Part shown: positions 1-64,000 of the stretch, in pieces
How positions within the stretch are numbered: the stretch's first letter is position 1
Layout of the letters: every line of letters starts with the position of its first letter
Made by a program: the position numbers and the translations under genes
Assembly: GCA_023249105.1 (NCBI GenBank)
Contig: JAHFDG010000017.1
Span: 1 to 64,000, forward strand
DNA: 64,000 bases
DNA from: Candidatus Methanoperedens sp.
GTDB lineage: Archaea; Halobacteriota; Methanosarcinia; Methanosarcinales; Methanoperedenaceae
Direction of reading: 5' to 3'
Notes under the pieces: model-generated
Seen by the model: the letters and a program-made list of their open reading frames with translations, nothing else
What the model was told of the DNA's origin: nothing
The model's database searches: none

Positions 1-53
1 TTACATTCTGGATTCTGACACGTAATATCGATTTTACCCCGTGGTCTTGCCAT
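1..53 (-). CDS. Transposase-like zinc-ribbon protein, N-terminus only (runs off left edge)
   Basis: An ATG at 53 (minus strand) opens a frame that is still open at the window edge and reads MARPRGKIDITCQNPEC. The MARPRGK start followed by a C-x4-C pair resembles the zinc-ribbon N-terminus of IS1-type and related archaeal transposases, which begin with a similar basic stretch and a CxxxxC knuckle. Only 17 codons are visible, so the assignment rests on the motif alone. If right, an insertion element lies just left of this window, which fits the accessory nature of the first 4 kb. Confidence 0.4.
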   Translation of the reverse strand, partial: MARPRGKIDITCQNPEC

Positions 54-79
54 GTAATATCACAAGATACTAATGGACT

Positions 80-376
80 TCATATCATATATATTATGCT
101 GTCTATATTAGGACGGTGCCAGATTTTATCATGGTGGTCGTAATCTTCTATTATCACGATTTTATTTTCCTCATTAACTGAATAAGTCAAGACAAAGCTC
201 TTATCAACATGCACTCTTCGCAAATGCTGCATTGGCGCTCTTAATGGCTTGAAATGTAAAAGTTTTTCACAAATATGTTTTATCTTTTTCTCGATTATCC
301 GCATCTGTTTCGGATTTTTCTTTGCGAGTTTGGAAAAAATCCGGTCAACACTTTCTCTAACTTCAAGAGAATACAT
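80..376 (-). CDS. RelE/YoeB-like toxin of a type II toxin-antitoxin pair
   Basis: A 98-residue basic protein with the size and layout of RelE/ParE-superfamily mRNA interferases: an N-terminal helical part (residues 1-50, many Lys/Arg), then a beta-rich part with FVLTYSVNEENKIVIIEDYDHHDKIW, here cited only as residues 61-86, where the alternating hydrophobic strands and the Y-D-H-H-D-K-I-W end resemble the RelE core. It lies one base downstream of the putative antitoxin (378-611) on the same strand, the usual antitoxin-first order. The toxin role is inferred from fold-like pattern and partner. Confidence 0.6.
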   Translation of the reverse strand: MYSLEVRESVDRIFSKLAKKNPKQMRIIEKKIKHICEKLLHFKPLRAPMQHLRRVHVDKSFVLTYSVNEENKIVIIEDYDHHDKIWHRPNIDSIIYMI

Positions 377-377
377 A

Positions 378-611
378 TTAATCTAAACCGTAATGACGGC
401 TAAAATTCGTAATCTTAATGGTCTTCTCTTTTTTCCTTGCTTTGATTTTTTCGATAAATTCAGGTCTAAGTTCTGGTTCAAGAAGAGATTTTCCATATTC
501 AATTACTACAATATTGATGGCTTCGGACTTTGTTCTTAACCCGTGTTTTGCCTTTACTATATTAAGTAGCTTATTTGCCCTCTCATTAATGTTTACTATT
601 GCTTTTACCAT
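378..611 (-). CDS. Small antitoxin-like protein (DUF2683-type, ribbon-helix-helix pattern)
   Basis: A 77-residue protein. Residues 1-40 (NINERANKLLNIVKAKHG then LRTKSEAINIVVIEYGK) show the beta-strand/two-helix pattern of ribbon-helix-helix DNA-binding antitoxins, with the typical TKSEAIN second-helix start. The C-terminal half is highly charged (KIKARKKEKTIKI) and is the part expected to wrap the toxin. It is directly upstream of the RelE-like gene (one-base gap), so the two are probably co-transcribed and autoregulated. The AT-rich run at 620-660 would hold the promoter. Confidence 0.6.
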   Translation of the reverse strand: MVKAIVNINERANKLLNIVKAKHGLRTKSEAINIVVIEYGKSLLEPELRPEFIEKIKARKKEKTIKITNFSRHYGLD

Positions 612-828
612 ATTAATGCAATATTAATAGGTTATTAATATCGTATATATGTTTTCTTTTTTTCATTTGATTATCTCATTTTGCGATTTTACTTCAAGCA
701 CTCCGCTCACCACCGCTTCCATCAACATCTCGCTCTCCTCCTCGGCGCGCCGACAGAACCCCATGCAACCTCAAACGCATATTGCAAACCATACTTTTAT
801 TGGATTCGTGAGATAATAACCGCAGATA

Positions 829-973
829 AACGCCCCGAGTCGCGCCTGTCTTCGACACGCTTTGCGAACGGGAGGGCGCATCCACGTCAACCGTTGCGCC
901 AGTTGACGTCGCACACACGTACGGCTTACGATACGTGGATTGCGTGTCTATGCGTCACGGCGAGCATAACGCC
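829..973. repeat. Possible small insertion flanked by 6-bp direct repeats (AACGCC)
   Basis: AACGCC occurs at 829-834 and again at 968-973. Removing the intervening GC-rich 139 bp rejoins CCGCAGATAAACGCC to GATGAACACAGATTT, a string close to the repetitive CGCAGATAAACGCAGATGAACACAGAT type of sequence found scattered in many prokaryotic genomes. This looks like an old repeat split by a small insertion with a target duplication. No clear terminal inverted repeats are visible, so the mechanism is open. Confidence 0.3.
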
Positions 974-1166
974 GATGAACACAGATTTAATGCTTCGGCG
1001 CCGGGAAATTAAAAATCAGACTGCGATAAATATATGGCGCATTACCTGAAATCTGCGTTCGTATTAGTTCACTGTTACCGTCCATTTTGTTGTTTTTTCA
1101 TTGTTATTTATGAAGCAGGTTTCATAGCCGGCTCTGCGGTGAGTCTGCATTGCCCCCCAACGCACC

Positions 1167-1175
1167 ATATAAATA
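1167..1175 (+). promoter_or_regulatory. TATA box for the PUA/PAPS-reductase gene
   Basis: ATATAAATA lies 24-32 bases before the ATG at 1199. Archaeal transcription normally starts about 25 bases after the TATA box, so the message would be leaderless or nearly so. This supports 1199 as the start. Confidence 0.6.
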
Positions 1176-1198
1176 CCCCCTCCACCAACTGAAGAACC

Positions 1199-3076
1199 AT
1201 GCCCTATTACCTCGGCGAACTCCTGTTATACTGGTGTCCATCCTGCAACCTCCCCGTACTCGGGAAAACCTGTGCCTGCGGAGCCGCCACCAAAAAAATC
1301 GACATAACCCCGCCAGGCGACATCAGGCCGGCTTTCCAGTACGATATCGACCTTATCAACAAAACGACTGAAAAACAGTTCGGCTTAAAACTCATCCCCG
1401 AGGGCAGGCTCGTGGTGCTTAACAAGGCACCGTATGAGGACAGGATGGACGAGGTGGTATTCGACGGCGCTTTGATGGGTTCGATTCGCTTTGAGCTTGA
1501 AAAGATGGGATGGGTGTTCATCCCGAGGCTTGAAGGGGCAAGGCTGCTTGCCGAAGGCAGGAAATGGATTATTGTCGATAAAGGCGCTGTGGATTTTATC
1601 ATAAAAGGCGCATCTGTGCTCGCGCCCGGAGTGAACGATGCCGATGGCAGCATAGTCGAAGACGACGAGGTTATTATACTGACGCCTGATAAAGAGGTAA
1701 TCGCAACTGGCAGGGCGCGGATGAGCGCAGAGTGGATGCTCACGCATGAGAAAGGCATGGCTGTGAAAACGCGCTGGAACGGGAAACCGCAAGTTGCAAG
1801 GCAAACCGCCCCCGGACAAAAAAGGACATGGGATGACGCTGTGCAGGCGAACATGCACATATTGAAAAAAATGGAAGAAAAGGCGCACAGTTTCATAAAA
1901 AACGTAGCTGAAACCACCGGAAGACCAGTCACAGTTTCATATTCGGGTGGAAAAGACAGCCTTACCACCCTGCTTCTTGTGCGCGATGTTGTGGCGAAGT
2001 TCGATATTCTTTTTGCAGATACCGGACTTGAATTCAAAGAAACCGTGGATAATGTAAAACAGACAGCAGAGGAGCTTAATTTGCCTTTAAAGATTCATTC
2101 ATCGGGCGATTCATTCTGGCAGTCCATCGATAATTTCGGGCCGCCCACGGTGGAAGCGAGATGGTGCTGCAAGGTCTGCAAGCTCGGGGCGATAACACAG
2201 GTCATCGAGAACAATTACGAGAACGAGTGCCTGACTTTTGTCGGGCAGCGCAAATACGAGAGCGAAATAAGGGCAAACAGCGAGCATATCTGGAAGAACC
2301 CCTCGGTAGGAAACCAGATAGCTGCTACGCCCATTCAGAACTGGACTGCGCTTCATGTCTGGCTGTATCTTTTCTGGAAAAAAGCAAAATATAATCCCCT
2401 TTACGAGCAGGGATTCGATAGAATTGGGTGCTGGTTATGCCCCTCGGCGAGCATGGCTGATTTCTCGCGGCTTTCTGAAATACACCCTGAATTGAGTGAA
2501 AAGCTTGGAAAATATCTCACGGAATACGCAGCACGGAACGGATTGCCGCAGGAATGGGTGACATACGGCTTCTGGCGCTGGCAGGTTCTTCCAAAGTCGA
2601 TAAGGATGATTGCAGAGAAAAAGGGTATAAACCTGGTTCCCATATGCGATAAAAAACCAGTCAATTTTACCATGACCGTGGGGTACCGTCCCTGCAAAGC
2701 CGGCGGGATAACAGCAGAGGGCAGTTTCGGGACGCCGTTGAATCTTCCCCTGATTGAAGAAACAGGCTTCATGGGGATGCTCGGGGACACAAATTCGATT
2801 GATGGCGTTATTCTTGCCCAGCGCGGGGAAAATAACGTTCATGTTTATGCCAGCGGCGCGGTAGTGGCAAGAGGCGGCAGCGAGGATGAGGCGAGGCAAT
2901 TGATAGGGCTTGCTGAAAAGACCATCAGACGCGCGCTATCGTGTACGGGATGCGGCGTGTGTGTTGGCAAGTGCGAGGTGCGGGCGATAAGCGTTAACGG
3001 CACTGCAAGGCTCAGCGGGAAATGCACCCGATGCGGGAAATGTACGTGGTCATGTCCTGTGGTAAAGTTCGGGTAG
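1199..3076 (+). CDS. Zinc-ribbon / PUA / PAPS-reductase-like / 2x[4Fe-4S] protein
   Basis: A 625-residue four-part protein. Residues 13-27 hold a zinc-ribbon-like C-x2-C...C-x-C; roughly 115-180 resembles a PUA RNA-binding domain (EGRKWIIVDKGAV... ATGRARMS); about 248-254 has the PP-loop signature SGGKDS of the PAPS-reductase/adenylation family, followed by extra Cys motifs (WCCKVC near 321, GCWLC near 413); the C-terminus (about 581-620) has two ferredoxin motifs CTGCGVC...C and CTRCGKC...C. Proteins of this layout are annotated in methanogens as phosphoadenosine phosphosulfate reductase. The PUA domain makes an RNA-directed reaction, for example sulfur or nucleotide modification, at least as likely as sulfate assimilation. 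The gene stands alone with its own TATA box. Confidence 0.75.
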   Translation: MPYYLGELLLYWCPSCNLPVLGKTCACGAATKKIDITPPGDIRPAFQYDIDLINKTTEKQFGLKLIPEGRLVVLNKAPYEDRMDEVVFDGALMGSIRFELEKMGWVFIPRLEGARLLAEGRKWIIVDKGAVDFIIKGASVLAPGVNDADGSIVEDDEVIILTPDKEVIATGRARMSAEWMLTHEKGMAVKTRWNGKPQVARQTAPGQKRTWDDAVQANMHILKKMEEKAHSFIKNVAETTGRPVTVSYSGGKDSLTTLLLVRDVVAKFDILFADTGLEFKETVDNVKQTAEELNLPLKIHSSGDSFWQSIDNFGPPTVEARWCCKVCKLGAITQVIENNYENECLTFVGQRKYESEIRANSEHIWKNPSVGNQIAATPIQNWTALHVWLYLFWKKAKYNPLYEQGFDRIGCWLCPSASMADFSRLSEIHPELSEKLGKYLTEYAARNGLPQEWVTYGFWRWQVLPKSIRMIAEKKGINLVPICDKKPVNFTMTVGYRPCKAGGITAEGSFGTPLNLPLIEETGFMGMLGDTNSIDGVILAQRGENNVHVYASGAVVARGGSEDEARQLIGLAEKTIRRALSCTGCGVCVGKCEVRAISVNGTARLSGKCTRCGKCTWSCPVVKFG

Positions 3077-3196
3077 TTTATCGAGTGTAAGAGTAAAAGC
3101 AAAAGATTTTAACAATCTCTGCGTTATAGTGTTATTGTCTTGCATAAAACAGGAGGAGCATAATAGAATGTGTTAATCATGTATTGAGGACAAAAT

Positions 3197-3489
3197 ATGA
3201 AAAGTATCGAAGAAATTAAATCAATCCTTGGTGGTCAGAAGGATAAGCTAAGAAAAAATTACAGGGTGAAAGAGATAGGTATTTTTGGCTCTTATGTAAG
3301 GGGAGAACAGAAAGAAAAAAGCGACTGGATGTGCTGGTTGAATTTGATGAGCCTGTAAGTCTTCTCTGGCTTGTAAAAGTGGAGATTTATTTGTCCGAGC
3401 TTTTAGGTGTAAAGGTTGATGTCGTACCCAAGAAGGATGTTAGACCTGAGCTAAAAGAGAGGATTCTTAAAGAGGCGGTATATCTGTGA
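3197..3489 (+). pseudogene. MNT-type minimal nucleotidyltransferase, frameshifted
   Basis: From ATG 3197 the frame reads a typical MNT antitoxin start (IGIFGSYVRGEQKEKSD). At about 3325 the reading frame breaks; after one missing base it resumes with DVLVEFDEPVSLLWL and continues to the TGA at 3487 (ending KEAVYL). The catalytic G-S-x10-D-x-D pattern is thus split exactly between its two aspartates. A single-base deletion (or sequencing error) is the simplest reading. Without it the protein would be about 97 residues, normal for the family. Confidence 0.75.
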
Positions 3490-3542
3490 ATCGTGATATT
3501 TCCATTAGTGAAATTAATTCTACGAGATGGAATTATTATTAA
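3486..3542 (+). pseudogene. Stub of a HEPN (DUF86-type) partner gene
   Basis: A GTG overlapping the end of the broken MNT gene opens an 18-codon frame (NRDISISEINSTRWNYY). DUF86 HEPN partners usually follow their MNT gene with such an overlap and start with a similar MxRD-x-S motif. The frame ends at once, so only the first few codons seem to survive. Very short, so tentative. Confidence 0.25.
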
Positions 3543-3578
3543 TACATTGAAATCATTATCTAAATTGGAAACCGAGAA

Positions 3579-3905
3579 ATGAACCCTACAGAAAATATTT
3601 TAGACAAATTAAGGACTATTTTAGATGACCTGAACATTGAATATTCCAGAATCCTGATTTTTGGCAGCAGGGCAAGAAGCGATTTTACGGAAGAAAGTGA
3701 CTGGGATTTCATGATAATTGTAAAAAACCCTTTAGACGCAAAAGAAAAAAAAGAACTCTGGTTTAATATTTATAAAAAATTGCATATCTATTTCCCATTT
3801 ATTTCTTTTGATATTATCTTAAAAGACGTTTCTACGTTTGAAGAAGAAAAGGATATAACAAACACCATCTGCAACGAAGTATATTTAGAAGGGGTGCAAG
3901 TGTGA
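3579..3905 (+). CDS. MNT-type nucleotidyltransferase (antitoxin of MNT/HEPN pair)
   Basis: A 108-residue minimal nucleotidyltransferase. The signature LIFGSRARSDFTEESDWDF (about residues 26-44) has the G-S and D-x-D of polymerase-beta-like NTases, here D-W-D, which binds metal and ATP. Members of this family pair with HEPN toxins and silence them by adding AMP to a tyrosine next to the active site (known for MntA/HepT). The stop overlaps the start of the HEPN gene by four bases (GTG at 3902), so translation is coupled. It is unlike the decayed MNT copy just upstream, so the two are different lineages, not a recent duplication. Confidence 0.8.
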   Translation: MNPTENILDKLRTILDDLNIEYSRILIFGSRARSDFTEESDWDFMIIVKNPLDAKEKKELWFNIYKKLHIYFPFISFDIILKDVSTFEEEKDITNTICNEVYLEGVQV

Positions 3906-4306
3906 AAGAGGATATAGTCCTGCGTTGGATTCAAAAAGCGGAAAATGACATAAAAGCCGTTGAGTATTTGTTAACAATGGAGGGTACGCCAGTAGATATT
4001 CTCAGTTTTCATTGCCAGCAGGCAGTTGAAAAATACCTGAAAGCCTACCTGACATGGGCTGATCTTCGTGTAAAAAAAACCCATGACTTGGCAGCAATTC
4101 TAAATCTTTGTATTGAGAACGATGAAGAATTTGAAAAATTAGATATGGATAAAATATCTCAACTTACTATTTACGCAATTGAGATAAGATATCCCGAAGA
4201 GCATATTGAAATCAGCATTGATGAAGTGGAAGAGCTTTACAGTATAGTAAGAAATGTGAGAGAATTTGTTATAAAAAGATTGAAAGAAAAGGGAATGGAA
4301 CTATAA
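3902..4306 (+). CDS. HEPN-domain protein (toxin ribonuclease of MNT/HEPN pair)
   Basis: A 134-residue all-helical protein of the HEPN superfamily. Residues 1-50 (KAENDIKAVEYLL...FHCQQAVEKYLKAYL) are the family hallmark. Near the C-terminus IRYPEEH provides an R-x4-H, the HEPN ribonuclease motif, with the adjacent Tyr that MNT partners are known to modify. Uses a GTG start overlapping the MNT gene. The role as an RNase toxin held in check by the 3579-3905 product is inferred from family and gene order. Confidence 0.8.
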   Translation: MKEDIVLRWIQKAENDIKAVEYLLTMEGTPVDILSFHCQQAVEKYLKAYLTWADLRVKKTHDLAAILNLCIENDEEFEKLDMDKISQLTIYAIEIRYPEEHIEISIDEVEELYSIVRNVREFVIKRLKEKGMEL

Positions 4307-4341
4307 ACACAGGATTATCTTGACAAAATATTTATTAACCC

Positions 4342-6306
4342 TTATTCCTTCACCCTCGACCCGCCCGCAGGCAGGAACATCGCAATCTTATCAGGCGAAG
4401 CGATTGTCTTAATAAGTTTCATGTCCTTGAATTTTTCATTCAGCATCCTGTAAATCTTCTTTGACAGGTCGTTCTGCTCAAACTCTCCCGGTTCTATCTC
4501 TATGACGAACTGCGCCCTGCTTTTTACCGCACTCACAGGTCCTCCGATCAATCTTTGTTCCTCATCAAGAACAAGACCCAGCGCCGTCCCGAGCATAACG
4601 TCCTTGTAATAATTACGTTTTCCCCTTATCACAAAAGCCCCTTTTGCCACATACTCACCGGATTCAGGCGTCTTTGATACCTGCTCGGGAAGCACCCAGT
4701 AACAGTCCCCGCTCGCCTGCCCTGATTTCCAGATTCCTGAGTAAGAGACTGTAAACTGCGCAGCCTCGATGAGCGTGGTTTCAGGAACATCCTTTCCTTC
4801 TGTTTTTACTACCACGGCAGGAGAACCCGATACGTGCGCATGGAAGAAAATATCCCGTTTTTCAAGGTATTTCTTCACTATATCCTCGTTACTCTGGGCA
4901 TCCCTGCCCCCGATAACAAGGAAGCTGTCAGAAGATATGAACCACCTGAACTGCTCGTACCACTTTTGTTTTGGTTTTTCAGGTTTTTTCCTTGCCTCAG
5001 GTGCCTCTTCTTTTTCTGATAATTTCTTTGTCCCCTCTATAGCAGTAAGCGCGCCTTTTATCTTCGAGGCGAGTTTTTTTGATTTATCGTAATAAACCTG
5101 GGAATTCTGGGGAACTGAAAGCCTGATATCCAGGTCCACAGCTTCATTATCAAGCGTTACAGTGATTATCCCCCTGCCGGTATCGATGGATTTTATCGCC
5201 CTCGCTTGCGGCTTATCTGAATTCTTTAATTTGCTCTTTATCTCGTCCCATGAATATCCCTTATCCCTGGCATCCCTTATCGTTTTCAGAATCCCGTCGC
5301 ACATCTGGTAATGTGCATATACCAATTCGCCTTTGCGTACCAGTTTTCCTTCCTCATCCTTGAATTTTTCGAGCGCCAGCATCTGTTTCTGCATGCGGTA
5401 CTCATACAGCCCTGGTTTTCCTGCTTTTTCCCCCTCCTTTTTTTCTTCTTTTAATTCGCCTTTTTTCCCGGTTTCCGGGCTGAAATATTCATCAAGTGCA
5501 TCATTAAAAGTGCTAAAATATTTTTTCTCGTTTTTCCCATATTGCGATAATTCAAACGGTAATACGTCAATCGGTTTTCCGTCTTTTAGCACAATATGGG
5601 GTTTCAGGTCGGTACGAAGCGGCATGAAAACCTCCGCGAGCGCTTTTTGCACCGCCGCAACATCGCTAAATTGCTTTGCGGAAGTGTTCTTATCAATACC
5701 GGCGCGCAGGCAGAGTTCCTCAGCATACTGCCCTCCCATGTTCATCCTTGTCGCAAGCGTCCTGACAATATCCGAATCCGAATGTGAGAACATTTCCTTT
5801 AGTTCATCCGCCGTGGCGGTAACAGGGGAAAGCTGCGGCGCAGGAAGCTCATAGGGTTCACCGCCCCTGACTTTCCTGTCCCTGAAACTGATGGATTTAA
5901 GCGGCAGGATTATCCTTTTTTCAGCATCGAGAAGCACAATATTGCCTCTTGAAAAAAGCTCGATAAGAAGAATTGTCTTATCATCGCCGCGCTGGATATG
6001 CATCTCGATTATCCGGTCAAAATCATATTGCGAAATGTCTGTAATCCTGCCTCCGGTCAGGTGTTTGCGAAGCAGCATCGGGAAAGACTGCGGGAACTTC
6101 GGGGCGGTTTCGGGATTTTTCGTGAGGTGGAGGCGTCTTCCTGCTTCGATAATAAGATTTGTCCTTCCTTCCTTGAAAATATGAAGCCCTATCCTGATTT
6201 CATCAGCTGAATGCTGGTATATTTTTGCAATTTTCGCATCCAGGAGGCGGGGGCGCAGTTCCTTGATAATCGCTGCAACGTCCACGCTTGACATTTCCTG
6301 TTTCAT
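4342..6306 (-). CDS. rqcH: NFACT/RqcH-family ribosome quality control protein
   Basis: A 654-residue member of the NFACT family (bacterial RqcH, eukaryotic Rqc2/NEMF). Residues 1-200 form the NFACT-N domain (SSVDVAAIIKELRPRLLDAKI at the start, cited as residues 6-26), the middle (about 290-420) is charged and helical as expected for the coiled-coil arm, and about 455-590 is the NFACT-R/DUF814 domain (DIFFHAHVSGSPAVVVK, FTVSYSGIWKSG). These proteins bind obstructed large ribosomal subunits with peptidyl-tRNA and in bacteria add alanine tails. Archaeal members are full length like this one. Transcribed divergently from the lipoprotein gene at 6484. An alternative start is the Met at residue 5. 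Confidence 0.9.
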   Translation of the reverse strand: MKQEMSSVDVAAIIKELRPRLLDAKIAKIYQHSADEIRIGLHIFKEGRTNLIIEAGRRLHLTKNPETAPKFPQSFPMLLRKHLTGGRITDISQYDFDRIIEMHIQRGDDKTILLIELFSRGNIVLLDAEKRIILPLKSISFRDRKVRGGEPYELPAPQLSPVTATADELKEMFSHSDSDIVRTLATRMNMGGQYAEELCLRAGIDKNTSAKQFSDVAAVQKALAEVFMPLRTDLKPHIVLKDGKPIDVLPFELSQYGKNEKKYFSTFNDALDEYFSPETGKKGELKEEKKEGEKAGKPGLYEYRMQKQMLALEKFKDEEGKLVRKGELVYAHYQMCDGILKTIRDARDKGYSWDEIKSKLKNSDKPQARAIKSIDTGRGIITVTLDNEAVDLDIRLSVPQNSQVYYDKSKKLASKIKGALTAIEGTKKLSEKEEAPEARKKPEKPKQKWYEQFRWFISSDSFLVIGGRDAQSNEDIVKKYLEKRDIFFHAHVSGSPAVVVKTEGKDVPETTLIEAAQFTVSYSGIWKSGQASGDCYWVLPEQVSKTPESGEYVAKGAFVIRGKRNYYKDVMLGTALGLVLDEEQRLIGGPVSAVKSRAQFVIEIEPGEFEQNDLSKKIYRMLNEKFKDMKLIKTIASPDKIAMFLPAGGSRVKE

Positions 6307-6483
6307 TGGGGGTTATATGATGCGCGAGTTAATTTAAGTTATCCAATAAAATTTGCTGCTTTTACATAATTTTTTCATCATATTCGTTAAACCCATGCGC
6401 CAGAACTACCCACTTTCCAATCATAACGGTATATCAGTTGCATATTAGAAAGTTTTTAATAATCCATTATCTATTTATAAAAT

Positions 6484-7425
6484 ATGAAGATTATATATTA
6501 CATTTTAGTGGTATTAATTTTGGGCATTGTTCTGTCAAGCGGCTGTCTTCAGGAGGAAAAGGTGCCAGAACAAACGAATACCGCCCAACAGCCGCCGAGT
6601 TCCCGGATTGATTATTCTCATGAATATCCAGCATCTGCGGCAAATGTTGATGGTTTTGAACTGAAAAAAACGGGCTCAGCCTTTGTCGTTTACTATCATC
6701 CTGGCGACGAAACGAATGCAAATAAAGTCTTGGCAATACTGGAACAGGGCGGTTTAAATTTATATAAAAAATATTTTGGATTTGAACCAAAAGATATTCC
6801 AGTGTATCTGGCTGAGTCTGTTGATGAGTATGTTAAGATAGCGGATTTTCCCGGCGGGAAAGAGAATGTGGAGGTCGGGGATGGTTCGGCTCCAAACGGC
6901 AAAATTTATCTTTATAAACCGTTTGGAGAAACAATACCTGGTAAAACAGGAGGAGTGATTATCCACGAGGGGGTTCATGCAGCCGCTTATCAATTTTTTG
7001 GACAGGACAAGATGCGATATCTCCCCGGATTTTTGAACGAGGGCATGGCATACTATCTGGAATATACTTTTAAAGCAGGACCAAAGTTTAATCCACTTGA
7101 CCAGATTTATCATTCAGACCTGTTGATTGATGGTGTCGAAACAGGCAACCCGAAACTTTTGAGTTTGGATGATCTTGCGCAGAAGTGCGATGGGTATATT
7201 AGTGAAGAAACTCTTAATTTTCTTTGCCGCGGCCAGGGAACTTTTACTGTGTGGTATATCAATGAAAACTATGGCGAAGGGGCCCTGGAAAAGTTTTTAA
7301 CGAATTTAAAACAAACTCAAAATTGGCAGCAAGCTTTAAGTAGCGTAACCGGAAAAACAACCAGCCAATTGGGACAAGAAATCCAGGACAGCCTAAAATT
7401 GATGGTAGAACAGAAAAAGAGATGA
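6484..7425 (+). CDS. Surface lipoprotein with gluzincin metalloprotease motif (peptidase MA-like)
   Basis: A 313-residue exported protein. The N-terminus is a lipoprotein signal: a hydrophobic stretch ending LSSGC, with Cys21 as the likely lipidated residue. Then a Pro/Gln-rich linker and a catalytic domain with HEGVH at about residue 161 (HExxH zinc motif) and NEGMA at about 186, where Glu is the third zinc ligand typical of gluzincins of the peptidase MA family. So it is probably an extracellular zinc endopeptidase tethered to the membrane. Substrate unknown; no processing partner is obvious nearby. Confidence 0.75.
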   Translation: MKIIYYILVVLILGIVLSSGCLQEEKVPEQTNTAQQPPSSRIDYSHEYPASAANVDGFELKKTGSAFVVYYHPGDETNANKVLAILEQGGLNLYKKYFGFEPKDIPVYLAESVDEYVKIADFPGGKENVEVGDGSAPNGKIYLYKPFGETIPGKTGGVIIHEGVHAAAYQFFGQDKMRYLPGFLNEGMAYYLEYTFKAGPKFNPLDQIYHSDLLIDGVETGNPKLLSLDDLAQKCDGYISEETLNFLCRGQGTFTVWYINENYGEGALEKFLTNLKQTQNWQQALSSVTGKTTSQLGQEIQDSLKLMVEQKKR

Positions 7426-7479
7426 GAATAAGCATCGAAGGATTTTTCCGGGGACATAATAAATTATGAAAATGGTTTT

Positions 7480-7542
7480 TAGTTAGTGGTACTGAGAACC
7501 CCACCGCCTTTTAAGGCGGGGATGAATTGGTACCACTAACTA
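7480..7542. repeat. Nested perfect inverted repeat between convergent genes
   Basis: Outer arms TAGTTAGTGGTAC (7480-7492) and GTACCACTAACTA (7530-7542) are perfect 13-bp complements. Inside them CCCCACCGCC (7499-7508) pairs with GGCGGGG (7515-7521) around TTTTAA. It lies between the converging ends of the lipoprotein gene and the ligase gene and contains the ligase stop codon. The inner GGCGGGGATGA hairpin resembles the right-end hairpin of IS200/IS605 (TnpB) elements. It may be a two-way terminator, an element remnant, or both. Confidence 0.6.
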
Positions 7543-8395
7543 AATATTCCGCAATCATCCTCGTAACATCCACCCCGCACGCCTCAAATATTCCCTTACC
7601 CGAAGGCGTTCCATTTATTTCTATAACGTAATCCCTGTCCCCCTCGATAATATCCACACCTGCATATACCGTCCCGATAACCCGGCTGGCTTTAAGAGCC
7701 AGTCTTTCCTGTTCATCGGTCAACACGCAGGGTTTTGCGCTGCCGCCCCGGCTCAGGTTATTTATCCACCCGCCTTCTGGCGCAACGCGGTATATCGAGC
7801 CCGCAACTTTCCCGTTCACCACAAATACCCTGATGTCCCTCCCTGGATTTGGTATGAATTCCTGCATATATATCAATCGGTTATTTTTAAAGAGCTCTTT
7901 AAGTTTCTGCACTCCACTTTCGCTATTCCTGACACACTCCACACCTATCCCTTTATACCCGAATACAGGTTTCACAACCGCGCGCCTGAAAGAAGATAAT
8001 GCAAAAAGAGCCTCATCCAGGTTGTTTGTCACAATAGTTTTGGGTGTTGGTATGCCGGTTTTCTGGAACAAAAAACTTGAAACATACTTGTTTGCAGCTT
8101 TCGCTATTGATTCCGGTGAATTTATGACCGCAACTCCAAGTTCTTTTAACTGGCAGAGGATATCAAACCTGAATGAGACGTCGTTATGCGTCGCAGGCCC
8201 CAGGTCTCGAACAACAACGGCGTCAAGAGCCGTTAAATCGACATTCCCGGAATAAATTTTACCCGATGAGATTTCTGATGTTGCTTCATTGAAACTGAAT
8301 TTTACAGGCTTCATCCCGTAATATTCGATTGAATTGAAGAGGCTTACACCCGTCCAATCATCAGGGTCTGTTACTGCTATGCCTATCTTTTTCAT
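7511..8395 (-). CDS. mptN: RimK/MptN-type ATP-grasp glutamate ligase
   Basis: A 294-residue ATP-grasp ligase of the RimK family. N-terminal preATP-grasp part (residues 1-95), ATP-binding part with VVKPVFGYKGIGV (about 140) and QEFIPNPGRDIRVFVV (about 180), and the metal-binding end VIEINGTPSGKGI (about 264). Family members join L-glutamate to acceptors: RimK (S6), CofF (F420) and MptN (tetrahydromethanopterin, giving tetrahydrosarcinapterin). Length, archaeal context and overall sequence fit MptN best, but CofF-like specificity cannot be excluded. The last residues SSPP are read from the inverted repeat at 7480-7542. Overlaps the DUF434 gene by four bases, so they are co-transcribed. Confidence 0.65.
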   Translation of the reverse strand: MKKIGIAVTDPDDWTGVSLFNSIEYYGMKPVKFSFNEATSEISSGKIYSGNVDLTALDAVVVRDLGPATHNDVSFRFDILCQLKELGVAVINSPESIAKAANKYVSSFLFQKTGIPTPKTIVTNNLDEALFALSSFRRAVVKPVFGYKGIGVECVRNSESGVQKLKELFKNNRLIYMQEFIPNPGRDIRVFVVNGKVAGSIYRVAPEGGWINNLSRGGSAKPCVLTDEQERLALKASRVIGTVYAGVDIIEGDRDYVIEINGTPSGKGIFEACGVDVTRMIAEYLVSGTNSSPP

Positions 8396-9060
8396 TCAAC
8401 CTGTCCTTGAAATTCGTTCATTTTTCCAACCCCCGACCCAAGATGCGGGAATCCGGATATTATGCAGTAGAGGAAATTTACAACTTTTCCTGCCGCATCT
8501 ATTATCACGCCGTCGCTTGATGCAACAATGTCGTCCGAACTCTTTAAATCATAATCTACGTGTTTTGAGGTCATTGCATCCCCTTTTAACCCGCAATTAG
8601 CCAGTTCTTCCCGGAGCGTTCTTGCGAGAAGCCCGCTTTTGCTTACCTGCGAGTCCAGTAGAAAACATACATGGGCGGGACTTTTTTCTTTTAAGAATTG
8701 TAATATCAACCCGATGGCTTTTCCTGTATTTTCCGAGATTTTAAAATTCCTGAAAACTCCTTTTATATCTCTGACAACCCCGTCATCGCAGAGAAATGCT
8801 TTTTTCTCTAAGATACTTTCCATGCCGATAATGATATTGTACCCATCGATTACGATATTATTTCCTTTTATTTTATCGCACGGCAGGAATTTTGTCCTTC
8901 TTTTCCCTGAAACCTCCCTTGAAAGAACGCCCCTTGAAAGGAGATGTCTTGATTCTTCATCCAGCCTGTAATGATTGCACACAAAGGATACCGCCCCCTT
9001 TTGCGGATAACCCCTGTCAAGCAAATATCTGATATCGGAGGCCGCATTACCGGGAATCAT
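8392..9060 (-). CDS. DUF434 protein with a NYN/PIN-like nuclease pattern
   Basis: A 222-residue protein of a conserved but uncharacterised archaeal family. Residues 1-55 match the DUF434 type (SDIRYLLDRGYPQKGAVSFV). The rest has the acidic landmarks of NYN/PIN nucleases in order: IVIDGYNII (about 70), FLLDSQVSKSG (about 133), KHVDYDL then SSDGVIID (about 165-190). These residues would bind metal in a single-strand RNase active site. It sits between pelota (four-base overlap) and the MptN-like ligase, so it is co-expressed with a ribosome rescue factor. The nuclease reading is my inference from motif order. Confidence 0.6.
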   Translation of the reverse strand: MIPGNAASDIRYLLDRGYPQKGAVSFVCNHYRLDEESRHLLSRGVLSREVSGKRRTKFLPCDKIKGNNIVIDGYNIIIGMESILEKKAFLCDDGVVRDIKGVFRNFKISENTGKAIGLILQFLKEKSPAHVCFLLDSQVSKSGLLARTLREELANCGLKGDAMTSKHVDYDLKSSDDIVASSDGVIIDAAGKVVNFLYCIISGFPHLGSGVGKMNEFQGQVE

Positions 9061-10103
9061 GGCGACACCTTGAAACGCAAAAGTGCAGCAATACCGCCAA
9101 GGGATTCAAGTTTTTTCCCGGGCTCAAATTCAGTGCTGAATACCACAATCCTTCCCTGTGAATGTTCCACCGCCTTTAAAAAACCATCAATATTGTTGCC
9201 TTCCCGTTCCGTACGGAGGAGTTCATCCGTTATCAGCAGAGTCCCTATTGCACCGAGGCTCTGTGCATTCCTGACATCATCCATGCCGTACGCTACTTTC
9301 CCGCTAATCGAGATCTCTTTCATCAATTCTTCTATGAGGTTGGCTTCCCTCCCTATCCTTGATTCTTCCATTATCCTGTCAACTGCACCTCTTCGCAGTA
9401 CTTCCTGGAAACCTGAGACTCCTATGGATGAGGTGTCCTCAAGGACTATTTTTTTTGCCAGTTCCGGTTCCCTTGTTTTTACAAAATCAAGAAAATCTTC
9501 TTTGGTGAACCCTGGGCCTGCAAGTATTACAGCATCGACTTTATCCGCAGCCCATTTCAATTGTGAAGCGAGTTCACCGAAGAACTCGTTTCTCTGGTTG
9601 CCCTCACCTTTTCCAAACGACTTGCAGAGCGACGAGGATTCCTCTACCCCGAATTGCCTTACCATTCCAATACACGCCTCCCCCTCTTCTATTGTCGCTA
9701 TTATCACTCTGGGGCGGCGGGATGCAATTTCAGCTTCTCTTATCCTTTCTAATTGGTCGTTCTTCCACTTTTTGATTATTGAAAGATTTGTCCCGTCTTC
9801 GATGTTGAGCGTATGATAAGCTCCGGAATCCATTCCCTCCACGATAATCCCGTGCACGCGGAGACGGTTTGAGAATTTATGGAACTCGACTTTTTCAACC
9901 TGAATCCCCAGGCGCACCGTTTTTTTATCGGCTTTTTCGGGCCTGAGTTTATCGGTAGCGCCTTCAATTCGTCGTTTGGTGAATGCAAATACGATGTCCT
10001 GAGGCTCAAGGATATATTTTAGATGCCACAGGTCATCCAGCGATTCAGTGATAAGTGAAATCTCTCCTTCATTAAACCTGAGGTCTTTTTTCAATATCTT
10101 CAT
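9057..10103 (-). CDS. pelA: mRNA surveillance protein pelota (Dom34)
   Basis: A 348-residue pelota. It starts MKILKKDLRFNEGEISLITE, the Sm-like N-domain; the middle (about 130-260, VIIATIEEGEACIGMV...FGKGEG) matches the eRF1-like domain 2 but, as expected, lacks the GGQ catalytic loop; the C-domain (about 260-348) ends in the usual L7Ae-like fold (VVFSTEFEPGKKLESLGGIAALL as residues 320-342). Pelota with aEF1A/ABCE1 splits ribosomes stalled on an empty or truncated mRNA. The open frame extends 17 codons upstream, but homology puts the start at 10103. Followed by the DUF434 gene with a four-base overlap. Confidence 0.92.
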   Translation of the reverse strand: MKILKKDLRFNEGEISLITESLDDLWHLKYILEPQDIVFAFTKRRIEGATDKLRPEKADKKTVRLGIQVEKVEFHKFSNRLRVHGIIVEGMDSGAYHTLNIEDGTNLSIIKKWKNDQLERIREAEIASRRPRVIIATIEEGEACIGMVRQFGVEESSSLCKSFGKGEGNQRNEFFGELASQLKWAADKVDAVILAGPGFTKEDFLDFVKTREPELAKKIVLEDTSSIGVSGFQEVLRRGAVDRIMEESRIGREANLIEELMKEISISGKVAYGMDDVRNAQSLGAIGTLLITDELLRTEREGNNIDGFLKAVEHSQGRIVVFSTEFEPGKKLESLGGIAALLRFKVSP

Positions 10104-10107
10104 TACT

Positions 10108-10635
10108 TCACCATAATTTGCGCAGGATATAATAAAGAACAAGAATAAGAACAATCCCGGCTGCCCAGATTACAGGTTCCCCAGGCGTGTGTAACCCCGA
10201 TGCGGGATTTTTGCCAACAGGATTTTTGACATCTTTGGGTATCATTTCAGTTATATCAGGAACGGGTAAATCAGGGTCAACGTACTGGTAAACAGGGGAT
10301 AGCGCGACTAAGGTTTGTTCGGATGAACCATAATATACGTTGTCAACTTTGATGGATAATATCGTCCTGTTGCTTTTATTGTAAATGAAATAATCCCTTG
10401 TCACTATTTCACTTTTTACTATCTTATCGTTTTCCGTTAATTGGAGCCAGACGGAACCATCGCTGCTTACACTTTTAACGCTGAGCATATATCCCTGGTA
10501 AAGCCCATAGGAATCACCGGAAGTAAGATATATGCTTGTTCCGTTTAACAGGATATCACCTGTCCCTGAACCTGTGAATGCCAAAAAGAAAAATAAAAAG
10601 AATAAAAATAAAATCGGTGCGTTTCGTCCCATCAT
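10108..10635 (-). CDS. Small S-layer-like domain protein with C-terminal anchor
   Basis: A 175-residue exported protein. Signal peptide at residues 1-25 (Phe-rich), one C-terminal membrane helix (about 152-170, VIWAAGIVLILVLYYIL) followed by RKLW. Between them the motif order GLYQGYMLSVKSV, VWLQLTENDKIVKSE, YFIYN, VDNVYYGSSEQ, VYQYVDPDLPVP matches half of a Methanosarcina-type S-layer domain (compare the protein at 31941). It stops four bases before pelota and is on the same strand, so it may share the pelota transcript; a functional link is doubtful. Confidence 0.6.
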   Translation of the reverse strand: MMGRNAPILFLFFLFFFLAFTGSGTGDILLNGTSIYLTSGDSYGLYQGYMLSVKSVSSDGSVWLQLTENDKIVKSEIVTRDYFIYNKSNRTILSIKVDNVYYGSSEQTLVALSPVYQYVDPDLPVPDITEMIPKDVKNPVGKNPASGLHTPGEPVIWAAGIVLILVLYYILRKLW

Positions 10636-10662
10636 ATTGTTTTTATTGAGTCCGTACGCATG

Positions 10663-10673
10663 CTTATATATTT
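10663..10673. promoter_or_regulatory. Shared TATA region of divergent genes
   Basis: CTTATATATTT lies about 27 bases before the ATG at 10700 on the plus strand and about 28 bases before 10635 on the minus strand. It is near-symmetric and could serve both the S-layer-like/pelota group and the small gene at 10700. Confidence 0.5.
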
Positions 10674-10699
10674 CCGTTGCATCTCACAGGAATTAAAAT

Positions 10700-10954
10700 A
10701 TGGCGATATCGGTAAGATTATGTTCTGGAAGAACAGCTTTTGAAGTGAGCACTAATATTAAAATTGATCTTGTTAGCGCAAGCAGGATTTTCAAAACAAA
10801 AGTAGCGACAAAACACATACTGCTTTTGAATTATAATGGAGTGGAAATCTCGATGTATCCGAGCGGAAGAATGCTTATCAAAGCCGGGACCAAGGAAGAT
10901 TCGCTTGACATAGCAAGAAATCTATTAGCTGAGATGGGGTATAAAGAGATTTGA
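10700..10954 (+). CDS. Conserved-looking 84-residue protein, function unknown
   Basis: I do not recognise a named family. The translation is non-repetitive, with alternating strands and two helices (ILLLNYNGVEISMYPSGRML then IKAGTKEDSLDIARNLLAEMGY), a pattern reminiscent of one half of a TBP-like fold (PSGRMLIKAGT recalls the TBP strand PSGKVVVTGA). That would make it a single TBP-like repeat; this is speculative. Own TATA box 27 bases upstream. Confidence 0.55.
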   Translation: MAISVRLCSGRTAFEVSTNIKIDLVSASRIFKTKVATKHILLLNYNGVEISMYPSGRMLIKAGTKEDSLDIARNLLAEMGYKEI

Positions 10955-10995
10955 CCAAAAACATGATATAATATTAATAATAACTTGATATAACT

Positions 10996-11220
10996 ATGAA
11001 AAGCTACCTAATCGTATGGTTTAACAGCGAGGGCGGAAAGCCGTCAGAGATTAATCAGCGGCTTATGTCACTGGGATTCAAGCCCATGCAGGGAACTCAC
11101 GATTACGTCTATGAATGGGGACAAAATGTGAACGTAGATGAGATTCTGCGATTTGGTGATAAAGTCCAGGTGACACTTCAGGGTTTGAATGTGATGTTCA
11201 AGCTTGAAACTATTAATTAG
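10996..11220 (+). CDS. Small 74-residue protein, function unknown
   Basis: Begins MKSYLIVWFNSEGGKPSEI and ends QVTLQGLNVMFKLETIN. A compact alpha/beta pattern (beta strand, helix SEINQRLMSLGF, strand YVYEWGQN, helix VDEILRFGD, strand) like a ferredoxin-like fold. No catalytic motif. It follows the 10700 gene by 41 bases, with AT-rich sequence ATAATATTAATAATAA that could be its own promoter. Confidence 0.5.
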   Translation: MKSYLIVWFNSEGGKPSEINQRLMSLGFKPMQGTHDYVYEWGQNVNVDEILRFGDKVQVTLQGLNVMFKLETIN

Positions 11221-11296
11221 ATAATGTTATCATATTTTTTACCTGTTTTGTTATCGAAAACTATTAATCATGATAAAACAAAACAATCATTTACCT

Positions 11297-11316
11297 TATT
11301 ACAAATGTTTGTAATA
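11297..11316. promoter_or_regulatory. 20-bp perfect palindrome
   Basis: TATTACAAATGTTTGTAATA: 9-bp arms with a two-base centre. It is downstream of the 10996 gene and directly upstream of the structured stretch at 11317-11590. It could be an operator, a short hairpin of the RNA, or the preferred target of an inserted element. Confidence 0.5.
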
Positions 11317-11590
11317 GGGTGCACGCTATGATGAGCTAGCAAGAAATCGGCAGGATGACCATATTGGAATAAAGTAAATTCCAAGTTTCCCGGGCGTGAA
11401 TGCCCTGTGACCGTTCAAGGTCTAAAAGGAAGTGGTTTGACTGGGATTTCTCCCAGGTTGGGGGTGCTATAAGAAAGCGCATGGAGCGCAATTTACAGCG
11501 AAGCCAACACAGAATTTAGTGTTGCGAGGGTGCTGTAAGCCCTGAAAGACAGCCTTGAAGGGTCGGCTCATCAACCCATTACTATTTCTG
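11317..11590 (+). ncRNA. Highly structured intergenic RNA candidate
   Basis: About 270 bases between converging genes with no plausible protein frame but a dense run of short hairpins on the plus strand: GGGCGTGAATGCCC (11393-11406), GACCGTTCAAGGTC (11410-11423), CTGGGATTTCTCCCAG (11441-11456), GCGCATGGAGCGC, CAACAC...GTGTTG and GGGTGCTGTAAGCCC. The composition is GC-richer than the flanks, as expected for a structured RNA in an AT-rich genome. It lacks the conserved cores of RNase P RNA, SRP RNA and tRNA that I looked for. It opens with GTGC, so a 5' piece of a group II intron is one possibility, but I see no domain V or reverse transcriptase. Confidence 0.45.
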
Positions 11591-11594
11591 CACA

Positions 11595-12122
11595 TCATTT
11601 TGCCAATGCATATTCCATATTCGAAAGAAGAGCGGTTTCCTCTTTGAACCGATACTCCCTCTGGTTTCGATTGCCTCGCCGCATGAGTATATCATCCCTG
11701 TACATTCTGGCCAGGTATGTTGATACCGTGCTCAGGTTGATTTTCCCGTACACGCTTTCATAATGTCGTTTTACATCGAGGGATGAGAACCATATCCTTG
11801 GATATTCAAACCGCAGGAACATCTCTAACCGCTCTTTCAAAGTAAGGGGTTCAGACTCGTCTATACCTGTTGAAATTAGTGTTTCCTGCATAGCTTCAAC
11901 TTTGCTTTTTGCTGCCGTCATAATGAATTTAGTGGCAGACATGGCAAGGAATTCGCCTTCGAACTGTGCATTTGCTTTTGTTCCGTCATCCTTTTCCAGG
12001 AGGATGAACACTTCATCAGCTTCGATTGAATTGAGATAAGTTACAGCAAGTTCGGCGCAGTCAGGCCCTTTATAATTTATGCTGCCTGCATTTTTTCCTT
12101 CGATTTCGAGCCGTATTTTCAT
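11595..12122 (-). CDS. Winged-helix domain protein, probable transcription regulator
   Basis: A 175-residue protein. Residues 1-85 form an alpha/beta part (KIRLEIEGKNAGSINYKG...EADEVFILLEKDDG) that I do not recognise; residues 100-165 look like a winged helix (PRIWFSSLDVKRHYESVY, then LSTVSTYLARMYRDDILMRR and a basic wing GNRNQREYRF). So an N-terminal sensing or dimerisation domain fused to a C-terminal DNA-binding domain is likely. Its leader is unusual: a 15-codon upstream frame with a strong ribosome site ends six bases before this start, and contains a perfect hairpin. A TATA-like GCTTAAATAC lies at 12251-12260 (minus strand). Confidence 0.6.
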   Translation of the reverse strand: MKIRLEIEGKNAGSINYKGPDCAELAVTYLNSIEADEVFILLEKDDGTKANAQFEGEFLAMSATKFIMTAAKSKVEAMQETLISTGIDESEPLTLKERLEMFLRFEYPRIWFSSLDVKRHYESVYGKINLSTVSTYLARMYRDDILMRRGNRNQREYRFKEETALLSNMEYALAK

Positions 12123-12128
12123 AAATCC

Positions 12129-12176
12129 TCAAAAAATGGGGTGCTGTCCGCCCGTTCGTAGCGGACAGCCTGACAT
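12129..12176 (-). CDS. Putative 15-residue leader peptide (upstream ORF)
   Basis: ATG at 12176 opens MSGCPLRTGGQHPIF and stops at 12129, six bases before the winged-helix gene. A near-ideal Shine-Dalgarno GGAGGGG sits eight bases upstream, much better than the GAGG four bases before the main gene. This suggests translational coupling or attenuation. Confidence 0.4.
   Translation of the reverse strand: MSGCPLRTGGQHPIF
12143..12169 (-). promoter_or_regulatory. Perfect 9-bp leader hairpin
   Basis: GCTGTCCGC (12143-12151) and GCGGACAGC (12161-12169) are exact complements with a nine-base loop. The stem lies inside the leader peptide frame about 20 bases before the winged-helix start, well placed to respond to ribosome movement. 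Confidence 0.6.
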
Positions 12177-12603
12177 GCGGATTTCCCCTCCGATGTCTCC
12201 TTCTTAGGTGAAATATTTTGTGAACGACATGTGAATAGATGTAACTCCTAGTATTTAAGCATTTCAATCGAAATAAAGGTTAATTACTGTTTAAATCAAA
12301 AAACAAGTAATAAATACATATATTTTAAAAATTAAGCTTATACTAGACTTAATATAAGAATAAATCTCTTCTGATGTTCCCTTCGTGATAATAAAGTATA
12401 TAATTTTCACCTTTATGTTTCCAGTTGAAACGAAGGGGTAAGTATATTTTTAGTTAAACACAGTTATTCACAGTTTATTTAGTAAAATAAAGATTTATAA
12501 TACTTTGATTAATATAGACTTGATTCTTCAGGTTTATCCCTTCAGAAACCAGAATAACTTATTTAATGGCGACAATGAATTAAGCTAATGCAGGTAAAGC
12601 AGT
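12177..12603. promoter_or_regulatory. AT-rich divergent control region before acs
   Basis: About 430 bases with no gene. An inverted repeat CCCTTCGT (12379-12386) / ACGAAGGG (12430-12437) brackets a TATA-like GTATATAATT, which looks like an operator around a promoter and would give acs a roughly 180-base leader. A second, closer TATA-like AACTTATTTAATGG lies near 12556-12569. A minus-strand TATA (12251-12260) probably serves the winged-helix gene. Long regulated upstream regions are plausible for acs, which responds to acetate in relatives. Confidence 0.45.
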
Positions 12604-14553
12604 ATGGCCGAATATACTATTGAATCACTACTCAAGGAAAAACGCATATTTAACCCTAAACCAGAATTTAGCAAAAAAGCATACATAAAAAGCTTTGAAG
12701 AATATAAAAAAATCTATGATGAATCTATTAAAGACCCTGCTTCATTCTGGGCACAGAAAGCGGAAGACCTCGTGTGGTTTAAAAAATGGGATAGTGTTTA
12801 TTCCTGGGAGCCAGAAAACGTAATATGCAGGTGGTTTGAAGGGGGGAAACTGAATGCATCGTACAACTGCCTTGACAGGCATCTTTCTTCGCGCGGGAAT
12901 AGAATTGCCATATTCTGGGAAGGCGATAACGGGGACACCGAGAGTTATACCTACGCACAATTGCATACACAAGTGTGTAAATTTGCAAACGTCCTGAGGA
13001 AAAAAGGAATTAAGAAAGGCGACAGGGTGGCAATTTATTTACCGATGATACCGCAGCTTGTGATTTCGATGCTTGCGTGCGCAAGAATCGGCGCTATTCA
13101 CAACGTGGTATTCGCGGGTTTCAGCTCTGAATCCCTCCGCGACCGCATTCATGACAGCTCATGCAAGATGGTAATCACTGCAAACGTGGGCTTGCGGGGA
13201 GGTAAGACTGTGCCCCTTAAAGAGAATGTTGACAGGGCGCTTAATAATACCGTGGAAACCGTGATTGTTTATAATCGCGTCGCCACCAGCGTAAATATGC
13301 AAAAAGGGCGCGATTTCTGGTGGCATGAAGAGATGTCTTTCGTCTCACAGGAATGCGAACCTGAAGTGATGGATGCCGAAGACCCGTTGTTCATCCTGTA
13401 CACAAGCGGGAGTACGGGCAAGCCAAAAGGGGTGCTGCATACCACAGGCGGGTATCTGCTATATGTATTGCTGACATTCAAATGGATATTCGATTACCGC
13501 GATGAGGATATATACTGGTGCACTGCTGACTGCGGATGGGTAACAGGTCACAGCTACACGGTATATGCACCGCTGGCAGCGGGAGCGACTGAGCTTATGT
13601 TCGAAGGGGTTCCGGATTATCCGAAACCGGACAGGTTCTGGGAACTCATTGAAAAATATAAGGTCACGATTTTCTACACCGCTCCTACAGCTATCAGGGC
13701 GATGGAAAAAAGCGGAGATAAGTGGCCAAGGGGAAGAGACCTTTCAAGCCTCAGGCTTCTTGGTACGGTAGGCGAACCCATAAACCCGGAAGCATGGCTC
13801 TGGTATTATCACATTATCGGGAATGGGCGATGTCCCGTGGTTGATACATGGTGGCAGACCGAGACAGGAGGCATACTTATCACTCCTCTTCCGGGCGCAA
13901 CGCCACTTAAGCCGGGTTCTGCTACGTTTCCTTTCCCCGGTATCGAACCCGTAATTTTGAGAGCGGATGGTAAAGAAGCGGATGTCAATGAAGGCGGGCA
14001 GCTTGTCATCAAGAAACCCTGGCCGGGGATGATGCGAACTGTTTACGGCGACCACAAGCGTTTTAAGGAGAAATATTTCACCACGTTCCCGGGATTATAC
14101 CAGACCGAGGACGGGGCAAGGAAAGATGAGGATGGTTATTACTGGCTAATGGGAAGAATAGACGATGTTATTAAGGTTTCAGGGCACAGGCTCGGAACTG
14201 CGGAAATCGAAAGTTCACTTGTGTCCCACAATGCAGTTGCAGAGGCAGCAGTTGTCGGTTATCCACATGAGATAAAAGGTGAGGCGATATATGCATTTGT
14301 CACGCTTAAGGAAAGCGTGGTAAAAAGCAACGAATTAAAGGCAGAACTCATAACTCATGTCAGGAATTCCATAGGGCCTATAGCGAAACCCGATAAACTT
14401 CAATTCGCGGATGCGCTTCCCAAGACACGCTCGGGGAAAATCATGAGACGGATCCTCCGGAAAATTGCATCGGGTGCGATTCATGAGCTGGGGGATATTA
14501 CCACGCTGGCTGACCCTTCGGTGGTTGATACGCTTGTGAAGGAGAGGGAATGA
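12604..14553 (+). CDS. acs: Acetyl-CoA synthetase (AMP-forming)
   Basis: A 649-residue enzyme making acetyl-CoA from acetate, ATP and CoA through acetyl-AMP. Seen: N-terminal ACAS domain (residues 1-90), the P-loop-like [11 protein letters not shown] at about 265, [10 protein letters not shown] at about 413 (adenylation motif; the Trp is the acetate-pocket residue typical of acetyl-specific enzymes), and SGKIMRR near 610 with the catalytic, acetylation-regulated lysine. Length is standard for Acs. It is a single-gene unit after a long control region. In this lineage it would support acetate assimilation or acetate production in reverse. Confidence 0.95.
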
Positions 14554-14636
14554 ATTTGAACTTGGATTTGACAATTAATTGAAACTGTTCTTAACCACCA
14601 AAAAAACTTATTACTCACCTGTGCATAGTGAGAGCC

Positions 14637-15149
14637 ATGATAATTTCGATGACCCTTGAACTCAAGGATATCCCGGGGCAACTGGTGCTGGCGCTTGCGC
14701 CAATATCAGAACTCCATGGCAATATCATGAGCGTCGTGCACCAGCATTACGAAAAGACGCCACGTGGAACAATCCCGGTGCAGGTCACTTTCGAGATAGA
14801 ACACAGGGTCCTTAACAAACTCATCCAGCGGCTTGAGAAAAGCGGCGTCAGGGTAGCAAGGGTCGGAGAAGAGCGCCTGCGCTCCACGGTTTCAGTAATT
14901 CTTATAGGGCATATCGTTCATTCGGATATGGGAGACACTATTGACAGGATAGACTCAACCGGGTTTGCGGAAGTTGTGGACATGTCGCTCTCAATGCCAG
15001 CCATAGAAAAAACATCGTCCGCGTATCTCGTCATCAATGCAGTCGGCGAGAAGGAATTGGGCATGGCTTTAGATATCCTCAGGGATGTGGCAGATAAAAA
15101 AGACCTGCTCATGATAGAACCAATACGGCTGAATTCGGTGGAAGCATGA
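14637..15149 (+). CDS. ACT-domain amino-acid-binding protein
   Basis: About 170 residues. The first half (SMTLELKDIPGQLVLALAPIS) is an ACT domain: the DIPGQL turn is the typical ligand site. The second part (RSTVSVILIGHIVHSDMGDT, SAYLVINAVGEKEL) adds two more beta-alpha units. Proteins like this are commonly encoded just before homoserine dehydrogenase in methanogens and probably act as its regulatory subunit. A GTG at 14628 would extend it by three codons, but the ATG at 14637 lies about 25 bases from the TATA-like ACTTATTA (14607-14614), so I prefer it. It overlaps hom by four bases (ATGA). Confidence 0.75.
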   Translation: MIISMTLELKDIPGQLVLALAPISELHGNIMSVVHQHYEKTPRGTIPVQVTFEIEHRVLNKLIQRLEKSGVRVARVGEERLRSTVSVILIGHIVHSDMGDTIDRIDSTGFAEVVDMSLSMPAIEKTSSAYLVINAVGEKELGMALDILRDVADKKDLLMIEPIRLNSVEA

Positions 15150-16144
15150 AGACTATCAAGATATCGATTATAGGGTTTGGCGCCGTGGGGCAGGGAGTCG
15201 CCAGTTCACTCATTTCAAAACAGGAATATCTTAAAAAAGAGGGTTTTGATATTCGTGTTGTGGGAATATCAGATTCAAAGGGCAGTGAAATAAACACGAA
15301 GGGAATAGACCTTGAAGACGCTTTGAATAGAAAGAAACAAAAAGGCACAGTCGCAACCGGTGAGTCAAACGCGCTTGACCTAATCCAGGATGTTGAACAT
15401 GATATTGTCGTGGAAGTTACTCCCACGAATATCGAAAACGGAGAACCCGGGCTTGGTAATATACGCGCCGCGCTTATGTCGGGAAAGCATGTGGTAACTT
15501 CAAATAAAGGTCCTCTTGCATTGCGCTTCACCGAGTTAAAGGAGACTGCTGAAGATAATGGATTGTACCTGCGGTATGAGGCGACAGTTGGCGGTGCTGT
15601 CCCGATATTCAATCTCGTGCATGAGGCATTAGCCGGAAATTCCATAATCGGAATCGAGGGCATACTTAACGGCACATGCAATTATATCCTGACCAGGATG
15701 GCGGAAGAGAGCATGCCCTATGAACTTGTATTGAAAGAGGCGCAGGAACTGGGGATAGCCGAAACCGACCCGACATATGATGTGGAAGGCATCGATTCTG
15801 CGATTAAACTGGTCATTATCGCAAATTCGATATTCGGGCAAAATGCAACCTACGGCGATGTGGATATAACCGGTATTACGAAAATCACGCCCGAAGCGCT
15901 TGAACTTGCAAACAAGAATAATTATGTGGTGAAACTCGTATGCGAGGCGCGTGAGGGCCGACTCACTGTCGCGCCGCGCCTTGTCCCGAAGCGCCATCCG
16001 CTTGCCGTAGGAGGCACATTGAACGTGGCGTCTATACTGACAGACCTTGCGGGAAGGATAACCATTAGCGGGAAAGGGGCTGGTTCGATAGAGACTGCAA
16101 GTTCTATCCTGAGTGATATCCTGTATATCGCAAGAAATTCATGA
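15146..16144 (+). CDS. hom: Homoserine dehydrogenase
   Basis: A 332-residue NAD(P)-dependent oxidoreductase that makes homoserine from aspartate semialdehyde on the way to threonine and methionine. Seen: N-terminal Rossmann motif GFGAVGQGV (residue 9 on), SNKGPLALRF near 116, and the catalytic region GGAVPIFNLV followed by GILNGTCNYILTRM (about 152-185). It has no C-terminal ACT domain; the separate ACT protein just upstream would supply that regulation. Overlaps both neighbours by four bases, so the ACT gene, hom and taw2 form one operon. Confidence 0.93.
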   Translation: MKTIKISIIGFGAVGQGVASSLISKQEYLKKEGFDIRVVGISDSKGSEINTKGIDLEDALNRKKQKGTVATGESNALDLIQDVEHDIVVEVTPTNIENGEPGLGNIRAALMSGKHVVTSNKGPLALRFTELKETAEDNGLYLRYEATVGGAVPIFNLVHEALAGNSIIGIEGILNGTCNYILTRMAEESMPYELVLKEAQELGIAETDPTYDVEGIDSAIKLVIIANSIFGQNATYGDVDITGITKITPEALELANKNNYVVKLVCEAREGRLTVAPRLVPKRHPLAVGGTLNVASILTDLAGRITISGKGAGSIETASSILSDILYIARNS

Positions 16145-17127
16145 AGGCCGTTCTTGCAAGAGTTGAGGAAGCTGAAAGCGTAAGGCAAAAACTGCTTTTA
16201 GAGGATGCGCTTGATAAGACAAGGAAGCTTGTCAGGAAGGAAAGCTTTGTTGAAATCCCGATAAAGTTCGATATCAAAGGTTTTACACTGGTCGAGCAGG
16301 AAGCTCCCAGCTTATATATCCCGAAAAAAACCCTCAGCGATATTCTTGATATTCCTGAATCCGAGAAAAAACTTTTACCTTCGGGATGGCAGGTTCTCGG
16401 GGATATTGTCATAGTTACGCTAAAGAAAGAACTGGAACACAGGAAAGCAGAGATAGGAGATGCATTGTTGTCTCTATATCCGGGATGCAGGACAGTGCTT
16501 CTTGACAGGGGAATCACGGGTCTGATGAGGCAGCCGACGCGGGAAATAATTGCAGGGGAAAATACCGAAACCATACACAAGGAGAACGGCTGCCTTTTTA
16601 AGCTTGATGCTATGCGGATAATGTTTTCACAGGGGAACCTTGCTGAAAAAAAGCGAATGAGCAGGCTTGGGAAAGGTGAGGTTGTTGTCGATATGTTCGC
16701 AGGTATAGGATATTTCTCAATACCCATGGCAGTACATTCAAAGCCCTGGAAGATATTCGCCGTAGAGATTAACCCTGAAGCATTTGTTTATCTAAAAGAG
16801 AATATCAGGCTTAACAAAATCGGCGCAATTATCGAACCTGTGGCAGGTGACTGCGCAAAAGTCACGCCGCGCGGGATAGCTGACCGTGTGCTCATGGGTT
16901 ATCTGGATGCGCACCTTTATCTTGAGCAGGGCATTTGCGCCCTTTTACCGGGCGGGATTCTTCATTATCATGAGGCTGTGCCTGAGGCTGTGGAGAGCCG
17001 CCCTGTTGAGAGAATAATCGAAGCTTCGGGGAAGCTGGGGAGGAGCGCGGAGATTATCGGGGTGCGAAGGATAAAGAAATATTCCCCGGGCGTGTGGCAT
17101 GTGGTTGTGGATGCGAGGATAGGATAA
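16141..17127 (+). CDS. taw2: tRNA wyosine aminocarboxypropyltransferase Taw2 (TYW2 family)
   Basis: A 328-residue SAM-binding enzyme of the Trm5/TYW2 family. [16 protein letters not shown] (about residues 181-196) is the SAM motif. The motif [12 protein letters not shown] followed by [11 protein letters not shown] (about 258-282) is of the TYW2 kind; Trm5 methylases carry N-L-P there instead. So it should transfer the aminocarboxypropyl group of SAM to 4-demethylwyosine at position 37 of tRNA-Phe. It overlaps hom by four bases; the link to homoserine metabolism is the shared dependence on methionine/SAM at most. Confidence 0.8.
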
Positions 17128-17143
17128 CGGTCATCCGTCAAAA

Positions 17144-17152
17144 AAATTTATA
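17144..17152 (+). promoter_or_regulatory. TATA box for proS
   Basis: AAATTTATA sits 28-36 bases upstream of the ProRS ATG, preceded by an A-rich BRE-like stretch. This predicts a leader of a few bases. Confidence 0.55.
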
Positions 17153-17179
17153 GCCAATAAGACTGTACTAGCACGAACA

Positions 17180-18631
17180 ATGGCAGAAAAGCAACCACAA
17201 ACAGAAGAAAAAAAAGCAGTGCTTCCGGCAAAATCAAACTTCAGCGAATGGTATAACGAACTACTATTGATGGGGGAAATAATGGATGTCCGTTATCCTG
17301 TAAAAGGGCTGTATGTCTGGTTCCCGTTCGGGTTTGATGTTCGAAAACGCACATATGCGATAATCCGCGAGTTGCTTGATAAAGACCACAAGGAAGCGCT
17401 TTTTCCCCTGCTCATCCCGGAAACCGAGTTCATGAAAGAGGCAGAGCACATAAAAGGCTTTGAGAATGAGGTTTACTGGGTGACTCACGGCGGCAAGAAT
17501 TGCCTTGACGTCAAGCTTGCCCTTCGCCCCACGAGTGAAACCGCTATTTATCCCATGTACAAAGTATGGGTGCGCTCCCATGCAGATTTGCCAATCAAGA
17601 TTTACCAGATAGTGAACACCTTCAGGTACGAGACAAAGCACACGCGCCCCCTCATCCGCCTTCGCGAAATAACATCCTTCAAGGAAGCCCATACAGTCCA
17701 CGCCACATGGGAAGAAGCAGCAAAGCAGGTCGAGGAAGCCACGCGCATTTACCAGGAATTTTATAGAAGGCTTGCAATTCCCACAATCGTTTCAAAACGT
17801 CCCGACTGGGATAAATTCCCCGGGGCTGATTACACGATGGCCGTGGACACGCTGATGCCTGACAACAAGACATTACAGATAGGAACGGCGCACCATCTGG
17901 GCAGCAATTTCGCAAAGACATTCGACATAAAATATGAAGACTTAAAAGGCGAGCAGCAATACGCCCACCAGACATGCTACGGGATTTCGGAGCGCAGCAT
18001 CGCAGCGTTGATTTCTGTTCACGGCGACGATAAGGGACTTGTATTCCCGCCCGAAGTGGCGCCAATACAGGTAGTGGTCATCCCCATCCTGTTCGGGAAG
18101 AGCGAGGAGATATTAAAAGCATGTAGCGATGTGGCAGACAAACTGAAAGTGGAGGGGATGAGAGTGGTTCTTGATGACAGCGACGAACGCCCGGGAGCCA
18201 AATATTACAAATGGGAAATGAAGGGCGTGCCCCTGAGAGTGGAAATCGGCCCGCGCGACCTGAAAAACAATGCGGCGACCGTGGTCAGGAGAGACAGCGC
18301 AAGTAAGGAAACTGTTCCGCTGGATAATATTACACAGGAAATCCAAAAAAGGTTCGAGGCTATTCGCGAAAACCTGTTCGGGAAAGCCAAAATTTCGTTG
18401 AATGAACGCATCACAAACTGCAATACACTTGAAGAAGTGAAAGATAAAATCTCAAATGGCATCGCCCGGATTCCATGGTGCGGCGAGCGCGAATGCGGGC
18501 TTGCGATGGAAGAAGCGGTCGGCGCTGGCATATTGGGAGTGCCTGAGGGCGAGCCTGGCAGGGGCGCCGGGAATTGCCCTGTATGCGGGAAAAACACAGG
18601 GAACATGGCGATAATGGCGAAAACCTATTAG
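17180..18631 (+). CDS. proS: Prolyl-tRNA synthetase (archaeal/eukaryotic type)
   Basis: A 483-residue class II synthetase charging tRNA-Pro. Seen: motif 1 region (residues 30-60), motif 2 as [16 protein letters not shown] (about 147), the Pro/ATP-site [15 protein letters not shown] (about 255-270), an anticodon-binding domain (about 290-400), and a C-terminal zinc-binding domain with CGERECG and CPVCGK. It lacks the bacterial editing insertion, as expected for this short archaeal form. Monocistronic with its own TATA box. Confidence 0.96.
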
Positions 18632-18636
18632 ATAAG

Positions 18637-18644
18637 TTTATATC
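18637..18644 (+). promoter_or_regulatory. TATA box for the V4R gene
   Basis: TTTATATC centred about 27 bases before the ATG at 18668; predicts a leaderless message. Confidence 0.5.
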
Positions 18645-18667
18645 ATTTACAAAATTATCTTGTTTTC

Positions 18668-19174
18668 ATGTTAAAGAATGTTAAAGAAACTGCTGAATGG
18701 GAAAGGAGCAAGGGAGAGTTTTCGGTTATTGAAGTTCCTGCGGTCATAGTGAGCATTGAAACCTTTGTGAGTTTGCAGAAGGATGCCGAGAAGATTTTAG
18801 GCATCGATGGCGCATCCGTGCTTTTTTATGAAGCCGGCAAGAAAGCTGGCATACGCTGGATTAACCGCTTCAAAAAGGAATGGGGTTTAAAGGACAAAAA
18901 GTTCATTGAGGCGGTTTCGAACTTCTATGCAGAACTTGGGTGGGGCAGATTCAGCGTAGAAGAAGATAACAAAAATGAGCTTGTGGTCAGGGTTGAAAAC
19001 TCATTTATCGCGAGAGGTTATGGGAATTCGGAAGCGGCAGTTTGTCATTTTTTAAGGGGTTATAACGCAGGTATGGCAGAGGTATTGAAAGGTAAGGGCA
19101 TAGACGCCGAAGAAGTAAGATGCGCTGCAAAAGGGGACAACTGCTGTGAGTTTGTTATGAAGGGTGTGGATTAA
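18668..19174 (+). CDS. V4R-domain protein
   Basis: A 168-residue V4R (vinyl-4-reductase / XylR N-terminal type) ligand-sensing domain. The hallmarks are the helix pair SVLFYEAGKKAGIRW (about 55-70), the WGRFSVEE strand, and the terminal Cys motif RCAAKGDNCCEFVM. V4R domains bind small hydrophobic or aromatic ligands and in methanogens often occur as stand-alone proteins near regulators or cofactor genes. Its stop overlaps by four bases the stop of the converging HTH gene, so antisense effects are possible. Ligand unknown. Confidence 0.8.
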   Translation: MLKNVKETAEWERSKGEFSVIEVPAVIVSIETFVSLQKDAEKILGIDGASVLFYEAGKKAGIRWINRFKKEWGLKDKKFIEAVSNFYAELGWGRFSVEEDNKNELVVRVENSFIARGYGNSEAAVCHFLRGYNAGMAEVLKGKGIDAEEVRCAAKGDNCCEFVMKGVD

Positions 19175-19455
19175 TCTCCAAGTTCTGTCTTCAGCTCATC
19201 ATAAAATTTCAACAGAAGCTTTGTGGCATTATGCTCTTCATTTAGAACAAAAGATCGCATCTGCTTTCCAATCTTTTTCTCAATAACTATATTATTTTCC
19301 AGAAGAGGCTCAAGCACCCTTGCCACACTGGAATGGTATAATCCGGTTCCTTCCGCTATTCCTGAAAGATAGTTGAGTTCTCCTTTGTTTTTTATGAGAT
19401 ATTCCAGTACTGTTAGCTGTGCCGTTTTGCCGAATAACTTTTCAAGCGGGCTCAT
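19171..19455 (-). CDS. Small winged-helix transcription regulator
   Basis: A 94-residue DNA-binding protein. FGKTAQLTVLEYLIKN (residues 9-24), the helix-turn-helix NYLSGIAEGTGLYHSSVARVLEPLL (about 28-52) and a wing NNIVIEKKIGKQMRSFVL give a winged helix of the ArsR/MarR-like type common in archaea. It is divergent from the ABC operon starting at 19702. The 246-base gap carries overlapping palindromes (19524-19549) that are the natural operator, so it is probably the local regulator of itself and the ABC system. Confidence 0.75.
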   Translation of the reverse strand: MSPLEKLFGKTAQLTVLEYLIKNKGELNYLSGIAEGTGLYHSSVARVLEPLLENNIVIEKKIGKQMRSFVLNEEHNATKLLLKFYDELKTELGD

Positions 19456-19523
19456 AATTAACTTTTATCCTATTTACGCCAATTTGTCTAATAGATTTTT
19501 GTATTTGATTCTATACTTACTTT

Positions 19524-19549
19524 GTATGAGTATATATTCATACTGTATG
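19524..19549. promoter_or_regulatory. Overlapping palindromes, probable operator of the 19171 regulator
   Basis: GTATGAGTATATATTCATAC (19524-19543; 6-bp arms) overlaps CATACTGTATG (19539-19549). The half-sites GTATGA/TCATAC/GTATG are thus present three times. A TATA-like GCTTATAAA follows at 19549-19557, so bound repressor would block transcription towards the ABC genes. Confidence 0.55.
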
Positions 19550-19701
19550 CTTATAAATTAATATGGCTTACTGTTAAAATACACCAACCTGACGATTTAT
19601 AGTAAGGTTTATGTATTATGACGATATAATTAAAGATTGAGGTTTGTCCGTTCATAGGGCTTACCAAAAAAACGGGTGGAATGTTATAAGGAGGAAAAAA
19701 T

Positions 19702-20871
19702 ATGATCAAATGCATAGCGGATGCTATAGATTTCATGTCGTTACCGGCTAAATGCATGGAGGGAACATCCGGAGTATACAGGGTATTGAAGAAGTATCAA
19801 TCATTAGTCAGAATTCCACTAATTCTTGTATTGCTACTCACATCTGCAAACTCAGCAAGTGCCTCTCTTGGGATCGTTGACTTCTTTTCAGATTTCACAA
19901 GCAGCGAGGTCATAATAAGAGCCAGCCAGGATCACCAGGGAAAAGCAGTTTTCGAATTGCTGGATGGGACAAATGTAGTAGAATCACAGATCGTGCCTTT
20001 TAAAGCAGGTGCAGGAGAAGAAGTTTCAAAAGTAATATTATGGCAGAATAAACACCAGCGCGATTATTATACTGCAAAAGTGAGTATATTTAATGACACC
20101 AAACTTCATGACAACAAAACCTATCCTGTATCATACGGAACCGTTGCCATGCCCAGTTTCCACGTAGTGGATTTCTCACCTTCGAACAAAGGCGTGCAAT
20201 TACTGCTGCGGCCTTTTAATCCGAGCACCGTTGATATTAAAATAGAACTTCTGGATAGTAATGACATAATATATACAAAGACAAAAGAAGACGTTTCGCT
20301 AACGTCAAATACAGAACTCAAAATAGACTGGCCTTTTCTTTTGAACAATAGTGAGAAATATACTGTTCGTGTAAAAATACTCACGCACAGGCTTTATGCA
20401 GAACCTCTTATCAATACATACATAGCAACTTTTACTGCAAGTGATGATGTGGATATCCTGCCGGATGATGTCGAGGTTGATGAATACGGCGCCAGTGTAA
20501 CACTTCGCGGCGAGTCACAGGTTCCGTTCGATGGATTCATCGATATATCAGCGATAAACAGGGCGACAAAACTGACTAAAACTTATCGGCAGCAGGTCGA
20601 AGAGATACTTGTTTCAGGAAAGGAAGACACAGCAGGAGTTGTCTGGAAAGAACTTGGATCAGGAACGTATGATGTCAGGATCCAGGCTGTAAATAAAGAA
20701 AATATCGCACTTGATAAGTATGATACTGTGCTTCGCATCCCGGAAGTTGAGGAGGTTTCCGAAACACCCGCAGCAAATGGCACCCCGGAATTAACAGGAT
20801 ATACAGGATTTGCGGCAATTGCTGTCGTGATAATTGTACTTGTGGCAATACGGAGAAAGAGAGGCGGGTAG
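19702..20871 (+). CDS. Exported surface/adaptor protein of a MacB-type ABC operon
   Basis: A 389-residue protein with a hydrophobic segment at about 36-55 (IPLILVLLLTSANSASA, a signal or anchor), a long extracellular beta-rich part made of Ig-like units (FELLDGTNVVESQIVPFKAG; VQLLLRPFNPSTVDIKIELL; VTLRGESQVPFDGFIDISA) and a C-terminal membrane helix (about 365-385) followed by RRKRGG. This is the COG1361-like architecture often encoded with FtsX/MacB permeases in archaea. A strong ribosome site AAGGAGG lies nine bases before the ATG. One base separates it from the permease gene. Probably the extracellular arm of the transporter; cargo unknown. Confidence 0.65.
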   Translation: MIKCIADAIDFMSLPAKCMEGTSGVYRVLKKYQSLVRIPLILVLLLTSANSASASLGIVDFFSDFTSSEVIIRASQDHQGKAVFELLDGTNVVESQIVPFKAGAGEEVSKVILWQNKHQRDYYTAKVSIFNDTKLHDNKTYPVSYGTVAMPSFHVVDFSPSNKGVQLLLRPFNPSTVDIKIELLDSNDIIYTKTKEDVSLTSNTELKIDWPFLLNNSEKYTVRVKILTHRLYAEPLINTYIATFTASDDVDILPDDVEVDEYGASVTLRGESQVPFDGFIDISAINRATKLTKTYRQQVEEILVSGKEDTAGVVWKELGSGTYDVRIQAVNKENIALDKYDTVLRIPEVEEVSETPAANGTPELTGYTGFAAIAVVIIVLVAIRRKRGG

Positions 20872-20872
20872 T

Positions 20873-22021
20873 ATGTTCGACCTTATCATGCGGAGCATGA
20901 CACAGAGAAAAATGAGAACTGTGCTTACCATATTCGGGATCGCGCTGGGCATCTTCGCTGTGGTTGTAATGGGCGGGATGTCGGAGCATCTGAATCTCAC
21001 TATGGATAAGTCATTGAAACTCCTGGCAAATGATATCGAGGTAAAGCCTGATGGAACATTTGGCGGGGTCGGAACCCTTGATGAATCAAAAATCCGGCAG
21101 GTCAAAAGAGTACCAGGGGTAAAAGATGCCTATGGAGTATTAATAACGGCTCTTGATCCAGAAGATGGAGGAGGATTTGGAAGTGATATGGTTTTTGGTG
21201 TTCTTCCTGAAAAACAAATGAAAGATGCAAAACTTACCTCAGGTCGATACCTGATCCCTGGTGATGGATATAACGTGGTTGTGGGGAGCAGTATTGCCCG
21301 AAGGTTCAACATCAAGGTTGGAGATGAACTTGAATTAAAAAGTAAAAGTTTGCAGCGCTCATCATCCATAACAAATAAAAGAAATGTAAGTGTCGTGGGC
21401 ATACTGGAATACACAGGTTCTTTTTTTGATTCTTCTGTCCAGACGCCACTTGACATGGCACAGAAGTTCTATAAAATGGAAAATATTATATCATCAATTT
21501 ATGCTGAACCTGCTTTTGGCACGGATCCAAATGATCTTGTAAAAAGGATAGACCTGAGTGTTGAAAAGGTTAAAAGCAAATCCCCGGAACAGCTTAGAAA
21601 AGAAGCTGAGGGAACCCTTGTCATTATCAGTTTAATCACTATAAGCGCGGCGGTGCTTGCAGCCATAATCGGGGGTTTGAGTGTCATGAATACTATGTTG
21701 ATGTCGGTTTCGGAAAGGACTAAAGAATTCGGGCTTCTAAAGGCGCTTGGCGCTGAAAGGAAAACTATCCTTTTAATGACCATGGGAGAGGCGGCGCTTA
21801 TGGGAATAATAGGGGGTATTACAGGCATCCTTGCTGGCGCAATAGTTGTGTATTCCCTGAATGGCTATCTTGAATCAATGGGATCGGCGCTTTTTGCCAT
21901 CACTACAAGGCTGGTAATGATCGCGCTGTTGTTTGCATTAACTCTTGGAATAGTATGCGGTACTTATCCGGCTTACAGAGCCACGAAATTAAGTCCAATG
22001 GAGGCGCTGCGATATGAGTAA
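20873..22021 (+). CDS. MacB/FtsX-type ABC transporter permease
   Basis: About 382 residues from ATG 20873 (MFDLIMRSMTQRKMRTVLT); an in-frame ATG at 20834 lies inside the previous gene and is unlikely. Membrane helix 1 at about 18-38, a large outside domain (about 45-255, MacB periplasmic-core type) and three C-terminal helices (about 260-375) ending PAYRATKLSPMEALRYE, the MacB/FtsX signature. This class does not pump solutes through a channel but works as a mechanical transmitter across the membrane (export or envelope remodelling). Coupled to the ATPase gene by an eight-base overlap. Confidence 0.88.
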   Translation: MFDLIMRSMTQRKMRTVLTIFGIALGIFAVVVMGGMSEHLNLTMDKSLKLLANDIEVKPDGTFGGVGTLDESKIRQVKRVPGVKDAYGVLITALDPEDGGGFGSDMVFGVLPEKQMKDAKLTSGRYLIPGDGYNVVVGSSIARRFNIKVGDELELKSKSLQRSSSITNKRNVSVVGILEYTGSFFDSSVQTPLDMAQKFYKMENIISSIYAEPAFGTDPNDLVKRIDLSVEKVKSKSPEQLRKEAEGTLVIISLITISAAVLAAIIGGLSVMNTMLMSVSERTKEFGLLKALGAERKTILLMTMGEAALMGIIGGITGILAGAIVVYSLNGYLESMGSALFAITTRLVMIALLFALTLGIVCGTYPAYRATKLSPMEALRYE

Positions 22022-22766
22022 CAAAGGAAATAATGGGAATAATGGGAACCATGCTGCAAACGGTGAACCCGTCCTTCGCATAAGGAATCTCACGAAGACC
22101 TATATGCAGGGCAAGATACCGGTTCATGCTCTAAATGATGTCAGTTTTGATGTAAACAAAGGAGAGTTACTGAGCATAGTTGGACCTTCAGGAAGTGGAA
22201 AATCAACGCTCCTTTCAATGATCGGATTGCTTGACATGCCAACAGATGGCAGCGTCTTTATAGATGATGTAGAGATAACAAAAGCAAAAGAGAGCGAAGC
22301 TCCCCGTATACGGCGGGAAAAGATCGGATTTGTTTTCCAGCATTTCAATTTGCTTTCCACACTCAACGCAATGGAAAATCTGGATATTGCAATGCGGTTT
22401 AGCGGAGTTCCAAAAAAAAAGCGAAAAGAACGGGCGTTTGAACTGCTCACCCAGGTAGGACTTGGTGATAGAGTAACGCATAAACCATCGGAATTATCCG
22501 GGGGACAGCAGCAGCGCGTTGCGATTGCTAGAGCGATGGCGAATGAACCTGCAATTCTGCTGGCTGATGAACCAACTGGAGCCGTTGATACAAAGACAAG
22601 GGAAGTAATTGTTGAACTCTTAAAAGGACTCAGCGAAAAAGGCCAGACTATCATTGTTGTGACACATGATATGGAGGTGGCGAAACAGACGAACCGTATA
22701 ATAACTATGCGCGACGGGAAAATTGCAGGTGATGAATATAGAAAAGGGGTAACGGAAAATGAATAA
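22014..22766 (+). CDS. MacB/LolD-type ABC transporter ATPase
   Basis: A 250-residue ATPase. Walker A GPSGSGKSTL (about 57), Q-loop VFQHFNLL, the signature LSGGQQQRVAIARAM (about 161), Walker B ILLADEPTGAVD, and H-loop VTHD. The family is LolD/MacB. An Asn/Gly-rich N-terminal extension (NKGNNGNNGNHAANG) precedes the domain. It powers the permease at 20873. Its stop overlaps a 30-codon membrane micro-ORF. Confidence 0.92.
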   Translation: MSNKGNNGNNGNHAANGEPVLRIRNLTKTYMQGKIPVHALNDVSFDVNKGELLSIVGPSGSGKSTLLSMIGLLDMPTDGSVFIDDVEITKAKESEAPRIRREKIGFVFQHFNLLSTLNAMENLDIAMRFSGVPKKKRKERAFELLTQVGLGDRVTHKPSELSGGQQQRVAIARAMANEPAILLADEPTGAVDTKTREVIVELLKGLSEKGQTIIVVTHDMEVAKQTNRIITMRDGKIAGDEYRKGVTENE

Positions 22767-22851
22767 AAACAACTATAATCCCTTGTTTCTTGCTCTTGCC
22801 ATCATTACATTGATCCTGAATAAATTATTTAGCAAAAGGGGAAGAAAATGA
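22759..22851 (+). CDS. 30-residue membrane micro-ORF
   Basis: Reads MNKNNYNPLFLALAIITLIL then NKLFSKRGRK: one hydrophobic helix and a basic tail, a plausible single-pass micropeptide with Lys/Arg inside. It overlaps the ATPase stop by eight bases, and its own stop overlaps the next ATG (ATGA). Tight tiling supports translation. Confidence 0.45.
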   Translation: MNKNNYNPLFLALAIITLILNKLFSKRGRK

Positions 22852-22991
22852 ACAATAAAAAATCAAATTGTCGGAACAAGAGTAACCTGGCGATTGCAGT
22901 TGCAGGAGCAGCATCTTTTTTCCATCCAAACCACCACCTAACTGCCGCTTTTGGGTTATATTATGTATCATGTTTTGATGAGGCGAGATAA
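22848..22991 (+). CDS. 47-residue micro-ORF, function unknown
   Basis: Starts in an ATGA overlap with the previous micro-ORF and ends two bases before the next ATG. A ribosome-site-like AGGGGAAG precedes it. It has a short hydrophobic patch (NLAIAVAGAASFF) but otherwise no recognisable features. It may be a degenerate gene retained for coupling. Confidence 0.25.
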   Translation: MNNKKSNCRNKSNLAIAVAGAASFFHPNHHLTAAFGLYYVSCFDEAR

Positions 22992-22993
22992 GT

Positions 22994-23167
22994 ATGGCTA
23001 AAAGAAAAATCGGCGAATTGTTGTTGATATTGGGAGTTGTTCTATTTGTTGGCAGCGCAGTGGTCAGTATAACCAGACAGTTGCCAGCAGAACAAATTCC
23101 GGGAATTGGCGCTCTGGCTCTCATCTTTATAGGTGCCGGTGCGGGCATGAAGAAGGTGAAGCAATGA
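22994..23167 (+). CDS. 57-residue two-helix membrane protein
   Basis: Two hydrophobic helices (about 8-27, LLLILGVVLFVGSAVVSI; about 37-50, IGALALIFIGAGAGM) with basic ends MAKRK and KKVKQ. It overlaps the GC-rich gene that follows by four bases (ATGA). Probably an integral membrane subunit or small accessory protein of this operon. Confidence 0.5.
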   Translation: MAKRKIGELLLILGVVLFVGSAVVSITRQLPAEQIPGIGALALIFIGAGAGMKKVKQ

Positions 23168-24234
23168 CAACAGATTCCCGATATCTGCGCCAGGTAGTGC
23201 TGCCGATCCGATTGGGCATTGATCCGATGGAAAAGCTTCTCGTCGCCAACTTCAAAGGCGATCCTGAGTTCGAGGGGCTTGAGCCGCAGGTATTCGACGA
23301 CCCTATCAACGGCAAGGGGATGAGAGTACTCCGCTACAGAAAGGACGGGAGGGTCGACGTTTATTGGCAGCCAGGGGTCAGGGTTGACAGGAGCACCTTC
23401 ACCGTGGGCGCAGGTATCTGCGATTTCGTTGAGACCACAATCGAGCCAGCGTATCTTGAGATCACAAAGAGCGGCGTGGAACTACATCTGGCTTTCACAG
23501 ATGCACAGGGGCACGAGGTCGAGTTACGCGTACATGAGGATGCTCAAGGGAAACGGGGTTTCCCGTTGCTGGCTCCCGTGGGCGCCGACATCAAGAAGCC
23601 GTTCCAACTATTCCTCGTGTACATGACAAGCATCGACCTCGTCCGACGCGCTAGCTCTGAGGTCGCAGCCCGAATCGGTAATCGCACCCTGCGCCCGGCA
23701 TCATTACCAATTCTCCTTAACTGGCATCGCGTATGGTTCATACGCTACGCTGCAAATCCGGTCATCGGCACACTGAACCCCCCTATGAGCCGACCAGTGT
23801 TCATCGAGATGCCCATTCCAGGGAGCGCAGAGGTTGAAGGGATGACGGTCATAGCAGATAGAGATGGAAGTGTCACCAGGATCAGCGCCGGGCAAGAGCC
23901 CCGCCAGGTACAGGTGGATTTTCTTCCCGGCTTCCCCAACCCGCCTGAAATCCCAGATGGGGGCTCTGCCACCGGGAGATGGGCGATTCACATCGCTGGA
24001 GTAAACATCACGGGTGGCTCATACTGCGTATCGCGAGAGGGCGACCGTGTTACCGTTGAACTTGATGTTACTGAGAATTGGAAGCCATCAGGTCTGCCTT
24101 TTTGCATGGAGATATTCACGCGTTTAGCGCGCATGTTTCGCACATGGCCTGCTACCTACAGATGGCGGGGTGTAGTCGAACTTGGGGCGGTGCCGATTAT
24201 GTCCGGGGCGTGGGAGCGAAAAGGCAGACGATGA
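23164..24234 (+). CDS. Orphan 356-residue protein, compositionally foreign
   Basis: I do not recognise this family. It has no signal peptide or membrane segment, is rich in beta-strand patterns (YLEITKSGVELHLAFTD; VTVIADRDGSVTRISAG), and looks like a soluble beta-barrel or lipocalin-like protein. The DNA is visibly more GC-rich, with G/C-ending codons, than the AT-rich genes on both sides, so it was probably acquired from another genome. Yet it starts in an ATGA overlap with the 57-residue membrane gene, so it is translated as part of the operon. Confidence 0.6.
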   Translation: MTTDSRYLRQVVLPIRLGIDPMEKLLVANFKGDPEFEGLEPQVFDDPINGKGMRVLRYRKDGRVDVYWQPGVRVDRSTFTVGAGICDFVETTIEPAYLEITKSGVELHLAFTDAQGHEVELRVHEDAQGKRGFPLLAPVGADIKKPFQLFLVYMTSIDLVRRASSEVAARIGNRTLRPASLPILLNWHRVWFIRYAANPVIGTLNPPMSRPVFIEMPIPGSAEVEGMTVIADRDGSVTRISAGQEPRQVQVDFLPGFPNPPEIPDGGSATGRWAIHIAGVNITGGSYCVSREGDRVTVELDVTENWKPSGLPFCMEIFTRLARMFRTWPATYRWRGVVELGAVPIMSGAWERKGRR

Positions 24235-24247
24235 GCGAATAAAGGAG

Positions 24248-24601
24248 ATGAATAAAATGAAAATAAAGCATTTAATAATGAGGTCCAAATTCTTCATGGC
24301 TCTCATCAGGTCAAATGTTGTATTAATTGGCGCAATAATAGGTTTTACCTGGGGATTTCTGATTGGAATGCTTACTCTTATAGGTAGTCATGGTGGCGGT
24401 GTTGATGGTATAAACAACTATCAGTTGAACCCAATAAATGTAGGTATTTTCTTACCTTCTTTCATTGTGAGCAGTATAACGCTCAATCGAAGTGTTACGT
24501 TTATAGGTTCACCTTTAATCGGTGCATTAATAGTTGTTGCTATTGCGTTGCTCGTGGACAAATCAATTACAAGTATAAGAAACAAATACAAAGGAGGATA
24601 G
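24248..24601 (+). CDS. Small membrane protein, function unknown
   Basis: 117 residues from ATG 24248, chosen because GGAG lies just upstream and the earlier in-frame start lies inside the GC-rich gene. Three hydrophobic segments (about 23-48, 65-80, 88-105) with a Gly-rich loop (GSHGGGVDG). Two bases separate its stop from the next gene. No family recognised. Confidence 0.5.
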   Translation: MNKMKIKHLIMRSKFFMALIRSNVVLIGAIIGFTWGFLIGMLTLIGSHGGGVDGINNYQLNPINVGIFLPSFIVSSITLNRSVTFIGSPLIGALIVVAIALLVDKSITSIRNKYKGG

Positions 24602-24603
24602 AT

Positions 24604-25182
24604 ATGGTTAGCGGTGCGGAATATGTTAATGGATTGGCAATTGTAGCAATATTGCTATTGGCAATTCTTATAATATATAGGAATAAGCAAAAAGCATGGA
24701 TACTGGCTGCGATTTTTATAGGACTGGCATCTGTTCCAATCGGGTTATATATGTATTTACTGGGAATAGGGTATCAGACTCTATCTGTTCTTATTTCAGT
24801 TATTATCTTGTCTAAAGGCTATGCTGTTATTAGAAAAGATCCAAAGATATTTTTAAAGATTTTTTTGATTGCATTCTTAGTATCCGTAATTGCATTTATG
24901 GGTCTCTTCTTTGCAAGTGGAAGTGAAAGCGGATTATATGTGAAAATTCAGAAGATTAGTACTGTTGAAGAAAACAGCACTTATTCAGATGCGAACACTT
25001 TGAAAGAAGAAGAATTGAATAAATATCCTGGAATTAAGAGAGCAATAGATGAATGTGTAAATTCTAATAAGTGTACCTCAAAAGTAGATAAGTCTGAATG
25101 GGAGATACGTAAACTTCGGGTATTTCCGTATGCTAAGATTAACGATACATATTATTCACTCTCTTTTTATTCGTCTGACTAG
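24604..25182 (+). CDS. Multi-pass membrane protein, shorter paralogue of the 30083 protein
   Basis: 192 residues with four membrane helices (about 10-28, 35-52, 58-75, 85-107), then an outside domain (LYVKIQKISTVEENSTY ... YPGIKRAIDECVNSN ... KINDTYYSLSFYSSD). The same layout and motif order (VIQEVTIPAGEN..., IPPLKKAMDAYTQSN, KIGEKYYRISSFFAD) is seen in the protein at 30083, which carries an extra block before the last 20 residues. No known domain recognised. Probably in the same operon as its neighbours. Confidence 0.6.
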   Translation: MVSGAEYVNGLAIVAILLLAILIIYRNKQKAWILAAIFIGLASVPIGLYMYLLGIGYQTLSVLISVIILSKGYAVIRKDPKIFLKIFLIAFLVSVIAFMGLFFASGSESGLYVKIQKISTVEENSTYSDANTLKEEELNKYPGIKRAIDECVNSNKCTSKVDKSEWEIRKLRVFPYAKINDTYYSLSFYSSD

Positions 25183-25197
25183 AGGAAAGGACGTAAA

Positions 25198-26526
25198 ATG
25201 AAAAATAAAACTGTATATTTTTTTCTTGGATTGGTAGTCTTAAGCATACTTCAGGCAGTTGTAATCGCGCAACCTGCGATGGGACAGTGCATGGAGCCAG
25301 CGCAGGAACGTATAACCCCTGTGACCTCTCCAATTGAAACTATTATTGCAGATAATTCATACCACCATCTGGGTAACGATTTTAAAACAGATTTAACCCC
25401 AAAAGAACCTGAAGGGGTAATTTACACAAAAACTTTTTTCTTGGACTCTGATTTTGAGTCGCCAGAACTCAGTTTAATGGTAAAGTCCGTTAGTCCATAC
25501 GAGATCAATGCTACTGAATACCTGGACAGGGTTTACATAAATGATGTGGAAGTTACCCTGCTCAACTGCTATTTTAAAGGACCTCCAGCATCTTTGTTTA
25601 ATATAGATATAAAATTCGAAGATGACCTGAATAGAGGAATTGTCCCGGAAGAACTTAAGAACATATTCAAAAATAACGGATATCCATTATCTAATGATGC
25701 TTTTATTATTCCCTGGAAAGGAGAAAATATATGGACAGTATCCGATCCCTCAAGTTCACAAAAGTTTATCATCAGCAAAGAAGGAGGGAAGTTAAACGTT
25801 TACCCTCCTGCATATAGTCCAGAGCAGTCTGAATCTGCCGAAGTAGATATTTCATTCGACCCAGGTTTGCTAAAGCCAGGCAATAACACGATTAAAATAA
25901 CCTCTGGCAGCAATAAGGATAACAGCAATTCCGATGACTTCGAGTTTTATCAACTTACGCTCAAAGGAATCCGGAAAACAGGATGGGTTCTGTCAGGAAA
26001 AGTGGAAGTCGGTGATGAACCTGTATTCCCTGCACGAGTTTACGTTTATCATCATGGAATCGGTGAACTTGTAAGCTCTTTTGAAACAACAAGACCCGAC
26101 GGGTCGTATTCCCTAGTACTTCCAAACGGCGAATATGATGTCAAAGCGGAAGCATGGAATGAGTTTTCTAATCCGCAGTACGACACAAAAACTATTGTAA
26201 TTAGTAACTCAAATGGTACACTTGATTTCAAAGCGTCCAGGTTTATTGCCAGTCTCCCAACGATTTTTGCTTTGTTGTTTATTCCTTTTATTGTGCCTTC
26301 TGTTATAGCAGGATTCATCATAGCAATATCTATTTACATATTCACTAAAAAGAGAAAAAAAGCAGTATTCGGATTCGTTATAGGAACTGTGGGCAGTTGT
26401 GTAACAAACCTGCTAATTCTGGGATATCAATTCGGCATGGTATTGTCATTGCTGCTGTCAGCGGGTATCACTTTCATATTAGTGGCAGTTCCGATTATTT
26501 TGTTGAACAGGAGGAAAGTATCATGA
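25198..26526 (+). CDS. Exported protein with KLNVY module, carboxypeptidase-regulatory-like domain and C-terminal membrane helices
   Basis: 442 residues. Signal peptide 1-30 ending AQPAMGQ; residues 143-202 carry a module (DLNRGIVPEELKNIFKNNG ... WTVSD ... KEGGKLNVY) that recurs in the 30083 protein; about 268-345 is a carboxypeptidase-regulatory-like/Ig domain (GKVEVGDEPVFPARVYVYHH, PDGSYSLVLPNGEYDVKAEA); three membrane helices end the protein (about 350-438) with RRKVS. So most of it faces outside. A 15-codon ORF (26523-26570) overlaps its stop and leads to the next gene. Confidence 0.6.
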   Translation: MKNKTVYFFLGLVVLSILQAVVIAQPAMGQCMEPAQERITPVTSPIETIIADNSYHHLGNDFKTDLTPKEPEGVIYTKTFFLDSDFESPELSLMVKSVSPYEINATEYLDRVYINDVEVTLLNCYFKGPPASLFNIDIKFEDDLNRGIVPEELKNIFKNNGYPLSNDAFIIPWKGENIWTVSDPSSSQKFIISKEGGKLNVYPPAYSPEQSESAEVDISFDPGLLKPGNNTIKITSGSNKDNSNSDDFEFYQLTLKGIRKTGWVLSGKVEVGDEPVFPARVYVYHHGIGELVSSFETTRPDGSYSLVLPNGEYDVKAEAWNEFSNPQYDTKTIVISNSNGTLDFKASRFIASLPTIFALLFIPFIVPSVIAGFIIAISIYIFTKKRKKAVFGFVIGTVGSCVTNLLILGYQFGMVLSLLLSAGITFILVAVPIILLNRRKVS

Positions 26527-26570
26527 AAACAAGAATAAGAAATTCAAAAGTAAAATCAGGAGTGAGATGA

Positions 26571-26885
26571 ATGGATGAAGGATTAGGACTTGTAATAGCG
26601 CTGCTACTATTTCTATTATTGATACCTATTGCTATTTCGTTTGTTATTCTCTATGCAATTTTAAGAGATAAAAAACTTGGTTTTGTAGGATCGATTATTG
26701 GATTTATAGGGGCTTTTGTGATTGGATTTGCCATTCCTGTTCGGGATGGACAGGGCATTATCTGGCTTCTTATGCGTATAGACATGGTGGCACAGTCGTC
26801 TCTCGCTCCTTTAGTAATGGCTATTTTTTTTGGTTTGCTAATGGCGTTCACAGGGTTTATTGTAATTAAGATATTTCGGAGATGA
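26571..26885 (+). CDS. Small three-helix membrane protein
   Basis: 104 residues, almost wholly hydrophobic: helices at about 5-27, 34-52 and 75-98, with a short loop PVRDGQGIIW. Basic C-terminus KIFRR inside. Similar in style to 24248, but no clear sequence match. Function unknown. Confidence 0.5.
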   Translation: MDEGLGLVIALLLFLLLIPIAISFVILYAILRDKKLGFVGSIIGFIGAFVIGFAIPVRDGQGIIWLLMRIDMVAQSSLAPLVMAIFFGLLMAFTGFIVIKIFRR

Positions 26886-26901
26886 CCCATGATTGAAGTA
26901 A

Positions 26902-26949
26902 GTGCCAGCAATGCTTCCGGCAGTATATACAGCCGGACGGAAGAGATGA
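26902..26949 (+). pseudogene. Remnant of a surface-protein C-terminal sorting tail
   Basis: In frame two, this stretch reads [15 protein letters not shown] then stop. It matches the end of the S-layer protein at 31941 (IILAVYIAGRKMK) also at DNA level (GCAGTATATACAGCCGGACG versus GCAGTGTATATAGCCGGACG). Only the last 16 codons survive. The quinone oxidoreductase frame can be read through it from 26889, but that extension is not real coding sequence. Confidence 0.6.
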
Positions 26950-27011
26950 TGAACGGAGAAATCTTAAAATTTGATATGGGATACAACTCAAAAGCAAATA
27001 TGGGACTAAAA

Positions 27012-28022
27012 ATGAAAGCAATTGTATGCACAAAATATGGACCGCCGGAGGTTCTTCATCTCAAAGAGGTGGAAAAACCAACTCCCAGGGACAATGAAAT
27101 ACTAATAAAAATACATGCGACAACAGTAAATTACGGGGATACTCTTGCTCGAAATTTTAAAGATATCTCCCCTCGAAAATTCAACATGCCTTTTCTCTTC
27201 TGGCTCTTCGCGAAAATATATTTTGGTATCAGAAAACCAAAGATAACAATACTGGGGAATGAGTTTGCCGGGGAAATTGCATCAGCAGGCAAAGATGTAA
27301 AATCATTTAAGCAAGGCGACCGGGTTTTTGGATATCTCGGTCAGAATATGGGTGCTTATGCCGAGTATCTATGTATGCCTGAAGACGGGTGTGTAGCACT
27401 AAAACCCGCCAATATGACCTATGAGGAAGCCGCCGTCGTTCCTTATGGAGCAATAATGGCGTTGAATCTGCTTAGAAAAATGAATATCCATCCAGGACAA
27501 AATGTCCTGGTCAATGGAGCAAGTGGAGGGATAGGTTCAGCGGCGGTACAGCTTGCCAGGCACTTTGGAGCAGAAGTTACAGGAGTATGCGGCACCCCGA
27601 GAATAGAATTGGTGAAATCTCTGGGAGCAGATTCGGTCATTGATTACACCAAAGAGGATTTTACCCAAAGCGGGGAGACCTATGATCTTATTTTTGACAT
27701 ATTAGGTAAGAGTTCATTTTCACGTTGTAAAAGCTCGCTATCGCAAAACGGACGCTATCTTTTAGCCAGCTTTAAGATGAGACAGCTTTTTCAAATGCTA
27801 TGGACTTCAATGATAGGAAGCAAGAGAATAATATGTGCGATTGCCTCAGGTAGTAAGGAAGATTTAATTTCCGTCAAAGAGCTTATTGAAGCGGGGAAGA
27901 TAAAATCAATCATTGATAGACGCTATCCGTTGGAAAATACCGCGGAAGCTCACCAGTATGTCGAAACAGGAAATAAAAAGGGACATGTAGTCATAATTTT
28001 GGAGCATAATAACAAAACCTAG
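27012..28022 (+). CDS. Quinone oxidoreductase-like MDR protein (zinc-free), copy 1
   Basis: 336 residues from ATG 27012 ([17 protein letters not shown]); the upstream in-frame ATG at 26889 runs through a pseudogene remnant. GroES-like N-domain ([22 protein letters not shown]), then a Rossmann domain with [25 protein letters not shown] (about 173-197, cited by position) and [13 protein letters not shown]. Structural- and catalytic-zinc cysteines are missing, so it belongs to the quinone-oxidoreductase/enoyl-reductase branch of the MDR superfamily, using NADPH on quinones, enones or similar. It is a clear tandem paralogue of the next gene. Confidence 0.85.
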
Positions 28023-28041
28023 CAACCTTTGAGGAATACTT

Positions 28042-29001
28042 ATGAAAGCAATTGTATACACAAAATATGGGCCACCGGAAATTCTTCAGCTCACAGATGT
28101 GGAAAAACCTACACCCAGAGACAATGAAATACTGATAAAAGTATATGCGACAACGGTACACATCGGGGACACAAGAATGCGAAGTTTCACAGTTCCTCGC
28201 TGGCAATGGTTCCCTGCGCGACTATATTTAGGTATTATAAAACCAAAAAGAAAAATACTAGGGATGGAGCTAGCTGGGGAAATTGAATCAGTAGGCAAAG
28301 ATGTCACACGATTCAAGAAAGGTGATCAGGTTTTCGCATCTACCTCCTGGGCGAATTTTGGTGGGTATGCCGAGTACAAATGTCTGCCTGAAAACGGGAT
28401 GGTGGCACTAAAACCGGCCAATATGACCTATGGGGAAGCCGCCGCTATTCCTAATGGAGGAGTTACGGCCTTGCGTATTCTTAGAAAGGCAAATATCCAG
28501 AGTGGTCAAAAAGTACTGATCTATGGTGCTTCCGGAAGTGTAGGTACTTATGCGGTACAGCTTGCCAAATACTTTGGGGCGAAAGTTTCAGGGGTTTGCA
28601 GTACTACGAATTTAGAATTGGTAAATTCTCTGGGAGCAGATTCGGTCATTGATTACACGAAAGAGGATTTTACAAAGAGCAACGAGCTTTTTGATATCAT
28701 CTTTGATGCCGTTGGTAAGATCTCGTACTCAAAAAGCAAGAAAGCCCTTAGTCCTAACGGGAAGTACGTTTCGGTAATGGGTGGCCATATTGAAGACCAT
28801 GAAAAGGCAGGTGTTGAAGCTCTAATTTTCCTCAAAGAACTCGTTGAGGCGAGGAAGATAAAACCGGTCATTGATAGAGTTTATCCACTGGAACAGATGG
28901 TCGAGGCTCACCGGTATGTGGACCAAGGGCACAAAAAGGGAAATGTAGTAATCACAGTAGAACATAAACAAAATCTAATAAATCAGGAGGAATTGAAATG
29001 A
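28042..29001 (+). CDS. Quinone oxidoreductase-like MDR protein (zinc-free), copy 2
   Basis: 319 residues, starting [17 protein letters not shown] like copy 1, with the same motif order: [68 protein letters not shown]. It is shorter than copy 1 by about 17 residues, mainly in the last third. The stop overlaps the start of the small membrane gene (ATGA), so a membrane link is possible. Divergence in the substrate-side residues suggests different substrates. Confidence 0.85.
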
Positions 29002-29270
29002 CAAACAATAATTCAAACAAAATGAGGTACAGTACCAATTTTATGAAAAAATTCGTAGTAGCGTTTGTTGGGGTCATTGTAACGCTTCTTGGTCTGCTAT
29101 GGTTTCTGCAAGGAGCAGACATTGTTCACCTAGATCCGATATTGTGTTTCTCGAATTGTGAAGTTATCACTGGTGGATCTCAATTTTGGGAAGCAACGGG
29201 AGCGATCGCTTTCATTATAGGAATTATAATAATTGGTGTTTCACTTAGAGGTAGAAAGTCACGAACATAG
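28998..29270 (+). CDS. Small two-helix membrane protein
   Basis: 90 residues; helices at about 16-36 ([20 protein letters not shown]) and 67-84 ([15 protein letters not shown]), joined by a loop with a Cys pair (ILCFSNCEV) that could form a disulphide outside. Basic end RGRKSRT. The start overlaps the stop of the oxidoreductase (ATGA). Function unknown. Confidence 0.5.
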
Positions 29271-29377
29271 GGAGCGACCTGGGCTATATACATGTTATTG
29301 AAATCGGTTGATAAGAATATCGCTTTACTTTGTGGCTCTTGATGAAAGGTGTAAAAGTCCAGCAGAGTGCATAAAAA

Positions 29378-29995
29378 ATGAAATCAGAAAAGTTTTGGGA
29401 CAAGATGGCAAATAACTATGATCAGGTAGAAAAAAAAGATGAACAGACTTACATAAAGATCATTGAAAAAACTAAAAAGCACCTCAAAACCAGTGATATT
29501 ATTTTAGATTATGGATGTGGGACTGGACTAATATCCAATGAAATTGCTGACAATGTGAAAGTGATCCATGCTATTGATACATCTTCTAAAATGATCGAGA
29601 TTGCAAAACAAAAAGCAGATGGGCGCAAAATTGAAAATATAGACTATGTGCATTCAACAATATTTGATGAGAGATACAAGAGAGGCTCATTTGATGTGAT
29701 CCTGGTTATTTATATTCTGCATTTATTAGAAAATACACCGAAGGTTATGCAAAGGATAAATGAATTATTGAAACCGGGAGGATTGATTATTTCTGCAACA
29801 CCTTGTTTAGGAGAGAAGAGATTTCTAAGTGTTCTAATATCACTTATAAGTAAAATTGGAGTCATTCCAGATGTAAGAGCATTTAAAATTTCTGAATTAG
29901 AAGATACAATAACCAATGGATGTTTTGAAATTATTGAAATTGAATGTTTGCATCAAGGTTCACAACAATATTTCATTGTTGCAAAGAAGTTATAG
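29378..29995 (+). CDS. Class I SAM-dependent methyltransferase
   Basis: 205 residues. Motif I ILDYGCGTGLISNEIA (about 46-61), the acidic residue IHAIDTSSKM (about 67), motif with DVILVIYILHLL (about 106), and the post-motif LKPGGLIISATP. The family is the broad UbiE/COQ5-like small-molecule group (methyltransferase type 11/12). Its place after two reductases and a two-helix membrane protein suggests modification of a lipid or quinone-like compound, but substrate is unknown. Confidence 0.85.
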   Translation: MKSEKFWDKMANNYDQVEKKDEQTYIKIIEKTKKHLKTSDIILDYGCGTGLISNEIADNVKVIHAIDTSSKMIEIAKQKADGRKIENIDYVHSTIFDERYKRGSFDVILVIYILHLLENTPKVMQRINELLKPGGLIISATPCLGEKRFLSVLISLISKIGVIPDVRAFKISELEDTITNGCFEIIEIECLHQGSQQYFIVAKKL

Positions 29996-30082
29996 AGAAT
30001 ATAAATAATAAAAAAAGGATAAATATGAAAAGGGGAATAAAATGAACTCGAACAAAAAGACCACGTATCATATGGGTGGCTT

Positions 30083-31192
30083 ATGTCTGTAATGTACTAC
30101 ATATATGGATTAATTGTTGCAGCGATATTGATAACGGCAGTCCTGATCAAATACAGGAGCAAGAAAATCAGGGGAGAATGGATATTAGCCGGCTTTTTAA
30201 TAGCCATTATATCTCTTCCACTCGGTCTGGTATTAACGCCTGTTATGCAAATTATGACACGCCTGTTTCTTCCTGAAGGAGGATTTAACCAGATATTTTC
30301 CGTTCTCTCGATGTTCATTATCATGTCTATATGTTACACTTATCTGAGAAAAGGTTCTGCAATCTTGTTTGTTAAAGTATCGGTCGTTTCTTTTCTTGTG
30401 TTGCTTCTTGTCACAGTGGTCTGGTTTTCTTTAAGCATGAGCGAAGGCGGGATGTTCATGGTTATTCAGGAGGTCACTATTCCGGCAGGTGAAAATGTCA
30501 GGTACATTGCAATAACCCAGGAAGAATTAGAAAAAATCCCGCCACTTAAAAAAGCAATGGATGCATACACACAATCCAATAACAGTGAATTTAAAGTTGA
30601 TAATGAGGATCAGAGCATTGTGAGTGATTTTTTTGAGAAGAAACGGCATGAATCCAGGTTTTTATTCAGCATTTCGGGTGGGAATCCGGAAGAAAACCTG
30701 AACAAAGGTGTTGTTTCGCAAGAACTCAATAATGTGTTCATAACAAACAATTTTTCTCTCTCTGGAAATGCCTCTATCAATAAAATAAGTGAAACCAGAT
30801 GGGATGTATTTGAAAAGCAGTACTTGTTTAGCATTTTAGATGAAGAAATAGAAAAAGAGTTGAATAAGATTGATATAGCGATGGGTGGGGAAATAAAAGA
30901 GATTAGAATACCTAAATTGAAGAATGTATTTGAGTCTAAGGGATTTTCAATTTCTGAGAATTATAGAGTTTGGAGAATCCCTGAAAAATGGAATATAATA
31001 GATGAGAGGGTAAACTATGAAATATGGAAACAGGATGGAAAACTGAATGTTTACACACAGGAGGAATTTACTTATGAGATATGGAAAGAGGATGGAAAAC
31101 TGAACGTTTACGATGGAAAATCTTATCCTGATGCCACGTTTTTCAAGATTGGTGAAAAATATTATAGAATTTCTTCTTTCTTTGCGGATTGA
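30083..31192 (+). CDS. Multi-pass membrane protein with inserted KLNVY modules
   Basis: 369 residues. Residues 1-175 repeat the plan of the 24604 protein (four helices, then VIQEVTIPAGEN and IPPLKKAMDAYTQSN). From about 178 to 350 there is an extra block with two related modules (NLNKGVVSQELNNVFITNN ... ; KLKNVFESKGFSISENY ... WKQDGKLNVY) and a 19-residue tandem repeat (YEIWKQDGKLNVY / YEIWKEDGKLNVY). The last 19 residues (FKIGEKYYRISSFFAD) again match the end of the 24604 protein. So it looks like a 24604-type protein with an outside block inserted. After its stop, the same frame continues as a decayed sorting tail. Confidence 0.6.
   Translation: MSVMYYIYGLIVAAILITAVLIKYRSKKIRGEWILAGFLIAIISLPLGLVLTPVMQIMTRLFLPEGGFNQIFSVLSMFIIMSICYTYLRKGSAILFVKVSVVSFLVLLLVTVVWFSLSMSEGGMFMVIQEVTIPAGENVRYIAITQEELEKIPPLKKAMDAYTQSNNSEFKVDNEDQSIVSDFFEKKRHESRFLFSISGGNPEENLNKGVVSQELNNVFITNNFSLSGNASINKISETRWDVFEKQYLFSILDEEIEKELNKIDIAMGGEIKEIRIPKLKNVFESKGFSISENYRVWRIPEKWNIIDERVNYEIWKQDGKLNVYTQEEFTYEIWKEDGKLNVYDGKSYPDATFFKIGEKYYRISSFFAD
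31016..31114 (+). repeat. In-gene tandem repeat, 57-bp period
   Basis: TATGAAATATGGAAACAGGA (31016 on) recurs as TATGAGATATGGAAAGAGGA (31073 on), followed in both by TGGAAAACTGAA(T/C)GTTTAC. The period of 57 bases keeps frame (19 codons) and doubles the KLNVY end of the module. The few differences are mostly silent, so the duplication is fairly recent. Confidence 0.75.
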
Positions 31193-31204
31193 AAATGAAA
31201 TCAA

Positions 31205-31312
31205 GTGGTCGTAAAATCAAATATAACCCCAACCGAAAATGCTGCCGGATTTGAAACAGTTATAGCAATATCAATGCTTCTGACAATGTGCATAGCCGGG
31301 AGAAGGAGATAG
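31205..31312 (+). pseudogene. Decayed sorting tail of a surface protein
   Basis: Reads VKSNITPTENAAGFETVIAI then SMLLTMCIAGRRR and stop, which matches the AGFEAVLAIAILLAARRKER type of tail at 36640-36718. It lies in the same frame as the 30083 gene, separated from it only by TGA-AAA-TGA. Either that gene has lost its tail through stop codons, or a second surface gene was deleted down to its end. Confidence 0.65.
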
Positions 31313-31419
31313 TATGTGATAAAAGATATATTATTATCAAAAAAAACAGATGGTATAATATTAGAATAATGGCTATAGATAGTTCTTTAATATGAAATTT
31401 AATAAAAGAAGGTAAATTT

Positions 31420-31851
31420 ATGACAAGAAAAAAATTAATTATTGGAATCATAATATTGGTAGCTGCTGTGCTGATAGTGAAGGAAATTATTGATTATCTC
31501 CCTTATTTCATAGGAGGAGCACCTTTATCAGTTTTTGGCATATCGAATTTTGATTCAAAAAACCATAGTGTAAATGTTCAAATTTTTGATTCAAATAATA
31601 TATCTCTTTTCGATAAAACCTATGAATTAGGGGATTCGCAATCAGAAGCCTACACGGTACAATATCCCGAAAATGGATGGAAAGATGTTCACGAAAAAGA
31701 GAGGTTATTTCCAACAGGAACTTACACATTTATAGTGACGATGGATAATAATATTAGCAAGACACAACAAATAAAAATGGATGATGATAGGATTGCCTCT
31801 ATCAATATAGATAATAATGGGAATATAGATATAAAAAGCTATATTACGTAA
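31420..31851 (+). CDS. Exported or anchored small Ig-like protein
   Basis: 143 residues. One N-terminal helix (about 6-24, IIGIIILVAAVLIVKEII), then a beta-rich outside part (SVNVQIFDSNNISLFDKTYELGDSQ..., FPTGTYTFIVTMDNNISKTQQI) resembling a single Ig-like or BACON-like unit. Very AT-rich. Function unknown. Confidence 0.5.
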   Translation: MTRKKLIIGIIILVAAVLIVKEIIDYLPYFIGGAPLSVFGISNFDSKNHSVNVQIFDSNNISLFDKTYELGDSQSEAYTVQYPENGWKDVHEKERLFPTGTYTFIVTMDNNISKTQQIKMDDDRIASINIDNNGNIDIKSYIT

Positions 31852-31940
31852 ATTCTCAACAATTTAACCGGAGAAAATTATCAAGACAAAAGATGATTTT
31901 GAGAACGAAGTCAAACTAAACTCTCGAGTATAGGAAATTT

Positions 31941-33884
31941 ATGAATAGAACTGTTAATAAGAGAATTAAAGCTGGTCTAATCGCATTGCTACTGGCTTTC
32001 CTCCTAGCGGTCACAGCTCAGGCAGCCATACCTGTCAGCCCCCCTGAATCCCGCTTTGTTTGGGAGCCCGGGGAAAACCTGACATTCACATGGATGAACG
32101 AGAATTTTGATGGTTTCTATTACGATGCGCAAAGCAGAACAGGTAACGAATTCCTTACCATAAAGCTTGATAACATAAAGGACAGGTCTATACCAAAAGA
32201 CGGTATGATATATTCTACAACAGTTGAAACAGCCACTGCCAGATATAGTCCATTCGGAGAATATTCGGTTATTGGATTATTTGGAGAAAAATACCTGGCG
32301 GGATATCCGGAAGGTAAGAGCAAAATTACGGCTAAGAGCGGGATAAACCTCAACCAGCTCCATGGCATACTGATTGATGACGATGCCAGTTATTCCCTGG
32401 CTATGGGAAGCAACCTGGCCCTGAGTGAGGGTTATGTCCTTGAAATCACAGAGGTGAATGTAACCTGCGCTTGCGTGATTCTTTCACTAAAAAAGGACGA
32501 AATAAAGGTAGATACAGGTACAAGAAAAGTAGAAGCCGGGAAAAATTATATCTATGAGGCGCAGGGCCTGCCGATCATTGCTGTCCATATTGATTCTGTT
32601 TTTCAAGGGAAAGAAAAATCCTCGGTCACAATAAATGGTATTTTCCAAGTATCGCAATACGAAACGCTGGTCAGGAGAGGAGATAATCCTTTTGGAGTTA
32701 TGCGGGTGACTAATATATCCGATAAAAGTATTACGATGAAAAATGCAGCAGGTATCGTGGAATTGAAGCCCGGACAAATTATCGATATTGGCGAAATCAA
32801 TATGGGCGAATTAAAATTGAAAGTAGCGGATTCGGATACTCTCAGGGTTCATTTATACCAATATTGGCTCAATGAAAAAAGTAAACACAGGGGAGCTACA
32901 GGTTCAAACAACCTTACTTCCTGGGACGGTTTGAATTATGCAGGGTTTTTGTACGATGCAGATTCAGGTAATTATTCAGAGTCGCTTGTGATAACAAATA
33001 TGACTGGCAGGAGGATACCCGAAGGCGGTCTCACCTATACAAGTTACAGGCTGAGGAAGGTGCCTTACGCCATTACTAATATGAAAGGCATAAAATCCGC
33101 AGGAACTGACGAGTCGTATGTCACATTCAGCCTGGGCGGGAATCAGTATGCAGTGAAAAGCAATGGGCTTGCAAGAATGTTGATAGCGCATGGTGATAGT
33201 ATATCTGAAAAAAAGACACTTACAGTAGATGAAATTAATTTTAGGGAGGAAACAACATGGGAACTGGGTGAAGGATATGCTCTGACGGCTAAGGCAGTAG
33301 AAGTGAGTTCTAATCCTAGAAAAGCACGTCTGGTACTCAGCCGGAACGGTGTTATACTTGATGATATATGGTTGACAAGTGGAAATGCTTATAGATATTT
33401 CCAGCCTGGAGAAACCGGAACACCAAAACTTATCACATACCTTGATTCTGTACTTCAGAGCACCTCTGGTGTCGATATGATACAGCTTCGTTACACCTGG
33501 TTCGTGTCTGATAACGTCACCCAGATAAAAGAGGAGGATAGGCTGGGTGTGTTCAAAGTCACGGTAGTAGAGCCCGAGAGGATCGTATTAAAGAACAGGG
33601 TGCCGATCGAACTGAAAGCCGGAAGCAGTATAAACCTGTTCGGGAATCTCAGCTTTTTTGTGGAGAATTCGGATGAACTCAGGTTTTATCCGACCAGTGT
33701 GGGAGGTACGCAGGTAATGCCTGAGGGGGTTACTGAAAATTCAGTGCTGGAAACACCTGATGTAACCACTCCGGCTGGGACTTCCCCGGTTGGGGGCAGG
33801 GCAGAAAAGGCCTCCGGATTCGAAGCAGTTCTTTCAATCACGATAATCCTGGCAGTGTATATAGCCGGACGGAAGATGAAGTAA
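31941..33884 (+). CDS. S-layer protein with two Methanosarcina-type S-layer domains
   Basis: 647 residues. Signal peptide 1-30 (LLLAFLLAVTAQAA). Two copies of the DUF1608-type S-layer domain, about 40-305 and 330-600; paired landmarks are NFDGFYYDAQSRTGNEFLTI / NYAGFLYDADSGNYSESLVI, LSEGYVLEITEV / LGEGYALTAKAV, and two (D)RLGVFKVT-like strands. A Thr/Pro linker then leads to ASGFEAVLSITIILAVYIAG and RKMK, a PGF-CTERM-like sorting tail (SGF instead of PGF). Same layout as the major S-layer proteins of Methanosarcina. In the cell it forms or decorates the outer protein coat. Confidence 0.88.
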   Translation: MNRTVNKRIKAGLIALLLAFLLAVTAQAAIPVSPPESRFVWEPGENLTFTWMNENFDGFYYDAQSRTGNEFLTIKLDNIKDRSIPKDGMIYSTTVETATARYSPFGEYSVIGLFGEKYLAGYPEGKSKITAKSGINLNQLHGILIDDDASYSLAMGSNLALSEGYVLEITEVNVTCACVILSLKKDEIKVDTGTRKVEAGKNYIYEAQGLPIIAVHIDSVFQGKEKSSVTINGIFQVSQYETLVRRGDNPFGVMRVTNISDKSITMKNAAGIVELKPGQIIDIGEINMGELKLKVADSDTLRVHLYQYWLNEKSKHRGATGSNNLTSWDGLNYAGFLYDADSGNYSESLVITNMTGRRIPEGGLTYTSYRLRKVPYAITNMKGIKSAGTDESYVTFSLGGNQYAVKSNGLARMLIAHGDSISEKKTLTVDEINFREETTWELGEGYALTAKAVEVSSNPRKARLVLSRNGVILDDIWLTSGNAYRYFQPGETGTPKLITYLDSVLQSTSGVDMIQLRYTWFVSDNVTQIKEEDRLGVFKVTVVEPERIVLKNRVPIELKAGSSINLFGNLSFFVENSDELRFYPTSVGGTQVMPEGVTENSVLETPDVTTPAGTSPVGGRAEKASGFEAVLSITIILAVYIAGRKMK

Positions 33885-33899
33885 AAATGGAGAAATGAT

Positions 33900-35321
33900 G
33901 TGGTATCAAGGAATAAAATTGTAACAACCGTTATAATATTGCTATTACTATCGGTTCTGTCCAGCGGATGTACCGGAAAAAAGTATATGGTTCCGGCACC
34001 AGGCTCATTGCAGAAAGAAGCAGTGGATGTCTCATCTCAAAACGTAACCCAATCATCAAAAGAAGAAAATATACCTGAAATTAGCATAACTTCCGTCTCA
34101 AACATTTACATGCATGATAATTTAGATGACGAAGAAATTTATTTATTCAGCTGGGAAAATGTGCCTGGGAACGAAAGTCACAACCTGTTGAGTTTTCTCA
34201 AGAACGAACTCCGTTTTGACTGGGTGGAAAATGCGCAAATCACTAAAACCGGTAAGGAGAATGGAACTATCCGTGTTTTCAGGCATAGAGACTCAATCGA
34301 GATAATGCTCAATAATGAGAGCGCACTCATGAAAATCGGGGATTTAGGCTGCTACAATTTGTGGGTAAAAGAGGAAAATGGCACTCATAACGTATATAAC
34401 AAAAAACACGGGACTAAATATAATATTTCAGAAAGATATTATGCAGCATATGGCTTATCTATAAAAAACAATGGTTCAAACCCCATTGATTTTAAACTGA
34501 ACGGGTTGCATCTGCATGAAGGCAGCCGGATATTCAATGCCACGTCTCTTGAACCTTATGATAAAAATTCAAGTTTATTAGAGGTATTGCAGGATCTCGA
34601 AAACGAAAATAAATTACAGGACACAACCCTGCTTCCCGGTCAAAGTTTAAATGGAATTGTGGCTTTTCGCGTTAATTCACTGTATAATAAATCATTTTTA
34701 CTGAAGTACGATACAACGACTGTAACCTCAGCATCTTTTGAGAAAAGCATCGAAGCCCTCGCAGCAGCAGAATATTTTAATTACTCTGTGGCATTGGGCA
34801 TACCTCCATACGACCTTTATCACCTCAATAACTCCTATAAACCAATATTTGACAATTACAATACCTGGGCGAACTGGGTGAACAGGAGTATTTTCGAAAC
34901 CTTTCAAAAGTCTGACTTGGAGAGAATGAGAAAGTCGCCGCCAGATAATATACCCCGCATGGAGATGACCTATGCATTAAGGGTATTTCCCGAAAAAAAT
35001 TTAACAATGTTTCCCTTAGCAACACAGGAATTTTCCACAAATCTAATTGTTATGGATGATACAGGAGAGGAAATGATCAATACATCCGGAATTACAGGAG
35101 TGGCAGTCCTGCAAGATCAGACATATACATTATTTGAACCCAGATGGAAACTGATCATGCCTCAAATGAATTTTTCCAATGCCTATGTAGTGCGGATTTC
35201 ATTTTTGGGATATTCTTATGCCTCTGGTAGATTGAGCGTTAATAACCAGGATATCATACTCGATGATAAATTGAATATAATCGTAGTAAGAAATTATCCG
35301 GTTCATTTTAATGTAGATTGA
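33900..35321 (+). CDS. Surface lipoprotein, function unknown
   Basis: 473 residues from a GTG start with GGAG upstream. Lipoprotein signal: hydrophobic 9-22 then SSGCTGKK, with Cys24 as the lipid site. The mature part is Asn- and Ser-rich. Residues 95-190 include SFLKNELRFDWVENAQI ... YNLWVKEENGTHNVYNKK ... SERYYAAYGLSI, an order that echoes the module of the 30083 protein (NVFESKG..., YEIWKQDGKLNVY, GEKYYRISS). The C-terminal half has strands typical of Ig-like surface proteins. No catalytic motif seen. Confidence 0.6.
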   Translation: MVSRNKIVTTVIILLLLSVLSSGCTGKKYMVPAPGSLQKEAVDVSSQNVTQSSKEENIPEISITSVSNIYMHDNLDDEEIYLFSWENVPGNESHNLLSFLKNELRFDWVENAQITKTGKENGTIRVFRHRDSIEIMLNNESALMKIGDLGCYNLWVKEENGTHNVYNKKHGTKYNISERYYAAYGLSIKNNGSNPIDFKLNGLHLHEGSRIFNATSLEPYDKNSSLLEVLQDLENENKLQDTTLLPGQSLNGIVAFRVNSLYNKSFLLKYDTTTVTSASFEKSIEALAAAEYFNYSVALGIPPYDLYHLNNSYKPIFDNYNTWANWVNRSIFETFQKSDLERMRKSPPDNIPRMEMTYALRVFPEKNLTMFPLATQEFSTNLIVMDDTGEEMINTSGITGVAVLQDQTYTLFEPRWKLIMPQMNFSNAYVVRISFLGYSYASGRLSVNNQDIILDDKLNIIVVRNYPVHFNVD

Positions 35322-35389
35322 TCATGGTTTTCAAGAACCGCCTGGTCAGGATACGGTAGCTGGGAAGAGGATATAGGAGATGCGAAATC

Positions 35390-36718
35390 ATGAAAATAAA
35401 TTCGATATGTAAACCTGTGTTTTTTTCAGGAATAATAGCCCTGTCACTCTTATTGTTTGCAGGAAGCGCGGGCGCAGCACCATCCGAAGACTGGAACAGG
35501 ACTTTCAGGGACGCAGGTAATTCCTCCGCTTACTCAGTCCAGCAGACCCCAGATGGAGGTTATCTCATTTCGGGCTCTACCTGCTCTTCGTATGAGCCGT
35601 TGCAATGCAGTCCGTGGCTTCTCAAGACGGATGCAGACGGTAACGAACTGTGGAACAAAACATTCTCAAGTGATTACGGAACTCGCTCTCTCCTTCAGAC
35701 CGCAGATGGAGGATATATTTTTGCGGGCAGGTCGCTCGTAAAAGTCGATGTAAACGGCAGCGAGCAGTGGGCTAAGACAATTGGCGGAACCATCTATTCT
35801 GTTCAGGGGACTTCGGATGGAGGGTATATCGGCGCCGGAATAATTCCGGAAGCGCCGGGGAGCGACCATCCCAATGGCTGGCTCATCAAAGTAGATGAAA
35901 ACGGTGATGAGCAATGGAACAGGACATTCTGGGGATTGGGCTTTTGCATAATAGAATCTGTCCAGCAGACCGCAGATGGCGGATATGTACTTGCAGGCTA
36001 TAGAACAGGTCGTGAAGATTGGGGTGGTTCATGGCTCATTAGAGTGGATGCAAATGGTAACGAGTTGTGGAACAGAACGTTCGGGGCGTGGAACAGGACT
36101 TTCGGAGGTCTCGGGGAATGGACTAACTCTGTCCAGCAGACCACAGATGGAGGCTATATACTGGCAGGACGCGGTTTCTTGTTAATTAAGACTGATGCAA
36201 ACGGTAATATGCAGTGGGGCAAAAACAAGAAATTCAAAGGAAAAGAACTTGCTGTGGCAAATTCTTTCCGGCATACCTCGGATGGAGGGTATATTATAAC
36301 CGGAGATGCATATTCAGAAGGGGGCTTCAATAAGGAAAGCTGGCTCATGAAGGCAGATGAAAACGGCAACGAGCAATGGAATATGACGTTCGGGGGAGCG
36401 CAGAATTCCGAAGCGTATTCTGTCCAGCAGACAAAAGACGGAAGCTATATAATTGCAGGTACAACCTTCTCGAGCACTGGTGGAAGTTATGCATGGCTGA
36501 GAAAAGTTAGCGGAGAACAAAACGGAACTTCAAAAACTCCGGGCCTGGCTGAACCGCTGATGGCGAGACAAACAGCAACGTTTACAGCAGGCCCGACACA
36601 AACCCTGACGGCAGTTCCAGCCGAAACCAGTACAGTAACCACTCCCGAAAAGGCTGCCGGGTTTGAGGCAGTTCTGGCAATCGCAATACTTCTGGCAGCA
36701 AGGCGAAAGGAAAGGTAA
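35390..36718 (+). CDS. Surface beta-propeller protein with SVQQT-DGGY repeats
   Basis: 442 residues: signal peptide 1-30, seven repeats of the type SVQQTxDGGYxxAG with following W-L-x-K-x-D-x-N-G-x-x-W blades (for example at about 47, 102, 131, 181, 232, 279, 337), and a C-terminal sorting tail AAGFEAVLAIAILLAARRKER (citing residues 419-439). This repeat is a seven-bladed propeller as in archaeal and bacterial delta-60/PQQ-like surface proteins. Propellers bind proteins or sugars; this one is anchored outside through the tail. Shares the tail with the S-layer protein. Confidence 0.85.
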   Translation: MKINSICKPVFFSGIIALSLLLFAGSAGAAPSEDWNRTFRDAGNSSAYSVQQTPDGGYLISGSTCSSYEPLQCSPWLLKTDADGNELWNKTFSSDYGTRSLLQTADGGYIFAGRSLVKVDVNGSEQWAKTIGGTIYSVQGTSDGGYIGAGIIPEAPGSDHPNGWLIKVDENGDEQWNRTFWGLGFCIIESVQQTADGGYVLAGYRTGREDWGGSWLIRVDANGNELWNRTFGAWNRTFGGLGEWTNSVQQTTDGGYILAGRGFLLIKTDANGNMQWGKNKKFKGKELAVANSFRHTSDGGYIITGDAYSEGGFNKESWLMKADENGNEQWNMTFGGAQNSEAYSVQQTKDGSYIIAGTTFSSTGGSYAWLRKVSGEQNGTSKTPGLAEPLMARQTATFTAGPTQTLTAVPAETSTVTTPEKAAGFEAVLAIAILLAARRKER

Positions 36719-36761
36719 ACGCCTGGAAAGGAAAAGCCATTAAGGAACCTGCATGGAAAAA

Positions 36762-36771
36762 CCTTTAAATA
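36762..36771 (+). promoter_or_regulatory. BRE/TATA promoter of psmB
   Basis: GAAAAA followed by CCTTTAAATA, a textbook archaeal BRE-TATA pair, ends 68 bases before the psmB ATG. A leader of about 45 bases is predicted. Confidence 0.65.
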
Positions 36772-36839
36772 CCCCTAAACAGATTATATAATGCTAATTT
36801 TCTCATTTTTAGTGATGAGGTATTTAAGAGGTATTTAAA

Positions 36840-37469
36840 ATGGATAACATGGAATACAAAGGAACCACCACAATCGGGTTAGTTTGCGATACAGGTGTAG
36901 TTTTGGCTACAGAGAGGAGAGCTACGATGGGGCACTTTATTGCAAGTAAAGATGCAAAAAAGGTCTACCAGATAGATGACCTTATAGCAATGACCACAGC
37001 CGGCTCGGTAGGAGATGCACAAAGACTCGTAAAATGGATGCAAGTCGAATCAAAACTTTATAAAATGCGCAGGGAAGAGCCCATGACCGTGAAAGGACTA
37101 GTCAGCATGCTTGCGAATATCCTGAGCGGCAATAGGTATTATCCTTATTTTGTACAGCTTCTTGTCGGCGGGGTTGACAAAAACGGGCCCGGCATATATT
37201 CACTTGACGCAGTTGGCGGAATAATTGAAGAGAAAAAGGCAGTGTCAACAGGCTCAGGTTCACCAATGGCTTACGGCGTGCTTGAAGATAGATATAAAGA
37301 AAATATGCCTATCGATGAAGGGGTCGAACTTGCCGTACGTGCATTGCACAATGCCATGAAACGTGATTCCGCATCCGGTGATGGTATCAATGTAGTAAAA
37401 ATCACTGCTGATGGATATGTTGAGGTAGAAGACGCCAAAGTTAAGAAATTGCGCGATACCTTTACATAA
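36840..37469 (+). CDS. psmB: Proteasome beta subunit
   Basis: A 209-residue N-terminal nucleophile hydrolase, the proteolytic subunit of the 20S proteasome. The short propeptide MDNMEYKG is followed by TTTIG, so Thr9 is exposed by self-cleavage; the catalytic Asp (about residue 25, [13 protein letters not shown]) and Lys (about 41, [10 protein letters not shown]) and the [11 protein letters not shown] motif are present. Next to it is the aCPSF1 gene, a neighbourhood kept in many euryarchaea. It has its own strong promoter. Confidence 0.96.
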
Positions 37470-37470
37470 C

Positions 37471-37489
37471 TTTTTATTTTATTTTTTTG
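37471..37489 (+). terminator. T-rich tract after psmB
   Basis: TTTTTATTTTATTTTTTTG directly after the psmB stop. Archaeal termination depends on U-rich ends cut by FttA/aCPSF1, the product of the very next gene. Confidence 0.55.
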
Positions 37490-37510
37490 TATCCTGGAAG
37501 GAAAACAACG

Positions 37511-39424
37511 ATGACAGTTGAAGAAGTATTAAATGATTTAAAACAGAAAATAAGGGGACATCTCCCCAAAGATATAACCATATCCGATGTGGATTTTGAA
37601 GGCCCGGAGCTTGTTATATACACCGAAGAGCCAAGGAAATTCGCGGATAATGGCGATATCATTAAGAGCCTTGCAAAGGAATTGAGAAAACGACTTGTGG
37701 TCAGACCTGACCCGAAAGTCCTTGCCCAGCCTGAGGAAGCGATTACCGCAATTTCAAAAATCGTTCCACCCGAAGCGGGAATATCGAACCATTTTTTTGA
37801 TGTTGATACAGGGGAAGTAATAATCGAAGCCGAGAAGCCGGGTCTTGTCATAGGCAGGCATGGCGAAACTCTGCGGGAAATCACAAAAGATATCGGATGG
37901 ACGCCAAAAGTAGTCCGGACGCCTCCTATGAAATCAACTACGGTGAATAATATCCGCCAGTTTATGCGCACCAATAAGGATGAGAGAAAGGCGCTTCTTA
38001 AAACCATTGGCAGAAAGATACATCGCGGTATCTCTTCCAAGGATAAATGGGTGAGAATGACCACCCTGGGCGCATGCCGCGAAGTAGGACGCAGCTGCTT
38101 TTTACTGTCAACCCCTGAAACCAGAATATTGATCGACTGCGGCGTAAACGTAAGCGGGGAAGATAATGGGACGCCGTATCTTTACGTGCCCGAAGTGCAG
38201 CCAATAAGCCAGATAGATGCCGTTATACTGACGCATGCGCACCTTGACCACATTGGTCTTGTGCCTTTGCTGTATAAATACGGTTTCGAAGGGCCGGTTT
38301 ATTGCACTCCGCCTACACGCGACTTAATGGCGTTATTACAATTGGACTATATCGATGTCGCTGCCCGTGAAGGAAGGAAAATCCCATACGAATCAGCCAT
38401 GATACGCGAAGTCCTGAAACATACTATTACACTGAATTACGGGGATGTTACGGATATTGGTCCTGATATGAAGCTCACATTCCATAACGCGGGCCATATA
38501 CTGGGCTCTTCCGTCGCGCATTTCCATGTAGGCGACGGTTTGTACAATATTGCTTTTACCGGGGATTTCAAATATGAAAAAACACGCCTGTTTGACCCGG
38601 CAATTAATGACTACCCACGCGTTGAAACTGTTGTAATGGAAGCAACATACGGCGGCTCAAGGGACATGCAGCCATCAAGAAAGGATGCAGAAAGGCACCT
38701 GCAGGAAATAGCGAAAGAGACTCTTGATAACGGGGGAAATCTCCTTATCCCGACATTTGCCGTAGGAAGAAGCCAGGAAGTCATGATTGTGCTTGAAGAA
38801 GCCATACGCAAAGGATTCATCGGGGATGTCCCTGTCTATCTTGACGGCATGATATACGAAGCCACTGCAATTCATACCACACATCCCGAATACCTGAATA
38901 ATGAACTCAGGAACCAGATTTTCCACAAGGGCATGAACCCATTCCTTGCAAAATGTTTCGTTCAGGTGGATTCAAAAGAAAAACGCCAGAGAATCATAGA
39001 TGACCGCGAACCCTGTATTGTTCTTGCAACTTCAGGCATGATGAACGGCGGGCCGGTCATGGAATATTTGAAAGCATTCGGGCCTGAAGAGAAGAATACG
39101 CTGGTTTTCGTAGGTTACCAGGCTGAAGGCACACTTGGCAGGCGCATCCAGAAAGGCTGGAAGGAAATACCCATGCACGCCGGCGGAGGGAAGACGGAAA
39201 CGGTAAAAATCAATATGCATATTGATACAGTTGATGGATTCTCAGGTCATTCGGACAGGATGCAGCTTATGGAATTTGTCAGGAAAATGAGACCCAGGCC
39301 GGAACATATCATAACCCAGCATGGGGATGAGAAGAACTGCATGGACCTGGCAAGTTCGATATACAGGAAGTTCAAGATAGAGACGCGGGCGCCGATGAAC
39401 CTTGAGACGATAAGGCTGGCTTAG
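37511..39424 (+). CDS. fttA: Transcription termination ribonuclease aCPSF1 / FttA
   Basis: 637 residues from ATG 37511 ([14 protein letters not shown]); the open frame starts eight codons earlier in the T-rich tract. Two N-terminal KH domains (about 1-140, including [12 protein letters not shown]), a metallo-beta-lactamase domain with [11 protein letters not shown] (about 242) and a beta-CASP domain (about 385-510), ending with the GFSGHSDR and HGDEKNC motifs. Known in methanogens as the archaeal CPSF73-like endonuclease that cuts U-rich 3' ends and ends transcription. It lies directly behind psmB with one U-rich tract between them and another after its own stop. Confidence 0.95.
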
Positions 39425-39434
39425 GGTTTCTGGG

Positions 39435-39447
39435 TTTTTTTATTTTT
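39435..39447 (+). terminator. T-rich tract after aCPSF1
   Basis: TTTTTTTATTTTT ten bases after the stop; a natural site for U-rich termination. Confidence 0.55.
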
Positions 39448-39541
39448 AAAGGATGTTAAACAGTCATAATGGCATGCTTTTGCAAAAACTATGTCATTGA
39501 TAATAGCAAGGTTTTTAATAAACTAAGTCATTTATAACATC

Positions 39542-40837
39542 ATGGATATCGAAGAAATAAAAAAAATAATCATTGATCAAAGAGAAGAGATTGATGATAC
39601 CTTCAAGAAGAAAATAATAATAAACAGGGAGATACCGAAAGAAGAACTGTTAAAGTCCCTTGAACATCCGAATATACTGGCGTTATTGGGGGTAAGAAGG
39701 TGCGGGAAATCAATGCTTTCCCATATGCTCATCAGGGGACGTAAATACGGATACATTAATTTTGACGATGAAAGAGTTTTTGGAATCGAGGTAGAAGACC
39801 TGAACAATGTTTTACAGGCGTTTTATGAACTATATGGAACAGACCTGGAGTATTTGATTCTTGATGAAATCCAGAATGTTCCCGGGTGGGAACTATTTGC
39901 CAATAGGCTCAGAAGGACAAAAATGGTTATCCTGACAGGAAGCAATGCAAAACTTTTGTCCGGGGAACTGGCAACGCATTTAACCGGAAGATACGTGGAT
40001 TTTACATTATACCCTTTTTGTTTTAAAGAATTTTTAGAATTAAAAGGAGTGAAACCGGATATTTACTCGACAAAAAGCATAGCTGAGATAAAAAACACAC
40101 TGAGGGAATACATCAAAATCGGCGGATTCCCCGAAGCTCATATTTTTGGAAAAGGAATGACCACAAGGATATATGAAGATATAATACACAAAGACATAAT
40201 CTCACGGTACAGGATAAAGAATAAAAAGACATTTTCTGATATTGCAAGATACCTGATTTCAAATTTTTCAAGCGAATTTACCTTCAGTAAATTGAAAAAC
40301 ATAACAGACACAAAAAACGTCCACACAGTAAAAAACTATGTCGAATATCTGGAATCGTCATATCTCATTCTGCCTGTAAAAAGGTTCACGTTTAAATTGA
40401 AAGAGCAGATGTTAGCTCCCAGAAAAGTCTATTGTATAGATACAGGTATTATAAATTCGATAGCTTTCAAGTTTTCAGAGGATATTGGAAAGGTCATGGA
40501 GAATCTGGTTGCAATAGAACTTCACAGGAGAAAATCTTATTATGGCGCAGCAGAGGTTTATTACTGGAAAGACCACCAGCAAAAGGAAGTGGATTTTGTA
40601 CTGAAGGAAGGGGATGCAATAAAAGAATTGATTCAGGTGAGTTATGCGTCAAGTGAAAATGATATTGAGGAACGGGAAATAACGGCTCTGCTCAAAGCAT
40701 CGGAGGAGTTAAATTGCGGAAATCTGAGTATAATAACGTGGGATTATGAAGGGGATATCGGAAACATAAAATGTTTACCTTTATGGAAATGGCTGCTCAT
40801 GGCGCCTGATTTTTCAAATTATTCATTAAAGTCGTGA
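39542..40837 (+). CDS. AAA-type ATPase with DUF4143 C-terminus, copy 1
   Basis: 431 residues. Walker A GVRRCGKSML (about 52), Walker B LILDEIQNVPGWE (about 103), sensor LTGSNAKLLSGELATHLTGR (about 133), and a C-terminal DUF4143 domain (about 220-400, YWKDHQQKEVDFVLKEG) that resembles restriction-endonuclease-like folds with E-V-D-F. These proteins are very common in archaea, present in many copies and of unknown role. The paralogue at 51608 has the same motif set, but they are clearly diverged. Two imperfect copies of GTCATTNATA lie in the promoter (39493 and 39527). Confidence 0.85.
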   Translation: MDIEEIKKIIIDQREEIDDTFKKKIIINREIPKEELLKSLEHPNILALLGVRRCGKSMLSHMLIRGRKYGYINFDDERVFGIEVEDLNNVLQAFYELYGTDLEYLILDEIQNVPGWELFANRLRRTKMVILTGSNAKLLSGELATHLTGRYVDFTLYPFCFKEFLELKGVKPDIYSTKSIAEIKNTLREYIKIGGFPEAHIFGKGMTTRIYEDIIHKDIISRYRIKNKKTFSDIARYLISNFSSEFTFSKLKNITDTKNVHTVKNYVEYLESSYLILPVKRFTFKLKEQMLAPRKVYCIDTGIINSIAFKFSEDIGKVMENLVAIELHRRKSYYGAAEVYYWKDHQQKEVDFVLKEGDAIKELIQVSYASSENDIEEREITALLKASEELNCGNLSIITWDYEGDIGNIKCLPLWKWLLMAPDFSNYSLKS

Positions 40838-40847
40838 GTTTCGCAAA

Positions 40848-41816
40848 CTACACCTGTTTCTCGAAGTGCTCATACCCCTGCGCTTTCATTTCTTCCAGCC
40901 TGCCATCAGCCTTTTCAATGAAAAATCCCTCTTCAACAACTTCCCCGATAACGGTTAGAGGGCAGGCTTTTCTTGCCTTCTCAATCTTATCCGGCGCAAC
41001 TGTAAATAGAAGCTCAAAATCCCCGCCTGTATAAACAACCGCTTTTAGCAGTTCCCCGCCTTTCAATAATTTCTTGACAGCGGGCAGCACAGGGAGCCTG
41101 CTTTCATATATTTTAAATCCCACGCCGCTTGTTTTGCCAATGTCATGAAGTGAAAGAGCAAGCCCGTCGCTTATATCCATCATGGAGGTAACTGCGCCGC
41201 TCTCCGCAAGCGCCATGCCTTCATTTATTCTCGGAAAAGGTTCTAACAGCGCCTTCAAAATCTCCTGACTGACCGGGATTTCCTTGTCCAAAGCGATGAG
41301 CGCTGCCCCTGCCGTGCCAATATTACCTGTCACGCATACAAAATCCCCTATTTCTGCCCCGCTTCTGCGAATGAGCAAATCCTTATTTACAAGCCCGAAC
41401 GCCGTTCCCACCATCGTGAGCTCATCATTGGAATCAGTATCTCCCCCTATTATTTGCGTCCCGGACTTTTCGGCGCACTCATCCATGCCCCTGGCTATCT
41501 CCTCGATAAAACCAAGTTCGGTATCAGGCGGAATTCCCATAGCCATTACAACGCCAAGAGGCCGGGCGCCTTTGGATGCAAGGTCGCTCAGGTTAACCGC
41601 AACCGACATCCATCCTATCTGCCGTCCGGTCATCCGGAGAGGAAAATCAGTCTTGCGATGAAGCATGTCGGTGGTGATGAGAAGGTAATCCTCACCTCCA
41701 ATATCAAGTACCGCGCAATCATCTTCTCCTGCCCCCAGGATTGTGTTCTCCTGTCTTGCAAGTAATTTCGCTATGCGCGCTATCAATTCCCGTTCAGTGA
41801 GTTCGCTGGCTTTCAT
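40848..41816 (-). CDS. thiL: Thiamine-monophosphate kinase
   Basis: A 322-residue PurM-like kinase that turns thiamine phosphate into thiamine diphosphate. Seen: GAGEDDCAVLDIGG near residue 23 (family motif), LITTDMLH, VNLSDLASKGARPL (about 74), IGGDTDSNDEL (about 118), VTGNIGTAGAAL and SMMDISDGLALSL. Length is typical. It converges with the ATPase gene at 39542 and diverges from tatC. Together with thiC in the operon downstream it indicates thiamine synthesis. Confidence 0.93.
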   Translation of the reverse strand: MKASELTERELIARIAKLLARQENTILGAGEDDCAVLDIGGEDYLLITTDMLHRKTDFPLRMTGRQIGWMSVAVNLSDLASKGARPLGVVMAMGIPPDTELGFIEEIARGMDECAEKSGTQIIGGDTDSNDELTMVGTAFGLVNKDLLIRRSGAEIGDFVCVTGNIGTAGAALIALDKEIPVSQEILKALLEPFPRINEGMALAESGAVTSMMDISDGLALSLHDIGKTSGVGFKIYESRLPVLPAVKKLLKGGELLKAVVYTGGDFELLFTVAPDKIEKARKACPLTVIGEVVEEGFFIEKADGRLEEMKAQGYEHFEKQV

Positions 41817-41902
41817 TCAATGATAATTTACTTCAATCATTATTGAACTTATCTTTTATTCTTGCACCATGTTTATAAAGAATAAGGGCTCAGTAAATCG
41901 TA

Positions 41903-42610
41903 ATGAACACAGTAGCCGGCGACGAGGAAATGCCACTCGTTGAGCATATCAAGGAATTGCGCGCAAGATTGATGACGGTTGCGATTCCCGTTATAATAAT
42001 TACCTCAATTTCATATTTTTTTTCAGGTGAACTGCTCCAGTTGATATGGAATCAAACAGTCCGGGTACCCATGACCATTTATGCTCCGATGGATTTGATT
42101 GTCACGAGATTGACACTCTCCCTTGTATGCGCCTTATTTATCGGGATACCGCTTGTGGTTTATGAAGTTTTTATGTTCATCGGGAAAGGGCTTTACCCGA
42201 ATGAAAAAATGTTTTTTATCAAGATTGTGCCATTTTCTTTTATCCTGTTCACTGCCGGGGCTATGCTTGCTTATTTTGTGGCGATACCGCTGATATTCAA
42301 ATACACGATAATGTACTCAATCGACGTGGCAGCCCCGCAGATTTCCGTGATAAAGACGATTTACACAATACTAACGCTGGTACTCGGTTTCGGGATTGTC
42401 TTCCAGTTCCCGCTTCTCACGGTTTTTGCCATCAAGATGGGTATTTTAAAATATGAGTCTATCAGGGGAAAGCGTACAGTAATATATGGCATCCTTCTGG
42501 CATTTGCATTATTTGTTTCACCTGACCCTTCAGCTATTTCAGAATTGATTGTGGCTGCGGCGCTTGTTGTATTATTTGAATTTAGCCTCGTGATAGCTAA
42601 ATATTTATGA
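41903..42610 (+). CDS. tatC: Twin-arginine translocase subunit TatC
   Basis: 235 residues, six membrane helices. The N-terminal motif EMPLVEHIKELRARL (about residues 8-22) is the TatC hallmark that binds the twin-arginine signal, with GLYPNEK in the second outside/inside loop. It exports folded proteins across the membrane. No tatA-like gene is visible next to it, so TatA must be encoded elsewhere. Confidence 0.93.
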   Translation: MNTVAGDEEMPLVEHIKELRARLMTVAIPVIIITSISYFFSGELLQLIWNQTVRVPMTIYAPMDLIVTRLTLSLVCALFIGIPLVVYEVFMFIGKGLYPNEKMFFIKIVPFSFILFTAGAMLAYFVAIPLIFKYTIMYSIDVAAPQISVIKTIYTILTLVLGFGIVFQFPLLTVFAIKMGILKYESIRGKRTVIYGILLAFALFVSPDPSAISELIVAAALVVLFEFSLVIAKYL

Positions 42611-42948
42611 TATTATAAATAAGCCACATCTGTATCCGGGAAATTTGTTCGTATAGTTCCATATGAAATAAAGCTTAGTTACTAAAATCACATTTAAAAA
42701 ATGAAATAAATTATCAATTTTTAATTAATTGTTAATCTGAATAATTCAATAATCGGGAAGTATAGATGATTTTACCTTACAGCTTTTCATCATAATGATA
42801 ATATTAATAATTAAATTTTTCCAAAAGAAATAAAGGGGTAGAATAAAGAGACTGTTATATTGAAAAACAAAATCATCTAGGTTTATAAAATTCATTTTTT
42901 CTAAAATGCGCAAACCTTATGAGTGTTTAAAAACCATTATGGTAAAAC
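42611..42948. promoter_or_regulatory. AT-rich intergenic region before the C1/cofactor operon
   Basis: No gene seen. TATA-like GTTTATAAA (42881-42889) and a closer one, CCTTATGAG to GTTTAAAAAC (42909-42932), precede the GTG start at 42949. The rest is long A/T runs without clear dyads. Confidence 0.4.
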
Positions 42949-44169
42949 GTGATAGAAAAAACCATTGCAGGATTGAAAGTTGGAGACGGTCAACCTGTAA
43001 GAGTAATGGGCGTAATAAATCTAAGCAGCGAGTCTTTTTATAAGGGTTCTGTTGTTCTTTCGGATTCTGTTCTTGATGCAGCACTTAAAATGATAGATGA
43101 GGGGGCTGATTTCATAGACGTGGGCGCCCGCTCAACGTGGCCGCTTGCCAAAAAAATCTCAAAGGAAGAAGAGCGGTCACGGCTTATTCCGGCAATTAAA
43201 AAATTGCAGGATATTACGGCCCCTGTATCCGTGGACACGATGTTTTCTGATATTGCCGGGGAAGCGCTTGACGCAGGTGCAGAAATTATCAATGATGTCA
43301 GCGGTTTTACGGCTGACCCGAAAATGCTTGGGGTTGCAAAAAACCACGACTGCCCTGTGATACTGATGGCCAGCAATAAAGTGCCGGGCGACCCCGTGGG
43401 CATGGATGCTGTGATGGACTCTCTTTTTAGGATTATATCGGGAGCCGAAGGTGAGGGAATAGCCCCGGATAACATTATAATAGACCCTGCCATCGGGAAG
43501 TGGACGCCGGCGAAACTGCCGATGTACGATTATGAAACAATAGGCACTATCCAGCGGCTTCGTATTTTTGATAAACCAATACTTGCCGCAATATCCAGGA
43601 AGTCATTTATTGGTGAAACGCTAAATAAGCCTGCAAATGAAAGGTTATACGGAAGCCTTGCCGCAGCAGCGATTGCGGTAAGAAACGGCGCGCATATAAT
43701 CAGGACGCATGATGTTGAGCCTACCTTGGATGCTGTCAGGGTTGCACAGAGGGTGAGAGCAAGATTGCCTGTGGTCAAATCAGGCAGTTATGAAGCCGAA
43801 TTGCTTGAGATAATAAATAAAGAAGATTGCTCAAGAGCAATGCGTTCCATCGGAGCGACACAGGCAGGCAGCCAGGTCATGAAGAATAAAACGGTTTTGT
43901 ATAATATCATGCTGAAGAACATAACCGCAACCGAAGCATTGATAATAAAACAGGAAATGCTTGCAAGAGGAGGAGATGCGGCTCTTCCGCGCAAGGCTGT
44001 ATCACACGAAATAGATAAAGTAAATATTGTTATAATGGGGACACAGCTCCAGATTGAGAGGCTTATTATAAAAATAAAACACCAGGTGAGGGAGCTGCCT
44101 TTGATTGCTGAAATGCTCCGTGAATTAATAAACAAGAAAAACGACGCAGTTTTTGGATATTCAAGATAA
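42949..44169 (+). CDS. Dihydropteroate synthase-like protein (archaeal, extended)
   Basis: 406 residues, GTG start. The N-terminal 270 residues are a pterin-binding TIM barrel: VMGVINLSSESFYKGS (residues 18-33), DVGARSTWP (about 57), VSVDTMFSDIAGEALDAGAEIINDVSG (about 97-123), and AAISRKSFIG near 215. A C-terminal part of about 130 residues (DCSRAMRSIGATQAGSQVM ...) is specific to archaeal members. Such proteins are annotated as DHPS-related in methanogens, where real folate synthesis differs, so the pterin substrate may be a methanopterin precursor or a methylated pterin carrier. First gene of a five-gene operon. Confidence 0.75.
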   Translation: MIEKTIAGLKVGDGQPVRVMGVINLSSESFYKGSVVLSDSVLDAALKMIDEGADFIDVGARSTWPLAKKISKEEERSRLIPAIKKLQDITAPVSVDTMFSDIAGEALDAGAEIINDVSGFTADPKMLGVAKNHDCPVILMASNKVPGDPVGMDAVMDSLFRIISGAEGEGIAPDNIIIDPAIGKWTPAKLPMYDYETIGTIQRLRIFDKPILAAISRKSFIGETLNKPANERLYGSLAAAAIAVRNGAHIIRTHDVEPTLDAVRVAQRVRARLPVVKSGSYEAELLEIINKEDCSRAMRSIGATQAGSQVMKNKTVLYNIMLKNITATEALIIKQEMLARGGDAALPRKAVSHEIDKVNIVIMGTQLQIERLIIKIKHQVRELPLIAEMLRELINKKNDAVFGYSR

Positions 44170-44171
44170 GA

Positions 44172-44798
44172 ATGATAATTTCAAGCCAGAAAAAATTCAA
44201 AGAACTCCTGAGAGCGCTAAAAGAGAGAAACATTTTCATAATCGGGTGTGGGAAATGCGCAACAAAGCTCCATGTCGGGGGCGAACCCGAAGTTCTCGAA
44301 ATGCGAAAAAAGCTTACTAAGGCCGGGAAAAACATTGTCGGATGGATGGTCATGAGTTCTGCCTGCAATATAAGTTCGTGGGACGATGTACTTGCCAAAA
44401 ATCCGGAGATTGGAAAGTCGGAAGCGCTGCTGGTTATGTCCTGTGGCGGAGGGGTATCGCTGATTTCAAGCCTTTCTGAAAGGCAGGTTTATCCGGCGCT
44501 TGATACGGAATCCCTCGGCGGGGTGCGCCTTGAAGATACTATGAAAGAATTGTGCGGTATGTGCGGTGAATGTACGGTATGGGAATTCGGGGGAATATGC
44601 CCTGTTTCGCAGTGCCCCAAGGGGCTTTTGAACGGACCCTGCGGCGGTGCTATGGAAGGAAAATGCGAAGTTGATGAACGCACATGTGCCTGGGATGAAA
44701 TATACGAACGCCAGAAGAAACTCGGGAAGCTTGAATATCTTGGGATTGTCCAAGAACCAAAGAACCACTCAAAAAAGAAGCGGAGGCAGGCGGTTTGA
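44172..44798 (+). CDS. metV: MetV-like methylene-tetrahydrofolate reductase partner
   Basis: 208 residues, the MTHFR C-terminal-type (zinc/FeS cysteine) protein. An N-terminal part (IFIIGCGKCATKLHVGGEPEV) and a C-terminal Cys cluster CGMCGECT...CPVSQCPKGLLNGPCGG...CEV...CAWDEIY, typical of MetV. In acetogens MetV pairs with MetF and allows electron transfer to the reductase. It overlaps metF by four bases, two bases after the upstream gene. Confidence 0.85.
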   Translation: MIISSQKKFKELLRALKERNIFIIGCGKCATKLHVGGEPEVLEMRKKLTKAGKNIVGWMVMSSACNISSWDDVLAKNPEIGKSEALLVMSCGGGVSLISSLSERQVYPALDTESLGGVRLEDTMKELCGMCGECTVWEFGGICPVSQCPKGLLNGPCGGAMEGKCEVDERTCAWDEIYERQKKLGKLEYLGIVQEPKNHSKKKRRQAV

Positions 44799-45667
44799 GC
44801 TTTGAGTCAAAGCTGAACAAGGGTAAATTTGTGGTTACTGCCGAGATAAGCCCGCCAAAAGGAACCGATACAGGAGACTTGTTAAAAGATGCAAGTATGA
44901 TAAAGGACTTTGCGGATGCAATTAATGTCACCGATAACCAGCGGGCGATTATGAGGATGAGCCCGGTTGCGGCGTGCAGCATCCTTGAAAGCAAAGGATT
45001 TGAAACGATTATGCACCTGACGTGCAGGGACAGGAACAGGCTTGCGCTCCAGTCAGAACTTCTCGGGGCATATGCGCTTGGAATAAAAAACATTCTTGTA
45101 ATGTCAGGCGACCATCCCGTAAAAGGCGACCATGAAGGCGCCAAACCTGTGTATGATATGGATTCGGTGCAGCTTCTTGGCATGGTTCAAAAGTTAAACT
45201 CTGGTTTTGATTTTTCAGGCAACAGGCTGGATGGCAGTACAGATTTCTGTGCCGGAGCTGTGACAAATATTGAACTGAATGAGATTGCACTTATGAAACT
45301 TGAGAAAAAAATAAGCCAGGGTGTGCGTTTTATCCAGACCCAGGCTGTTTTTGATATAGAAAAATTTTCAGTCTTTCTGGATAAGATAAAGGATACTGGC
45401 ATAAGCAAAAGCTGGATTATAGCAGGCATAATTCCGCTGAAATCAGAAAAAAGCGCCTTGTTTCTTAATAAAAATATTGCAGGCATTAAAGTCCCGGAAA
45501 ATATAATTGACCGGATGAAAAATGCAAGAGACCCGGAAATGAAAGGGATGGAAATCGCCGCAGGATTAATAAAAGAATTACATGGCATGTGCGGGGGCGT
45601 TCATATAATGCCAATCGGCAACCATGAAAAAACAAAAAATATTCTTGAAATGGCGGGCATAATATGA
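44795..45667 (+). CDS. metF: 5,10-methylene-tetrahydrofolate (or -pterin) reductase
   Basis: 290-residue flavin-dependent TIM-barrel reductase: VTAEISPPKGTDTGDL (about 12-27), INVTDNQRAIMRMSP, MHLTCRDRNR (about 72), LVMSGDHPVKGDH (about 106), and GVRFIQTQAVFD (about 174). It reduces the methylene carrier to the methyl level. With MetV it forms the two-subunit type known from acetogens. In some methane-oxidising archaea MetF is proposed to stand in for Mer; here its co-transcription with CofE and a DHPS-like gene ties it to the archaeal C1 carriers. Confidence 0.9.
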   Translation: MSFESKLNKGKFVVTAEISPPKGTDTGDLLKDASMIKDFADAINVTDNQRAIMRMSPVAACSILESKGFETIMHLTCRDRNRLALQSELLGAYALGIKNILVMSGDHPVKGDHEGAKPVYDMDSVQLLGMVQKLNSGFDFSGNRLDGSTDFCAGAVTNIELNEIALMKLEKKISQGVRFIQTQAVFDIEKFSVFLDKIKDTGISKSWIIAGIIPLKSEKSALFLNKNIAGIKVPENIIDRMKNARDPEMKGMEIAAGLIKELHGMCGGVHIMPIGNHEKTKNILEMAGII

Positions 45668-46911
45668 AAACGCAGGTAGAACAGGCACTGGAAGGCACCA
45701 TAACCGAACAGATGATATCGGTTGCCAAAGTGGAGAATATCGATATCGAGGTTCTGCGCAAGTGCATTGGAAACGGAAGTATCGTTATCATGAGCCGTGG
45801 AGATTGCTCTGTCGGAATCGGCAAAGGTCTTGCAACGAAAGTGAATGTCAATATCGGGACATCATCTTTAAAAATAAATCCTGATGAAGAGGTTAAAAAA
45901 GCAAAGCTTGCGGAAAAATATGGCGCCGACACGATTACAGACCTTTCTATGGGCGGTAATATCGCAAAAATACGCCGGAAAATATTTGAAAATACAAGGC
46001 TTCCCATAACCACAGTCCCAATATATCAGACTGCTGCTGAAAAAGGTCTTGAAAACATGACTTCCGGGGATATTATCCAAAATATAAAGCAGCAGGCAGA
46101 GGAAGGAGTTAGTTCCTTTGTGCTCCACTGCATAAATAATAAAACTCTTGGTACTCTAAAAAAGAGGAGACGGATAATGGGTGTTGTCTCAAAAGGCGGG
46201 TCGATTACCAGCGCTTATATGATGATAAACAAATGTGAAAATCCGTTTGTTGAAAAATTCGATGAGATTTTAAAAATCCTGAAAAAACATGACATCGTGC
46301 TCTCACTCGGAAACACGATGCGAAGCGGGTGCATACACGATATGCGGGATAAGGCGCAGCTTAGCGAAATTAAACAGAATGTGGAGCTTGCAAAACAGGC
46401 GAACAGGGCAGGAGTGCAGGTGATTATCGAGGGCATGGGAGGGCATGTGAGCGCCGACAGGATAGCCAGGTATGTAAAATTTCATAAACGCCAGTCGGAT
46501 TTTCCACTTTTTGTAGCAGGACCCCTGCCCACAGACATTGCGGTAGGATACGACCATATAGCCGGAGCCGTAGGAGCGAGCATGGCAAGCGGCGCGGGAG
46601 CGGATTACCTGTGTTATATTACGCCATCCGAGCATCTCGGGCTTCCAGGCCCGGAACAGGTAAGAGAGGGGCTTATCGCTTTTAAGATAGCGGCGCATAT
46701 AGGCGATTCGATAAAATACGGACTGGACGAGAAGGACAAAAACCTTGCAAGAAAAAGAGCAAACCTTGACTGGGAAGGGCAGATGGACTATGCCATCGAT
46801 GGTGATAGGGCAAGGGCTTTAGCGCCTGATGAGGGGCCATGCACCATGTGCGGGGATTTCTGCGCCATAAAAATAATGAAGGAGTTTGGAACATGCAATT
46901 ATTCGGAATAA
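45664..46911 (+). CDS. thiC: Phosphomethylpyrimidine synthase ThiC (short archaeal type)
   Basis: 415-residue radical-SAM enzyme making the thiamine pyrimidine (HMP-P) from AIR. Seen: TDLSMGGNIAKIRRKI (about 96), the PIYQTAAEKG motif (about 119), CINNKTLG, and the C-terminal Fe-S site CTMCGDFCA (about 397-405). The protein lacks the N-terminal extension of bacterial ThiC, as usual for archaea. It starts in a four-base overlap with metF and its end overlaps cofE by 19 bases. Confidence 0.92.
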   Translation: MKTQVEQALEGTITEQMISVAKVENIDIEVLRKCIGNGSIVIMSRGDCSVGIGKGLATKVNVNIGTSSLKINPDEEVKKAKLAEKYGADTITDLSMGGNIAKIRRKIFENTRLPITTVPIYQTAAEKGLENMTSGDIIQNIKQQAEEGVSSFVLHCINNKTLGTLKKRRRIMGVVSKGGSITSAYMMINKCENPFVEKFDEILKILKKHDIVLSLGNTMRSGCIHDMRDKAQLSEIKQNVELAKQANRAGVQVIIEGMGGHVSADRIARYVKFHKRQSDFPLFVAGPLPTDIAVGYDHIAGAVGASMASGAGADYLCYITPSEHLGLPGPEQVREGLIAFKIAAHIGDSIKYGLDEKDKNLARKRANLDWEGQMDYAIDGDRARALAPDEGPCTMCGDFCAIKIMKEFGTCNYSE

Positions 46912-47645
46912 AAACCCCTCTGATAAAACCGGGTGATGATATGGTTTCGGTCATGGTTAAATCCATGAAAGCAGGCGGCATTACACCGCAGGATAACGAC
47001 ATATTCGTACTTGCCGAATCGGCTGTGGCGAGCGCTGAAGGAAGGGTCATAGACCTTGAAAGCGTGGTTCCGTCTGAAAAAGCGATTGAACTCTCAAAGC
47101 AGTACGAAAACGACCCGCGAAAAATGGAGCTTATTATCCGTGAATCAGATGAGATTCTTGGGGGGATACCCGGTGTTGTGGTGACTATTACAAAAGGAGT
47201 GCTTTCACCAAGTGCTGGAATAGATAATTCCAATGCCCCTGAAGGACATGTTGTATTGCTGCCCGAAACCCCGAAAAAAAGTGCTTTTGAAATCAGGGAA
47301 AAACTGATGAAGAAATACAGGTGTAATCTTGCCGTGATTATCGGCGATAGCAGAACGCAGCCGCTGCGCCTCGGTTGTGTGGGTATTGCGCTTGGCTGCG
47401 CCGGGATTGAGCCCGTGGAGGATATGAGGGGGAGAAAAGACCTTTTCGGAAAACCCCTTTTGATAACGCGGCGCGCCACCGCAGATAATCTTGTTTCAGC
47501 GGCGCAGATAATAATGGGGGAGGCGGATGAAAGCACGCCTTGTGTGCTTATCAGGGGCGCACCTGCGGTATTCTGTGATGGCAGCGTGGATATACCGCAG
47601 ATTTCACGGGAAGAGTGCTTATATTTTGCATGTTTTGATAAATAA
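46893..47645 (+). CDS. cofE: Coenzyme F420-0:L-glutamate ligase
   Basis: 250 residues from ATG 46893 (MQLFGIKTPLIKPGDDM); the in-frame start at 46839 is inside thiC. CofE adds gamma-glutamates to F420-0 with GTP. Seen: DNDIFVLAESAVASAEGR (about 34), VTITKGVLSPSAGIDNSN (about 96), IIGDSRTQPLRLGCVGIALG (about 148) and the C-terminal CVLIRGAP. F420 is the hydride carrier for methanogenesis-type C1 enzymes. Last gene of the operon, overlapping thiC by 19 bases. Confidence 0.93.
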   Translation: MQLFGIKTPLIKPGDDMVSVMVKSMKAGGITPQDNDIFVLAESAVASAEGRVIDLESVVPSEKAIELSKQYENDPRKMELIIRESDEILGGIPGVVVTITKGVLSPSAGIDNSNAPEGHVVLLPETPKKSAFEIREKLMKKYRCNLAVIIGDSRTQPLRLGCVGIALGCAGIEPVEDMRGRKDLFGKPLLITRRATADNLVSAAQIIMGEADESTPCVLIRGAPAVFCDGSVDIPQISREECLYFACFDK

Positions 47646-47665
47646 AATTGGATTTTCTGCATCCT

Positions 47666-47683
47666 GATATAACAAAATATATC
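47666..47683. promoter_or_regulatory. 18-bp dyad before the 47716 gene
   Basis: GATATA-ACAAAA-TATATC, followed by a TATA-like AGTATATTTAA (47692-47702) 14 bases before the ATG at 47716. Possible operator or a terminator of the cofE operon. Confidence 0.3.
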
Positions 47684-47715
47684 AACCTGAATAGTATATT
47701 TAATGGACAGATGAT

Positions 47716-48828
47716 ATGAATAAAATAAAACAATATTTAATCTCAATATTTTTGATAATTTTGTTAGTCAATAATGCCTATGGTTTTGCGGGGATGACAG
47801 CCAATAAATCCACAGCACAACCGGATTTGATTAATAGTACGGAATCGGACCAGGATATAGTATTGGTACAGAATTTAATAGAAGTTGATACTGTCCAATT
47901 GAAATCCCAGAACAAATTGTATGTTAGGGAGACACTGATTTTCAGTAATGGGGGAACCAGGAATTTTTCCGGGTTCCTTAGAACCTGGGTGCAAGATGGG
48001 GCCGAAGGTATCAGGGTCGGGAAAATCCAGATGACGATGGGTGCCATGCCGGAACCTATCGTCTGGAAACAGAATGGGAATATTATCAGCTGGCAGGATT
48101 TTCTGAAATCCAATGATCGTCTCCCTCCTCTTTATATTGTGGAATATGTCCTCCCGGTAGAACCTAAAGGAACCTTCTCCAAAACAAAACAATATTCAAA
48201 AATGTTCCTTTATCCAACACTAATAACCAAAAAACCAAACAGTATCGTACTTAAAATAACACCGGATAAAGAAGAAAGTGCAGCTATTAAAGATGATAAG
48301 GGGAACAGTATCGCTTCCTCAGGGAATCCAAGAGAAGAAGATAACAGCATCATATATGGCTGGGAAACCCCGCAATTTAATGAAATGAATATCGCCATCT
48401 CAAGCTCCACAGTCACACCTTCAGGAATTGCAGGTTATGTGATTCTTGGGCTCCTGATTATACTTATATTTTCATACCCGGTCATCAGGAAAAAGAATGA
48501 AAAAATCAGGGCTCTTGAAGAAAAAATCATGACCTCGCTTAAACGGAAAGAAACAGTAGAAGAGACTGCCGGGGAAACAGGCGGGGAAGTCGTTGATGAA
48601 ACTACTGAACTTTCGCCGGAACCGGTTGAAACGGTCGGGGAAGATACCGAATTTGAGGGAAAAACCAGGGAAGAACTTGAGGCCTTGAAGGATGAAACTC
48701 TTTCCAAGCTCAGCGAACTGAATAAGGAATACGAGTCAGGAAACCTGCTGGATGAGGAATATGAGGAACTCAAGAAATCCAACCAGGAAAAAATTGATAA
48801 AATTACCAGGAGAATAGAAAAACCCTGA
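47716..48828 (+). CDS. Anchored surface protein with cytoplasmic coiled-coil tail
   Basis: 370 residues. Signal peptide 1-23 (IFLIILLVNNAYGFA), a beta-rich outside part (about 40-230, VQLKSQNKLYVRETLIF ... ILIKITPDKEES-like), one membrane helix at about 238-256 (GYVILGLLIILIFSYPVI) and a 110-residue charged tail inside, with a coiled coil near the end (EELEALKDETLSKLSELNKE). The outside part resembles DUF4897-type or Ig-like surface domains but I cannot name it. The coiled coil suggests a link between envelope and a cytoplasmic partner. Confidence 0.6.
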   Translation: MNKIKQYLISIFLIILLVNNAYGFAGMTANKSTAQPDLINSTESDQDIVLVQNLIEVDTVQLKSQNKLYVRETLIFSNGGTRNFSGFLRTWVQDGAEGIRVGKIQMTMGAMPEPIVWKQNGNIISWQDFLKSNDRLPPLYIVEYVLPVEPKGTFSKTKQYSKMFLYPTLITKKPNSIVLKITPDKEESAAIKDDKGNSIASSGNPREEDNSIIYGWETPQFNEMNIAISSSTVTPSGIAGYVILGLLIILIFSYPVIRKKNEKIRALEEKIMTSLKRKETVEETAGETGGEVVDETTELSPEPVETVGEDTEFEGKTREELEALKDETLSKLSELNKEYESGNLLDEEYEELKKSNQEKIDKITRRIEKP

Positions 48829-48833
48829 TAATT

Positions 48834-49427
48834 TTATCCCATCATTTTTAAGAAATATTCGTGGATTCTTAAATCAACGGTCAATTCAGGATGGAATGCC
48901 AGAGCAAGTATGTTTTTCTGTCTTGCCGCAACAATATGACCCCTGTATGTTGAAAGGATTTCTACACCCTTTCCTGCTTCTGTAATACAGGGCGCGCGGA
49001 TGAATATTGCATTAAATGGTTCTGTGAGCCCCTTAAAATCCACGAGGGATTCAAAGGATTCTTTCTGCCGCCCGAATGCGTTCCTGTTGACATGGATATC
49101 CATCAGTGAAAGTAAAGGCTGTTTTGTCTTTTCAACCTGTTCATCCCCGTGTTTTGCAAGCAGCACAAGTCCTGCGCATGTTCCCATTACAGGAATACCT
49201 GAATTAGCGGCTTTCCTGATTTCGGATGAGATGCCTTCCCTTTCCATGAGCCTTCCAAGCGTGGTACTCTCACCTCCGGGAAGGATTAATGCATCGCATG
49301 CAGGCACAATGCCTTTATGTTTTATCTTTACGACCTCTGCTTCCAGTTTTGCCTGTCTTAATGCCTTTTTTAGGGCATCAACGTGTTCTTCTACGTTTCC
49401 CTGGATTGCAATGACACCGATACGCAT
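48834..49427 (-). CDS. pdxT: Pyridoxal 5'-phosphate synthase glutaminase subunit
   Basis: 197 residues, class I glutaminase. Seen: MRIGVIAIQGNVEEHV, LILPGGESTTLGRLM (about 48), the nucleophile loop VMGTCAGLVLLAKH with Cys80 as nucleophile, and FHPELTVDLRIH near the end with the His-x-Glu of the catalytic triad. It feeds ammonia to PdxS (not in this window). Converges with the 47716 gene; the two stops are five bases apart. Confidence 0.95.
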   Translation of the reverse strand: MRIGVIAIQGNVEEHVDALKKALRQAKLEAEVVKIKHKGIVPACDALILPGGESTTLGRLMEREGISSEIRKAANSGIPVMGTCAGLVLLAKHGDEQVEKTKQPLLSLMDIHVNRNAFGRQKESFESLVDFKGLTEPFNAIFIRAPCITEAGKGVEILSTYRGHIVAARQKNILALAFHPELTVDLRIHEYFLKMMG

Positions 49428-49549
49428 GCATCTACCATATTGAATGATAATATAAATAAGTAGAGCAAAAAGTTATGGCAACGAAGACCTGATAATTGAA
49501 AAAAATAATTAAAAAATGTATATTGTCAGGATTATTTTGCTTTTGCGGC

Positions 49550-49591
49550 TTATTCTTTTTTGGTTGTGCTAATCTTAAAGATAGAATACAT
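49550..49591 (-). CDS. Possible 13-residue micro-gene with its own signals
   Basis: ATG at 49591 (minus) reads MYSIFKISTTKKE then stop. A perfect AGGAGG (49602-49607 complement) sits ten bases upstream, TATA-like sequences lie at 49626-49637 and 49647-49660, and the frame is followed by a T-rich run on the minus strand (49496-49519). All marks of a small transcription unit are present although the peptide is tiny. It could also be a leader or a spurious frame. Confidence 0.3.
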   Translation of the reverse strand: MYSIFKISTTKKE

Positions 49592-49706
49592 GGCACAGTA
49601 ACCTCCTAAATATTGTTCATGCACATATTATAAAAGGCTTTCTATGATATTATATACTTATAGTCGGATAAATTAAAATTCAAAGACATATTTGTCATGG
49701 AACATA

Positions 49707-49716
49707 AATTTATATC
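49707..49716 (+). promoter_or_regulatory. TATA box for the FtsZ-family gene
   Basis: AATTTATATC, about 27 bases before ATG 49741, predicting a leaderless message. Confidence 0.6.
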
Positions 49717-49740
49717 AAATGGGCTCTATTAAACTTTCGG

Positions 49741-50706
49741 ATGAAGGAACTAGCCGATATCAGGAAAGCATCAAGACCGTCCGTTGCTGTAATCGGTCTT
49801 GGGGGTGCTGGGTGCAATATTATAACATATCTATCACAGAAAAGTATTGCAGGCGCCAAAATAATAGCAGCCAACACAGATATAACGCATCTTGTTTTGC
49901 AGCGGGCTGATAAATTGCTGCTCATGGGAAAAGAAAGAAGCAGGGGTAAAGGATGTGGTGGATTCCCCGAAGTGGGCGCGGAATGCGCGCGCGAAAGCGC
50001 AGAAGAAATCAGGAAAGAACTTGAAGGCAGCAGCATCATATTCATTGTTGGAGGGCTTGGCGGAGGAACGGGTACTGGTTCTGCGCCTGTGGTTGCTGAA
50101 ATTTCCCGCAGCATGGGCGCTGTCACAATCGCATGCATGACACTGCCTTTTGAAATAGAATCCTTAAGACGTGAAAATGCAAAAAAGGCAATCGCATCCC
50201 TCTCACAGACATGCGATTCTGTCGTATTGATAGATAACACGAAATTGAGGAAAGTGGCGGGAAAATTGCCCCTTAAGGCTGCTTTTGCAGTAGCGAACGC
50301 ATTAATCGGCTCATTCATTAAGGGTGTATCGGAAACTATTACAGAACCAAGTCTTATGAACCTTGATTTCGCGGATTTAAAAGCCGTCCTCGAAAAGGGA
50401 GGTGTATCCTCATTCGGGATAGGGGAAGCGGAAGGCATAGACCGCGTTGAAAAGTCAGTATTACGGGCGATAGATGCTCCGCTGCTTGAAATTCCTGACC
50501 TTTCTTCCGCACACGGATTGCTTATCCATATCACAGGCGGGCAGGACATGACGCTTGAGGAAGTCGCAAGAGTGGGCGAGTTGATGGCAAAGCACGTCCC
50601 GGGCACGAAAAGAATTATATGGGGCGCAAAAGTGGATGATACAATGACAGGACGCATCCGCATAATGGCATTATTTGCAAGCGTGGGCAATCCTTTTGAG
50701 TCATAG
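49741..50706 (+). CDS. ftsZ: FtsZ-family tubulin-like GTPase, tail-less
   Basis: 321 residues. VIGLGGAGCN (about 18), the G-box GGLGGGTGTGSAP (about 104-116) and the T7 loop MNLDFADLKAV (about 205), which completes the GTP site of the neighbour subunit, are all intact, so it should form GTP-hydrolysing filaments. It ends right after the core (about 320) with no linker or C-terminal peptide, unlike typical archaeal FtsZ1/FtsZ2 of about 370-400 residues. So it may be a shortened FtsZ or a specialised extra copy. It converges on hemD with a six-base overlap. Confidence 0.85.
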   Translation: MKELADIRKASRPSVAVIGLGGAGCNIITYLSQKSIAGAKIIAANTDITHLVLQRADKLLLMGKERSRGKGCGGFPEVGAECARESAEEIRKELEGSSIIFIVGGLGGGTGTGSAPVVAEISRSMGAVTIACMTLPFEIESLRRENAKKAIASLSQTCDSVVLIDNTKLRKVAGKLPLKAAFAVANALIGSFIKGVSETITEPSLMNLDFADLKAVLEKGGVSSFGIGEAEGIDRVEKSVLRAIDAPLLEIPDLSSAHGLLIHITGGQDMTLEEVARVGELMAKHVPGTKRIIWGAKVDDTMTGRIRIMALFASVGNPFES

Positions 50707-51378
50707 TTGAGATAAACAATCTTCAAGCGTGCCATTCCCCATAATATTCGGATTTATCCCATGTTTTCGCATAATATCAGCGGTTTTTTGTCCTATTGCA
50801 ATAACTTTGAGCTTTTTTGCATGTTCCGGCGCGAAGCCTGAAAGTTCAAAGGATTTTGCACTGGTGAATATTACCGCATCAACATCGTCTAATATTTCTA
50901 CAATGCTGTTGCCGGCTACCAGCCGATATGCAGGCGTCTCGATTACGGTCGCGCCTCCGGATATCAGGGAGCTTACCAGTTCAGGATTTGGCACTTCGGC
51001 GCGGGCGATGCCAATTGTCTTGCCTTTTATGTCGCCAAGATATTGCGCAAAGTTATCGGATGAGAATTTATCTATAATTTCACTTCGCATTCCGTATTCT
51101 TCAACTTTCTTTGCTGTTTTCGGGCCTACGCTTACGATTCTCACATTTTTCCCCGGTTTTATTATTTCAAAAAGTTTTTCAACACCGAGCGAACTTGTGA
51201 ATATCAGGATATCGATTTTATTTCTTGAAATCATCTCAGCCAGATGGGAAAGAGGCGCGGGGTCGGTGGGCGGCGCGGCGCGCATTGTGGATACTATAAC
51301 CGCTTCATGACCGTATCGCCGGAATAGCTCCGGGATACCTTCTGATTTTTCTTCAAGTTTGGTGACTGCGATTTTCAC
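50701..51378 (-). CDS. hemD: Uroporphyrinogen-III synthase
   Basis: 225-residue, low-conservation HemD fold. Two alpha/beta lobes are seen: IDILIFTSSLGVEKLFE (about 54) and VDAVIFTSAKSFELSGF (about 165), joined by VRIVSVGPKTAKKVEEYG and LKVIAIGQKTADIMRKHG, the duplicated pattern of the family. It makes uroporphyrinogen III for cobamides, F430 and heme-like compounds. Other tetrapyrrole genes are not in the window. Confidence 0.85.
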   Translation of the reverse strand: MKIAVTKLEEKSEGIPELFRRYGHEAVIVSTMRAAPPTDPAPLSHLAEMISRNKIDILIFTSSLGVEKLFEIIKPGKNVRIVSVGPKTAKKVEEYGMRSEIIDKFSSDNFAQYLGDIKGKTIGIARAEVPNPELVSSLISGGATVIETPAYRLVAGNSIVEILDDVDAVIFTSAKSFELSGFAPEHAKKLKVIAIGQKTADIMRKHGINPNIMGNGTLEDCLSQL

Positions 51379-51526
51379 GGAACTGAGATTAATTCATTAA
51401 AGCATAATGTTTGTGTATTTCAAGAAAAGAGGCTTGCAAGGGGGTCTTATATTAGCGAAACTTAAATTTATATCACCGTAAAGTACGCAAAAAGCGCAAA
51501 GCATGGGAATAATAATTTTTATTTTG

Positions 51527-51570
51527 CATTAGTAATGAATAATTTTATTAAAAAATGTTCATTAGTAATG
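51527..51570 (+). promoter_or_regulatory. Pair of identical palindromes in the ATPase promoter
   Basis: CATTAGTAATG at 51527-51537 and 51560-51570, exactly 33 bases apart, so on the same face of the helix. The second copy touches the TATA region AAAACTTATAAATAA (51571-51585). This is the typical layout of a cooperatively bound repressor. Confidence 0.6.
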
Positions 51571-51607
51571 AAAACTTATAAATAATATTGAAGCCATTCC
51601 GCATCTA

Positions 51608-52891
51608 ATGAATATAAGAATACTCAAAGAAATTATTGTGCAGCAAAAAACCGAGCTTGATAGAAAAGAAAGAGGACTGGAAAGAGACTCTTTAAAGGAT
51701 ATAGAAAAATATCTCAAACTTCCGCATGCAGTCGTTATAATCGGTGTTCGACGAAGCGGGAAATCAACACTACTCACACAGATAATAACAAAACATTTCA
51801 AGGAAGATTATTATTATCTCAATTTCGAAGACGAGCGCCTGATACAATTTTCAGCAAGAGATGATTTTGATACTCTTTATCAGGCGTATCTTGAACTTTA
51901 TGGCAGGCATGAAACTTTCTTTTTTGATGAAATCCAGAACATTGACGGCTGGGAAAGATTTGTAAGGAGGATGTCTGATATCGGGTTTAAATTTTTTATT
52001 ACAGGCTCAAACGCAAGGTTGCTAAGCCGGGAACTTGCAACACACCTGACAGGTAGACATCTGACAAGTGAAATTTACCCATTTTCATTCATGGAATTTC
52101 TTGAATTTAACAAAACCAAGCTGGAAAATAATTTTGAATACATGGCAGAAGAGCGGGCAAAAATCAAAAAATTCTTATTTGATTATATTGAAGACGGTGG
52201 ATTTCCGGAATATTTAAAATATAAGGAAAAAGATGTGCTTCACAGGCTTTACAGTGATATATTATTCAGGGACATTGTTGTAAGATACGGCATTCGTGAG
52301 GTAAAGGCATTCCAGGAAATAGCCGGTTTTCTCATGTCAAACATTTCTAATACAATCAGTTACAGCAGAGTGAAAAATGTATTTGATCTTGGCAGCATAA
52401 ATACCGCAAAGAATTTTATGGAATATATGGAAACCAGTTTTTTGATGTTCTTCGTAAACCAGTTTTCATATTCTAAAGGCATCCAGTCTGCATCCCCAAA
52501 AAAAGTATATTGCATTGATACCGGATTGAGGAATACAGTATCTTTCAGATTTTCTCAAGACACAGGAAGGCTTGCAGAAAATATTGTATTTCTGGAACTG
52601 AAAAGAAGAGGGAAGGAAATATATTACTGGAAGGGTAAAGGTGAAGTGGATTTTCTGATAAGGGAGGGCTTGCATATCAGGGAGCTTATTCAGGTCTGTT
52701 GGGACATTGAAGATGAAGATAAGAAAAATGTGGAGGTGAAAGCTCTGGTAGAGGCAATGAGCGAATTCAAGCTAAAAAATGGGTTTGTGATAACTGAGGA
52801 TTTTGAAGGGGAAGAAGTTATTGAGAAGAAAATAATAAGGTATATACCGTTATGGAAATGGCTGCTGAGGATGGAAAAGGATTTTTCGTAA
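51608..52891 (+). CDS. AAA-type ATPase with DUF4143 C-terminus, copy 2
   Basis: 427 residues. Walker A GVRRSGKSTL (about 46), Walker B FFFDEIQNIDGWE (about 104), sensor ITGSNARLLSRELATHLTGR (about 134), and a DUF4143 part (about 220-420) with YYWKGKGEVDFLIREG. It shares all motifs with the 39542 protein but differs along the whole length, so they are old paralogues. Two palindromes CATTAGTAATG before the TATA box suggest tight control. Function unknown. Confidence 0.85.
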   Translation: MNIRILKEIIVQQKTELDRKERGLERDSLKDIEKYLKLPHAVVIIGVRRSGKSTLLTQIITKHFKEDYYYLNFEDERLIQFSARDDFDTLYQAYLELYGRHETFFFDEIQNIDGWERFVRRMSDIGFKFFITGSNARLLSRELATHLTGRHLTSEIYPFSFMEFLEFNKTKLENNFEYMAEERAKIKKFLFDYIEDGGFPEYLKYKEKDVLHRLYSDILFRDIVVRYGIREVKAFQEIAGFLMSNISNTISYSRVKNVFDLGSINTAKNFMEYMETSFLMFFVNQFSYSKGIQSASPKKVYCIDTGLRNTVSFRFSQDTGRLAENIVFLELKRRGKEIYYWKGKGEVDFLIREGLHIRELIQVCWDIEDEDKKNVEVKALVEAMSEFKLKNGFVITEDFEGEEVIEKKIIRYIPLWKWLLRMEKDFS

Positions 52892-52965
52892 TTAGCGATT
52901 TGAACCAACTAATAGATGTTTGGAAGGGAAGATATCATAATGCTTTTGTTTATTGGCGGTTATGA

Positions 52966-54273
52966 GTGGACTCCATGGAAATCTCCCTCACCCTCCTCCT
53001 CATCTCCATCCTCCTCGGTTTCATCCTGGGCATTATTTCAGGACTCACCCCCGGAATCCACGTCAATAACTTCGCCCTTATACTTGTTGCGCTGTCGTCG
53101 TTCTTTGCAAGCATCGGGTTTGCGCCATTCTACATTGCCGTCGTTATCCTCTCAAATTCCATAGCGCATACCTTCCTTGACATTATCCCATCAGTCTTTC
53201 TCGGCGCGCCCGAAGCAGATACTGCACTGGCTGTGCTTCCTGGTCATGCGCTACTTATGGAAGGAAGAGGCTCTGAAGCTGTGCGCCTGTCAGCGCTTGG
53301 TAGCGCCGGCGCGGTCGTGGTTTCTTTGATATTGGCTATACCGATGGCTTTTTTCTTTCAGAATATTTACGGCATGATAAATGCATACATCGGCTTGATT
53401 CTTATTCTGATTGTAGTCGTGATGATAGCTACCGAGAACGGGGAAGTGGTTGAAGGTCAGGGTTCGCTTGTACACCTTAAATTCAAGATGTACGCAATCC
53501 TACTGTTTTTTATTTCAGGCATGCTTGGGATATTTGCATTTGATAATGCGGCACTGATGCAGCCTCTTGTAAAATTCGGCGAGCCGTCTATCCTTCTTCC
53601 TCTTCTTTCAGGTCTCTTCGGCGCCTCCATGCTCGTTATCAGCCTCATGACAAAATCCGAAATCCCGCCGCAGCAAAAAGCATGCGGTTTTGCGCTTGCT
53701 CAAAAAAAGATTGTGCGCGGCATGGTCACAGGAAGCGCGGCAGGTTCATTTGTGGCATGGCTTCCGGGGGTATCCTCAACCGTGGGCACAATAATCGCAA
53801 GGCTTCTTGTACGCGAGGAGAAGGATGCCGAATCATCGAAAGAATTCATGGTATCGATAAGCAGCGCCAATACATCCAATGCGGTTTTTAGCCTGGTAGC
53901 GCTGTATATAATCGGAAAAGCGAGAAGTGGCGCAATGGTTTCTATTGATAAACTTGTAAATATAAACGAATGGGATTTTTCTGTTATTGTCGTTTTATTA
54001 ATTGTAATCGTATATGTTTCTGTGATTTCATATTATACCACCATTTATCTTGGGGACAAAATTTCAGGGTATCTGTCGCACATCAATTATTCAAAACTGT
54101 GCGCTGCTGTCCTTTTTGGGCTGTCGGTTATGGTGTTCATGTTCACAGGCTGGTTTGGGTTAATAATATTTTTAATATCTACTCCTGTCGGGATGGTGGC
54201 ATCCTATGCAAAAATCAGAAAAACACATGCAATGGGAGTAATAATGCTTCCTGTGATATTGTATTTCCTGTGA
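52966..54273 (+). CDS. TctA-family (COG1784) membrane permease
   Basis: 435 residues from GTG 52966 (ATG 52975 is an equally good start), about 10-12 membrane helices. The pattern IISGLTPGIHVNNFAL (about 24-39) and VAWLPGVSSTVGTIIARLL (about 262-280) are the twin inverted PG-type re-entrant motifs of the TctA/tripartite tricarboxylate transporter family, which in bacteria works with TctB and a binding protein. No partner genes are seen here; archaeal members occur alone. Substrate unknown. Confidence 0.8.
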   Translation: MDSMEISLTLLLISILLGFILGIISGLTPGIHVNNFALILVALSSFFASIGFAPFYIAVVILSNSIAHTFLDIIPSVFLGAPEADTALAVLPGHALLMEGRGSEAVRLSALGSAGAVVVSLILAIPMAFFFQNIYGMINAYIGLILILIVVVMIATENGEVVEGQGSLVHLKFKMYAILLFFISGMLGIFAFDNAALMQPLVKFGEPSILLPLLSGLFGASMLVISLMTKSEIPPQQKACGFALAQKKIVRGMVTGSAAGSFVAWLPGVSSTVGTIIARLLVREEKDAESSKEFMVSISSANTSNAVFSLVALYIIGKARSGAMVSIDKLVNINEWDFSVIVVLLIVIVYVSVISYYTTIYLGDKISGYLSHINYSKLCAAVLFGLSVMVFMFTGWFGLIIFLISTPVGMVASYAKIRKTHAMGVIMLPVILYFL

Positions 54274-54368
54274 AGAGTCACAGTCTTTTGCAGGACAGAT
54301 TCTTATACAAACCGAATAATAGTGTTATCTAATGGTCTACGTTAATATTCAAAAAGAGGTGCTCAGGA

Positions 54369-55340
54369 ATGAATAAAAGCAATGAAATGGACATTGAAAA
54401 AGCAAGCGAAGACGCAAGAAAACTCGTAGTGCTTGGCTCGGCTCTGAGAGCAGGGATATTCCAGGCCCTTGGTAAAGAGAAAGACCTTGCAACCCTTACG
54501 CGCGAGCTACATGCAGACAAGAGAGCATTGCACATCATGGTTGAAGCGCTTGCTGCCATCGGATACGTTGATAAAAGAGAGGACAGGTATGTAATAGCAG
54601 AAAAAGCGCGCACCCTCTTTCTTGAGCGCGGTGGGGAATATGTCGGGGGGTATCTTCCGCATTTAATGAACATTTTGAAGGCATGGCTTTTGCTTCCCGA
54701 AATAATCAAAGGTGAGAAACCCAAGAGGGAAAAGCGTGATAAGGCGGCATTTATGCATGCAATGGCATCAAAGAGTGATGAGGGTGTGGATGAGACTATT
54801 GATAATTGCCTGAAAAGAAAGAAAGATGCAAAAAATGTCCTTGACCTTGGAGGCGGCCCGGGGAGTTATGCAAGAGCTTTTGTGAATAAGGGGATACACG
54901 CTGTTCTTTATGACATGCCTGAAATAATCAAGTATGTCAGCAGCGAGTTCAAGCTTAAAGATGTCAAGAACCTGACCCTTAAGAAAGGAGATTTTACCAA
55001 AGCCAAATTCGTGAAGGAATTCAAATATGAGTCCTTTGATATCGTTTTTATGGCAAATATTTCTCATATCTATTCTGAGGATGAAAATAGAATGCTTTTG
55101 AAGCGGGTAAAAAAATTGGTTACAAAAGGCGGAATGGTTGCGATAGAGGATTTCGTGCGCGGAAGGAGCCCCATGGCAGAAATGTTCGCAGTGAACATGC
55201 TGGCAAATACTGATAGCGGCAATACATATACCGAAGCGCAGTACAGGGAATGGCTCAAAGAAGCAGGGTTTGAAAGGGTTGAGGTAACTGACCTTGGAGA
55301 AAAGGAAAGACAGCTCATAACGGCTTTTTTAGTTAATTAG
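54369..55340 (+). CDS. O-methyltransferase-like protein (family 2 type)
   Basis: 323 residues. N-terminal winged-helix dimerisation part (about 15-90, LGSALRAGIFQALGKEKDLATL), then a SAM-binding domain: NVLDLGGGPGSYARAFVN (about 158), DMPEIIKYV (about 185), DIVFMANISHIYSED (about 226) and ATN-like CTerm. This is the acetylserotonin O-methyltransferase/hydroxyneurosporene type, acting on small hydroxylated molecules. A TATA-like TTCTTATACAA lies about 60 bases upstream. Substrate unknown. Confidence 0.85.
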   Translation: MNKSNEMDIEKASEDARKLVVLGSALRAGIFQALGKEKDLATLTRELHADKRALHIMVEALAAIGYVDKREDRYVIAEKARTLFLERGGEYVGGYLPHLMNILKAWLLLPEIIKGEKPKREKRDKAAFMHAMASKSDEGVDETIDNCLKRKKDAKNVLDLGGGPGSYARAFVNKGIHAVLYDMPEIIKYVSSEFKLKDVKNLTLKKGDFTKAKFVKEFKYESFDIVFMANISHIYSEDENRMLLKRVKKLVTKGGMVAIEDFVRGRSPMAEMFAVNMLANTDSGNTYTEAQYREWLKEAGFERVEVTDLGEKERQLITAFLVN

Positions 55341-55467
55341 ACCATTAAAACCATCTCTGCATCACGGGACTGGCGGCATATAACACGGATGACGTGGATA
55401 TGGACGTATTTACACGGATTTTGCGCTTTTATTCAATGGTAAGAATTATAAGTGTACATGCACATAC

Positions 55468-55701
55468 ATGGATAATATGGCGACCAAAACCATAACGATT
55501 ACGCTGGATGCTTATAAGAGATTACGCGCAAAAAAAACATCCAATGAAAGCTTCACGGACATAATATTGAAACTGACCAGGAGAAAGAATACGCTTGACT
55601 ATATACGTTCCCTGAAACCCAGCACCGAACTTGCTGATAATATTGAAAAATCAATGATGGAAACAAGAAAAGCAAAATTAAGGAAAGTTGGTTTCCAATG
55701 A
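55468..55701 (+). CDS. vapB: VapB-type antitoxin
   Basis: 77 residues (ATG 55468, or 55477). TKTITITLDAYKRLRAKK then NESFTDIILKLTRRKN is the VapB (PF02697-type) DNA-binding pattern of archaeal antitoxins. It overlaps vapC by four bases. It represses its own promoter (TATA-like GAATTATAAG about 20 bases upstream) and blocks the toxin. Confidence 0.85.
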   Translation: MDNMATKTITITLDAYKRLRAKKTSNESFTDIILKLTRRKNTLDYIRSLKPSTELADNIEKSMMETRKAKLRKVGFQ

Positions 55702-56093
55702 CGTGCCTTGACACTGATTTCATAATAGACCTGCTGCGCCGCAAACCTGCCGCTGAGAAAAAACTGGAAGACCTCACAGCAGACGGGGATAAATTAACTA
55801 CAACGCCCCTTAATGCATCCGAACTATACAAAGGCGCATACAACTCATCCCGACCGCTTGAAGAAGCCAAAAAAGTCAGGCATCTGCTTGATACCCTTGA
55901 CATCCTGGAATTTTCGAGTGCAGCAAGTGAAACCTTTGGAAAACTTTCGATTGACCTCCAGAAAAAAGGAAATGATATAGGGGATTTTGACCTCCTGATA
56001 GCGAGTATTGCCCTTACTCATGGAGAGCCACTGCTCACAAAGAATGCCAAACACTTTTCTAAGGTTCCCGGGCTGGCAGTGGAAAGTTACTGA
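55698..56093 (+). CDS. vapC: VapC-type PIN ribonuclease toxin
   Basis: 131-residue PIN domain. The acidic site is intact: CLDTDFIIDLL (Asp4/Asp6), LNASELYKGAY (Glu about 40) and GDFDLLIASIAL (Asp about 96-98). PIN toxins cut tRNA or rRNA to stop growth. Overlaps vapB. Confidence 0.9.
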   Translation: MTCLDTDFIIDLLRRKPAAEKKLEDLTADGDKLTTTPLNASELYKGAYNSSRPLEEAKKVRHLLDTLDILEFSSAASETFGKLSIDLQKKGNDIGDFDLLIASIALTHGEPLLTKNAKHFSKVPGLAVESY

Positions 56094-56156
56094 AGTTTTA
56101 TTTATTTTCATAATTCACCCTACGACATATTATAGAATGACTGCGCTTACCTTTAT

Positions 56157-56717
56157 TTATCCGCTTCGTACATCCTCCTTACCCCGCATCGCCGAAACAA
56201 TAATCGCAGGCACAGTGATAATTGCAGAAAAAATAAACGCGCTTGTAATACCGCCGGTAAAAGCCTCCTGCGCAGCCACAGGCATACTTGCTCCTCCCAC
56301 AACGAACATATTCATCATCTGTTCAAGGGGAATCGTTCCCATAATGAGCGGAAAAGATATTCCCATGCTCAGCACCATGCCGGCGCTGTTGAAAAAAGCC
56401 CTCATTGATGAAGCTACACCACGGCGCTGCACAGATACCGATGACATTATGGCGCTGGTATTCGGGGGCTGGAACAGACCGGAGCCGAAACTGTTGATGA
56501 ACATCCACACTGCAAGTATCCAGTAAGGCGTATTATAATGCATCGTTGCCAGGCCAAGCAGGCCGATAAGGGATATGACCAGGCCGATAGTGCTTATCAT
56601 CCTTGAGCCATATTTATCCGACAGGACTCCGCCTATCGGGCCTGTTATCGCAAGACCGATAGCAAGAGGAATGGTCATGATGCTTGCTGTGAGCGGGTCT
56701 AATCGGCTTTGGGACAA
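56157..56717 (-). pseudogene. MFS transporter, C-terminal half only
   Basis: 186 codons from a TTG with a stop two codons upstream. It reads SRLDPLTASIMTIPLAIGLA (cited as residues 4-23) then GGVLSDKYGSRMISTIG, the loop seen in the middle of 12/14-helix drug exporters of the EmrB/QacA group, and about five helices to the end. The N-terminal half is absent upstream. So it is a truncated relic. Confidence 0.75.
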
Positions 56718-57174
56718 TATTCATTTAACTTTTCAATCAATGAATAAACCTAACCAACATCATAAGATTTCCATGTTTTTGAATATCCCTTTCATTTTCA
56801 GATGTCAATTAGATCTATCAGAATACACTAAACGTCTTCAGTATAAATAATTTTTTACAAAATATTTAATATTTATGAACAACAATAGTATTGTTATAAG
56901 AAAAATAATCAGCCTTAAAAATACGTTACATGGGATCGAATTATAATGGTATTAAAATCAAATTATAATAACATTTTCCATCCTACTGCATAAAAATAGT
57001 GGGATATATGGGGTAATTTTGTCCCACAGCCGCCCTCCGGAATATCTTTACCAGCGTTCGAGACCATAGTAATTCTTCTCAGGAAAGTTGTCAGGTTTAA
57101 GGGGATTTAAACACACGTGCTCGATCAATCATATGTGGCTATCACAGGATATTTATTCGTTTTCATGTTTTCCC
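56718..57174. other. AT-rich gap, probably a deletion scar
   Basis: No gene seen. Two near-identical A/T words (AATTATAATGG at 56939, AAATTATAATAA at 56960) and an inverted repeat GTGGGA/TCCCAC (56999-57004 / 57022-57027) are present. It lies between the truncated MFS gene and the flavoprotein gene on the minus strand, so the missing MFS half was probably lost here. Confidence 0.35.
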
Positions 57175-57804
57175 TCATCCCCTGAACTTACCCGCAACCT
57201 CTGCCACGCGCAGGCCAACATGCCTTGCCATCGCTATCCCTATCTCATCATTCAGGGCATCACCCTTCATTCCGGCCTTGGCACTTGCGCCCATACCGTA
57301 GTTATTGCCCACCACAATCATACTCTGTAAAAGCATCCACTGGAGTATTGAGTTTACAGTGAAAAGCTGTCCCCCGTCCCTGCCTCCGCCAACTGCTATT
57401 GCGCCTCCAACTTTATTTTTCAAAAGGAACTCAGGTCCTCCGGGAACTCCCGGCCTGTCTACCGGCATGCCTTTTGCATATCGCAGTATTACACTTCTGT
57501 CAAAAAGAGCCTTCAGTTGGGCAGTCACAGAAAGGAAATATACAGGTGAAGCTACGATTATTCCGTCCGCTTCCTTCATAGCTTCATAAATGCGGGGCAC
57601 GTCATCATCTTTTATCACGCATATTCCCATTGAGCTTTCAGTGCGGCATGTACCGCAGCCTGTGCATGGTTTGATTTTCTTGCCTGAGAGGGCGATAAAA
57701 TCAGCTTTTGCTCCCATCTCGGATGCTGCTCTCAATGCTTCATGTACGAGTATTTCTGTATTGCCTTTCGCTCTCGGGCTGCCGGAAATTCCTAATATTC
57801 TCAT
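57175..57804 (-). CDS. Iron-sulfur flavoprotein (Isf-like NADPH-dependent FMN reductase)
   Basis: 209 residues, flavodoxin-like. FMN phosphate loop GISGSPRAKGNTE (about 5-17), Cys47-x2-Cys50-x2-Cys53-x8-Cys62 in place of the compact Cys cluster of Isf (there the last spacing is five), then IIVASPVYFLSVTAQLKALF (about 84) and VGGGRDGGQ (FMN ring region). Isf proteins of Methanosarcina move electrons from ferredoxin and help against oxygen and peroxide. It is transcribed away from the wHTH-ABC operon (57867), with 62 bases between the starts. Confidence 0.85.
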   Translation of the reverse strand: MRILGISGSPRAKGNTEILVHEALRAASEMGAKADFIALSGKKIKPCTGCGTCRTESSMGICVIKDDDVPRIYEAMKEADGIIVASPVYFLSVTAQLKALFDRSVILRYAKGMPVDRPGVPGGPEFLLKNKVGGAIAVGGGRDGGQLFTVNSILQWMLLQSMIVVGNNYGMGASAKAGMKGDALNDEIGIAMARHVGLRVAEVAGKFRG

Positions 57805-57866
57805 AATTTTCCTCTTTTTTATGATTTATCTTATATGGAAAAGGATATAGTAATTACTTACCATCT

Positions 57867-58406
57867 ATGTCTCAATATACATACCTTAAGGCTGAAATGG
57901 CTCTAAAATTAAATATTGGAAAGCAGGGGATTTTGATATCAGCTATTGTACTTGTTATTTCTGTACTTCTCCTGATTGATAGATTGCTGGCTACAGGTCC
58001 TGTCCAGCTTATTTTAGAGGATGGCAGGGCAATTCCGATAGAGGGGGCTTCGTATTTTTCACTGAATGAAGTGTTGTTTTTCATCATGACAGCATGGCTC
58101 GGCGGCATGTCTTTCCTTTACATAATTCTCTTCCCCAGGGAAAAAGGAACGACTGTAACAGATGCCGAAGGAATCCCGGAAAATAACAATGCAGCCCTGC
58201 TGGCTGCCAATCTGCTTGAGGGCGATGAGAAGATAGTATTCAGGGAAATAATTGACAAGAATGAGATTCTCCAGAGGGAACTCATTTCAAAGACCGGTTT
58301 TTCTGAGCCCAAGGTGAGCAGGCTTCTTGACAAGCTTGAGAGGCGGGGATTGATAATACGAAAGAGGAATGGGATGGGAAACAGGATTATGCTGAAAAAC
58401 AGGTAG
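57867..58406 (+). CDS. Membrane-anchored winged-helix regulator
   Basis: 179 residues. Two membrane helices (about 20-40, GILISAIVLVISVLLLI; about 70-92, EVLFFIMTAWLGGMSFLYII) flanking an outside loop of about 25 residues, then a linker and a C-terminal winged helix (LISKTGFSEPKVSRLLDKLERRGL, about 143-166 cited by position). Archaeal regulators with this layout sense envelope signals. It precedes the ABC operon on the same strand and is divergent from the flavoprotein gene, so it probably controls one or both. Confidence 0.8.
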   Translation: MSQYTYLKAEMALKLNIGKQGILISAIVLVISVLLLIDRLLATGPVQLILEDGRAIPIEGASYFSLNEVLFFIMTAWLGGMSFLYIILFPREKGTTVTDAEGIPENNNAALLAANLLEGDEKIVFREIIDKNEILQRELISKTGFSEPKVSRLLDKLERRGLIIRKRNGMGNRIMLKNR

Positions 58407-58486
58407 TTAAGGCGTAATTTCAATTTTTTAAAACTGCTTTCAGCAGAATTTCAGGGAACTCTTATATGGTCTTTCATCTCTTCTGA

Positions 58487-58894
58487 ATGAACATGAACAA
58501 ATGGAAAATACTGGCACTGGTTATGATTGCCCTGCTGATTATTTCTGCCGGGCTCAGGTTTGCATACATAGAGGCGCATGCGTTCAAGCTTAACGAAAAA
58601 CAGAAGAGTTTCGCAATAAACTCATCTCTGGATGCGCTGAAAAACGAAGTGGAAGGCAACAACTACAATATTACTGTCCAGGAGCACGGCATGATAATAT
58701 CTGCGGCAAACGGGGATAAAAAGGTCGTTCGTGTGGTTTTTACCAGCAGGAATATAACCCTGACCGCACTTGTTGATTTGGATTCAGGTAATGTGGTAGA
58801 AAAGAACAAAATGGAATACAGCGGCTGGATGACAGAATACCAAGATCAAAATCCCCAGCGCTGGGCACATAAGCGATTGTTCAGGGCGACGTGA
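58487..58894 (+). CDS. Exported small PepSY-like protein
   Basis: 135 residues. N-terminal helix 6-24 (ILALVMIALLIISAGL), then an outside domain (ALKNEVEGNNYNITVQEHG, KVVRVVFTSRNITLTALVDLDSGNVVEK) with the PepSY-like pattern of a helix followed by three strands and a D-L-D-S-G-x-V turn. It overlaps the ATPase gene by one base (TGATG), so it belongs to the operon. PepSY domains often inhibit or chaperone proteases; here the role is open. Confidence 0.6.
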   Translation: MNMNKWKILALVMIALLIISAGLRFAYIEAHAFKLNEKQKSFAINSSLDALKNEVEGNNYNITVQEHGMIISAANGDKKVVRVVFTSRNITLTALVDLDSGNVVEKNKMEYSGWMTEYQDQNPQRWAHKRLFRAT

Positions 58895-59571
58895 TGGAAA
58901 CTATAATGGAACTGCAGGATGTCTGGAAAATTTATCGCATGGGTGAGTTTGATGTACCTGCGCTTGCAGGAGTAAATCTAACCATCGACAGAGGAGAACT
59001 CGTTGCTATAACAGGACCCAGCGGATGCGGCAAGTCAACTATGTTAAATATGATTGGCTGCCTGGATATGCCAACTCGCGGAAAAGTCCTGCTTGAAGAC
59101 AGGGACATATCGGAATTTAAAGGAAATGAGCTGGCGCGGATAAGGGGTAAAAAAATCGGATTCATATTCCAGACTTTTAACCTGTATCCAACCCTGACAG
59201 CTCTTGATAATATCCGGCTGCCCATGAGGATTCATGAATTTCCTGAAAGAGAGGTGGAAGAGACCTCAATGAAATTGCTGAATACTGTTGGCCTGGCTGA
59301 CCGCGGCTCTCATTTCCCGGCGCAGTTATCAGGCGGGCAGCAGCAAAGGGTAGCCATAGCAAGGGCGCTCTCCACAAGCCCTTCTATTCTCCTGGCAGAT
59401 GAGCCTACAGGGAACCTGGATACCAAATCAGGCGGCGAAGTAATGGACGTTTTTAAACGTTTAAACAGCGAGGGATTGACTATAGTTATGATAACGCATG
59501 ACATGAGAATTGCAGGATATGCAGGAAGAGTTGTAAAAATGCTGGATGGAAAAATAACAGGTGAAACATGA
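58894..59571 (+). CDS. MacB/LolD-type ABC ATPase, second system
   Basis: 225 residues. Walker A GPSGCGKSTM (about 42), signature LSGGQQQRVAIARAL (about 145), Walker B ILLADEPTGNLD, and H-loop ITHD. Close to the LolD/MacB group like the 22014 protein. ATG 58894 is taken; a GTG one codon earlier is also possible. Overlaps the adaptor by four bases. Confidence 0.92.
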   Translation: METIMELQDVWKIYRMGEFDVPALAGVNLTIDRGELVAITGPSGCGKSTMLNMIGCLDMPTRGKVLLEDRDISEFKGNELARIRGKKIGFIFQTFNLYPTLTALDNIRLPMRIHEFPEREVEETSMKLLNTVGLADRGSHFPAQLSGGQQQRVAIARALSTSPSILLADEPTGNLDTKSGGEVMDVFKRLNSEGLTIVMITHDMRIAGYAGRVVKMLDGKITGET

Positions 59572-60776
59572 ATAAATTCAATTTAATTTTGATAATTGTA
59601 TCGACATTACTGATTGCGCAGGTTGCCTCTGCCGGCTATCTTGTAACCGAAACCGCGCCGGTTTATCCAGGAGATACGACCTATGTCTATTTCGTGGTAA
59701 ATAATACGGGATTTGGTCAATTTCTGAATGACGTATCAGTCAGGCTCGAGCCCAAAGATAATGCATCGGCTAATGCAGTGACTATACTTGATGATGTGTA
59801 TTCGCTGGGAACTATAGAGAACTGGGGCGATCAGAGAACCGCAAGGTTCAAAATCCATGTAAATCCCGATGCAGCTGAAGGCGATTATTTTTTCAATGTA
59901 TTTATTTACTACAGGGGCCAGCAGATAAGTAGCAATACCCCGGCGCCTATAGTAACGAGCGAGCGCAAGGACCAGATATTAACCATCAAAGGGAAGCCCC
60001 TGGTAGTGCTGCTCAATTCAACGCTTGGCATCATAGAGCCGATGAGTGTTAATAAGGAAACGCTAAAGTTTAAAAATACAGGAACAGGCACAGTACAGAA
60101 CGCCGTAGCTGAAATAGACCTTACCGGCACCGGGGGAAGCAGCAAATCATCTTTTTCAATTCTGGGCGCAGGAACGAAATTTTCTCTGGGTAACCTGAAG
60201 GCAGGAGATGAAGCCGAGATAACATTTGACCTGGCTGTAGACATTACCGCAACTCCGGGTGTATACAATCTGCCTTTAAAAATTACAGGACTGAACAATT
60301 ATTCATCAGATAATTTTGTCGGACTGGTTGTCGCAGGAACAACTAATTTTGAGATAAGTTACCAGGAATCCCTGGGCTCTTTTTCGCTCAATGTCCTCAA
60401 TACAGGGATAAGTCCGGCCAGTTCAGTGTCAGTAACCCTGCCGCGACAAAAGAACTTCTCTATAACAGGAAGCAGTTCTTCTGTGCTTGGGAATTTAAAT
60501 TCTGGAGATTACACATCCGCCATATTCCAGATTGCAAAAATACCGGGCGCTGGCAACAGTCTTGAGGTCGATATACAATATACCGATACAAGCGGACAGA
60601 GACACACCATCACAAAGTATCTTCCTGTGGAATTATCCTCAACAGGAGCAAAGACAAGTTCAGGGTCTACAAGTACCAATTATGCCGTATTGATGCTGGT
60701 GGTTGTTGCCCTGCTTGTAATATACTGGCAGCGAAGTAAAATATCCACCTATTTCCGGAAACAGAAAGGGAAGTAA
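59568..60776 (+). CDS. COG1361-type surface adaptor, second MacB system
   Basis: 402 residues: signal peptide 1-22 (LLIAQVASAG), three Ig-like units (APVYPGDTTYVYFVVNNTG about 30; VNKETLKFKNTGTGTVQ about 164; FSLNVLNTGISPASSVSV about 275) and a C-terminal membrane helix (about 368-388) with RSKISTYFRKQKGK inside. This S-layer-like family pairs with FtsX/MacB permeases in archaea. Same role as the 19702 protein, but in a different position of the operon (ATPase-adaptor-permease). Confidence 0.8.
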   Translation: MNKFNLILIIVSTLLIAQVASAGYLVTETAPVYPGDTTYVYFVVNNTGFGQFLNDVSVRLEPKDNASANAVTILDDVYSLGTIENWGDQRTARFKIHVNPDAAEGDYFFNVFIYYRGQQISSNTPAPIVTSERKDQILTIKGKPLVVLLNSTLGIIEPMSVNKETLKFKNTGTGTVQNAVAEIDLTGTGGSSKSSFSILGAGTKFSLGNLKAGDEAEITFDLAVDITATPGVYNLPLKITGLNNYSSDNFVGLVVAGTTNFEISYQESLGSFSLNVLNTGISPASSVSVTLPRQKNFSITGSSSSVLGNLNSGDYTSAIFQIAKIPGAGNSLEVDIQYTDTSGQRHTITKYLPVELSSTGAKTSSGSTSTNYAVLMLVVVALLVIYWQRSKISTYFRKQKGK

Positions 60777-60797
60777 AGACCCCTTGTAGAGACTAAT

Positions 60798-62051
60798 ATG
60801 AAGATTCTTGATATTTTCAGGTTATCCCTGAGCCACGTTAAAAAAAGCAAGCTGCGAAGCTGGCTCACTATAATAGGCATTGTAATAGGGGTAGCTGCGG
60901 TCGTAGCCATAATCTCCATAGGTCAGGGCATGCAGGAAAGCGTGCAGGCGCGTCTTGGCAGTCTCGGAGCCGATTTGATTACGGTCACGCCGGGTTTTTC
61001 ACGGGCAGGCGGTGGAGGTTTTGATGGGGGGAGAACGGGTGGCAGTGCTACTATTAACCTCACGGATAGAGACGCGACCGCGATTAAGCAGTTGCCGGGA
61101 GTGCTCTATGTAAACGGCATGGTTTCAGGCAGTTCGGATATAAGAGTTAGCACAGAGAAGACCTCGGTGTCTATAATCGGTGTCGATACGGCGGTGTGGC
61201 GCTCCATGTTCACAACGCAGCTTGAAGCAGGCAGATACCTTCAGCCGGGTGATTCGAACTCTGTAGTCATAGGCAACGCTTTAGCTCATACTACCTTTTT
61301 ACAGCAGATTACCCTGAATAGGCCGATTACAATAGGAGGCAAAAATTTCAAAGTTGTGGGAATCCTTGTTTCGTCTGGAGGAGGTTTCGGAGGAGGGGGT
61401 GGTGATAATACGGTATATATGTCAGCAGATTACGCCCGCGACGTTATAACTACAAATGTATCCAGAAACCAATTTACTTCAATCATGGTAAAGATATCCG
61501 ACCCGACGCTGGCAGAACAGATAGCTTCAGATATTGTAACTAAACTCATGCCTGAGAGGCACGTCAATCCGAGAACCAGGGATTTTACAGTCACGGCATT
61601 CGCAACTATACAACAGCAGATAACCAGCGTCGTCCAGACAATATCGCTGTTCCTGGCTGCGATAGCTGCTGTTTCGCTTCTTGTGGGCGCGGTAGGAATA
61701 GCGAATACCATGTTCATGTCGGTCATGGAACGCACAAGGCAGATAGGATTGCTCAAGGCACTTGGAGCTACAGATAATGAAGTAATGAAACTTTTCATTA
61801 TGGAAGCCGGATTATTTGGGTTTGTCGGAGGGGTGATCGGGATAATTTCCGGCGTACTGATATCGGTAATAATATCCGAAGTAGGCCTCAGGGCAATTGG
61901 ACCGGGCGGGGCAATGACCGCAGTTGTTTCACCACAACTTCTTGTTTTTGCACTTGCATTCTCTATATTCGTGGGTATAATCTCAGGCGTTGCGCCTGCA
62001 AGGTCAGCAGCAAGGATGAACCCGGTGGATGCATTGCGGTTTGAACAATAG
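60798..62051 (+). CDS. MacB/FtsX-type ABC permease, second system
   Basis: 417 residues. KKSKLRSWLTIIGIVIGVAAVVAI (helix 1, about 14-37), a large outside domain with a Gly-rich loop (SRAGGGGFDGGRTGG and SGGGFGGGGGD), and three C-terminal helices ending APARSAARMNPVDALRFE. The glycine-rich patches in the outside part are not found in the 20873 permease. Works with the ATPase at 58894 and adaptor at 59568. Confidence 0.92.
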   Translation: MKILDIFRLSLSHVKKSKLRSWLTIIGIVIGVAAVVAIISIGQGMQESVQARLGSLGADLITVTPGFSRAGGGGFDGGRTGGSATINLTDRDATAIKQLPGVLYVNGMVSGSSDIRVSTEKTSVSIIGVDTAVWRSMFTTQLEAGRYLQPGDSNSVVIGNALAHTTFLQQITLNRPITIGGKNFKVVGILVSSGGGFGGGGGDNTVYMSADYARDVITTNVSRNQFTSIMVKISDPTLAEQIASDIVTKLMPERHVNPRTRDFTVTAFATIQQQITSVVQTISLFLAAIAAVSLLVGAVGIANTMFMSVMERTRQIGLLKALGATDNEVMKLFIMEAGLFGFVGGVIGIISGVLISVIISEVGLRAIGPGGAMTAVVSPQLLVFALAFSIFVGIISGVAPARSAARMNPVDALRFEQ

Positions 62052-62138
62052 GAAACAGGTTTTCACTGGAAGCCTGTTTCTTTAAATGATGTATTTAAGG
62101 AATATTTTATCTGCTATATTCTCAATAATAGTTACAAT

Positions 62139-63281
62139 ATGGAAAAGCCCGTGAAAAACGAAAAACTCTTTACAAAAAACTTCATTCTCACCAGCCTTTC
62201 CACTGTTGCGATATTTACAAGCTTTTATTTCCTTCTTGTCACACTGCCGATTTATATCCTGAAACTCGGAGGTTCTGAATCCGAGATTGGTCTCATTATC
62301 GGGGTGTTTACAATCTCTGCTGTGCTCTTGCGTCCTTTCATGGGAAGAGAGGTTGACAGGCGCGGCAGGAAGAACATTCTTTTAGCAGGCACTTTGATTT
62401 TCCTTTTGTCCACGCTGCTATATAACTATACAACAAGTGTAACTTCGCTCCTTTTGTTGAGAGTATTACACGGCATCGGCTGGGGCGCCGCAACGACCGC
62501 TGCGAGCACACTTATAGCTGATATCGCACCTCCCAGCCGCAGAGGGGAAGCCATGGGTATTTTCGGAATGGCTTCAAATGTCGCTATGGCAGTAGGCCCG
62601 GCGCTCTCCATATTATTGTTAAACTATTCGGACTTCCCAATGCTTTTCGCAGTGAGCGCTTCGATTGCACTGGTTTCCTTGCTTCTTGTTTTACCAATTT
62701 CTGAAACAATTGTCGTACACCCAAAAACCTCGCTGTTCAGTAAAGAAGCATTATTCCCGTCTGCAATGATGTTTACGGTATCATTGACATACGGTTCAAT
62801 AGTATCCTTTCTTTCCCTGTTTGCCATGAAGCAGGGGATAACCAATCCGGGAATATTTTTCACGGTATTTGCGATAACATTGATTATTGTGAGGGCGCTT
62901 GCAGGCAGGCTTTCTGACATCAAAGGAAGAAAATTTGTTATAGTACCCGGCATGATTGTGATAACGCTCGGGCTCTGGGTATTATCAACCGCAAGCTCAC
63001 TTTCGGTTTTTCTTATCTCGGCATTTCTTTATGGGCTGGGCTTCGGTTTCGTGCATCCCTCGCTTATGGCTTTACTTGTGGACAGGGTGACCGAAAAGAC
63101 ACGCGGCGCTGCTATGGGAACATTTACAGCGGCATTTGACCTGGGGATAGGAACAGGCTCGATAGTCCTGGGCATAGTGCTGCAATTTTACGGTTTCAGT
63201 GTCATGTATATTTTAAGCGGATTGATAGTGCTTGTAGGAGCAGGAGTGTTTATAGCGACTAATGATAAAAAAGGGATGTAA
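62139..63281 (+). CDS. MFS transporter
   Basis: 380 residues, 12 membrane helices. The MFS loop RPFMGREVDRRGRKNILLAG (about 66-85) and the second-half loop AGRLSDIKGRKFVIV confirm the family; typical of YfcJ/arabinose-efflux type exporters. Stop and the next start overlap (TAATG), so it is co-transcribed with the DUF457-type gene. Substrate unknown. Confidence 0.9.
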   Translation: MEKPVKNEKLFTKNFILTSLSTVAIFTSFYFLLVTLPIYILKLGGSESEIGLIIGVFTISAVLLRPFMGREVDRRGRKNILLAGTLIFLLSTLLYNYTTSVTSLLLLRVLHGIGWGAATTAASTLIADIAPPSRRGEAMGIFGMASNVAMAVGPALSILLLNYSDFPMLFAVSASIALVSLLLVLPISETIVVHPKTSLFSKEALFPSAMMFTVSLTYGSIVSFLSLFAMKQGITNPGIFFTVFAITLIIVRALAGRLSDIKGRKFVIVPGMIVITLGLWVLSTASSLSVFLISAFLYGLGFGFVHPSLMALLVDRVTEKTRGAAMGTFTAAFDLGIGTGSIVLGIVLQFYGFSVMYILSGLIVLVGAGVFIATNDKKGM

Positions 63282-64000
63282 TGGATTTATTATCTCACGC
63301 CCTGTTGCCTTATTTGCTCGGGAAATTCTTCAAACGCAGGAAGGAAGAAATCGCCGCGCTTACCATAGGAGGAATAGCGCCGGATTTTGATATATCTCTT
63401 CTCTGGATTAATTTTATTTACCCCAATTTCTTCCTTTTAACCCACCGCGGCATAACTCATTCCATTTTTTTCGGGTTTTTCACAGGTGTTCTTATACTTT
63501 ATCTTGCAACGCAAAGCCGCGTTAAAAACATAGTTAAGCGTTATATCGATTTCGAACCTGTGTTCTCGCGCCGTACTGTACTATTTGCCTTTGCCGGTGT
63601 GATAATACACTTAATTCTTGACTATTCGACAACGCGCGGAATCCCGCTTCTGTATCCGTTTGAGGTATCAAGATTTTCTGCCGAGGTATTTTTCTACACA
63701 GATACATATCTCATGATACTGGCGCTGGTTATGGTAATATGGTTATACAGGAAGCCTTTGCAAAAAAATACTGTAACGAAATTTTTAGTGATTTATCTTA
63801 TCGTTTTTGCAGGCCTTGGAACTGCCAGGCTTACCGAAAAGCTCAGCGCAGAGCAGTTTTTCCATGACACGGGAATACAAGCCTATCCCACTATGAGTAT
63901 TTTTGACTGGTATGCGCTCGCGAAAGATAACAATGAAATAAAAATATACGAATACAACGGATTCAACGGGACTTCTGTTTATAATGAAACGGTTCCCGCC
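63281..64000 (+). CDS. DUF457-type metal-dependent hydrolase, multi-pass (cut by right edge)
   Basis: 240 codons open to the window end. N-terminal MDLLSHALLPYLLG, IAPDFDISLLW and THRGITHSIFFGFF (about 58-71), followed by IIHLILDYSTTRG, are the family's conserved His and Asp residues in membrane segments (YdjM/DUF457 type). About four to five membrane helices so far. Role unknown; membrane hydrolases of this family are linked with lipid or envelope metabolism. Coupled to the MFS gene by one overlapping base. Confidence 0.75.
   Translation, partial: MDLLSHALLPYLLGKFFKRRKEEIAALTIGGIAPDFDISLLWINFIYPNFFLLTHRGITHSIFFGFFTGVLILYLATQSRVKNIVKRYIDFEPVFSRRTVLFAFAGVIIHLILDYSTTRGIPLLYPFEVSRFSAEVFFYTDTYLMILALVMVIWLYRKPLQKNTVTKFLVIYLIVFAGLGTARLTEKLSAEQFFHDTGIQAYPTMSIFDWYALAKDNNEIKIYEYNGFNGTSVYNETVPA

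Follow-up and report, generated by a model that had tools for sequence, protein, structure and literature searches.

A predicted structured non-coding RNA, outside the described RNA families, in Candidatus Methanoperedens

Positions 11292-11577 (+) of the window, the whole 64,000-nucleotide stretch of DNA analysed here, almost certainly correspond to an RNA gene, as judged from sequence comparison. The window belongs to contig C57 of genome G000, from Candidatus Methanoperedens (ANME-2d). The best overall explanation, to which a probability of about 0.5 is assigned, is that the gene encodes a free-standing structured ncRNA of an undescribed family, acting in trans and bound by protein. Its limits, which define an RNA of about 285 bases, are approximate, being the coordinates of a full-length match to covariance model R1. 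The extent of 11297-11590 originally proposed was close to this: the true limits are slightly wider, at about 11292-11577, and a promoter, at about 11227-11268, has to be added. The region had also been described as lacking a coding frame, which is confirmed both by the ORF list of the window, where no ORF of at least 60 aa overlaps it, and by the occurrence of stop codons in all six frames, in the window copy and in the seven homologues checked. The gene lies between a 74-aa ORF (10996-11220, +; from the ORF list) and a convergent gene (11595-12122, -) for a conserved winged-helix-like protein of 175 aa, considered to be outside the RNA system, whose stop-codon end is found about 17-18 bases from the 3' limit of the RNA.

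Folding of positions 11297-11600 (+) gives an energy of -98.5 kcal/mol, compared with -82.8 +/- 5.0 in dinucleotide shuffles (z -3.18), and none of 100 shuffles equals it. The - strand also folds strongly (z -4.63); the energy is therefore informative about structure, not about strand. For the analysis of covariation, 28 copies from Methanoperedenaceae, with pairwise identities between 63 and 97%, were aligned by MAFFT without regard to structure (alignment A1). The fold considered is composed of 86 pairs and was obtained by extending the RNAalifold structure, including two pseudoknots and one alternative hairpin; standard pairs are found in 94.4% of its cells. Compensatory changes, affecting both sides, are present at 44 of the 86 pairs, a number which is not reached in any of 500 shuffles. 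The corresponding values are 20.4 in the shuffles and 11-18 in slid structures; when partners are slid by 1-3 columns, pairing falls to 33-43%. Of the 53 pairs of the RNAalifold structure, 31 are changed on both sides. As related sequences can exceed shuffles, the slid controls and a second family, reported below, carry more weight. The very structured row of short hairpins seen in the initial annotation is real, and also conserved: it includes a 5' hairpin and the hairpins denoted below as P2f, P2g, P4, P3b and P5.

All elements of the structure are on the + strand. The 5' hairpin, P0 (11294-11319), is paired in 98.6% of the cells; four of its five outer pairs are changed on both sides, and its lower arms are variable. 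A 20-bp palindrome, noticed earlier at 11297-11316, is indeed present, but is imperfect, being made up of two 9-base arms around 2 bases, and is part of this longer conserved hairpin, the pairs of which covary. Next to P0, the sequence GCAC (11321-11324) pairs with GTGC (11464-11467) in a pseudoknot, PK1, with 99.1% of the cells paired. In L018/L021, G-C is replaced by A-U and C-G by U-A; covariation events in PK1 are few, and the pseudoknot is lost in genus g7 of the second family, f3. The core is closed by helix P1, where GATGAGC (11330-11336) pairs with GCTCATC (11566-11572) in 28/28 sequences, three of which carry GATGAAC/GTTCATC; most P1 pairs are invariant inside each family.

Within the core, the P2 domain (P2a-P2g, 11342-11451) features compensatory changes in P2a/b, P2c, P2e, P2f and P2g. 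Two of its hairpins, P2f (11392-11405, loop GURAAU) and P2g (11409-11422, loop NNNCAA), have loops common to all three families. A kissing interaction of these loops (UGAA/UUCA) was examined by eye and rejected: it fits the window but not the relatives, where for example GUAAAU occurs with AAACAA. Hairpin P4 (11477-11489), with sequence GCGC ATGGA GCGC, is paired in 100% of the cells, and two of its pairs are changed on both sides. The P3 helix (11493-11538; 98.5% paired, six of seven pairs changed on both sides) encloses an inner hairpin, P3b (11505-11524), where the same holds for four of six pairs. P5 (11540-11562) is paired in 100% of the cells and is mostly invariant. A second pseudoknot, PK2, would be formed by GGGT at 11528-11531 and ACCC in the 3' tail (11574-11577); paired in 98.2% of the cells, with a single change on both sides, it is a weak candidate.

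The strand can be assigned from base-pair composition, since, in the 86-pair fold of the 28-sequence alignment, 145 G-U cells are counted on the + strand against 38 A-C cells, and the reverse is expected for the opposite strand. The same assignment is given by the promoter, which sits on the + strand. This is an archaeal BRE/TATA element, TCGAAAACTATTAAT (11254-11268, +). Its TATA ends 23 nt before position 11292, and the element is conserved, with a constant spacing to the RNA, across three families. In this genus, a similar BRE/TATA, TTATCGGTAGATATAAA, also precedes the genes for RNase P RNA. Upstream, three TTAYC repeats with a 12-base spacing (11227-11231, 11239-11243 and 11251-11255, +) form a box which is probably a regulatory element. 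In the 75 nt upstream of 27 Methanoperedenaceae loci, TTAYC occurs with a mean of 2.4, vs 0.29 in shuffles; the values for family f3 are 2.9 and 0.37. Promoter and TTAYC boxes are kept in three families, and transcription of the ncRNA would start at a dedicated promoter, probably a regulated one.

In Methanoperedenaceae the ncRNA is usually found downstream of pelota and convergent with the winged-helix-like gene; in f3 it is located between methyltransferase and dTMP kinase genes, and in f5 it occupies several places, with gatB among the neighbours. Second copies in Methanoperedens sit among ordinary chromosomal genes. Such differences in context indicate that the ncRNA is a transcription unit of its own. 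It could otherwise be a cis element, either a 3' UTR belonging to the upstream 74-aa gene or, for the convergent gene, an antisense RNA or attenuator, as its location between the two genes, with 17 bases separating its end from the stop codon of the convergent one, might suggest; this is very improbable, given the dedicated promoter, the persistence of the RNA at L063, L069 and L070, where upstream genes differ, and the replacement of both neighbours in f3, in f5 and at second copies. A riboswitch or 5' leader was rejected, the downstream gene being convergent both in the window and in f3.

The winged-helix-like protein is highly conserved, with homologues across the order, and gave no match in Pfam, NCBIfam and PDB sequence searches. 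It was evaluated as a dedicated partner of the ncRNA and rejected because it is widespread in the absence of the RNA: the gene is present in the RNA-less genomes G001 and G003 and in families where the RNA was not detected, and is absent beside the ncRNA in f3 and at second copies. It is thus often found next to the ncRNA without being tied to it. On the other side of the locus, the 74-aa ORF and an 84-aa one (10700-10954, +) are small and conserved, belong to no family and adjoin pelota in many Methanoperedens genomes. Another small protein of 175 aa (10108-10635, -), also adjoining pelota, shows a partial match to the S-layer domain PF07752.

The RNA was compared with known families by using Rfam 15, a scan already proposed in the initial annotation. 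No gathering match was found in the window, and none when the RNA itself was scanned at E<=10, the sole row of the latter scan falling outside the RNA and being attributable to chance; the relatives gave none at E<=0.5, and L187 none at E<=5. In the main texts of open-access papers, no description of such an RNA was found. The cores of RNase P RNA, SRP RNA and tRNA had been correctly reported as missing, and these identities were rejected in the absence of matches at the locus: the single RNase P RNA match (RF00373) in the genome lies on a different contig, G000:C19, and SRP models match neither the window nor the RNA. A C/D box sRNA was also rejected, because the C-box-like AUGAUGA (11327-11333) is a P1 arm and is not conserved, being replaced by ACGAUGA in many of the relatives and, in f3, by ACGUGGG. 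No conserved ACA, which in H/ACA RNAs lies three bases from the 3' end, is found near the inferred 3' ends, whose positions are approximate.

The alternative initially put forward, that the region is a group II intron's 5' domain, is not supported. A domain or relic of this kind, or another mobile element, could account for the several hairpins and for the second copies in some genomes, and has a probability close to nil. Group II models do not match at E<=10; the fold is free-standing and closed, a helix joining the 5' and 3' parts, and the RNA has a promoter to itself. No intron-like feature lies downstream: the ORF list includes no reverse transcriptase between 8000 and 15000, the convergent gene being directly downstream, and neither reverse transcriptase nor transposase genes lie beside second copies. 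In addition, the main copy is syntenic, the RNA is a free-standing intergenic gene in two other families, and no copy was found in the phages, plasmids and viral contigs searched. The other initial suggestion, a new ncRNA, is borne out by the homologues with their compensatory changes, by the conserved promoter and by the lack of an Rfam family. A lack of homologues with compensatory changes, which the initial annotation named as counting against it, was looked for, and the opposite was observed.

Within Methanoperedenaceae, homologues were detected by DNA search in 28 of 34 genomes and by covariance model in 29 of 34; the named contigs with homologues are mostly from Ca. Methanoperedens. At the syntenic site beside the winged-helix-like gene, the RNA is absent from G001, G003 and G014 (L176, L177 and L175, respectively). 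The first two are near-complete Methanoperedens genomes, so the ncRNA is not essential to all; its loss from whole lineages qualifies it as useful but dispensable. G014 retains the 3' junction CAACCCATCCATT, which suggests that the RNA was lost there by deletion. Two divergent copies also exist, in which tandem units of the P2 domain, three at L043:1016-1402 (G023:C79) and two at L142:5719-5962 (G008:C151), follow the same promoter, and the 3' part is not recognisable; the repetition points to P2 as a separate module.

Weak full-length R1 matches were obtained outside Methanoperedenaceae. A DNA search started from one of them led to the f3 sequences of g6 and g8, and model R2 added g7 and g9. 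The 13 f3 sequences form 76 pairs, 93.8% paired, of which 41 are changed on both sides (0/500 shuffles); this alignment was fitted to a covariance model, unlike the structure-blind A1. Helix P1 is rebuilt from other pairs: GAUGAGC/GCUCAUC, or GAUGAAC/GUUCAUC, of ANME-2d is replaced in f3 by GUGGGC/GCCCAC or AUGGGC/GCCCAU (with the flanking base, GUGGGCU/AGCCCAC and AUGGGCU/AGCCCAU). The best PDB match of the f4 MCR is the ANME-2c enzyme; for the f3 MCR, the closest PDB entries are 9qqt and 9qr1, which we take to be ANME-2d enzymes; by elimination, f3 probably corresponds to ANME-2a/b.

In genome G095, a weak R1 match (E 0.044) falls inside a 208-nt element in which the same promoter, a 5' hairpin and the P2f and P2g loops are present, together with a closing helix of 12 pairs. 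This short form was detected by DNA search in Methanosarcinaceae, with 1-4 copies in 11/11 g19 genomes and in two g22 genomes. Its loci (L220-L239), up to four per genome, are in unrelated places, one being often downstream of gatB. When 160 kb around short-form copies were scanned with R1, all 13 matches fell inside the copies; a related genome, from g23, yielded a single weak match over 280 kb. The reciprocal model R3, applied to ANME loci, produced 10 matches, 9 of them at the RNA. Because the short-form copies are mutually related, the matches do not count as independent trials. The short form is very probably homologous to the ncRNA, the link being based on short covariance model matches and on shared layout and promoter, with no full-length match; in common are the promoter, the 5' hairpin, the closing helix and the two loop motifs.

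Covariance model scans did not detect the ncRNA in most of the order. Those of the class and phylum were run with strict filters and missed known members, and so do not show that the ncRNA is missing elsewhere than in the named groups. Four pattern matches in other phyla, lacking a P1 partner, were discarded as chance; the weak covariance model matches L186, inside an HdrA-type-reading coding sequence, and L189, where the layout is absent, were likewise taken as chance. A ribozyme, or an RNA at the core of some housekeeping machine, would share with this ncRNA its size, a multi-branched core, the pseudoknot and a BRE/TATA like that of RNase P RNA genes; this reading is improbable, considering the loss from the near-complete G001 and G003 and the failure to detect the RNA in most of the order.

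As to function, the compact fold, the P2f and P2g loops, the regulated-looking promoter, the paralogues and the dispensability are best fitted by a structural, protein-bound RNA acting in trans, an activity which is proposed tentatively, at slightly less than even odds. The RNA would fold into the 5' hairpin and a multi-branched core closed by P1, and bind protein, with the conserved P2f and P2g loops as likely contact sites; the resulting RNP may serve, in certain conditions, as a regulator or scaffold of a cellular process. The next-best fit, although unlikely, is a trans-acting sRNA whose exposed loops pair with mRNAs, altering their stability or translation, as for sRNA154, an archaeal precedent (PMC5867862). 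An intergenic, free-standing, promoter-controlled RNA, with paralogues in some genomes, agrees with this possibility; a large compact fold kept over several families, with long-range helices, a pseudoknot and no long unpaired seed, argues against it. The Methanosarcina mazei RNAs sRNA154, sRNA162 and sRNA41, archaeal and intergenic as this ncRNA, differ in being described as pairing with mRNAs (PMC5867862).

Among other known systems, archaeal RNase P RNA (RF00373) is similar in size, multi-branched core and promoter, but does not match the ncRNA, the genome having its own elsewhere. OLE, GOLLD and ROOL are large structured bacterial ncRNAs of unknown function. They resemble the RNA described here in being free-standing genes with a large, conserved, covarying fold and an unknown job; the latter is archaeal and smaller (180-290 nt), and has no sequence or covariance model match to them. 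From the same order, nine highly conserved, cold-induced sRNAs of Methanolobus psychrophilus R15, with a "cold box" motif upstream of their promoters, are reported in PMC5378194. Conserved, present in several copies and preceded by a promoter motif, they are candidates for the same family, a lead provided by copy number and motif. Model R3 was run over the initial 280 kb of one g23 genome, where it found no match.

To our knowledge, archaea have few known large structured RNAs apart from those of RNase P and SRP and the guide RNAs. The predicted family is new in being outside every known RNA family, which says nothing of its way of working, and its mechanism may turn out to be ordinary. It is distinctly unlikely that the ncRNA represents a novel type of archaeal RNA machine, either a ribozyme or an RNP, whose function is not documented for any other RNA; if it did, this machine would go back to the ancestor of three or more Methanosarcinales families and be common to methanotrophs and methanogens. 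Anaerobic methane-eating archaea are central to the methane cycle, and are not available in pure culture. The ncRNA is strongly conserved in these organisms, and its relatives in methanogens would allow tests in culture.
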